Source: a virus. Taken from it: 29,640 nucleotides of DNA. The position numbers and the translations under genes are program-made. The notes under the pieces are model-generated. The model was not told where the DNA came from. It saw only the letters and a list, made by a program, of their open reading frames with translations, and ran no database searches. The DNA lies in IMG/VR virus record IMGVR_UViG_3300034198_022727, positions 1 through 29,640 of that record; one strand, 5' to 3'. The number at the start of each line of letters is the position of its first letter. Positions within the stretch are counted from its first letter, which is position 1. Below are positions 1 through 29,640 of the stretch, one piece after another.

Positions 1-874
1 CCTGGATCTGGTTCAGCTGCCCGAGCTGCGCAGTCCATGCACGCTCTGTCCGCTTGCCGCCCTTCGATGCCCAGAACTCCAGCAGTTCAGAAACCACCGG
101 CAGCAGCGCCGCCGGAATATCCCCCTCGGTTGGCGTGAATCCAGCCTTCCGCGACTTGGGCTGTGGATCGACAGGGACCGTCGCCATGGTCGGTTGAGGC
201 TCGGGAGGGGTTTGGGGTTTGGGCTGCTGAGGGCTCTCCCATGGCTTGACCGGCTGGGTGGGCTGCGGTTGGGCTTCGGTGGCTTGGGGTTGGTGATCCG
301 GATTCACCAGGAAGCCATCCCGGTCTCGATACGGGTGGGTGTCGTTGCGCTCAGCGCGGCGTTGCCCCTTGGGGGGTAAGGGGGGTTCTACTTGCTTTTC
401 TTGATCTTCTTCTCTTGATCTACTTCTCTTGTTCTTCTTTATGGGCATCTCCTGCCCTATCCCTAGGGCATCTCCTGCCCTATCCATGTGCACGTCCTGC
501 CCTATCCCTAGGGCATCTCCTGCCCTAGTCGAATGGTGCATCTCCTGCACTAGGGCATCTGGTGCCCTATCAGGAATGGCCCAATGCGGGTCCCAGATCG
601 TCAGCCTGTACCTGTTCGACAACCTCCTCCCCCGCTCCGAAAACGCACGCTCTCGGACAAGCCAGCCCTTGCGCTCCATCCCCGCCAGGATCGCGCTGAC
701 CGATCGCCTGGAAATGCACGCCTCCTGCGCAAGGAGCGTCATGGACGGGTGGATGTTGGGGTAGTGGCTCTGCAAGCACCAGAGGATCCACCCTTCGAGG
801 GGAGTTGCCTTGCCTCTCAGCCAGTTAGGGAGGGCCGTGAAAGTCGGCTTCTGCCCAATCAGTTCGGTTGTCAT
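1..874 (-). CDS. Replication initiator, lambda-O-like architecture (3' end outside window)
   Basis: An uninterrupted minus-strand frame runs from the ATG at 874 off the left edge (291 codons seen). Residues about 12-95 look like a winged-helix DNA-binding domain (tri-helical stretch around SMTLLAQEACISRRSV, then GMERKGWLVRER). Residues about 102-145 are encoded by a repeat array (RAGDALGIGQ units). Next come a basic, acidic and Pro/Gln-rich linker (146-245) and a C-terminal start (about 246-291) with the LLEFWASKGGKRTERAW pattern found at the end of phage replication proteins. N-terminal binding domain, internal iterons and separate C-terminal domain is the layout of lambda O. It follows the DnaB-N gene by 37 bp in the same direction. 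The initiator role is inferred from architecture. Confidence 0.72.
   Translation of the reverse strand, partial: MTTELIGQKPTFTALPNWLRGKATPLEGWILWCLQSHYPNIHPSMTLLAQEACISRRSVSAILAGMERKGWLVRERAFSERGRRLSNRYRLTIWDPHWAIPDRAPDALVQEMHHSTRAGDALGIGQDVHMDRAGDALGIGQEMPIKKNKRSRSREEDQEKQVEPPLPPKGQRRAERNDTHPYRDRDGFLVNPDHQPQATEAQPQPTQPVKPWESPQQPKPQTPPEPQPTMATVPVDPQPKSRKAGFTPTEGDIPAALLPVVSELLEFWASKGGKRTERAWTAQLGQLNQIQ
387..442. other. Asymmetric AT-rich polypyrimidine/polypurine tract beside the iterons
   Basis: The plus strand is almost pure pyrimidine, with repeated cttct and cttgatc blocks, and clearly less GC-rich than its surroundings. It abuts the iteron array inside the initiator gene. Lambda has an AT-rich purine-asymmetric stretch in the matching place, where the duplex first opens. 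A DNA-unwinding role is inferred; the tract also encodes a basic linker (KKNKRSRSREED). Confidence 0.45.
443..569. repeat. Six 17-bp dyad iterons, putative replication origin
   Basis: Copies start at 443, 466, 488, 511, 536 and 553. The consensus is GGGCATCTCCTGCCCTA, a dyad with arms GGGCA and TGCCC around five bases. Copies 443, 466 and 511 are identical. The copy at 536 has both arms changed together (GTGCA and TGCAC), so the dyad is kept. The copy at 553 changes only the centre; the copy at 488 has one altered arm. Spacing is 23, 22, 23, 25 and 17 bp, close to two helical turns for most. This fits an array of initiator-dimer sites. Confidence 0.7.
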
Positions 875-880
875 GGTCGT

Positions 881-902
881 TACTTGATGGGTACTTGATG
901 GG
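881..902. repeat. Perfect 11-bp tandem repeat upstream of the initiator gene
   Basis: TACTTGATGGG occurs twice head to tail, ending 7 bp before the initiator start codon and lying in the gap after the DnaB-N gene. It could be an operator or translational control site for the initiator. Nothing in the sequence decides between these. Confidence 0.55.
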
Positions 903-911
903 ATCTTGCGC

Positions 912-1415
912 TCAGGACTCGCTGGCTTGAGCCTCGTGCTCAGTGCAGTCAGGGAGCAGCTTTTGCAGCAGCTTTGCCGACCATGTAGCGCGACTGACAA
1001 GCTCCTCAACCGGGAGGGAGAAGTCGCCGGCCATCTCGCTCAGTTTTTCGCCCATGGAAGCTGCGATGCGCCTGAGGTACTTGGTCATCACCAGCCGCAC
1101 GGCAGGCAAGAGGATCTCACCGGACTGTGCGCGGGCGATGTTGTGGCAGTCCTGCAGGACGCTCTTCATTTCGTCGCTGAGCAGGTCCAGCGCCATCAGC
1201 CAGGCTGAAACCGCCTCAACCGTGGGGGCTGCGTTCTGGCACTGCAGCATCAGGGCCGTGCGATAGATCTCCCGATAGGTCTCGTCGATGAAGGCCTCAG
1301 GTAACAGCGTGGGCATCACTTTTCCGATGGCCTCAGGGTCCACCAGGAGCCGCCCAATGATCAGTCTTTCCGCCAACTCATTGGAGATGGGCGCGACAGA
1401 TTTAGGTGATTGCAT
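912..1415 (-). CDS. Stand-alone DnaB N-terminal domain protein
   Basis: 167 aa. From about residue 8 the protein follows the DnaB N-terminal (DnaG-interacting) domain: NELAERLIIGRLLVDPEAI, then LLPEAFIDETYREIYRTALML, a helical middle, and a closing region with YLRRIAASMGEKL. There is no RecA-type helicase domain: no Walker motif follows and the gene stops after the N-domain plus a short tail. I chose the ATG at 1415 because family similarity begins just after it; the frame stays open upstream to 1730 but that part overlaps hairpins. It lies just upstream of the initiator gene. A role as helicase or primase adaptor at the phage origin is inferred. Confidence 0.68.
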   Translation of the reverse strand: MQSPKSVAPISNELAERLIIGRLLVDPEAIGKVMPTLLPEAFIDETYREIYRTALMLQCQNAAPTVEAVSAWLMALDLLSDEMKSVLQDCHNIARAQSGEILLPAVRLVMTKYLRRIAASMGEKLSEMAGDFSLPVEELVSRATWSAKLLQKLLPDCTEHEAQASES

Positions 1416-1440
1416 GTAAAATTCAGGGGTGACTTTATTT

Positions 1441-1524
1441 CGGACCCCTCCCTTCGCTTGGCGGCATCGGGGAGGAGGTCCGTAGAGGCCCTGGCGAAAG
1501 CCGGGGCTTTCTGCGTTGGGCCTC
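1441..1524. other. Two strong adjacent hairpins in the replication operon leader
   Basis: Hairpin 1 (1441-1482) pairs CGGACC with GGTCCG and then CTCCC-type arms with GGGAG, about 12 bp with one bulge. Hairpin 2 (1485-1524) is nested: outer arms GAGGCCC (1485-1491) and GGGCCTC (1518-1524), inner arms GAAAGCC (1496-1502) and GGCTTTC (1505-1511) with a 2-nt tip. They sit 26 bp upstream of the DnaB-N start. They could form a structured leader, a small RNA or cruciform DNA; neither strand has a clear U-tract. Confidence 0.5.
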
Positions 1525-1655
1525 CAGATACGCACTTTAGCCCTTTTCGCGCAAGTCTGGACAGGGTTTGCAATCATTGACCTAGCCTTTCCCTGCCGGG
1601 TCGGCCCAACATCCGTAAGGGGGGCGCGGTGAGCTGGTTGCTGTGAGCCCGCTCT

Positions 1656-1697
1656 AGAACCGTATCGAAGGCCCGGTTCTCTTGGTAGTGATATGAT
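1656..1697 (+). promoter_or_regulatory. Inverted repeat and possible -10 box upstream of the rightward early operon
   Basis: AGAACCG (1656-1662) and CGGTTCT (1674-1680) form a perfect 7-bp inverted repeat with an 11-nt gap. TATGAT at 1692-1697 resembles a -10 box and lies 17 bp before the start codon at 1715; no convincing -35 is visible. The inverted repeat could be an operator in this divergent control region (1416-1714). Confidence 0.35.
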
Positions 1698-1714
1698 CGG
1701 GAGGTCTGGCAGAG

Positions 1715-1987
1715 ATGTCAGATCCTTCACAGTTCAAACCAATGTCCCTATCCGCCCCCCAGCCTCCGGCTGTTGATGTTGAGCAGATCATTGCGGATTT
1801 TTCCAGCTGGGATCTCCCTGGTGATCTGGACAACTGGTTCACCGTCATCGACACCATCCAAGCGGCTGACACCCCACGCCTCCGTGAGACCGCCGCTCAG
1901 ATCCGCGCCCACCTGGACAGCGCCAAGGCCAAGCTGAGAATCCTTGAGCGGCAGTGGGTCGAGCCTGACATGCTTTGGCTGCTCTAG
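1715..1987 (+). CDS. Hypothetical small protein, first gene of the rightward early operon
   Basis: 90 aa from an ATG preceded by a purine-rich gggagg at suitable distance. Family not recognised. It is acidic overall: residues 20-50 contain PPAVDVEQIIADFSSWDL, and the C-terminal half is predicted helical and charged (RLRETAAQIRAHLDSAKAKLRILERQW). It is divergent from the replication operon across a 300-bp control region, so it may be an early or regulatory product. No catalytic motif is seen. Confidence 0.55.
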   Translation: MSDPSQFKPMSLSAPQPPAVDVEQIIADFSSWDLPGDLDNWFTVIDTIQAADTPRLRETAAQIRAHLDSAKAKLRILERQWVEPDMLWLL

Positions 1988-2044
1988 GTTGCTGGGCTGA
2001 TTTTTTGTTTTTTGCCCCTGGTCTCGGCTGGGGGCTTCGCCTTG

Positions 2045-2068
2045 GCAAAAATTTCGGCTGCTTTTTGC
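2045..2068. other. Hairpin in the 1988-2113 intergenic stretch
   Basis: GCAAAAA (2045-2051) and TTTTTGC (2062-2068) are perfect complements. The stretch is T-rich and carries no ORF. It could be a weak terminator for the upstream gene or part of a promoter for 2114; neither is certain. Confidence 0.3.
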
Positions 2069-2113
2069 GAGAGGGTTCTATCATCCCTGTCAAGATCAAA
2101 CGTTTTTAGATAG

Positions 2114-2761
2114 GTGGCCGAGGTCTGGGACCAGTTGCCAAGCGAGAGGAAGGCCCCTTATGAGAAATTTTTGGCCTTCCTTCAGCTAGGGCCATTTCGC
2201 AGTCTGTCTGAGCTGGCTAGACAAAAAAATGTAACTGCAGAAGGTCTTAGATACTTATCCAACAAGTTTGATTGGAATAACCGTGCTGCAGCTTGGGACG
2301 CCTCTGGTGGTGTTCCATCAAAGGCGCTTCCGCCACCGCCCAAGCCTCAAAAAGTACAGAAGCCACCACCACCGCCACAGTCGCTTGACCTGAACAGGGT
2401 CATCGAACCGGAGGTGGTGGAGACGATCCGCACCAACCCGGTGCCAGACCACAAGGATCAGATGATCGCCTATCGCGACGCCTTCAAAGACAAGGGCACC
2501 GCAATGCTTGCCCTGTCTGACAAGGCTCAGCAGCTAGCCGAGATGGCCCATGCCGATCTGGAGAAGTCCTGGGAGCTAAGGCAGAAGGCCTTGGACGCCG
2601 GGGACATTGCAGCCGCGAACCTTTATTGCAAGGGGATTCTCGATATGACGCCATGCTTCTGGCGTTACTGCGAAGCTGTGCGTGGCCTGGCCAATGACGC
2701 CTCCACCCACTGGGGCAACGCCACGGGTATCTCAGAGCTGCTGAAGAGGGTTTATGGGTGA
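2114..2761 (+). CDS. HTH protein resembling phage small terminase subunits
   Basis: 215 aa from a GTG that follows an in-frame TAG directly. Residues about 12-62 read KAPYEKFLAFLQLGPFRSL, SELARQKNV and FDWNNRAAAWD, the pattern of DNA-binding domains at the N-terminus of many phage small terminases and related regulators. A Pro/Lys-rich linker follows (about 70-90), then a helical C-terminal half (DKGTAMLALSDKAQQLAEMA and onward) that could oligomerise. It lies 8 kb from the large terminase, which is unusual for terS, so a DNA-binding regulator is an alternative. The exact role is inferred. Confidence 0.55.
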   Translation: MAEVWDQLPSERKAPYEKFLAFLQLGPFRSLSELARQKNVTAEGLRYLSNKFDWNNRAAAWDASGGVPSKALPPPPKPQKVQKPPPPPQSLDLNRVIEPEVVETIRTNPVPDHKDQMIAYRDAFKDKGTAMLALSDKAQQLAEMAHADLEKSWELRQKALDAGDIAAANLYCKGILDMTPCFWRYCEAVRGLANDASTHWGNATGISELLKRVYG

Positions 2762-2903
2762 GGGGGTGCGTGTCTGGATTGGGGTGGGTGCTGTAAGGTT
2801 CTAGACATGCGGAGCAAGACCGGCCTCTACCCCGGTCCCGCTCCTGGCCATTGGCCGGGCCCACGTCCTATCGCCCGGCTTTGGTTGCCGGAAACATAAT
2901 GCA
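2762..2903 (+). other. Intergenic gap with a possible 30-codon ORF
   Basis: A short frame from the ATG at 2807 to the TAA at 2897-2899 encodes 30 aa (begins MRSKTGLYPGP) and ends just before the helicase start at 2904. It could be a leader peptide or chance; its Pro-rich composition is not convincing. No terminator or clear promoter is seen. Confidence 0.2.
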
Positions 2904-5120
2904 ATGAACGACGACCGTCGCGCCTTTGCCACTTGGCAGCGAGCGCTGATATGGATCGGTTCAGGCGGTAAGTGCGAAAGCTGCGGCGAGGACATCAGCT
3001 TTCGCACCTTCCACGCTGATCACGTCATCCCGCACAGCAAAGGCGGTCAAACCAAGCTCAGCAATGCTCAGGCGCTCTGCGCACACTGCAACTCTCGCAA
3101 GTCAAATCACATGGACTTCAAACAGTTTTTTCCAGTCATTGGCAAGCCTCGCCAATGGCAGCTTGAGTTTCTTGAAAGGTTTCATGGTCAACTTCAGGAG
3201 CTTGCCTCGGACCCTGATCGCGGCTTTCTCCTTGACGCCACACCTGGAGCCGGCAAGACCGTTGCTTACCTGGCCGCAGCCAACATGCTGCAAAAGCTCG
3301 GCCTGATTGATTGGGTGGTGGTGGTCGTTCCAGCCGAGCCGCTGTTGGGGCAGGTTGCGAGGGAGGCGAAGGCCCTCTACGGGCTGGAGTTGCGCCACAG
3401 CGCTACCGCCAGTGGACCCGACCGACTCTATTGCGGTGAGGTGATAACGATTCATTCTGTAAAGAATCGCTCCAATGCCAGCATCATTTCGCGCAACTGT
3501 CGGGTGTTTGTGGTCGTTGATGAAATGCACCACAAAGGAGCTGGTAACACCTGGGGGCAAAGCCTTGTCGCAGCCCTCGGGAAGGCTAAATACAAACTGC
3601 AGTGCACCGGCACGCCGTTTCGCTCCGATGGCGATGCCATGCCATGGTGCAAATACAAGACACTGCCAAGCGGTGAGCTGAAGCTCCTGCCTGACTACAG
3701 CTACAACTATGGCAAGGCTCTTGCTGACAGCATGAAACTTCCGTCAGAGGAGCGAATCGTTCGCGTCGCTCAGTTCAGGCTGTATGACGCTTCGCCGTCT
3801 GCTCCAATTGAAGTGGCGATCAATGGGGAGATTTTTCGACACCTTCTGTCCGACAACCTAAGGGTTGAATACCAGGACGACCGGGGCAAGGAGTTTTGGG
3901 AACGTCTGCGCCGGCTTCGATTTAACGCGGCCATTCGCCCAGACTTCGACTTAGCCCGCCGGATGATTGATGATGCCAACGTCTGTCTTCATGGCCTCCG
4001 AAGAACGCACCATCACGCCGCCGGCCTCATTGTCTGCGCGACTAAGCACCAGGCCGATCGTGCGGCAGAAGCCCTGCGGCAACTAGGAGAGGACCCCGTT
4101 GTGGTCTACGGGGACGCCGAAGGAGAGGCAAGCTCAAGAAAGATCAAGGAATTCCGAAAGCACACCTCTCCGCATCGGTGGATCATCGCAGTGCAGCAGG
4201 TCTCAGAAGGCGTAGACATCAAGCGCCTGCGGGTCTGCGTCTGGCTCACAAACAAGAAAACACGCCTGCTGTTCATTCAGATCCTGGGGCGAATCATTCG
4301 ATGGGAGCACCTAGAGGCCGGCGGCCAAGTGCTGACCCCGAAGCATCAGACCGCTCACATGTTCATGCCTCGCGAAGGGAGCGACTCTCTCGATCGGGAC
4401 TGCCCAACTGATCTGGTCAGGTATGCCAAGGAAATTGAGCAAGACGTTGAGCTGGTGATCGGCCCGCTAGTGACATGCAACATCTGCAACGCCATCAGCC
4501 CATCTTTTGGCTGTGATGGCTGCATTGCAACACGAGATTGCCCCTACTTTCCGGACGGAGAACCACCGCCGCCTCCACCGCCAGGCGATGACTATGAGTT
4601 TCTTGGCGCTGGCGCCGAGGCCTGTGATCACATTCTCAGGGGTGAATTCTGGGATCGAATGACGATGGAGGAACTTCACGCCATGGCGGAGTCGCTTGGT
4701 ATTGAGGTAACTCAATTGATCACGTTCCTCCGTGGCATGAGCCAGGAAGACTTCACCAGGGCGCAAGAGGTTGCCAGGAATGGGAATGCGGCAAGCAAGG
4801 AAGCAACGAAAGATGCTGATGTGGCTGATGTTCCGGTCAATGATTACGAGCAAATGACCTTGGACGAAAAGATGGAAACCTTAAAGGTCAAGGTCAATAA
4901 AAAGGTTAGCCGGCTTGGTGTTCTGATCGCACGCTCAGAAGGATGGAGCGATGAGGACACACGCCGTCAGACCATCTTTTCTGACATCCACAAGCGGTGG
5001 ATCCGGCGATCGGGCAAGCGCAATTCAGATATGACCATCGGAGAGCTGCGCTCCAAGCTCGAATGGCTTGATCAGGAGATTGCATCCCTCACCAAGAGCA
5101 AGGCCGATGCAGTTGTCTGA
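2904..5120 (+). CDS. HNH nuclease fused to SF2 helicase with zinc-binding insert
   Basis: 738 aa. Residues 24-66 form an HNH domain: zinc pairs C24/C27 and C59/C62, HADHVIPHSKGG with H40, and N54. Residues about 83-470 are an SF2 helicase: Walker A TPGAGKT (113-119), motif II DEMH (206-209, in place of DEAH or DEAD), motif III CTGTPFRSD (234-242), and motifs V/VI SEGVDIK (434-440) and QILGRIIRW (459-467). A CxxC...CxxC cluster (C525, C528, C537, C540) follows, then a Pro run and a charged C-terminal tail with helices. It would unwind or translocate on DNA and cut it. In this early operon it may serve phage replication or recombination, or act as a restriction-like defence enzyme; the sequence does not decide. 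The next gene overlaps its 3' end. Confidence 0.8.
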   Translation: MNDDRRAFATWQRALIWIGSGGKCESCGEDISFRTFHADHVIPHSKGGQTKLSNAQALCAHCNSRKSNHMDFKQFFPVIGKPRQWQLEFLERFHGQLQELASDPDRGFLLDATPGAGKTVAYLAAANMLQKLGLIDWVVVVVPAEPLLGQVAREAKALYGLELRHSATASGPDRLYCGEVITIHSVKNRSNASIISRNCRVFVVVDEMHHKGAGNTWGQSLVAALGKAKYKLQCTGTPFRSDGDAMPWCKYKTLPSGELKLLPDYSYNYGKALADSMKLPSEERIVRVAQFRLYDASPSAPIEVAINGEIFRHLLSDNLRVEYQDDRGKEFWERLRRLRFNAAIRPDFDLARRMIDDANVCLHGLRRTHHHAAGLIVCATKHQADRAAEALRQLGEDPVVVYGDAEGEASSRKIKEFRKHTSPHRWIIAVQQVSEGVDIKRLRVCVWLTNKKTRLLFIQILGRIIRWEHLEAGGQVLTPKHQTAHMFMPREGSDSLDRDCPTDLVRYAKEIEQDVELVIGPLVTCNICNAISPSFGCDGCIATRDCPYFPDGEPPPPPPPGDDYEFLGAGAEACDHILRGEFWDRMTMEELHAMAESLGIEVTQLITFLRGMSQEDFTRAQEVARNGNAASKEATKDADVADVPVNDYEQMTLDEKMETLKVKVNKKVSRLGVLIARSEGWSDEDTRRQTIFSDIHKRWIRRSGKRNSDMTIGELRSKLEWLDQEIASLTKSKADAVV

Positions 5121-5946
5121 TCTTGCCCGCCTGAATGGCGCAGCGGTCTGCGGAATGCAGAAGATGATCCGCACCGGTGAAACCTTCCGCCTGCCCTCTG
5201 CTTTGTCGGCCTTCATTGGCGCCAGTGGATGGGAGTCGGTTGAGTTCACTGATCCAGAGACAGGGGCGCATTCCGTCGCATCATTCCCCGATCTGCCGTC
5301 CTGGGTGGAAGCATCGCCGGCCCGTGGTGGCCTTGGCACCAGGCTGTCAAAACTGGCTGACTTCATTGGCCGCCCCTTAGACAGCGACAGCGCTGCCGAG
5401 TGCGCCAAGCAACTTGCGAGCCACCTGCCATTGCCAGAGTTGATCGCCCTGCGCCCCACGCTGGTCAGCATGGCCGAGGTGAACAAAGCAGCCACCGGTG
5501 ACAACCGCTGGAATGCGGTGATTGACGTGGTGACGGCTCGGCTGAAGCGTGAGCCTGGCAATCCAACCGGCGAAAACCAGCACACCAAGGGCCAGTGCAC
5601 TAAGGGAGGAACCTTGGATAATATACAAGGTTCCTATCAGGCACCCACCGGCACCTCCCGCGAAGCTGGTCTTCGTCGCCTCCGTAAGTACGCCACCGAC
5701 GCAGGGGCCTGCGCGGATCGTGGCGTTGAACAGCAGAAAGCGGAAGATGCCTACGGTGCCGCCGTGCGCGGAGAGGTCTCCGTCAATCGGGCCCTGATTC
5801 GGGCAGGACTCAAGGAGGTTCGCCCGAAATCCATCTGGATCGGCTCTGTTGATGGAATGGCAGATCGAATCATCGCCACTCTTGGCGCCAACAAAGCCGC
5901 CGAACTGGTGGCCGCCCTTACTGAACGCCTCACCAAAGAATCATGA
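5107..5946 (+). CDS. Hypothetical early protein with a basic C-terminal helical motif
   Basis: 279 aa from the ATG at 5107, which overlaps the helicase gene by 14 bp; a TTG at 5068 is a less likely start. The N-terminal part (about 1-90) has ARLNGAAVCGMQKMIRTGE and a domain rich in Ser and Gly. The C-terminal part contains GTSREAGLRRLRK and then RGEVSVNRALIRAGLKEVRPK, a pattern (RRL, later GE-S-N-A-AG) seen in many phage and plasmid proteins of cyanobacteria, probably a helix-turn-helix-like element. Function unknown; a DNA-binding role is inferred. Confidence 0.55.
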   Translation: MQLSDLARLNGAAVCGMQKMIRTGETFRLPSALSAFIGASGWESVEFTDPETGAHSVASFPDLPSWVEASPARGGLGTRLSKLADFIGRPLDSDSAAECAKQLASHLPLPELIALRPTLVSMAEVNKAATGDNRWNAVIDVVTARLKREPGNPTGENQHTKGQCTKGGTLDNIQGSYQAPTGTSREAGLRRLRKYATDAGACADRGVEQQKAEDAYGAAVRGEVSVNRALIRAGLKEVRPKSIWIGSVDGMADRIIATLGANKAAELVAALTERLTKES

Positions 5947-6140
5947 CCACCGCCACACCCAAGCCACCCCGCCGCCTCCTGCAGGTCTCCATCAAGGCAG
6001 ACCTTTACGAGGAGATGCGTGCTCACTGCGATCAAATTGACATCCCCATGGCGATCTGGGCCAGGGAGCTGATTAAGCGTGAGCTGCACCCCCAAGCCGC
6101 TAAGCTGCTCACCACCAACCCCTATCCCGATCGTGACTGA
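5943..6140 (+). CDS. Small ribbon-helix-helix-like protein
   Basis: 65 aa, starting at an ATGA overlap with the previous gene. RRLLQVSIKADLYEEMRAHCD, a turn and then IPMAIWARELIKREL match the beta-strand, helix, helix layout of small RHH or CopG-like DNA binders. The protein would act as a dimer. A role as an early transcription regulator is inferred. Confidence 0.5.
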   Translation: MTTATPKPPRRLLQVSIKADLYEEMRAHCDQIDIPMAIWARELIKRELHPQAAKLLTTNPYPDRD

Positions 6141-6339
6141 AGCCAGGGCCTGGGCCGAGCTGCTGATGCCCGTGATCATTGGCCTGACGATTGCCGGTAC
6201 AGGCGGATGGACAGCAGAGCGGTGGAATACAGCCATGGCCGTGATGGGCCTAGGCCCTGCTGTGAAGTTGGGTTACGAGAAGGGGTACGCCACCTATAAC
6301 CCCAGCCTGCGCGAGCCTGAGAAGGACGGTCAGGCTTGA
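6133..6339 (+). CDS. Hypothetical small protein with a hydrophobic segment
   Basis: 68 aa from a GTG at 6133, which overlaps the previous stop; a GTG at 6079 would give 86 aa but a long overlap. The stretch LLMPVIIGLTIAGTGGW is hydrophobic but broken by Trp and Arg soon after, so a membrane segment is possible and not certain. Family not recognised. Confidence 0.4.
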   Translation: MTEARAWAELLMPVIIGLTIAGTGGWTAERWNTAMAVMGLGPAVKLGYEKGYATYNPSLREPEKDGQA

Positions 6340-6581
6340 AGACCGACGCGATTAACTGCCCCTTTTGCCGGGGCCCTGCTTCTCAGTGCTGTGAGACCGG
6401 CCTAGATCCCAACGGGGTGCGGGTCCGGGTCAGGCGCTGCAAGGCCTGCTTTGAGGTCTTCTGGACTGCCCAGGAGCCTGAGTACGTCTTGCCAGTGCGG
6501 CTTCGGGCCTGGCGTAACAAAAAGCCAACGATGCGGGAAGAGGTAGCAAACCCTGATCCTGATACGGATCTAATGGGGTAG
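6336..6581 (+). CDS. Small zinc-ribbon protein
   Basis: 81 aa from a TTG start overlapping the previous TGA. Cysteine pairs CPFC (residues 8-11) and CKAC (35-38) are set apart by a short strand-rich segment (VRVRVRR), the form of a zinc ribbon. Such small proteins in phages may bind nucleic acid or RNA polymerase; the role here is unknown. Confidence 0.5.
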   Translation: MKTDAINCPFCRGPASQCCETGLDPNGVRVRVRRCKACFEVFWTAQEPEYVLPVRLRAWRNKKPTMREEVANPDPDTDLMG

Positions 6582-6584
6582 GAT

Positions 6585-6860
6585 ATGGGGGTTGAACCAG
6601 CAAGCCCTATGGCTACCCAATCCGCCGCCTTGGTGGCTGTCCCTGTCCAGATTGCCAGCGATCCGCCGGCAGATCCCTTTGATTTTGAAAAGGCCCTTGA
6701 GAACCTGGAAGAGGCCTTTGTACAGCTCCATGGATTCTGGCCCCGCGAAAAGTCGCCGTTTTCGCCTAAGCAGTACGCAGCGGCTGTCAAGCTAGTTGAT
6801 AAGTGTTCACATGTTGCGGCGGCTTTTTATAACGCCGAAGAGGATGGGGTGGTGTTGTGA
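6585..6860 (+). CDS. Hypothetical protein, helical
   Basis: 91 aa from the ATG at 6585; a second in-frame Met at residue 9 is possible. The region FDFEKALENLEEAFVQLHGF and the later QYAAAVKLVDKCSHVAAAF are predicted helical. Family not recognised. Its stop overlaps the next start (GTGA). Confidence 0.45.
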   Translation: MGVEPASPMATQSAALVAVPVQIASDPPADPFDFEKALENLEEAFVQLHGFWPREKSPFSPKQYAAAVKLVDKCSHVAAAFYNAEEDGVVL

Positions 6861-7099
6861 GTGATTCATATCGCGCTGTTTTAGAGCGGTTGGTTTTTCT
6901 GGATGGCTGTGCTTGTCAGTCACCAGACTGGAGGCGGGCATGGCGGGATGCTATGGCTGCTGCTCAGGCTGCCCTCGCCAAGCCTGACCCACTAAGAAAA
7001 CACTGCACGGAGATCCTTCAGCTATGGGACGCCGATTGCGATATTGACGGAGCAATGGAGCACCTTCGCGGTTTACTCTCTGAGGAGGTGCAGCCATGA
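6857..7099 (+). CDS. Hypothetical small early protein
   Basis: 80 aa, GTGA overlap with the previous gene and ATGA overlap with the next. It has a charged middle (PDWRRAWRDAMAAAQAAL) and an acidic C-terminal helix (DADCDIDGAMEHLRGLLSEE). Family not recognised; it belongs to the coupled chain of small genes. Confidence 0.45.
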   Translation: MSDSYRAVLERLVFLDGCACQSPDWRRAWRDAMAAAQAALAKPDPLRKHCTEILQLWDADCDIDGAMEHLRGLLSEEVQP

Positions 7100-7533
7100 G
7101 TGACCCTATTCGCGCCGCGCTGGAGCAGCCCCCAGCCGAGGGGGGGCTGAGCGATGAGGAGTTGTGGGAGATGTATGACGAACACACGGGGGAAGCCGGT
7201 GACTGGGCGTGGGTGCGCGATTACGCCCGCGCCGCCATCGCCCTCGACCGCAGTCGCCGCGCACCCCAGCCCCCAGCCGAGGGGGAGGTGGCGGAGTTGG
7301 TGGCGGAGTTGTACGCAGACGCCAAAGAATGGAGGGATCTTAGCGAATACTCCGAAGGTGCCAAATGCCACCGCGCCGCCGAGCTGCTCCAGCTGCAGCA
7401 GGCTGAGATCCAGAAGCTTTGGACTTGGTTACTAGCGTGCGAGGGCACAGCAAACGCCCGTGCCGGAGGAAGCAGCAAACCCAAGTGGCACGCCCTGCCC
7501 CTGCCCATGCCCCAGGGGGAGGTGCAGCCATGA
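7096..7533 (+). CDS. Hypothetical early protein with an internal repeat
   Basis: 145 aa. PPAEGGLSDEELWEMYDE and PPAEGEVAELVAELYAD are two copies of one module; at DNA level a 19-bp direct repeat (7126-7144 and 7267-7285) marks the duplication. The rest is helical with a Lys/Trp/Pro-containing tail. Function unknown. Confidence 0.5.
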   Translation: MSDPIRAALEQPPAEGGLSDEELWEMYDEHTGEAGDWAWVRDYARAAIALDRSRRAPQPPAEGEVAELVAELYADAKEWRDLSEYSEGAKCHRAAELLQLQQAEIQKLWTWLLACEGTANARAGGSSKPKWHALPLPMPQGEVQP

Positions 7534-7745
7534 GCCAGCCCCTCTCCCCCGCTGCTCAGGCGGCGCTGGATGTCGTCTGCGCCAACACCGAGCCCGACTG
7601 CGACACGCAACATCTCATTGCCGCCGCCCTTCGTGCTGCTGCGGATCAGAGCGAAAACCTTTACGACCCACACGAGGGCAAGGTCTCAGGGGTTCGCGTA
7701 GAGAAACTCCTCGCCATCGCCACCGAGCTGGAGGGCCACCTATGA
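7530..7745 (+). CDS. Hypothetical small early protein
   Basis: 71 aa, ATG at 7530 in an ATGA overlap. It reads MSQPLSPAAQAALDVVCANT, then a helical middle (HLIAAALRAAADQ), then VRVEKLLAIATELEGHL. I chose this start over longer alternatives because ATGA coupling is the rule in this chain. Family not recognised. Confidence 0.5.
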   Translation: MSQPLSPAAQAALDVVCANTEPDCDTQHLIAAALRAAADQSENLYDPHEGKVSGVRVEKLLAIATELEGHL

Positions 7746-8071
7746 GCAGCCAATCCCGCGCCCAGCGCCTGGTGGATGAGTTTGAGGAGGGAGCCCCCCT
7801 TTTTGCCGGTGGCTTCAGCATTCGCCATGGCATCGCCGCTGTACTGCGCCACCTGGCTGACACCGAGGCCGGCTATGCCGACGAGGAATCCTGGTACGGC
7901 GTGCCTGCCCGCACCCTCGAAGAACTAGCCGACGCCCTGGAGGCCCCCACCCCGCCGCCGAGCCTCAAGGAGCAGGCGCTTGAATCTCTCCACCATTTGG
8001 AAGCTGGTTGCCTACCCAACATTGACTTGCTCCGCAGTGCCCTAGAAACCATCCCAGACGAGACACCATGA
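7742..8071 (+). CDS. Hypothetical early protein with SLKEQAL-type tail
   Basis: 109 aa from the ATG at 7742 (ATGA overlap). The C-terminal part, PPSLKEQALESLHHLEAG and then DLLRSALETI, matches the end of the next gene's product, so the two share a C-terminal module. The N-terminal part (about 1-70) differs. Function unknown. Confidence 0.5.
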   Translation: MSSQSRAQRLVDEFEEGAPLFAGGFSIRHGIAAVLRHLADTEAGYADEESWYGVPARTLEELADALEAPTPPPSLKEQALESLHHLEAGCLPNIDLLRSALETIPDETP

Positions 8072-8400
8072 CTGACCACCCAATCACCCCACCGCCTGAG
8101 CTGATTCGGAAGTGGCTAAATGATTTTCACTTTCCACACGAAGCGATGGGGCTAGTGCACATGCACATTGCCACCCGGGCCGCTCAATGGGGCGCCGATC
8201 AGGAGCTTGAGGCATGTCTTGCTTGGCTTAAAAGCGGCGGCATTCCGAGCATTGCCCGGCCCCTTTACGAGCGCCGCCGCCCCAAGCCCCCGACCTTGAA
8301 AGAGCAGGCCTTGGAGCAGTTGCGGGCCTTGGACCAACAAGGCGCCCTTGAATGCAACACCGACACCATCCGCCGCGCCCTGCAGACCCTCGATGACTGA
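8068..8400 (+). CDS. Hypothetical protein with WGADQELEACLAWL motif and SLKEQAL-type tail
   Basis: 110 aa, ATGA overlap. HIATRAAQWGADQELEACLAWL followed by RRRPKPPTLKEQALEQLRAL is a pattern I recognise from short hypothetical proteins of marine and freshwater Synechococcus-like genomes and their phages. Its last 35 residues are paralogous to those of the preceding gene. Function unknown. Confidence 0.55.
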   Translation: MTDHPITPPPELIRKWLNDFHFPHEAMGLVHMHIATRAAQWGADQELEACLAWLKSGGIPSIARPLYERRRPKPPTLKEQALEQLRALDQQGALECNTDTIRRALQTLDD

Positions 8401-8611
8401 CACCCCCAACCGCCCGCCGCTGTGGCGGGAAATGATTGACGCCTATGCCGAGGCCACTGGTTCAACAGCCAGTGACATGCAGACCATCGCCATTGGCACC
8501 GCCGCCGAGATCCTCGCCGTGCGCGACTGGCTCAAAGGCCAGCTACCCGAGGGCGGCGCTTGGCATGTGCTGCTCACCGCCGAAGCCGACCGCGCAGAGA
8601 GGGGCGAATGA
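8393..8611 (+). CDS. Hypothetical small early protein
   Basis: 72 aa from the ATG at 8393, inside an 8-bp overlap with the previous gene. PPLWREMIDAYAEAT, GTAAEILAVRDWLKGQ and HVLLTAEADRAERGE suggest a helical fold. Family not recognised. Confidence 0.45.
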   Translation: MTDTPNRPPLWREMIDAYAEATGSTASDMQTIAIGTAAEILAVRDWLKGQLPEGGAWHVLLTAEADRAERGE

Positions 8612-9018
8612 TCACCCCAACCCAAGACCTAGACACCTTCCTAGACACCTTCCTATACAACGGCACCATCCCCCACGCCAAAGGCAGCCACACCTCTGAG
8701 CTGGCAGCCGACAGCATGGAAAAAAGCATCAGTGGCCTCAGGCGGGATGTCCTCGATTGCGTCTCCGCCAGGCCCCACGGCGCCACCTGTGATGAAGTTG
8801 AGCTGGCCCTGTCCATGCGTCACCAGACCGCCTCCGCAAGGTGCCGCGAGCTGGTGCTGATGGGCAAACTAGAGAGGCGGATGGATCTGACCACAGGGAA
8901 GGAGATCCGCCGCCTTACCCGATCAGGCCGCACAGCCTCAGTGCTGTTCGCTGCCCCATTGCCCTCGGAAAACAGCCCTAGCGTCGCCTCGTCCAGCCCC
9001 TGTCATGATCAGCACTGA
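8608..9018 (+). CDS. Winged-helix DNA-binding protein
   Basis: 136 aa, ATGA overlap. Residues about 45-100 form a wHTH: LRRDVLDCVSARPHGATCDEV, ELALSMRHQTASARCRELV, then LMGKLERRMDLTTGKEI as the wing. A polar tail follows. Similar domains are common in phage transcription or packaging accessory proteins. A regulator of the early or late switch is inferred. Confidence 0.6.
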   Translation: MITPTQDLDTFLDTFLYNGTIPHAKGSHTSELAADSMEKSISGLRRDVLDCVSARPHGATCDEVELALSMRHQTASARCRELVLMGKLERRMDLTTGKEIRRLTRSGRTASVLFAAPLPSENSPSVASSSPCHDQH

Positions 9019-9188
9019 TGACTCACAAGATTCCAGGTTGGGGCCTCCTGCGGCCCCTGGAAACACGCACAGGCCCCAAGGGGCAACAGTTCCTGGTCTG
9101 CCCTCCAGGCCATGAGGCCTGTATCTGGGCGGGCCTGCAGGAGGTTGCCCACCACCAGGGCCGAATCATCTACCACCCCACCACATGA
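9018..9188 (+). CDS. Hypothetical 56-aa protein
   Basis: Starts at an ATG overlapping the previous stop by one base (TGATG) and ends in an ATGA overlap with the next gene, which supports that it is translated. GWGLLRPLETRTGPKG and FLVCPPGHEACIWAGLQEV are notable. Family not recognised. Confidence 0.45.
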   Translation: MTHKIPGWGLLRPLETRTGPKGQQFLVCPPGHEACIWAGLQEVAHHQGRIIYHPTT

Positions 9189-9541
9189 CAGCAGCAACAG
9201 CCCACCCGGATCTGATGATTGCCATCCCTGGCATCCGCCGGCAAGCCGATCAACGCTGGGTCGTTCACCTCTGGCGGGGTGAGCCCTGCCGTGCCGTCTT
9301 CCGCCACTACGACCTGGGCGTCATCGCCATGGATCATCAGGCGGAATGGGCCGATGGCGAATGGGTGGAGGCCCTCCCCTCGCAGATCCCACCACGCCTC
9401 AAGGCCAGAGCCCACCGCGAGCTTCGCCGGCTAGCACGTCATCAGGAGCAGGTCATAGATAGCCCTGCCGATCGACTGGTCAACAGCAGGAGGCGCCGCA
9501 GTCTGGCGACAGGGCAACGGCCGAGGTTGTGGAGGCCATGA
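9185..9541 (+). CDS. Hypothetical early protein with basic tail
   Basis: 118 aa, ATGA overlap on both sides. The N-terminal 60 residues read like a small beta-rich domain (QRWVVHLWRGEPCRAVFRHY); the C-terminal half is basic (RAHRELRRLARHQ, then RRRRSLATGQRPRLWRP). Nucleic-acid binding is possible. Family not recognised. Confidence 0.4.
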   Translation: MTAATAHPDLMIAIPGIRRQADQRWVVHLWRGEPCRAVFRHYDLGVIAMDHQAEWADGEWVEALPSQIPPRLKARAHRELRRLARHQEQVIDSPADRLVNSRRRRSLATGQRPRLWRP

Positions 9542-10008
9542 ACACCAAACTCGGCTACATCCGCTGGCGGAGCACGGTCACGGGCTTAGAGGGCGGGGGC
9601 TCGGTGCCCGTCAGTGATCCCGCTGAAACCGTTGACGAGCTGAACCGCCGTTATCCCAATCTTCGCCACTGGTGGATCCCTGCAAGGCCGATGACCTACG
9701 CCCAAGTGGTCGCAGAACTGAACCGCGACTTCCCCCATGTCAAGCACTGGCATTTTCCCTGGAAAGCGATGACCAACGACACCCCCAACTACTCCTCTGC
9801 CCCCATTCCCAGCGCCATGAGCAGCGACACCACCATCAATGAGATCATGGGTCACAAAAAAGATGCTGAGCTTGCAATCATTGAAGCCATCCAAAACTTT
9901 GAGCGGCTTACTGATCTAGTGGTTGACGGGATCGACTACGACCGGCCAGGCATCTTTGGCAGTATTTCAAGCCCGGTTCTCGTCAAGATCAGGGCGATGG
10001 TGCCATGA
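9538..10008 (+). CDS. Hypothetical protein with internal duplication
   Basis: 156 aa from the ATG at 9538 (ATGA overlap). Two related modules sit head to tail: TVDELNRRYPNLRHWWIPARPM and QVVAELNRDFPHVKHWHFPWKAM. The C-terminal part is more helical. Function unknown. Confidence 0.45.
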   Translation: MNTKLGYIRWRSTVTGLEGGGSVPVSDPAETVDELNRRYPNLRHWWIPARPMTYAQVVAELNRDFPHVKHWHFPWKAMTNDTPNYSSAPIPSAMSSDTTINEIMGHKKDAELAIIEAIQNFERLTDLVVDGIDYDRPGIFGSISSPVLVKIRAMVP

Positions 10009-10172
10009 CCTACAACATCAACCCCACAGAACAACAGGCCCGCCAGGACCACCTAGAGGCCCTCTACCTGGCCGATGGGAGGGATGCGAAGGATCATCCC
10101 CTGCACTGCCTCTACACAGGCCTCGTCAACACCACAACCACCCCACAGGAGAGCACCGATGCTGCTGAATGA
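10005..10172 (+). CDS. Hypothetical 55-aa protein
   Basis: ATGA overlap with the previous gene; its end overlaps the dCTP deaminase start by 14 bp. EQQARQDHLEALYLADGRDA is predicted helical. Family not recognised. Confidence 0.4.
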   Translation: MTYNINPTEQQARQDHLEALYLADGRDAKDHPLHCLYTGLVNTTTTPQESTDAAE

Positions 10173-10749
10173 CGCTGAGATCAGGGGCCTCGCTGAGGCG
10201 GGCATGATCGCCCCCTACACGCCCACAAAGGTGCGCAAAGTCCTGATGGCGGGCCCTAGGGAGCTGCCGGTGATCAGCTATGGCAGCAGCTCTTACGGCT
10301 ACGACCTGCGGCTTTCCCTGAAGGACTTCAGGATCTTTCGCCATGTCCCTGGCCTGATCGTTGACCCCAAGGCCTTTGATGCCCGCTGCCTTGCCCCAGC
10401 CCCGCTCTGCACTGACGAAACGGGTTCCTACTTCATCCTCCCTGCTCACACCTATGCGCTAGGTGTTGTTGAAGAGTATTTGAAACTTCCTCCAGATGTT
10501 ACGGCTTTCTTTATTGGGAAATCGACATTCGCAAGGTGTGGAATCATCGTCAACACTACGCCAGGTGAAAGTGGGTGGCAAGGCTATCTAACCCTTGAAA
10601 TCAGCAATTCATCCGGCGCAGATTGCAAGATCTACGCTAAGGAAGGGATCTGCCAAGCCCTGTTCTTCCGTGGCAATCCCTGCGAAACGCCTTATGGGGA
10701 TGGGAAATATCAGAACCAGGTAGCTGGTGTGACTTTGGCAAGGGTATGA
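10159..10749 (+). CDS. dcd: dCTP deaminase
   Basis: 196 aa, a normal length. Conserved blocks are SYGSSSYGYDLRLS, FFIGKSTFARCGIIVN, GWQGYLTLEISN with the family's catalytic Glu, and the closing KYQNQVAGVTLARV. The enzyme deaminates dCTP to dUTP, supplying dTTP precursors for phage DNA synthesis; some members also hydrolyse dUTP. I chose the ATG at 10159 because the family starts with LLND-type residues; an upstream start would add an unrelated segment. It is the last clear early metabolic gene. Confidence 0.85.
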   Translation: MLLNDAEIRGLAEAGMIAPYTPTKVRKVLMAGPRELPVISYGSSSYGYDLRLSLKDFRIFRHVPGLIVDPKAFDARCLAPAPLCTDETGSYFILPAHTYALGVVEEYLKLPPDVTAFFIGKSTFARCGIIVNTTPGESGWQGYLTLEISNSSGADCKIYAKEGICQALFFRGNPCETPYGDGKYQNQVAGVTLARV

Positions 10750-10955
10750 AAAACCTCTACCACGTTTCCTGCTTTGTGAATACAGACACAAAAATCACAG
10801 GATATTCAGACTTTCTCATGGAGCTAACAGACCCCACAACAGAAGGATGGCTGGATCGGGTCAGGATAGACCTGGCAAATGTTATTGCGTTGAGAAATTC
10901 TCTGGAGTTCTTTGATCCAAAGTTTGTAAGTATCATTTCTATTTCTAAGCTCTAG
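10746..10955 (+). CDS. Hypothetical protein, AT-richer than neighbours
   Basis: 69 aa, ATGA overlap with dcd. NLYHVSCFVNTDTKITGYS and WLDRVRIDLANVIALRNSLEFF suggest a small alpha-beta fold. Base composition is visibly lower in GC than flanking genes, hinting at recent acquisition. Family not recognised. Confidence 0.45.
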   Translation: MKNLYHVSCFVNTDTKITGYSDFLMELTDPTTEGWLDRVRIDLANVIALRNSLEFFDPKFVSIISISKL

Positions 10956-10960
10956 GGGGT

Positions 10961-12391
10961 ATGCCCCACATCCTCAGCTCCATCACGTCGCACTCTCAGG
11001 GGAAGCACCCTGTGTTAGCGGCGCTTGAGGAGCGGGAGAGGGCAGAGAGCACCAAGCCCGTGGGGTTTGATCTGAACCTTTGGGCTGAGACCCTCTACGA
11101 CAAGCTCAGCGAGCCTCAGCGGCAGGTCTACGGCGATGCTGCCAGGTTCAAGTATCTGATGGCCGGCCGGCGCTTCGGCAAGACCTACCTAGCCCTCACT
11201 CGGCTCAACAGCTGGGCCGCTTGCTCGCCCAATGGGCTCTTCTATTACGTCACGGCCACCTATCGGATGGCCAAGCAGATCGCATGGGTGGACCTCAAGC
11301 GCATGGTTCCCCCTGAGGCCCTGACATCAAAGAATGAGCAGGAGCTGAGCATCGAGCTGATCAATGGCGCCAGGATCTACCTGAAGGGTGCTGAGGATCC
11401 CGATAGGTTGCGGGGGGTGAGCCTCTCAGGGTGCGTGATTGACGAGGCCGCCTATGTGCGCCAGGACGCCTGGACGATGGTGCTCAGGCCTGCCCTATCT
11501 GATCAGCAGGGCCCCGCCTGGTTCATCACCACCCCTGCCGGTGAGAACTGGTTCTCTGATGCCCTGAGGGACGCTGAGAGCGGTGTGGATCCCGAGGGGA
11601 GCGGATTCCGCTTCACCACGGCAGAAGGTGGAAGGGTTGCTGATTCTGAGATCGAAGCAGCGCGGCGCACGCTGGGGCCTGATCTCTTCCGCCAGGAGTA
11701 CGGGGCCGAGATTGTTGATCTCAAGGGCCGAGCGATCTTCCGCCGCGAGTGGTTCAACTACTACGAACCCATGGCCACCCCCTCGGGTGTGCGTGTCATC
11801 GCCAGCGTGGATGCCAACTTCAAAGATGGCGCCGCAAATGATTTCGTGGGCATCACGGTTTGGGCCTGCACTGGCGGCAAGATGTATTTGCTGGCCATCG
11901 AGAATCAGAAGATCGGCTTTGTTGATACCGTCGCCCTGATCCGCAGCCTCTGGCAGCGATGGAGGTATGGGGAGCTACTGGTGGAAGACAAGGCCAATGG
12001 CAGCGCCATCATTGACCAGCTCAAGCGCGAAGCCGTGGGCTACAGCATCCATGCCTGTAATCCCCTTGGCGGGAAGGTGGCCAGGGGTAACGCAGCAGCA
12101 CCAAGCTATGAGCAGGGCCTGGTGTTGCACCCTGCTGGTGATCACCCACGGCTGAGGATCCTTGAGGAGCAGTTGCTATCCCTTGGTGTCAGGGAGGATG
12201 GCTACGACGATCTTGCCGACTCAGTGACGCAAGCCGTTTGTTATGTCAACGCCTCTGGACCCATGAGCTTCTCCACCGTCTCCTGGGGCCACGGCACGAG
12301 CCCACCACCTGTTGATGCTGACCTGTTAAGACAACAGGGATGGGGTGAATCTGCGATCATGGCACTAAAGAATGGGCAGATTCGCAGGTGA
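10961..12391 (+). CDS. terL: Terminase large subunit
   Basis: 476 aa from an ATG with aggggg at proper spacing. The ATPase domain has Walker A GRRFGKT (69-75), preceded by KYLMA, and Walker B CVIDEAAY (158-165). The nuclease domain has ASVDANF (D284), ELLVEDKANG (about D343) and GYDDLADS (about D417 and D420), the three acidic blocks of RuvC-type terminase nucleases. It powers DNA packaging into the prohead and cuts concatemers. It begins the structural region; the sigma-like gene overlaps its stop. Confidence 0.9.
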   Translation: MPHILSSITSHSQGKHPVLAALEERERAESTKPVGFDLNLWAETLYDKLSEPQRQVYGDAARFKYLMAGRRFGKTYLALTRLNSWAACSPNGLFYYVTATYRMAKQIAWVDLKRMVPPEALTSKNEQELSIELINGARIYLKGAEDPDRLRGVSLSGCVIDEAAYVRQDAWTMVLRPALSDQQGPAWFITTPAGENWFSDALRDAESGVDPEGSGFRFTTAEGGRVADSEIEAARRTLGPDLFRQEYGAEIVDLKGRAIFRREWFNYYEPMATPSGVRVIASVDANFKDGAANDFVGITVWACTGGKMYLLAIENQKIGFVDTVALIRSLWQRWRYGELLVEDKANGSAIIDQLKREAVGYSIHACNPLGGKVARGNAAAPSYEQGLVLHPAGDHPRLRILEEQLLSLGVREDGYDDLADSVTQAVCYVNASGPMSFSTVSWGHGTSPPPVDADLLRQQGWGESAIMALKNGQIRR

Positions 12392-13329
12392 CAGCCACCA
12401 GGGCCAGGAGCACCAGGGTTCGACCCCAGGCTGATCCCTGTCCTGATCAGGAGCGCCTGGGCAGCTTCCCTGCACCTACGGCATGGTCTGAGCAGCTCGC
12501 GGCAGAGAACCTCCAGCTAGCCCGCTCCATGGCCTCCAGGCTGGCCAGGACCACGCGGATGCCATTTGATGACCTCTACCTGGTGGCCGCCCAGGGCCTG
12601 CTCAAGGGGTGCCGTATCTACGACCCCGAGCGGATCAATCCAGGCACGGGTGAGCCCTACCGGCTCTCCACCTGCGTTGTGCCCTACATCCGGGGCGCGA
12701 TGTTCCACTGGTTGCGCGATCGGGGCCACACGAGCGGGGTGAAGTTTCCGGACAGGTGGCGCGACAAGGCCCCCATTGTTCGGCGCATGGCGGCCAAGGG
12801 CAGCACCTTGGAAGAGGTGATCCTTGCCACCAGCCTTTCCTCCGATGACGTGGAGGGCATTCTGCAGGCCCAAGGCGCAACGCAGGTTCTGGACCCTGAC
12901 GATCAGGATTTTGCCGTTGGGGAGCACGTCAACCCCGACCCATGGGATGACCTAGAGGCCCATGACAATCTGGCCGAGGCCTTGAGGATTGCTGATCTGG
13001 CGCATAGCTCCATGCGCTGGAATGATCGGGCATCGCTGGAGGCCAACTGGGATTGGCCCAAGAAACGTCAGCTGGCCAGGTTGCCCCATGGGCAGTTCCT
13101 GGCAAAGGCGCGGGGGATCATCCGCCTAGGTGATGCCTGGCCAGCCCCGCAGCTTGGGGGGCAGCCTGACCTGCAGCTAGCAGAGAAGAGCCCAGAGGAG
13201 ATTTTGGAACAAGCTGCCCTACTTGCCGAAGCGCCCCAGGAAGTAACCCCCAAAAAAACCGGGAAAACTCCCACAGCAGGGATAGGCAGAAAGGGTGCGG
13301 CATCAGGCAATCAGCCATCCATCAAATAA
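12388..13329 (+). CDS. Phage sigma-70-like transcription factor
   Basis: 313 aa from a GTG (GTGA overlap with the terminase). Residues about 38-112 match sigma region 2: NLQLARSMASRLA, then PFDDLYLVAAQGLLKGCRIYD, then YRLSTCVVPYIRGAMFHWLRD. Residues about 120-165 match region 3 (KFPDRWRDK, STLEEVILATSLSSDDVEGIL). Region 4 is not clear, though QLARLPHGQFLAKARGIIRL (229-247) could be a degenerate version. The family binds RNA polymerase core and reads the -10 element. Position between terminase and portal, plus the nine CGGGAAAACT elements downstream, points to a late-gene sigma factor. The first such element lies inside its 3' end. Confidence 0.75.
   Translation: MTATRARSTRVRPQADPCPDQERLGSFPAPTAWSEQLAAENLQLARSMASRLARTTRMPFDDLYLVAAQGLLKGCRIYDPERINPGTGEPYRLSTCVVPYIRGAMFHWLRDRGHTSGVKFPDRWRDKAPIVRRMAAKGSTLEEVILATSLSSDDVEGILQAQGATQVLDPDDQDFAVGEHVNPDPWDDLEAHDNLAEALRIADLAHSSMRWNDRASLEANWDWPKKRQLARLPHGQFLAKARGIIRLGDAWPAPQLGGQPDLQLAEKSPEEILEQAALLAEAPQEVTPKKTGKTPTAGIGRKGAASGNQPSIK
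13260..13269 (+). promoter_or_regulatory. Late element 1 (CGGGAAAACT)
   Basis: Exact 10-mer ending 25 nt before the portal GTG at 13295, followed after 4 nt by CAG. It lies within the end of the sigma-like gene, read there as TGKT. Confidence 0.7.
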
Positions 13330-14800
13330 GGGCGACTTGCCGAGTTTCCGCCATCCGGTTCTAGCCGAGGTGATGGCTGATCTGGAATTGGTTGCGGACT
13401 GCTGGGAGCTGTTGCGTGGGGATGCAAAAAAGCGCCACCTGCCAAAGGAAGAGGGAGAGCCAGGGAATGCCTATGCCTCGCGGGTCAGGCGTTCGTCCTA
13501 CCCCTCCTTCTATCGCGATGGTATCCACGCCTTCGCCGGGGTGCTTTCACGTTATGAGCTGCGAGGGGTGCAGAAGGGCCTGCTGGATGGCTCCAATGAC
13601 ATCGACGGGGAGGGCAACAGCCTGAAGGCCTGGGGCATGGCTGCTGATGCGCTGGCCCTGAGGGACGGCGGCTGCCTGCTGATGGTGGACATGCCGCAGG
13701 GGAGCCCTGAGAGCAGGGCAGAGGAGCGGGCCCAAGGCCGCCGGCCTGTGTTCTCCGTGGCTGAGCGGCGCAACGTTCTGAACTGGAAGTTGGAAAAGGT
13801 GGGCCGGCGCAAGGTGCCCACCCTGGTGACAGTTCTGGAGTGGCATGAGGTGGAAGATGGCGACTTCGGGTCAAAGCTGGAGCCGCGCTATCGGGTGATG
13901 AAGGGCGGGGAGTGGATGTTGATGAAGATCGAGGGGGACGGCAGCAGGGGCAAGACCGCCAGCTACTCAGTCAGCCTGGTGGAAGAGGGCCAGTTCCTTG
14001 GTGCTGATGGCCAGCCCCTGGCCTCTCCCCCTGTGGTTTGGTACTCAGCGACGCGGGATGGGTTCGGGGAAGGTGGGCTGCCCTTGCTGAGTCTCGCCAA
14101 TCTCACCTTGGATTGGTTCCGCGAATACTCCGATCTGAAGGAATTGCTCCACCGTTGCGCCTTGCCGGTGACCGTGCTTAAGGATGCTGGGAGGGCCCCA
14201 GGACAGCCCCTGACGCTTGGCCCAAACAGCCTGGTGGAGATCAAAGACCCCAACGGCTCGCTCACCTTCGCGGAGCCCACGGGCAGCAGCCTGGACAAGC
14301 ACCTGGCGCACCTGGAGGGGATCGAAAAGCTGATTGATCGCTCCACCCTTAGCTTCCTGTTCTCAGGCGGTGGGGAGCGCACGGCAACTCAAGCCGAGCT
14401 GGAGAGCGCACAGATTCAGGCCAACATCACGGCGATGGCTGAGGCCAAAAGCTCCTGTTGGGAAAGCATGTTCCAACTGTGGGGGGCCTTTACCGGCGAC
14501 TTTCCGCAGGCTGGTGCCGGTCTGGATCTGTTGCCGGGTGTCACCGACAAGCCTGTGGACGATGCCCTGCTCACCCTGGCAGGCACGCTCTACGACAAGG
14601 GCCTCCTGATGCGTGAGACCGTGACCCACCTGGCGCAGAAGCGGGGGATGCTGCGGCCTGGGGTGGATGGGGTGAAAGAGGCAGAGCAACTGGAGGAGGA
14701 GGCCGAGAAAGAGGAGCGGCTGTTCAATCCACCAACACCGGGGCCTAATGAGCTGGCAGGGGATGACCCGGAAGAGGATCCAGAGGACGAGCTGAGCTGA
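13295..14800 (+). CDS. Portal protein, DUF4055 type
   Basis: 501 aa from a GTG; a later Met (ATG at 13373, MADLELVADC) is an alternative. It follows the DUF4055 portal pattern: HPVLAEVMADLELVADCWELL, SYPSFYRDGIHAFAGVLSRY, LLDGSNDIDGEGNSL, GGCLLMVDMP, then LPLLSLANLTLDWFREYSDL and SSLDKHLAHLEGIEKLI. The acidic Glu-rich tail is typical. As a dodecameric ring it joins the terminase and later the tail. It overlaps the sigma-like gene by 35 bp. Confidence 0.82.
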   Translation: MRHQAISHPSNKGDLPSFRHPVLAEVMADLELVADCWELLRGDAKKRHLPKEEGEPGNAYASRVRRSSYPSFYRDGIHAFAGVLSRYELRGVQKGLLDGSNDIDGEGNSLKAWGMAADALALRDGGCLLMVDMPQGSPESRAEERAQGRRPVFSVAERRNVLNWKLEKVGRRKVPTLVTVLEWHEVEDGDFGSKLEPRYRVMKGGEWMLMKIEGDGSRGKTASYSVSLVEEGQFLGADGQPLASPPVVWYSATRDGFGEGGLPLLSLANLTLDWFREYSDLKELLHRCALPVTVLKDAGRAPGQPLTLGPNSLVEIKDPNGSLTFAEPTGSSLDKHLAHLEGIEKLIDRSTLSFLFSGGGERTATQAELESAQIQANITAMAEAKSSCWESMFQLWGAFTGDFPQAGAGLDLLPGVTDKPVDDALLTLAGTLYDKGLLMRETVTHLAQKRGMLRPGVDGVKEAEQLEEEAEKEERLFNPPTPGPNELAGDDPEEDPEDELS

Positions 14801-14810
14801 CGGGAAAACT
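14801..14810 (+). promoter_or_regulatory. Late element 2 (CGGGAAAACT)
   Basis: Starts immediately after the portal stop, ends 21 nt before the GTG at 14832, and is followed by N4 and CAG. Confidence 0.7.
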
Positions 14811-14831
14811 CAGGCAGCAGCTGAGTCAAGC

Positions 14832-15299
14832 GTGGCCAAGGGTGGGGGCAGGCGTTCTTATGTGCGCGATGGGAATGGGCGTTTTGCCTCAACCCCTGGC
14901 GGTGGCGGTGGTTCTAAGGGCAAGAAGAAAAGCACCATGACTGGCGGCACCCTGGGCAAGCGTTCAGCCCTCAAGAAGGCCAAGGCCAAGCTCGCGGCCA
15001 AGGATCCCGCTGATGATTCGATCAAGGGCAGCAAGTCGCGCAGTGCTCAAAAAGGGGTGGTGACACGCTCTAAGAAGGCACTCAAGGCAGCCAAGAAGGA
15101 ATCCACCAAGGCGCTCGACATCGGCGGCAAGAAGGGCACCGTGGGCAAGCCCAAGGGCCTCAAGCCTGGCGCACTGGCTGAGAGGAGGGCCAAGAAAGCC
15201 GCCGCGCCTCAGGTGAAGGTCAAGCGCAACAGGTTCCTTGACCCGATCGCCCGCAGGATCCTGATTGCTACCGGGCAGCTTCCGGCGAAGAAGAAGTAA
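14832..15299 (+). CDS. Basic RDxxGRF-head protein, paralogue A
   Basis: 155 aa from a GTG. The head is GGGRRSYVRDGNGRFAS followed by a Gly run; the remainder is rich in Lys, Ala and Arg (KKAKAKLAAK, SKKALKAAKKESTKA). The tail ends with a less simple segment (VKVKRNRFLDPIARRILIATG). Near-identical heads occur at 27182, and weaker ones at 20758 and 21323. A nucleic-acid or capsid-interior binding role is inferred from charge and location between portal and MuF. Confidence 0.65.
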   Translation: MAKGGGRRSYVRDGNGRFASTPGGGGGSKGKKKSTMTGGTLGKRSALKKAKAKLAAKDPADDSIKGSKSRSAQKGVVTRSKKALKAAKKESTKALDIGGKKGTVGKPKGLKPGALAERRAKKAAAPQVKVKRNRFLDPIARRILIATGQLPAKKK

Positions 15300-15305
15300 G
15301 CGCCC

Positions 15306-16388
15306 ATGCCCTCCGAACTCCAACTAGCCGACGACTACGCCGAAGCCCTCGACAGCATCGCCAGCAGGGCCACAGAGAACACCACCAGGGCCCTGGCCAG
15401 ATCCATGCTGCGCACCATGAAGCAGCTCCGCAAGTTCTATGGGCAGTTCATTGACCCCGAGCTACCTGCCACCAAGAGCGCCGATGGTGTGACCCGTAGG
15501 CCTGGCAGCTATTCGATCGCGGACAGCAGCGCCAAATTCAAGGAGCTGATGCGGATCAGCCAGGACTTCTTCCCTGAAGAGCAGCTGAAGATCCTGCAGC
15601 AACGGTTCATTCAAGATTTCACCGACGCTGTGGCCCTAGGTGGCGAGCTGGGGCAGGAGCTGGCGCAGGAGGTGGATCCCCAAGCAAAAGCTCGTGCTCC
15701 TTTCGTGGGGGCTTCCAGGGCTGCTGTAGAGGCTGCAGCAAAGACCGCAAGCGCCTACATCCGAGGCGAGGTCGAAAGCTTCCGCGACAACATCGCCAGG
15801 ATCGTCACCGATGGCATCGGCAGGGGGAAGGGCCCTAGGGCACTGGAAAAAGACATCCGCATCGCGCTGCAGGGTGCCAGGGATCCTGATGGCCTCAATG
15901 CGAAGATGGGCCTCAAGCAAAGGGCTGAACTGATCGCACGCTCTGAGCTGGCTAATGCCTACGTTGGGGCGCAGAAGGCAGCAGCAGCGAGGAACGGTTA
16001 CACCTACGGGAGATGGATTGCAACCAAGGACGAAAGGACTTGCGCCGTCTGCGCTTCCAGGCACGGTAAGATATATCGGCTGGACGAAATGGTGGGAACT
16101 CTTCATCCGCGTTGCAGGTGTGCCCTGTCTCCCGTTTCTGCAGATGCTGTAGAGGAGAAAGATCCTGAGTTTCGGAGGCAACTTTTACGCCAGGACTATT
16201 GGGATAACGCAAGAGCAACCATGCTGAACCAGTTCGCAGAAGGCAAAGGAAAAAAGGTGGATGGCAAGCTGATCCCCATGGAATTTGGCAAGGCGTCAAA
16301 GATCCTTGAGGAAGCCATCCTCAAGCCCTCCCCCTCCGAGCGGCGGCAGTATCCAGGGATGGAGCGGGCACCGGAGCCAGTCGCATGA
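15306..16388 (+). CDS. MuF-like head morphogenesis protein
   Basis: 360 aa. The N-terminal 200 residues are helical. Residues about 205-275 match the MuF/SPP1 gp7 domain: LIARSELANAYVGAQ, YGRWIATKDERTC (C246), VCASRHGKIYRL (C249), and LHPRCRCALSPV (267-275). These proteins bind the portal and are packaged in the head in minor copy number. It follows the portal with one basic gene between. The last bases overlap the next gene (ATGA). Confidence 0.82.
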   Translation: MPSELQLADDYAEALDSIASRATENTTRALARSMLRTMKQLRKFYGQFIDPELPATKSADGVTRRPGSYSIADSSAKFKELMRISQDFFPEEQLKILQQRFIQDFTDAVALGGELGQELAQEVDPQAKARAPFVGASRAAVEAAAKTASAYIRGEVESFRDNIARIVTDGIGRGKGPRALEKDIRIALQGARDPDGLNAKMGLKQRAELIARSELANAYVGAQKAAAARNGYTYGRWIATKDERTCAVCASRHGKIYRLDEMVGTLHPRCRCALSPVSADAVEEKDPEFRRQLLRQDYWDNARATMLNQFAEGKGKKVDGKLIPMEFGKASKILEEAILKPSPSERRQYPGMERAPEPVA

Positions 16389-16729
16389 GCGCCCCATCCT
16401 GGAAGCAGTTCTCAGTGATCCCCTACGACGCGACCGTGGCCACGGTGCTCAGGGCCCTGGACATCACCCCCGCCGAGGAGGGCCGCCCAAGGTCTTTCGA
16501 GGGGCCTGGGAAGTTCAGGGCTGCGATCACCCCATCAGGTCAGTGGCTGATCTATCGCGATGGGATGAGCCGCTATGTGGAGGGGCCTGATAAAGTGCGG
16601 CAAGAATCAAAGCTCCCGGCAGGTACGCCCTCAGGGGATGCGCTGAGGCAATGGCTGGGCTGGTGGGGGTGGGTGCCGCCGTCGAAGAGGGTTGTGGAGC
16701 CGCAGGAGCAGACAAAGACGATTATTTGA
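16385..16729 (+). CDS. Hypothetical head-region protein
   Basis: 114 aa, ATGA overlap with MuF. KQFSVIPYDATVATVLRALDIT and KFRAAITPSGQWLIYRDG look like a small alpha-beta domain, followed by a Trp-rich segment (LRQWLGWWGWVPP). Family not recognised. It is the last rightward gene before the first leftward block. Confidence 0.5.
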   Translation: MSAPSWKQFSVIPYDATVATVLRALDITPAEEGRPRSFEGPGKFRAAITPSGQWLIYRDGMSRYVEGPDKVRQESKLPAGTPSGDALRQWLGWWGWVPPSKRVVEPQEQTKTII

Positions 16730-16731
16730 TG

Positions 16732-16761
16732 GCCCAGGCGTGCAGAAGCAGGGGCCTGGGC
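16732..16761. terminator. Hairpin between convergent genes, possible two-way terminator
   Basis: GCCCAGGC (16732-16739) and GCCTGGGC (16754-16761) form a perfect 8-bp stem with a 14-nt loop, exactly between the rightward stop at 16729 and the leftward stop at 16778. U-tracts are weak, so termination is inferred from position and stem strength. Confidence 0.5.
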
Positions 16762-16777
16762 TCTATCGGTTCAATTA

Positions 16778-17530
16778 TCAGCCAGCCACAAGCCTTGCCC
16801 TTTGCCTTCTCTTTGCCTGATGCACCGTCTGCCCGGTGGTGATCATCGCCTGCTCCCATGCCGGGCCGGTTCTCCGGCGAAGCGCCAGGTGCCAATCCAC
16901 CATCGAATCGGCAAGCTCATCACCCATGGGCGCTTGGTCGCAGCTCAACAGCAGGTGGCTCGCGAAGGAGCGGATCAGATCGTTGGCCATGAAATCACCC
17001 TGCCGCCTTTGGCAGAGAAGTGAAGGCAGGAGGCTGGAGGTGCTCTGCAGCTGCTGATCACTCATTGACTGGGGCGTGGGGGCCGGTTTGCTCCTGACGG
17101 CAGGGGCTGGGGTGGGCAAGGGCGAAAGGACGCCGAGGGCCTCCAGGAACCAGCCATCCATCCACACCGCGAACGATGGGGAGATCCAGCGGGCCAGGTC
17201 AACCGCAAGGCGGGGGTGAATCCAGGTGCCCTGAAGATCGGGCTGGCCGCCTTTGATGACCTGGATCAGGCCGGGGATTCCCGAAGTCGGAAATCCGACC
17301 TCGGCTGCGGCGCAAGGGATCTGGAGACCCAAGCTCCCGGCAAGGGCGCAGATGTACTGGCGTGTCCGATCGTTGGCGGAATAGAGGGTCCACCGCTTCC
17401 CACCGGCCCGGCACATGGCCGTGGCATTGACGAATCCATCGGATTGACGCCGCTGAATTGCGCAACCATTCCAGGCTCTGGCCTCAATGCCAGCAGACAA
17501 CAGGGCAGGGCCGCTGTGCGCGTTTTTCAT
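16778..17530 (-). CDS. KilA-N domain protein
   Basis: 250 aa from the ATG at 17530. Residues about 22-128 match KilA-N: AIQRRQSDGFVNATAMCRAGGK, TLYSANDRTRQYI, GTWIHPRLAVDLARWISPSF and AVWMDGWFLEAL. The rest is a linker rich in Pro, Ser and Gln and a helical tail. The domain is thought to bind DNA and is widespread in phages and large viruses. A strong host-type promoter lies upstream and its -10 covers the upstream TTG alternative, so 17530 is preferred. Antisense placement inside the late region suggests cargo (a moron) expressed outside the late programme. Confidence 0.78.
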   Translation of the reverse strand: MKNAHSGPALLSAGIEARAWNGCAIQRRQSDGFVNATAMCRAGGKRWTLYSANDRTRQYICALAGSLGLQIPCAAAEVGFPTSGIPGLIQVIKGGQPDLQGTWIHPRLAVDLARWISPSFAVWMDGWFLEALGVLSPLPTPAPAVRSKPAPTPQSMSDQQLQSTSSLLPSLLCQRRQGDFMANDLIRSFASHLLLSCDQAPMGDELADSMVDWHLALRRRTGPAWEQAMITTGQTVHQAKRRQRARLVAG

Positions 17531-17589
17531 AATGATTCCCGCTCGGGGCGGGGCGCTTTGTGTCCCGGCATCGCTGCCGAGGTATCCCA

Positions 17590-17620
17590 ATCATAGGGCG
17601 AGTCTGCGCATATTTGTCAA
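17590..17620 (-). promoter_or_regulatory. Sigma-70-type promoter for the KilA-N gene
   Basis: On the minus strand TTGACA (17620-17615) and TATGAT (17595-17590) are set apart by 19 bp, a little long but with a perfect -35. Transcription would begin near 17583, giving a leader of about 50 nt. It differs completely from the CGGGAAAACT elements, so this gene probably uses the host polymerase. Confidence 0.55.
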
Positions 17621-17731
17621 CCATGTTTAAGCCGGGCCTCCGATGGAGTTTCAGGAGAGCCCAAAGCAACTCTCCACCCCGCCCCTTATTCCCCTTGCGG
17701 GTCTTGTATTCGGGGTCCTGCCCGGCCATCC

Positions 17732-17962
17732 TCAAGCTAAGTGAGTTCTCCCCTTCCTCCTCCCCTGAGCCTCCCGACTCCTCCTCGCCCGATCCCCCCT
17801 GCCCTCAGGCGTCAGCATCCGCCAGCAGGCTGCGCACAGGGCGCCATGGGCACCACGATGCACCTTCCCGCAGGCTTGGCACTGAGGGCGCACCGCAGGC
17901 GGCAGCAGGCCAGCACGGCGCAGCCTGTAGCGGCGCTGGCGTTCGGATGAGGGGTCAGGCAT
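17732..17962 (-). CDS. Small zinc-finger-like basic protein
   Basis: 76 aa from the ATG at 17962, overlapping the upstream gene by 8 bp. CQAC and CAAC pairs (CQACGKVHRGAHGALCAACW) suggest one zinc site, surrounded by Arg-rich segments (RQRRYRLRRAG and a basic tail). The DNA-binding role is inferred. Confidence 0.5.
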   Translation of the reverse strand: MPDPSSERQRRYRLRRAGLLPPAVRPQCQACGKVHRGAHGALCAACWRMLTPEGRGDRARRSREAQGRRKGRTHLA

Positions 17963-18149
17963 CCCCCACCACCAACCAAGGCACCTTCGGCCCCCAGCCA
18001 TAGAGGGCCGCAATGTGCTGCCAGGGGTGCAGCTCCAGCTTGTACGGGCCCTGGAAGTTTTTGATTTCGTAGACAGCAACAACAACATTGCCGTTGCTGT
18101 CGGCGTCAGCTTCGCAGGGTGGGGTAGTGGTGTTCCAAGGTGTCACCAT
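17955..18149 (-). CDS. Hypothetical small cargo-block protein
   Basis: 64 aa from the ATG at 18149, overlapping both neighbours. NVVVAVYEIKNFQGPYKLELHPWQHIAALYGWG suggests a compact beta-rich fold. Family not recognised. Confidence 0.45.
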   Translation of the reverse strand: MVTPWNTTTPPCEADADSNGNVVVAVYEIKNFQGPYKLELHPWQHIAALYGWGPKVPWLVVGDA

Positions 18150-18376
18150 TCCCCTTCCTGCAGGCAAGACAGCAGTTGAGCACCAGGGCCAGCCAGCTCT
18201 AGGCCAGAGCGGATGGCATCATTTTTGGTGCGGGCCATCACGGTGATGGTTCTGAGGGTTGTGGTGACGCGATAGGCGCGACGCCAGACCCGTTGCTCTG
18301 CCTCTCGCTGCCAGCGGTCGAGGTCATGGGCGCGGCGGGCGGCGGCTTCGCGTTCGAGGGTTAGGGGGTCGGTCAT
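18143..18376 (-). CDS. Hypothetical helical protein in the cargo block
   Basis: 77 aa, ATG start, 7-bp overlap with the next gene. The N-terminal half is a charged helix (LEREAAARRAHDLDRWQREAEQ in part); the rest has VTTTLRTITVMARTKNDAIRSG. Family not recognised. Confidence 0.45.
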   Translation of the reverse strand: MTDPLTLEREAAARRAHDLDRWQREAEQRVWRRAYRVTTTLRTITVMARTKNDAIRSGLELAGPGAQLLSCLQEGEW

Positions 18377-18424
18377 TAGGGCAATGAAATGGGGTTACCG
18401 GGATGGGCTCCCGGCGAGCCGTGA

Positions 18425-18583
18425 TTAATCGCGTTCCAGTTCCTCCCATGGGTAGTTGGCGAGATCACCGGCCAGGTCCGTGAGGTGCTCGTCGATGTCT
18501 CCGTAGATCTCAGAGATTCGCTCCCAGTTAGGGAGCGAGCGGAGCAGGGCCAGCGCCATGAGCGCTTGTGCGGTGTGATTCAT
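18425..18583 (-). CDS. Hypothetical 52-aa protein, first gene of the leftward cargo block
   Basis: Reads MNHTAQALMALALLRSLPNW then an acidic helical stretch (EIYGDIDEHLTDLAGDL) to a TAA. Its start is 49 codons before the next gene and it leads a run of tightly overlapped leftward genes. Function unknown. Confidence 0.45.
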   Translation of the reverse strand: MNHTAQALMALALLRSLPNWERISEIYGDIDEHLTDLAGDLANYPWEELERD

Positions 18584-18766
18584 TGCCAAAGTGCTGGTTT
18601 ATATGCCCGGATTGCCGACTACTTGGCAGGCTCCGGGCGGGCCAGGGGTTAAACCCCGTGAGGAGGGTGCTCCCTCCCCCATGCACACGATCTTAGCCAC
18701 TGCGTAACGTCCCACCCCATCCCACCCCAGACAGTTCACATGCTGTAACCCGTATCCTGATCAGGA
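18584..18766 (-). promoter_or_regulatory. Divergent control region for cargo block and late genes
   Basis: TATAAA on the minus strand (18603-18598) is a -10 candidate for the leftward block; the -35 is weak. TGCC and GGCA half-sites around 18611-18625 frame it, and hairpins GGGG/CCCC and GGAGGG/CCCTCC occur near 18645-18680. An imperfect palindrome gttcacatgctgtaac lies near 18734-18749. The region then meets late element 3. Confidence 0.35.
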
Positions 18767-18776
18767 CGGGAAAACT
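18767..18776 (+). promoter_or_regulatory. Late element 3 (CGGGAAAACT)
   Basis: Ends 20 nt before the ATG at 18797 and is followed by N4 and CAG. It restarts rightward genes just after the leftward block. Confidence 0.72.
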
Positions 18777-18796
18777 GGGTCAGGCCTGCCCCACCT

Positions 18797-19033
18797 ATGC
18801 CCACACGCTCCCCCACCCTTCGCCTGCTGCAAGCCCTCGCCGTGTGTGTGCTCCTGCGCGATTCCGTGGGTGCCTGCCAGGGCCTCAGGATGATCAGCCA
18901 GGAATGTGATGACCGCGAGGGGGAATTTATCCTGCGCCAGCTCTGCCGCAACCTGACCCCGCAGGAGCGCTTCTGGCTGGGCTCCCTCCACGGCGCTCGG
19001 GTGGGCCTCCAGCAACCTGAGGCGGCCTCATGA
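18797..19033 (+). CDS. Hypothetical late protein
   Basis: 78 aa from an ATG. RLLQALAVCVLLRDSVGACQG is partly hydrophobic, and EGEFILRQLCRNLTPQERFWLG is predicted helical. It is directly behind late element 3 and overlaps the next gene by ATGA. Family not recognised. Confidence 0.5.
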   Translation: MPTRSPTLRLLQALAVCVLLRDSVGACQGLRMISQECDDREGEFILRQLCRNLTPQERFWLGSLHGARVGLQQPEAAS

Positions 19034-19539
19034 CCCTGCCAACCCTGAACGTTCTCTGGCGGCCCAACAGCGGCAGCGCCACGGTCAACGATCTAGCCCT
19101 GATCCGGATGCACATTGGCTGGCCCGCCAGCGATGGCAGCCTGACGGAGCTGATCCAGCAGATGAACACCGTCGCCAAGCTTTCCCCCGCGAGCGTCACG
19201 CAAGTCCAGGGGTGGGTGGATGAGATCGCCACCTTGGAAGAAACCCAGGCCGATGAGGTGGACAGCGGCACGGCGCACCTGGGCAACGCCGAGGAATACG
19301 AGGGCCCCATCCCTGGCACGTCTCCCAATCGCGATGCGCAGCTCAGCCAGGCCGGCAAGCTGAGCTGGGATACCAGCCTGTTGAAGGCCCGCTATCGCTT
19401 CGGCAGTGGCGCCAGGGCCTCAGCACAGGGGCAGCGCGACGAGCGGATTGAACTGCTGATCAGCAGGATTGCCACCACTCTGAACGTTCAGCGCATGGCC
19501 CGTGGTGGGGTTGGTGCGGGGATGTTGCAGAGGAGCTGA
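19030..19539 (+). CDS. Hypothetical structural protein
   Basis: 169 aa. WVDEIATLEETQADEVDSG and a C-terminal stretch LSWDTSLLKARYRFGSG followed by helical ELLISRIATTLNV are visible. Position suggests a head or connector component. No HK97 capsid signature is seen. Function unknown. Confidence 0.5.
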   Translation: MTLPTLNVLWRPNSGSATVNDLALIRMHIGWPASDGSLTELIQQMNTVAKLSPASVTQVQGWVDEIATLEETQADEVDSGTAHLGNAEEYEGPIPGTSPNRDAQLSQAGKLSWDTSLLKARYRFGSGARASAQGQRDERIELLISRIATTLNVQRMARGGVGAGMLQRS

Positions 19540-19540
19540 A

Positions 19541-19644
19541 CTGTCAAGGATTCCTTGATGGTTGAGTTGCCGAGGATTCCTCGGTAGCTGAATCATCCGG
19601 GATTTCCAGATAGTTGAGCTGTTCACGAATTGTCATCATTGATG
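19541..19644 (+). repeat. Array of 26-bp-period covarying palindromes
   Basis: Units begin at 19541, 19567, 19593 and 19619, each exactly 26 bp. Each carries a 15-bp palindrome after 3 bases: TCAAGGATTCCTTGA, CCGAGGATTCCTCGG, TCCGGGATTTCCAGA (imperfect) and a decayed fourth. Between them is a tagttgag-like spacer. The first two differ in both arms yet keep perfect pairing. The array fills the gap before late element 4. Period 26 is not a multiple of three, so it is not a protein repeat. Confidence 0.65.
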
Positions 19645-19651
19645 CAAAACA

Positions 19652-19661
19652 CGGGAAAACT
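19652..19661 (+). promoter_or_regulatory. Late element 4 (CGGGAAAACT)
   Basis: Ends 26 nt before the GTG at 19688 and is followed by N4 and CAA. It lies just after the palindrome array. Confidence 0.7.
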
Positions 19662-19687
19662 GTTGCAAGCACTCGCTTTCCTGACCC

Positions 19688-20557
19688 GTGACCGACTCCC
19701 CGCCAAGGCTTGTACGCCGCTCGCCGGAGTTGCTAGAGATACGTATTCCCATTGGCAAGACTGAACCCCATACCTTTTTGCTGGCGTCTGATATACACCT
19801 TGACAACCCAAAATGCAGGCGGGACTTACTAAAGAAACATCTCAAGCAAGTGCAGGGCGTCAACGGTAACGCCCTTTTCTTTGGAGATGTGATGTGCCTG
19901 ATGCAAGGCAAGAAGGATCGCCGTGGCTCAAAGGGCAGCATCAGGGCTGAGCACCTTGGGTCGAACTACTTCGATCTGGTGTTTGATGAAACCGCTGAAT
20001 GGCTGTCGCCTTTCGCCTCAACCATCTTGATGATGTCTGATGGCAACCATGAGACCGCAGTGATCGGAAACCAGGAGATTGACCCGCTAGGCAATGTTGT
20101 GAGGTTGATGCGTGATCGTTACAGCTCCGCTGTTGAGCACATGCGTTATCAAGGCTGGATCTGGTTCACCTTCTACCGGCCAGGGATCAGCAGGGAGCAT
20201 GGAACTAGGCGGTGTGCTCTGTTCTTCCACCATGGCGCTTGGGGAGGGGTCATCACAAAGGGCACCCTGGGCGGTGGTCGTTATGCCTCCATCGCGCCAG
20301 AGGCCGACATCCTGATCAATGGCCACAACCACGAGCGGACGATTGTTTCCCACCCCTGCTATCGCGTCAGCAGCCAGGGCAAACAGAAGGTGGCCAGCCG
20401 CTGGCACGTTCAGACCGGCACCTACAAAGAAGAGTTTGAGGAGGGCGCTGGCTGGGCAGTTGAGCGGATCGTGATGCCCAAGAGCCTGGGGGGCGTGTGG
20501 CTCAAGCTGCTCCCGACAAACGAGGGCGTAGACATCAGCCTTGAGCCGGCGACCTGA
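19688..20557 (+). CDS. Calcineurin-like metallophosphoesterase
   Basis: 289 aa from a GTG. Metal-binding blocks appear in order: ASDIHL (D35, H37), FFGDV (D67), SDGNHE (N120, H121), FFHHG (H181) and NGHNHE (H213, H215). The family hydrolyses phosphomonoesters or diesters with two metal ions; substrates include nucleotides and DNA ends. It is placed among late genes between connector-region ORFs, so a role in DNA-end or nucleotide processing during assembly is possible, but the substrate is unknown. Confidence 0.8.
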   Translation: MTDSPPRLVRRSPELLEIRIPIGKTEPHTFLLASDIHLDNPKCRRDLLKKHLKQVQGVNGNALFFGDVMCLMQGKKDRRGSKGSIRAEHLGSNYFDLVFDETAEWLSPFASTILMMSDGNHETAVIGNQEIDPLGNVVRLMRDRYSSAVEHMRYQGWIWFTFYRPGISREHGTRRCALFFHHGAWGGVITKGTLGGGRYASIAPEADILINGHNHERTIVSHPCYRVSSQGKQKVASRWHVQTGTYKEEFEEGAGWAVERIVMPKSLGGVWLKLLPTNEGVDISLEPAT

Positions 20558-20563
20558 GGCCAG

Positions 20564-20573
20564 CGGGAAAACT
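20564..20573 (+). promoter_or_regulatory. Late element 5 (CGGGAAAACT)
   Basis: Ends 21 nt before the ATG at 20595 and is followed by N4 and TAG. Confidence 0.7.
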
Positions 20574-20594
20574 GAGGTAGTCACCCCCAGACCC

Positions 20595-20720
20595 ATGCCC
20601 AAAGGTGGAATGCCCTACGGAGGCAGCAAGATGGCCATGCCCAAGCCTGCCAAGGGCGGGAAGAAAGCCCCGGCTAAGGCTCCTGCGAAGGGCGGGAAGA
20701 AGGCCAAGCCGATGAAGTGA
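20595..20720 (+). CDS. 41-aa Lys/Gly/Pro-rich basic peptide
   Basis: Starts with MPKGGMPYGGSKMAMPKPAK and continues with KGGKK and APAK repeats to a TGA. It is highly basic and histone-tail-like. It has its own late element upstream and is followed directly by another, which supports real expression. Role unknown; DNA binding inside the head is inferred. Confidence 0.6.
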   Translation: MPKGGMPYGGSKMAMPKPAKGGKKAPAKAPAKGGKKAKPMK

Positions 20721-20730
20721 CGGGAAAACT
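20721..20730 (+). promoter_or_regulatory. Late element 6 (CGGGAAAACT)
   Basis: Begins right after the previous stop and ends 27 nt before the ATG at 20758, followed by N4 and CAA. Confidence 0.7.
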
Positions 20731-20757
20731 CAGGCAACCGCTACCCCCACCTCGGCC

Positions 20758-21297
20758 ATGGCAAAAGGCAATAGGACTTACAAGCGTGATTCAATCGGCA
20801 GGCTTGCCGGTGGTGGTGGTGGAGGTGGCGGTGGAAAAAGCAAGGGCACCAGCACCAAAAGCAAGAACACAGCTCGCGCAAACGAGCTGAAAGCCAAGGG
20901 CACCACCGGACTGGGAGCCCGTGTTAAGGCCAAGGGATTCGCGGGAGGCAAGGCGGCTCAGCAGCGGGCAGGGGGGCTGAAGAGTGGCGGGACGGTTTCC
21001 ATCCGTGGCGGCGCCAAGGCCTTCACCGTTGGCAAGGGCGGAAAGATGTCAGGGGCTCAGAAGGCATCAACCAAGAAAGCCACAAGGCGAGCAGCATCCG
21101 CGAAGTCTCGCGCCGCTCAGGCCGGCAAGCCCTTGGCCCGCACAAACAAAGCGCCAGTTAGCGCCGCAAAGGCTCGTTACAAGGATCTGGCCAGTCGCGC
21201 ACGTAGCAGCAATCCATTCCGCACAGCTGCTGAGAACCGCAAGGCCGCAGGAGCCAAGAGGAGTCTGAAAACGATGATCGCCAAACGCGGTCGCTAA
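20758..21297 (+). CDS. Basic RDxxGRF-head protein, paralogue B
   Basis: 179 aa from an ATG. The head is RTYKRDSIGRLAGG plus a run of nine Gly; the rest is Lys, Arg, Ala and Gly rich with no hydrophobic core evident. It ends in TAATG, overlapping a truncated copy of the start of the gene at 21902 (see the direct repeat). Role as in paralogue A, inferred. Confidence 0.62.
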   Translation: MAKGNRTYKRDSIGRLAGGGGGGGGGKSKGTSTKSKNTARANELKAKGTTGLGARVKAKGFAGGKAAQQRAGGLKSGGTVSIRGGAKAFTVGKGGKMSGAQKASTKKATRRAASAKSRAAQAGKPLARTNKAPVSAAKARYKDLASRARSSNPFRTAAENRKAAGAKRSLKTMIAKRGR

Positions 21298-21315
21298 TGC
21301 CCACCCCCTTCGCCC
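21297..21315 (+). repeat. Direct repeat, left copy (19 bp)
   Basis: ATGCCCACCCCCTTCGCCC at 21297-21315 is repeated exactly at 21902-21920, where it is the start of the next neck gene. The left copy encodes MPTPFAR and stops soon after. Confidence 0.7.
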
Positions 21316-21322
21316 GCCGCTG

Positions 21323-21898
21323 ATGGCTCGCATCTATCGCCGTGACAGTCGCGGACGCTTTTCCGGTGGTGGCGGGGCGTCAACGTCTGCACGGCGAGCG
21401 GTCAGGTCAAAGGCTGGCGCCTCTGTCACGGCAGACCGGCTGAAGCGCAACGCGGCAACAGGAACGGCAAAGCCAAAGGGCACAATTTCGCGCCGTGCCT
21501 ACAGCCGCTCGATTGACCAGTTCAGTCGCGAAATGCGCAGCATGAAGGGCGCCAAGTCTGGCCCGATCGTCAAAAGGGTCAGCCCTACCCTGAAGCAGCA
21601 GGCAAGAGCGTTAGGTGTTGCCAGCAGGGGAGCAAGGAAGGCACCCACGGTGCTCAGGGACAACGTGTTTGCAACGTCTGCCCCACGCGGAACGATTCCC
21701 AAGAGGGATCCCGGCGCCGCTATTCCCAAGAGCATGAAGCAGCGGCGCACCGCCTCGGGTGATGACAGTTTGATCAGAAAGCAGAAGAGATCAAAGAGCG
21801 ATGCAGCAAGGTCAAGAGCGGCAAAGCTGACGCAGGTTCCGCGCAGGGGAACCATTGGCCTCAGGCCGTTGCCCAACAGAATCCGCCGCCCCATCTGA
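21323..21898 (+). CDS. Basic RDxxGRF-head protein, paralogue C
   Basis: 191 aa from the ATG at 21323. The head is RIYRRDSRGRFSGGGG; the body is rich in Arg, Ser, Ala and Lys, with PKGTISRRAYSRSIDQFSRE and later TIPKRDPG. It has no late element of its own and sits between the two 19-bp direct repeats, so it was probably inserted after the arrangement B to 21902 existed. Function inferred as for the other paralogues. Confidence 0.62.
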   Translation: MARIYRRDSRGRFSGGGGASTSARRAVRSKAGASVTADRLKRNAATGTAKPKGTISRRAYSRSIDQFSREMRSMKGAKSGPIVKRVSPTLKQQARALGVASRGARKAPTVLRDNVFATSAPRGTIPKRDPGAAIPKSMKQRRTASGDDSLIRKQKRSKSDAARSRAAKLTQVPRRGTIGLRPLPNRIRRPI

Positions 21899-21901
21899 TC
21901 C

Positions 21902-21920
21902 ATGCCCACCCCCTTCGCCC
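21902..21920 (+). repeat. Direct repeat, right copy (19 bp)
   Basis: Identical to 21297-21315; here it forms the first codons of the 156-aa gene. Confidence 0.7.
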
Positions 21921-22372
21921 CCTTTGCAAACCTCCGCATGGTCTGGCTGCGGCCTACTGCCGCACGCACCAGCCTGCGCGAGGGCATGAGGGCCACCACA
22001 GAGCAGGTGGTCATCGAGGCCTTTGCAGAGCTGCAGGGGCCCTCAGGGGAGCAGGAGACTGGCGCCCGTGCGATCGGTGCCGCCAGTGTGGAGGGCAACA
22101 TCACGCGATGGGCTGTTGTCCCCTCGGGTGGCACCTGGCTGCAGGCTGGTGCCTCATGGGCATGGAACACCACGGGCCTCAGGCCTGCGGGTCTCCCACG
22201 CGGGGAAAAGCTGGAGGCCTTCATGGGCAAGCTCAGCATCCTGCCGGCCGCCACCGAAGGCGAGCGTGGTTGGCTCACCCTGGCCACCCTCTCCGGGGTT
22301 GGCGGGATTGATGCCATCGTTGCCGCTGCTGCAGGAGACGAGTTCACGGGGACCTTTGCCGCAGGGCGATGA
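21902..22372 (+). CDS. Probable head-tail connector or neck protein
   Basis: 156 aa from the ATG at 21902. FANLRMVWLRPTAARTSLREGM and a beta-rich middle (NITRWAVVPSGGTWLQAG) precede RGWLTLATLSGVGG. Position before the HK97-gp10-like gene suggests a neck or stopper component. I do not recognise a family, so the call is positional. Confidence 0.45.
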   Translation: MPTPFAPFANLRMVWLRPTAARTSLREGMRATTEQVVIEAFAELQGPSGEQETGARAIGAASVEGNITRWAVVPSGGTWLQAGASWAWNTTGLRPAGLPRGEKLEAFMGKLSILPAATEGERGWLTLATLSGVGGIDAIVAAAAGDEFTGTFAAGR

Positions 22373-22839
22373 AGCTCACTGCCAGGACCAGTGTGAAGGT
22401 GAATTTGGATGTTGCAGGCAGATCCCGCAAGGCCGCCGAAAGCGCCGCCAAGTTGGTCTTCCCTGAGCTGAACAGCGCGTTTCAAGATGCCCTTGGCTCA
22501 AAGGTGTGGAGCTGGCCCCGCACCACCATCCGCAGCAATGGCCAGGAGGTCGGCTCCCCTCGGAACATCGTCGATACAGCAGATCTCAAGCAAAGCAACA
22601 GCTTTACCATCAGCGGCACCCTTGGCACATTCAAATGGACTGCGGGTTACGCCGCCGCTGCTCACTACGGGGCCAACATCTACCCATGGGGCGACAAGAG
22701 CCGACCCAAGGTCAACCTGCCTGCTAGGCCCTGGACTTCCGCCGTGTTGGGAACGATCAACTACGGGGGCATCGAACCCTATGACTATCGTTCACAATTC
22801 AAGGCAGCCTTCATCAGCGCCTGGCGCCGTTCGTCCTGA
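22369..22839 (+). CDS. HK97 gp10-like neck/tail-completion protein
   Basis: 156 aa, ATGA overlap. A helical N-terminal part (RKAAESAAKLVFPELNSAF) is followed by AAAAHYGANIYPWGD and VNLPARPWTSAVL, matching the YA-hYG and PARPW pattern of HK97 gp10-type proteins that connect head and tail. It precedes the chaperone-like gene, in good agreement. Confidence 0.6.
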   Translation: MKLTARTSVKVNLDVAGRSRKAAESAAKLVFPELNSAFQDALGSKVWSWPRTTIRSNGQEVGSPRNIVDTADLKQSNSFTISGTLGTFKWTAGYAAAAHYGANIYPWGDKSRPKVNLPARPWTSAVLGTINYGGIEPYDYRSQFKAAFISAWRRSS

Positions 22840-23633
22840 TGTTCGATCAGCTCCCTTGGGAAACACCGCCTCAGGTCATCAAGGACGCGCACGCTGAGAT
22901 CAAGTGGAAGGAAGGGGTGCTGCGGATCCCGCGCCTTGGTTACCTCACCGTTGATGAGATGACCGACATCGCGAAGGTGGACCCCTCCAACAGTCCCTAT
23001 CTGGTCACGATGACCAAGAGCAACGAACTAGCCGTTGCTTCTGAATTAAGCCCTCGATATTGCTACAGCATTCTCACCAGGCACTATGTCAAGAACCTAG
23101 GCGCAAGGGCTGATTTCACAGACGAGGAAGACGACATAAGCATTAAGCATTCCCTGATCATTCGATCCTATTTGGATCAGATGAACACCAGGCAGAACCT
23201 AATCAACATCAGGGCTGCCACCATCATGGTGCAGCGTGTTGCGCCTCAATGGCAGGAAGAGAAGACCAGGAAGCTGCCAAAGGAATTGATTGCGCTTCTG
23301 TGTGAGGTTTATCAGGAAGAAGAGCGCGGGATGGATAAGCCCACCACGCCAGAGGAGGATATGAAGCTACTTGACGAGCAACTGGGAAAGCTGCGGCAGG
23401 TCGGCTTGATTGCAGCCGACCAAACTGGGTCCGGTGCTACTGGGAATGCAAGCGACTCTGGCCCGGTGCCCCCGAGTTCAGCCGCGAACGCTTCGGGCGA
23501 CTCCCCGGCGCCTACGTCCTCCAAGCGCTCGAAGCGGGTTACGAAGCCGAACGGCAGCGGCTTCACCACGAGGAACTCACCACCGCCCAGCTCGCCTGGT
23601 ACCAGGCGGAAATCAACCGCAACCGCGACGTAA
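22839..23633 (+). CDS. Tail assembly chaperone-like protein, zero-frame product
   Basis: 264 aa; its ATG overlaps the previous TGA by one base (TGATG). The N-terminal 184 residues look like a folded helical domain (IPRLGYLTVDEMTDIAKV, then LPKELIALLCEVYQEEERG). After the slippery site at 23384 the zero-frame continues 81 codons as a low-complexity Ser/Pro/Thr/Lys tail (for example PAPTSSKRSKRV). That tail is what one expects where the other frame is the constrained one. G-protein-type role in tail assembly is inferred from position and frameshift. Confidence 0.65.
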   Translation: MFDQLPWETPPQVIKDAHAEIKWKEGVLRIPRLGYLTVDEMTDIAKVDPSNSPYLVTMTKSNELAVASELSPRYCYSILTRHYVKNLGARADFTDEEDDISIKHSLIIRSYLDQMNTRQNLINIRAATIMVQRVAPQWQEEKTRKLPKELIALLCEVYQEEERGMDKPTTPEEDMKLLDEQLGKLRQVGLIAADQTGSGATGNASDSGPVPPSSAANASGDSPAPTSSKRSKRVTKPNGSGFTTRNSPPPSSPGTRRKSTATAT

Positions 23634-24061
23634 AGCACGAGCCGTTCAGCCTGTCTGAGTTCTACTTCTGGGCGGATGTCTCAGAGAAGGCCCGCCCACC
23701 GGCAGAGGCTGGCGCCGCGATGCTCGCGTTATTGGAGAAAGGCCTGCTGCCCAACTTCGCCTTTAACGGGCCATGGGTGCAGGATCTATCGGCGCAGGGC
23801 AAGGGCGCAGCAGCTCCCCCACGCCTCTGCTGGGCTGCAGAGGATGCCATCCTGCTGGCCCCCCATCGTGTGGATCAGGCGCACTGGGGTGGCTTCCTGA
23901 TTGCCAAGGCCAGCGCAGCCGGGGCCGTGCGGCAATTCGCCTCGGAAGCTGGCGACGTGGTGACCCTGGCGATCCCTGCGGATGCAGTGCCAACAGCGAC
24001 GTTTACCGCCGCAAAAGCAGGTGCCGTTTTAGCCATCGAAGGGCGGGAAAACTCCAAGTAA
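23375..24061 (+). CDS. -1 frame extension of the chaperone-like gene (GT-type fusion)
   Basis: After an in-frame TGA at 23372-23374 the -1 frame is open to the TAA at 24059-24061, but has no ATG, GTG or TTG until 23720. Its protein is well-behaved (FSRERFGRLPGAYVLQALEA, FSLSEFYFWADVSEKA, FNGPWVQDLSAQGKG). Slipping at GGGAAAG would give a fusion of about 407 aa (184 zero-frame residues plus 223). This resembles the lambda gpG/gpGT arrangement, though here the gene precedes the tail-tube gene. Late element 7 overlaps its last codons. Confidence 0.68.
   Translation, partial: RATGKAAAGRLDCSRPNWVRCYWECKRLWPGAPEFSRERFGRLPGAYVLQALEAGYEAERQRLHHEELTTAQLAWYQAEINRNRDVKHEPFSLSEFYFWADVSEKARPPAEAGAAMLALLEKGLLPNFAFNGPWVQDLSAQGKGAAAPPRLCWAAEDAILLAPHRVDQAHWGGFLIAKASAAGAVRQFASEAGDVVTLAIPADAVPTATFTAAKAGAVLAIEGRENSK
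23384..23421 (+). promoter_or_regulatory. Programmed -1 ribosomal frameshift signal
   Basis: GGGAAAG (23384-23390) is in the right phase (CTG GGA AAG) and is the heptamer used by lambda gpG. An 8-nt spacer is followed by a perfect 8-bp stem, GGTCGGCT (23399-23406) and AGCCGACC (23414-23421), with a 7-nt loop. Confidence 0.75.
24044..24053 (+). promoter_or_regulatory. Late element 7 (CGGGAAAACT)
   Basis: Ends 28 nt before the ATG at 24082, followed by N5 and TAA. It lies in coding sequence, read as GRENS. Confidence 0.7.
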
Positions 24062-24081
24062 GAACTCCCCGACCCCGCCCG

Positions 24082-24948
24082 ATGACCACCACGAACATCG
24101 ACTACAGCGCAGCGCTGGACATCCAGCACTACATCGTGCCCCTCAAGATGTCTGACATCACCCTTGAGGATGCGCAAACTGCAGCGGCTGGCGGTTCGGC
24201 TCTGACCAGCTGGTTGAATGCTGCCAACGCCATCAGTGGTCAGCTTTCTGTCGCCGCGTCTGGCTCTGGCACCACCTTCCAGATGTTCGTGGCTGGCAAC
24301 ACGCTGAGCGTCACCAATGCAGCCCTTGCCACCAACGTGGTCACCCTGACCCTAAGTGCTGCAGCTGGCGCCTTGGTGGGTGAAAAGATCGCAGTCTCTG
24401 GCCTGACCTCCCCCTTCGCCGGCCTGAATGGGACTCACACCATCACGGCGGTGACCACCACCAGCCCCTTCACCGTGAGCTATGCGCTGACAGGGACCAA
24501 CATCAGCTCGGCTGCTGTCAGTGCTGGCAGCGTTGCTACTGGCGTCTATCCCCTCGATGGAACCGGCGCCCCAATCCAGCTGCTGAACGTCACCTCTGCA
24601 CCCCACAGCACGGAGACCTCGGATGAAACGGTGATCACCCACGACCAGGTGACTCGCGGTTCTGCCATCACCGTGGGCGTGACTGACACTCACTCCTTCG
24701 CGTTCAGCGGCATGACCGCTCACAAGAACGTTGACCACAAGGTCATGGAGGTTCTCAGGGAGCGGGCCACGGCCGAGCGCCTGGCGGTGAAATATCTGCG
24801 GGTTGGCCCTGGTGGGACGGTTGAGAAAAAGCTCTGCTACGGCCGCTTTGCCAGCAAGTCCGAGGAGGGCGATGCTGGGGCCCTGGTGAAGTACAGCGCG
24901 ACCCTGAACGTGCTGGGCACCGTGTTCACCATCCTCGACAACTCATAA
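24082..24948 (+). CDS. Probable major tail (tube) protein with inserted Ig-like domain
   Basis: 288 aa from the ATG at 24082. N-terminal DYSAALDIQHYIVPLKMSD, a Ser/Thr/Ala/Gly/Val-rich middle (NTLSVTNAALATNVVTLTLS, then THTITAVTTTSPFTVSYALTG) that reads as an Ig-like beta domain, and a C-terminal region (TVEKKLCYGRFASKSEEG, then SATLNVLGTVFTIL) typical of tail-tube subunits. A late element upstream fits an abundant product. A capsid protein is less likely because of the beta repeats and position. Confidence 0.62.
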   Translation: MTTTNIDYSAALDIQHYIVPLKMSDITLEDAQTAAAGGSALTSWLNAANAISGQLSVAASGSGTTFQMFVAGNTLSVTNAALATNVVTLTLSAAAGALVGEKIAVSGLTSPFAGLNGTHTITAVTTTSPFTVSYALTGTNISSAAVSAGSVATGVYPLDGTGAPIQLLNVTSAPHSTETSDETVITHDQVTRGSAITVGVTDTHSFAFSGMTAHKNVDHKVMEVLRERATAERLAVKYLRVGPGGTVEKKLCYGRFASKSEEGDAGALVKYSATLNVLGTVFTILDNS

Positions 24949-24949
24949 G

Positions 24950-25129
24950 GTGGGGGGAGACGATGGCATCAGGGCCAGTGATGGCCAAGTGCATGTCGTC
25001 ACCGCAGAAGGGAGGATCCTCTGGCGCATCTGCTCCGGGGGGTCTTGCCTTGTGCATCGCAATCTGCGCGTGCTGATGGAGGCCTACCGCGACCTTCGCA
25101 TCAGTCAGGGCAGGAGCGTTGACGAGTAG
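24950..25129 (+). CDS. Hypothetical 59-aa protein
   Basis: GTG start two bases after the tail-tube stop, with a purine-rich stretch close by. VHVVTAEGRILWRICSGG and a helical end (LRVLMEAYRDLRISQ) are visible. It ends just before the leftward block's terminator. Real expression is not certain. Confidence 0.4.
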   Translation: MGGDDGIRASDGQVHVVTAEGRILWRICSGGSCLVHRNLRVLMEAYRDLRISQGRSVDE

Positions 25130-25134
25130 GCATG

Positions 25135-25167
25135 AAAAAGGGTCTGCAGCTCTCACCCCGCAGACCC
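25135..25167 (-). terminator. Rho-independent terminator of the second leftward block
   Basis: On the minus strand GGGTCTGC pairs with GCAGACCC (25167-25160 and 25147-25140), 12-nt loop, followed directly by TTTTTC. This is a standard intrinsic terminator for the genes ending at 25213. It may work less well for the rightward direction, which lacks a U-run. Confidence 0.78.
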
Positions 25168-25212
25168 TACCCATTGCCGGTCCTAGTCCGAAAAGATCCT
25201 AGCCCATCCGAG

Positions 25213-25653
25213 TCAGGATACGGGCTCTTCAGGGGCGGGCTCTTCTGCGGGTGCTACGGGCTCTTCGGAGACGGGCTCCTCAGTCACGGGCTCTTCCACT
25301 GCAGGCTCTTCCACCACAGGGGCGGCGGGCTCTTCTGCAGGGGGTGCCACGGGCTCCTCAGCTGGCGGGACGGGGATCACGCCATCGAGCAGATCCAGTA
25401 GGGCCTCATCTTCCAGCAGATCAGCATCAGCCAGGGCCTGAAGCTCAGCAATCCTGATTTGAGCAGCAGCGGCTTCAGACTGAGCAGCCTCAGCGGCAGC
25501 CAGAGCAGCGGTGATGGTGTCAGCATCGGCAACATCATTGGCCAGGGCTTCGGCAAGGGCTGCCTTGGTGGTGGCCAGTTCGGCCAGGATGCCGGCCTTT
25601 TCGGTGGCGAGATACTCAAGGACTTCCTTGAGCTTGGTAACGAGAGCAGACAT
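25213..25653 (-). CDS. Coiled-coil protein with acidic Pro/Glu/Val repeat tail
   Basis: 146 aa from the ATG at 25653; the frame extends to 25737, but that part contains a palindrome and no better start context. The first 85 residues are a long Ala/Glu/Leu-rich helix (EYLATEKAGILAELATTKAA). The rest repeats EEP, VEEP and APAEEP units. The tail may be an extended anionic region. It is the last gene before the terminator. Role unknown; a structural or lysis accessory role is possible. Confidence 0.55.
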   Translation of the reverse strand: MSALVTKLKEVLEYLATEKAGILAELATTKAALAEALANDVADADTITAALAAAEAAQSEAAAAQIRIAELQALADADLLEDEALLDLLDGVIPVPPAEEPVAPPAEEPAAPVVEEPAVEEPVTEEPVSEEPVAPAEEPAPEEPVS

Positions 25654-25689
25654 GGTTCGTGTAAAGGTAGTGATGGAACGATTCAGTTT

Positions 25690-25707
25690 TTCAAAGGAAC
25701 CTTTGAA
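25690..25707. promoter_or_regulatory. Perfect 18-bp palindrome
   Basis: TTCAAAGGAACCTTTGAA lies 36 bp upstream of the 25653 start. It resembles the TCAAGGATTCCTTGA palindromes at 19544, with one extra base per arm. It may be an operator or an RNA hairpin. Confidence 0.45.
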
Positions 25708-25801
25708 GAACTGGAAGGTAAGGAAATCCATGGGCAAACGATGCCAAGGCAGCAGGCCAAAGCATCGCCCCCAGGCTAGCCCGTGTCCTGACGTGGGCCA
25801 G

Positions 25802-26131
25802 TTAAGAGCCGGTGATCTTGCGCTTCAGCCGTTGCAGAACCATCGCGGCATGGGTGCTTTCGCCCTCGCCCGTCAGCTCCTGCTCAATGAAAAGCAATAT
25901 TTCCCTTTCATGGTCCAGCTTGCCCATTTCGTAGGCAGCCTTAAGCCGATCTTCTGCCTGCGCCATCGCTCGCTGGCTGGCCTCCTCGATAGCAGCGGCG
26001 GCCCTGGTGTGGGCCTGCTCAATGGCGGCAGCACACTGCGCCTCCATCGTGTCGATATGCGCCTCCATCGTGTCAATGCCCAGCTGAACCCGAGCCAGGG
26101 CCACGTCTAGGGCCAGTGCATCTGTGCTCAA
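25802..26131 (-). CDS. Alanine-rich coiled-coil protein
   Basis: 109 aa from a TTG that overlaps the previous gene's stop (TTGA). Long helical stretches such as DTMEAHIDTMEAQCAAAIEQ and later HEREILLFIEQEL occur; a basic end (LQRLKRKITGS) follows. No membrane segment is seen, so it is not an obvious holin. Role unknown. Confidence 0.52.
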   Translation of the reverse strand: MSTDALALDVALARVQLGIDTMEAHIDTMEAQCAAAIEQAHTRAAAAIEEASQRAMAQAEDRLKAAYEMGKLDHEREILLFIEQELTGEGESTHAAMVLQRLKRKITGS

Positions 26132-26715
26132 TGGGCCTCCTGCAAGACGCTGACGTAGACGTTGCCCAGCGGCAGCAGGGGCAGGATCCGAGCCTGCAGA
26201 TCCTGGTTATGCAGGCGGATGCAACCGAGGGTGGGATACAGCGTTTGACGCGGTGCCCAGGCCCCTGGCCAGCCGCAGGCGCTACCACCGCCGTGGATCA
26301 TGATCCCGTCGCGGTAGGGCTTGCTGTTGGGGCCCTCCTGCCCTTCCAGGCCTTCCAGATCGAAGGAATACCAGCCATAGGCGCAACGGTTGGCCGAGTG
26401 ATATTTGGAGGACGGGTGGTCCTCGTGGTCTCGATAGATCCCGCCTTTGTTGATCCGGTAAAGGCCAGGGGGCGTGTCTGTTGCTGTCCGGTGCCATTCA
26501 GCCTCCCCACCCTGCCCACGGCAGAGGCAAGGGATCGTCCATAGGGGCCGGCCGTCATGGGTGAAAGCCCGCAGGGTCTCATTCCCGTCATTGGCAATCA
26601 GGTGGTGATCGCCTGCCTTGAGGGTTGGCCGGATCTTGGGGCCAACCAACCCAGGCGGCCAGATCGGTGGGCCTGCTGTGCTGGTCTTGACAGGGGCCGA
26701 TGGGGTGGAGGTCAT
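26128..26715 (-). CDS. L,D-transpeptidase-like (YkuD) protein
   Basis: 195 aa from the ATG at 26715, which overlaps the upstream stop (ATGA); starts at 26742 and 26724 are possible but uncoupled. The catalytic region is IMIHGGG (H141) and TLGCIRLHN (C165, R167), the His and Cys-Gly-Cys-like signature of YkuD enzymes that make or remodel 3-3 peptidoglycan crosslinks. DTPPGLYRI and GWYSFDLEGLEGQEG are also present. No signal peptide is seen. In a phage this could weaken or modify the cell wall in late infection or during injection. Confidence 0.7.
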   Translation of the reverse strand: MTSTPSAPVKTSTAGPPIWPPGLVGPKIRPTLKAGDHHLIANDGNETLRAFTHDGRPLWTIPCLCRGQGGEAEWHRTATDTPPGLYRINKGGIYRDHEDHPSSKYHSANRCAYGWYSFDLEGLEGQEGPNSKPYRDGIMIHGGGSACGWPGAWAPRQTLYPTLGCIRLHNQDLQARILPLLPLGNVYVSVLQEAH

Positions 26716-26885
26716 AGCTGCCATTCTGAAATGAATTGCCATCCTTCGCCCTTCAATCTAGCCACCGTCCTGACTACATCTTCTGGGCGAACGTCAACCA
26801 CCAGGGACTTGCCCTGCTGCCCTTCAGGTGGCTGCCAGGAGTCCGAGGGGTCTTCACAGATCAGGCGAACCAAACCGCAAGCCAT
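26712..26885 (-). CDS. Hypothetical 57-aa protein
   Basis: ATG at 26885, 4 bp after the upstream stop, ending in an ATGA overlap with the transpeptidase-like gene. Sequence features: VRLICEDPSDSWQPPEGQ and DVRPEDVVRTVARLKGEGW. Coupling on both sides supports it. Family not recognised. Confidence 0.5.
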   Translation of the reverse strand: MACGLVRLICEDPSDSWQPPEGQQGKSLVVDVRPEDVVRTVARLKGEGWQFISEWQL

Positions 26886-26889
26886 GGCC

Positions 26890-27099
26890 TCAGAGCCCCC
26901 ACTGCTGGCGCATGGCCCAGGCTGTGGCCGCTTTCTGATTCATCCAAAGGGCCAGGAATTGCTTAGAGAGATTCCGCAGGGTGGTGACATCGGTGATGTC
27001 ATCCAAAAGGCGCATGTGGCGCTCCATCTCAAAGTGCTGCTCTGTTGTCAACGCCATGGGCGCCGAGGATTGGCCGGTGATGGAGTCAGGTTCTGGCAT
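26890..27099 (-). CDS. Small helical protein, possibly NblA-like
   Basis: 69 aa from the ATG at 27099; a start at 27057 would give 55 aa. ALTTEQHFEMERHMRLLDDI, then TLRNLSKQFLALWMNQ and AWAMRQQWGL. The initial L-x-x-EQ-x-F and the two-helix layout recall NblA, the cyanobacterial phycobilisome-degradation adaptor that some cyanophages carry. The resemblance is loose and could also be another short cyanobacterial family, so it is only a hypothesis. Confidence 0.45.
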   Translation of the reverse strand: MPEPDSITGQSSAPMALTTEQHFEMERHMRLLDDITDVTTLRNLSKQFLALWMNQKAATAWAMRQQWGL

Positions 27100-27144
27100 G
27101 GCACAGGGTCGGTAAGCACCCTGATCAGGATAGGCAGTGTGGGG

Positions 27145-27154
27145 CGGGAAAACT
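27145..27154 (+). promoter_or_regulatory. Late element 8 (CGGGAAAACT)
   Basis: Ends 27 nt before the ATG at 27182 and is followed by N4 and TAG. It restarts rightward genes after the second leftward block. Confidence 0.72.
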
Positions 27155-27181
27155 GCTTTAGGACAGCCCGCCGCAACAGAC

Positions 27182-27994
27182 ATGGCCCGCAGAGGAGGAG
27201 GACGCCGCACCTATGTGAGGGATGCCAACGGGCGGTTTGCTTCCACACCAGGCGGGGGAGGGGGCAGCAAGAGGCCAAAGACGCGGATGGCCGAGAAGGG
27301 GCCCAACAGGCTGACCAGGGACAACGCAGGGAAGATCACCAGCCAGGGCGGCAATGGCGCCACGGCGCGAGGGGGGCGGCTCAGGACGGCAGCAGGGAAC
27401 AAGCGGGCGGTGCAGACGGCGCGGATCAAGGGGGCGGGTGGGAAGCTGCGGAAGCCGATGGGGGGTGGCGCGAAGCCACCCGGCGCAACGCTATCCACTG
27501 GACGCGACAGGAAGCAGGCGGGAGCGGCTCAGAGGCGGCGAACAAGGAAGACAATCAATGCAACAGAAAGCCAGCTAATCGGGTTCCCGCGTGGTGTTAC
27601 AGCCACTGCTGGCGGTGGGCAAAAAGTCAAAATCAAAAAAGCAACAACAATGCAGGCCGGCCTTCTTGGTGGTGTAGATAGAGTCACAAAGTCTACAGTT
27701 TCCCGAGCCGCCTCGTCTCGGGGACCCGCCCCCGGATCTCGCACCGCAAGAAAGGTCTTGGGATTGGCGGCTCGCTCAAAAGAGACAGAAGCCCAGCGAA
27801 TGAAAAGAACATGGAACAGGGCGGCGGGCCATTCTGACCTTGTCAAATCCAAGGATGTCTCAAGTATCACAGAACGCCGACGCAGCAAATCGCCGTATGC
27901 GCCAAAAACCAACAAAAAGATAAAACAGTCCGCCGCTACACAGCGAAAGGCCACGGAGTACCTGTATAGCCGTAGGCGCTCCTTGGGCTTTTAG
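27182..27994 (+). CDS. Basic RDxxGRF-head protein, paralogue D
   Basis: 270 aa from the ATG at 27182. The head, GGGRRTYVRDANGRFAS plus STPGGGGGSK, is almost identical to paralogue A at protein level but differs at many synonymous positions. The body is basic and low complexity (RKPMGGGAKPPGATL, RRRTRKTINATES), with a longer C-terminal half that has its own character (TEAQRMKRTWNRAAGHSD, SSITERRRSKS). It is the largest of the four. DNA or capsid-interior binding is inferred. Confidence 0.65.
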   Translation: MARRGGGRRTYVRDANGRFASTPGGGGGSKRPKTRMAEKGPNRLTRDNAGKITSQGGNGATARGGRLRTAAGNKRAVQTARIKGAGGKLRKPMGGGAKPPGATLSTGRDRKQAGAAQRRRTRKTINATESQLIGFPRGVTATAGGGQKVKIKKATTMQAGLLGGVDRVTKSTVSRAASSRGPAPGSRTARKVLGLAARSKETEAQRMKRTWNRAAGHSDLVKSKDVSSITERRRSKSPYAPKTNKKIKQSAATQRKATEYLYSRRRSLGF

Positions 27995-28017
27995 GTACGA
28001 ACCCACTCCGCTAACCC

Positions 28018-28452
28018 ATGCCCCTCCCCACCACCACCCTCGCCCTCTTCGATCTTCTGGCAGCCGACACCGTGCTGACCCCCCTGATGGGCATCCACAC
28101 CCTCGCCGGGGGCAGCACCAGAAAGGCCCTAGCCCACTTCTTCCCGAAGGAAACCATCGAGCCCACCACCATCCCGAGCGGGGTTGAAGTCATCGTCTGG
28201 CGCTCCCCCATGGGCACTGCAGCACAGCCGGCGCAGACCGGGGAGGTCTATCAGAACCCCACGTTCCGCCTGTCCGTGACGCAGTGGGAGCCGGCCAGCT
28301 CAGGGGCCTACAACGTTCAAGCCGTGCTCAACCGCCTGCAAGCCCTCCTCCCTGGCAGCAACGCAGCCGACGTGACCATCGACGGGTTGACGACAGGGCT
28401 CAGCCAGCATGTGTTGACCTGGACATGTCCCACCGCAGTGCTACAGCCGTAG
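28018..28452 (+). CDS. Tail-terminator-like protein
   Basis: 144 aa from an ATG. ALFDLLAADTVLTPLMG, VEVIVWRSPMG, NPTFRLSVTQWEP and YNVQAVLNRLQALLPG follow the alpha-beta pattern of small tail-terminator proteins that cap the tail tube. Gene order fits loosely, as it lies after the tail-tube gene rather than before. No late element precedes it, so it is probably read from element 8. Confidence 0.45.
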   Translation: MPLPTTTLALFDLLAADTVLTPLMGIHTLAGGSTRKALAHFFPKETIEPTTIPSGVEVIVWRSPMGTAAQPAQTGEVYQNPTFRLSVTQWEPASSGAYNVQAVLNRLQALLPGSNAADVTIDGLTTGLSQHVLTWTCPTAVLQP

Positions 28453-28481
28453 GCATAAACTCCTAGGTGTTGGAGAGATGG

Positions 28482-28511
28482 CCCCGGTCTGGACGGAGAT
28501 CGGGGTTTTTT
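28482..28511 (+). terminator. Rho-independent terminator
   Basis: CCCCGGTCT and AGATCGGGG form a 9-bp stem with one G-T pair and a 6-nt loop, followed by TTTTTT. It ends the transcript of the preceding late genes. Confidence 0.85.
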
Positions 28512-28559
28512 GTTGCCTGGCTGTGGCCCCTATCAGGACACGGATGGTAGGGTTCCCCC

Positions 28560-29213
28560 ATGGGCAGCAGCCCACTGATGCAAAAACCTATGACGCAAGC
28601 GGCAAGCGGTGTTGAAGTGTGGACGCGATCCCACCTGGACACAGGCAAAAAGAAAAGGAATTGGTATCAATGGGATAGGCATGAAAAGGTCATCTACGAG
28701 GAAGACCTACAGGGGCTCAGCACAAAAGAGCTAAGCAACCTTAGCGAAGACATTCAAATTGAAAGGCAAAAGCTCAGCCTGCTTGTTGACGACACAGTTC
28801 GCGAGCTTGCTAGCTGTGATGAAACCCTGAACCCCGCTAAGCACAAAGAGCTGTGCCTGAGGCGGCGGCGATTCCTTGGACGGAAACTGTCCCACAAGTT
28901 CTTTCACGCCAAAGTAAAGGCAGCTATTGCTGAGCGCATTGGAACGTCAAACCCGGTCGATTCCTTAAGGCTTAAGCACGAGCGTTTCCAAGACCTAGGC
29001 GAAAGATATATGCACCTCAAAAGGAAGAAGTTCAACAAATACATCAGAGACACCCTGGGAGAAGGGTTTTTCTTGGCGGCCATGCAAAGGGCTGAGCGGG
29101 CCGCAGGCGACAGCCTCAGGCACTGGGCAAAGCTGCAGCCTGGTGCGGACCCCGACGAGGTTGAGCATCTGATCAGTTCTTATGCCTCTGATCGGGAAAA
29201 CTCCAATCAGTAG
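28560..29213 (+). CDS. Hypothetical basic protein isolated after a terminator
   Basis: 217 aa from the ATG at 28560; Met 7 or Met 11 are other start options. It is lower in GC than its neighbours. Helical, charged blocks include STKELSNLSEDIQIERQKLS, RRRRFLGRKLSHKFFHAKV and YMHLKRKKFNKYIRD. Its last codons carry late element 9. Sitting alone between a terminator and a promoter-like element, it looks like a moron or autonomous gene. Family not recognised. Confidence 0.55.
   Translation: MGSSPLMQKPMTQAASGVEVWTRSHLDTGKKKRNWYQWDRHEKVIYEEDLQGLSTKELSNLSEDIQIERQKLSLLVDDTVRELASCDETLNPAKHKELCLRRRRFLGRKLSHKFFHAKVKAAIAERIGTSNPVDSLRLKHERFQDLGERYMHLKRKKFNKYIRDTLGEGFFLAAMQRAERAAGDSLRHWAKLQPGADPDEVEHLISSYASDRENSNQ
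29193..29202 (+). promoter_or_regulatory. Late element 9 (CGGGAAAACT)
   Basis: Ends 26 nt before the GTG at 29229 and is followed by N5 and CAG. It lies within the previous gene, read there as DRENS. Confidence 0.72.
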
Positions 29214-29228
29214 CGCGACGCGGGCCGG

Positions 29229-29640
29229 GTGGCAGATCTTCAGGTTTCGATCGCCCTACTCCTGGAGAACCAGGATGAGATCCGTCGCGCCCTGGAAGCA
29301 GAAGGTGGCAAGGCAGGCGAGGCCTTCCGCAACAGGCTGACGCCAGCGGCCAAGAAGGCATTTGATGAGATCACCAGTGCTGCGGAGAAGGCGGCCAAGG
29401 ATGTAGGGGTTCGGTTCAACAGCACCAAGCTTCAGTTTGAGACGGCGAAGGGGGAAATCATCCCCTCGTCAGTTCTGGACAAGATCAGCCAGGGCGGCAG
29501 CAAGATCGCAGCGGCCTTCAAAGAGGCGCGGAACGGTGTTGATGTTTTCAAGTCTGCTGTCGTCAGCGGGGCAGGGGAGGCGGCGTCAAGCCTCAACATC
29601 CTTGAGGCTGCTGTCACGGGTGTGGCGCAGTCCCTCACCA
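29229..29640 (+). CDS. Probable tape measure protein (5' end; runs off the window)
   Basis: At least 137 codons from a GTG. The N-terminal part reads VADLQVSIALLLENQDEIRRA, then Ala/Lys-rich helices (AAKKAFDEITSAAEKAAKD), then KISQGGSKIAAAFKEARNG. Amphipathic repetitive helix and last position after the tail genes match phage tape measure proteins, which set tail length. The frame remains open at the right edge, so the full length is unseen. Confidence 0.62.
   Translation, partial: MADLQVSIALLLENQDEIRRALEAEGGKAGEAFRNRLTPAAKKAFDEITSAAEKAAKDVGVRFNSTKLQFETAKGEIIPSSVLDKISQGGSKIAAAFKEARNGVDVFKSAVVSGAGEAASSLNILEAAVTGVAQSLT

Follow-up and report, generated by a model that had tools for sequence, protein, structure and literature searches.

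In phage lambda, the replication origin is nested in the gene for its own initiator, O, between the parts encoding the N- and C-terminal domains, and it consists of four iterons 20-24 bp apart, a purine-rich A+T tract and then a potential inverted repeat. Lambdoid and Stx phages carry type-specific replication modules in which initiator and iterons are matched, with six iterons in the Stx phages (PMC7466680). The locus described here lies at the left end of a 29,640-nucleotide stretch of viral DNA (IMG/VR record IMGVR_UViG_3300034198_022727; hereafter the window). When its sequence is placed side by side with that of lambda, the parts follow in the same order, i.e. dyad iterons, purine-rich A+T tract and a third element. 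A preliminary description of this DNA had likened the layout to that of lambda O, and iterons, purine tract and C-terminal domain are indeed found in matching order. The locus differs from lambda in having six 15-bp iterons of other sequence, a different C-terminal domain and, where lambda has the inverted repeat, a C6-TTA-C6 element with a G-run.

We suggest, with a probability of about 0.88 and on the basis of sequence and analogy, that positions 365-571 constitute the replication origin of this phage and that, like the lambda origin in O, it lies within the gene for the initiator. This reading, which had already been proposed, is supported by matches of the initiator to O-like PHROG profiles, by the lambda layout, by the concerted change of recognition helix and iteron arms, and by the exchange of N-domain and array. 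The features of the locus are as follows.

912..1415, minus strand: gene for a stand-alone DnaB N-terminal domain without the ATPase domain, directly upstream of the initiator gene (Pfam DnaB, E 1.9e-10)
2..874, minus strand: N-terminal 291 codons of the O-like replication initiator gene (PHROG 270/391/678/345; open reading frame in L002)
575..874, minus strand: predicted N-terminal winged-helix DNA-binding domain (AF2 model, Foldseek, alignment)
553..567, minus strand: iteron 1, GGGCA-CCAGA-TGCCC, perfect dyad
536..550, minus strand: iteron 2, GTGCA-GGAGA-TGCAC, changed in both arms at once
511..525, minus strand: iteron 3, GGGCA-GGAGA-TGCCC, perfect dyad
488..502, minus strand: iteron 4, GGGCA-GGACG-TGCAC, imperfect dyad with hybrid half-sites
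466..480, minus strand: iteron 5, GGGCA-GGAGA-TGCCC, perfect dyad
443..457, minus strand: iteron 6, GGGCA-GGAGA-TGCCC, perfect dyad adjoining the tract
388..440, minus strand: A+T-rich, strand-asymmetric tract with purines on the coding strand and three 14-bp repeats, candidate melting site
371..387, minus strand: AACCCCCCTTACCCCCC element (C6-TTA-C6; plus strand GGGGGGTAAGGGGGGTT), encoding PPLPP
365..368, minus strand: GGGG run closing the element, where CCCCTT is able to pair with AAGGGG

The initiator gene leaves the window at its left end, and the window holds its N-terminal part; for the C-terminal domain we used the near-identical viral contig L002, in which the full-length protein has 386 amino acids and which is identical to the window here. 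The PHROG replication-initiation and O-like profiles 270, 391, 678 and 345 match the initiator with E values of 2.6e-9 to 6e-5. The protein is not filed in the Pfam sequence family Phage_rep_O (PF04492), because that family gives no match to it at E up to 1. The AF2 model of the N-domain (pLDDT 76) has the order H-H-H-b-b with SRRSVSAIL as the predicted recognition helix, and its Foldseek neighbours, at modest scores, are MarR regulators, the DnaD N-domain and a Rep-DNA complex; model and neighbours agree with the winged-helix domain proposed for this protein. The model and the domain exchange at the junction described below indicate that this domain is separate from the C-terminal domain, as in a lambda-type initiator. 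BLAST searches against named phages returned weak matches to the N-terminal domain, in Prochlorococcus and Thermus phages only.

Inside the initiator gene, six repeats occupy positions 442-570, each with a 15-bp dyad of 5-5-5 geometry as its core (GGGCA-N5-TGCCC). The dyad is perfect in five of the six, and the exception at 488 is a hybrid (GTGCA/TGCCC). When synonymous codons were shuffled across the whole gene, the observed counts of dyads or repeats were reached in 0/5000 cases, and when they were shuffled inside the array only, in 11-23/5000. The pattern GNGCAN5TGCNC occurs seven times in the window, six of these in the array, with 1.6 expected. These data bear out the preliminary description of six dyads within the initiator gene beside an A+T-rich asymmetric tract, and the compensated change that it noted at 536 (GTGCA...TGCAC) is real. 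Its proposal that most iterons are spaced by about 22-23 bp and lie on one helical face holds in part: the spacings are 23, 22, 23, 25 and 17, and the last two rule out strict helical phasing.

The tract adjoins the iterons on the C-terminal side, as expected of a lambda-type origin. At positions 381-440 the GC content is 0.38 compared to about 0.6 in the surroundings, the AT skew is -0.78, and the three 14-bp repeats lie at 395-439. GC skew is flat here with no switch, a measure that is confounded by gene orientation; the record is a fragment.

Close relatives of the initiator are encoded by four viral contigs, L002 to L005: overall identity is 55% for L003 and 50% for L004, and L005 has only the C-terminal part in common. 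Wider searches with an alignment of the N-domain gave 80 loci and with one of the C-domain 10 loci, marine contigs included, and the same N-domain is found in cultured Prochlorococcus phages. The host is likely a cyanobacterium, because L220, a contig of a cyanobacterial MAG, carries a relative of the initiator with the same iterons.

Limited synonymous change over the iterons had been anticipated for related phages, and this is what the comparison gives: scored on codon pairs for the same amino acid among the four freshwater initiators, the synonymous difference is 0.051 in the array versus 0.365 in the remainder of the gene (0/20000 permutations). The lowest 40-codon window in these genes covers the array, the tract and the EPPLPP codons, and the same stretch has the minimum in two marine groups as well (15 and 30 sequences). 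In 33 non-redundant loci, the array contains 45 perfect 5-5-5 dyads versus 9.7 in synonymous shuffles (z 11.5), a count inflated by copies within one array; the parts of these loci coding for the N- and C-terminal domains have no dyad excess at 5-5-5 spacing. At least nine arm sequences, each paired internally, occur with common geometry and position (GGGCA, GTGCA, GTCCG, GTCCC, GTATC, GTGTC, GTTCA, GTCGT and GTGAC). The array, the tract and the C6-TTA-C6 element are conserved as DNA. As a separate observation, L096 has three adjacent iterons with the spacer GGAGA and L095 has GGAGG throughout, which resembles concerted change within an array.

The iteron arms can be matched to the predicted recognition helix: SRR pairs with GGGCA, GTGCA or GCGCA, SRDKVIK with GTCGT, SRS[ST]VIR with GTGTC, GRNKVVK with GTATC or GTATT, and CRTKVIH with GTTCA, in a tally made with no phylogenetic test over related sequences that are statistically non-independent. 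Two cases appear to be parallel and independent, i.e. the marine L064, which groups with marine relatives (SRD, GTCGT) but carries SRR and GTGCA, and two SRS[ST]VIR clades with GTGTC. The encoded N-domain is the predicted reader of the dyads, and N-domain and array change together. The matching points to a specificity code by which, in many uncultured phages, iteron arms can be read from the recognition helix of the initiator.

N-domain and array are exchanged as one module, because L005 and L094 have another HTH domain and another array in front of the same C-terminal domain. Between L005 and L002 the C-terminal domain is 94% identical, and neither the HTH domain nor the array of L005 (CCCCTCCCCCAAATGGGG) is related to its L002 counterpart; L094 repeats this pattern, and divergent domains with arrays of their own occur in L092 and L095. 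The junction at which the exchange takes place is close to the EPPLPP codons. The locus has matched initiator and iterons in common with the lambdoid and Stx modules, and six of the latter as in Stx phages, and is unlike these modules in that, between L002 and L005, N-domain and array give way to an unrelated HTH domain and array ahead of a C-terminal domain that is 94% identical. These exchanges amount to a natural experiment in which the DNA-binding domain and the putative origin move together. Nested origins as such are already known; what is new are the helix-arm specificity code, the exchange of modules among cyanophages, and the element discussed below, which is shared with other phages.

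Combining these data, we propose that dimers of the N-terminal winged helix would bind the six 5-5-5 dyads, as co-variation and module exchange suggest, and that the assembled initiator, by analogy with lambda, would strain and then melt the adjoining A+T-rich tract with its 14-bp repeats. The C-terminal domain and the product of the downstream gene, perhaps with the DnaB-N-domain protein encoded upstream, would then bring the helicase. The C6-TTA-C6 element and the G-run would mark the boundary of the melted tract on its C-terminal side, candidate roles being those of a hairpin, a quadruplex, or a transcript end or primer signal. The DnaB-N-domain gene is kept in L005 and L007 and apparently absent beside the initiator in L003; its product is possibly a helicase-recruitment partner that binds the host helicase or its loader. 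A lambda-type origin would have a P-like helicase-loader gene next to it; the downstream gene, a conceivable lambda-P-like or AAA+ loader, overlaps the initiator gene in relatives, has no Pfam or PHROG match and yields a low-confidence, all-helical model with no PDB matches.

Alternatively, the dyads could form an operator at which the winged-helix domain represses its own gene, with replication starting elsewhere. The fold of the N-domain is MarR-like and dimeric repressors typically use dyad sites, but the sites are found some 300 bp into the gene and always between the DNA-binding and C-terminal domains, a constrained A+T-rich tract comes after them, and the protein families involved are O-like, primosomal or DnaD-like; we consider this explanation improbable, and autoregulation may occur alongside origin function. 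It is very improbable that the repeats are mRNA hairpins, i.e. signals for translation or stability and not DNA sites, given that the departure at 488 makes no G-U pair, that marine arrays keep the 5-5-5 geometry despite A+T-richer arms, that arm sequence goes with the recognition helix in the HTH domain that the gene encodes, and that the tract, which forms no hairpin, is constrained as strongly as the array, even if every dyad could fold with a 5-nt loop. The idea that a repetitive linker (RAGDALGIGQ) has simply expanded, the repeats being protein-coding or mobile and without DNA function, has the slightest chance of all, as the dyads exceed synonymous shuffles, synonymous change collapses over the array, most spacings are not multiples of three and the arms co-vary with the recognition helix.

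The feature is larger than initially outlined: array and tract stand, and it extends further to 365-387, holding GGGGGGTAAGGGGGG, a third component that had been missed. On the minus strand, positions 371-385 read CCCCCCTTACCCCCC and encode PPLPP; they adjoin the tract directly. The exact 17-mer AACCCCCCTTACCCCCC is present in at least 120 viral contigs, and control scans with ATT or TCA in place of TTA gave 0 and 6 matches, respectively, the T-to-C change of the TCA variant being synonymous in one reading phase. Among the 120 matches listed, 74 lie in open frames of at least 170 codons; a G-run follows within 14 nt in 63/74 coding matches versus 4/46 of the others, all three reading phases are used (37/26/11; PPLPP, TPLTP or PPYPP), and the coding strand is the C-rich strand in 72/75 coding cases.

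The 58 non-redundant element-bearing proteins among the matches listed are largely of replication types: each of two replication-initiation families is matched by 26 of them, and primosomal or DnaD-like loader families account for further matches. Ten proteins were spot-checked: nine had at least one match at E < 0.001 to replication-initiation, primosomal, replisome-organizer or DnaD-like families, which in two of the nine was weaker and stood behind unnamed families, and the tenth matched nothing. In many DnaD-like, DUF1376 and primosomal phage initiators, repeats and an A+T-rich tract likewise precede the same C6-TTA-C6 element, but the N-domains and repeats are unrelated to those of this phage. 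In 49/51 genes among the matches listed, the stretch of 45 nt preceding the element is rich in A+T (0.60 vs 0.42), and in the 200 nt upstream direct repeats beat all 40 synonymous shuffles in 29/51 (mean score 30 vs 15), these 51 genes having been found by the 17-mer only and about 13 of them belonging to this cyanophage family; the downstream side has no excess like that upstream.

The element is apparently an undescribed, widespread, origin-associated one. In a limited library of open-access papers, a string search located the core in vertebrate mitochondrial CSB-2 blocks only, and an earlier description is possible; when the reverse strand or shorter cores were searched, no phage paper was among the titles returned. 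The element is not essential to the iteron-tract architecture, because iterons and tract persist without it in marine relatives and in L016. That it is universal in O-like genes is ruled out: the exact TTA form is absent from these relatives, from lambda and from the named phages compared, and Cronobacter phage phiES15 has TAA in place of TTA. Origin function cannot be claimed for every copy, because some are non-coding, e.g. those that stand without a G-run before a terS-like gene in marine contigs. In L111 (6164-6180) and similar marine loci, the element has its G-rich strand in sense and precedes a frame that reads as terS-like, a setting unlike that in the initiator genes.

A hairpin of the C/G element is possible, with a stability that is not exceptional compared to shuffles. 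A terminator scan flags an antisense hairpin with a terminator-like transcript shape, at a number of matches close to chance, and the G-rich strand could form a quadruplex. The gecko CSB-2 is AAACCCCCCTTACCCCCC and includes the full 17-mer (PMC6295329), and the frog CSB-2 has only the C6-TTA-C6 core in common (PMC4395372). One published abstract describes G-quadruplex formation by mitochondrial CSB II and a presumed role of these structures in the replication of mtDNA (PMC8780183). CSB-2 blocks thus have the same core sequence and lie in replication/transcription control regions, but those regions are mitochondrial and the element here is in a phage gene; we offer the comparison as a hypothesis and claim no homology. 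One reading, which we consider unlikely, is that the C6-TTA-C6 element and G-run form, irrespective of host, a third component in many phage origins and work like CSB-2. In that case a transcript of the G-rich strand (GGGGGGUAAGGGGGGUU, then the U/C-rich tract) would adopt a folded or quadruplex structure, stop within the melted tract and supply the RNA 3' end from which replication is primed.

A short element whose DNA sequence is kept in different reading frames and in several initiator families can help to locate phage origins from sequence, and, if it acts in priming or melting, would bear on how replication is started by unrelated initiators in unrelated hosts. Elsewhere in the window, 2904-5120 on the plus strand encodes a 738-amino acid protein in which an HNH endonuclease is fused to a ResIII/helicase domain, and the plus strand also encodes four small, basic, Gly-rich proteins (14832-15299, 20758-21297, 21323-21898 and 27137-27994) with a common N-terminal pattern like Y.RD..GRFA..GGGGG, which are possibly paralogous.
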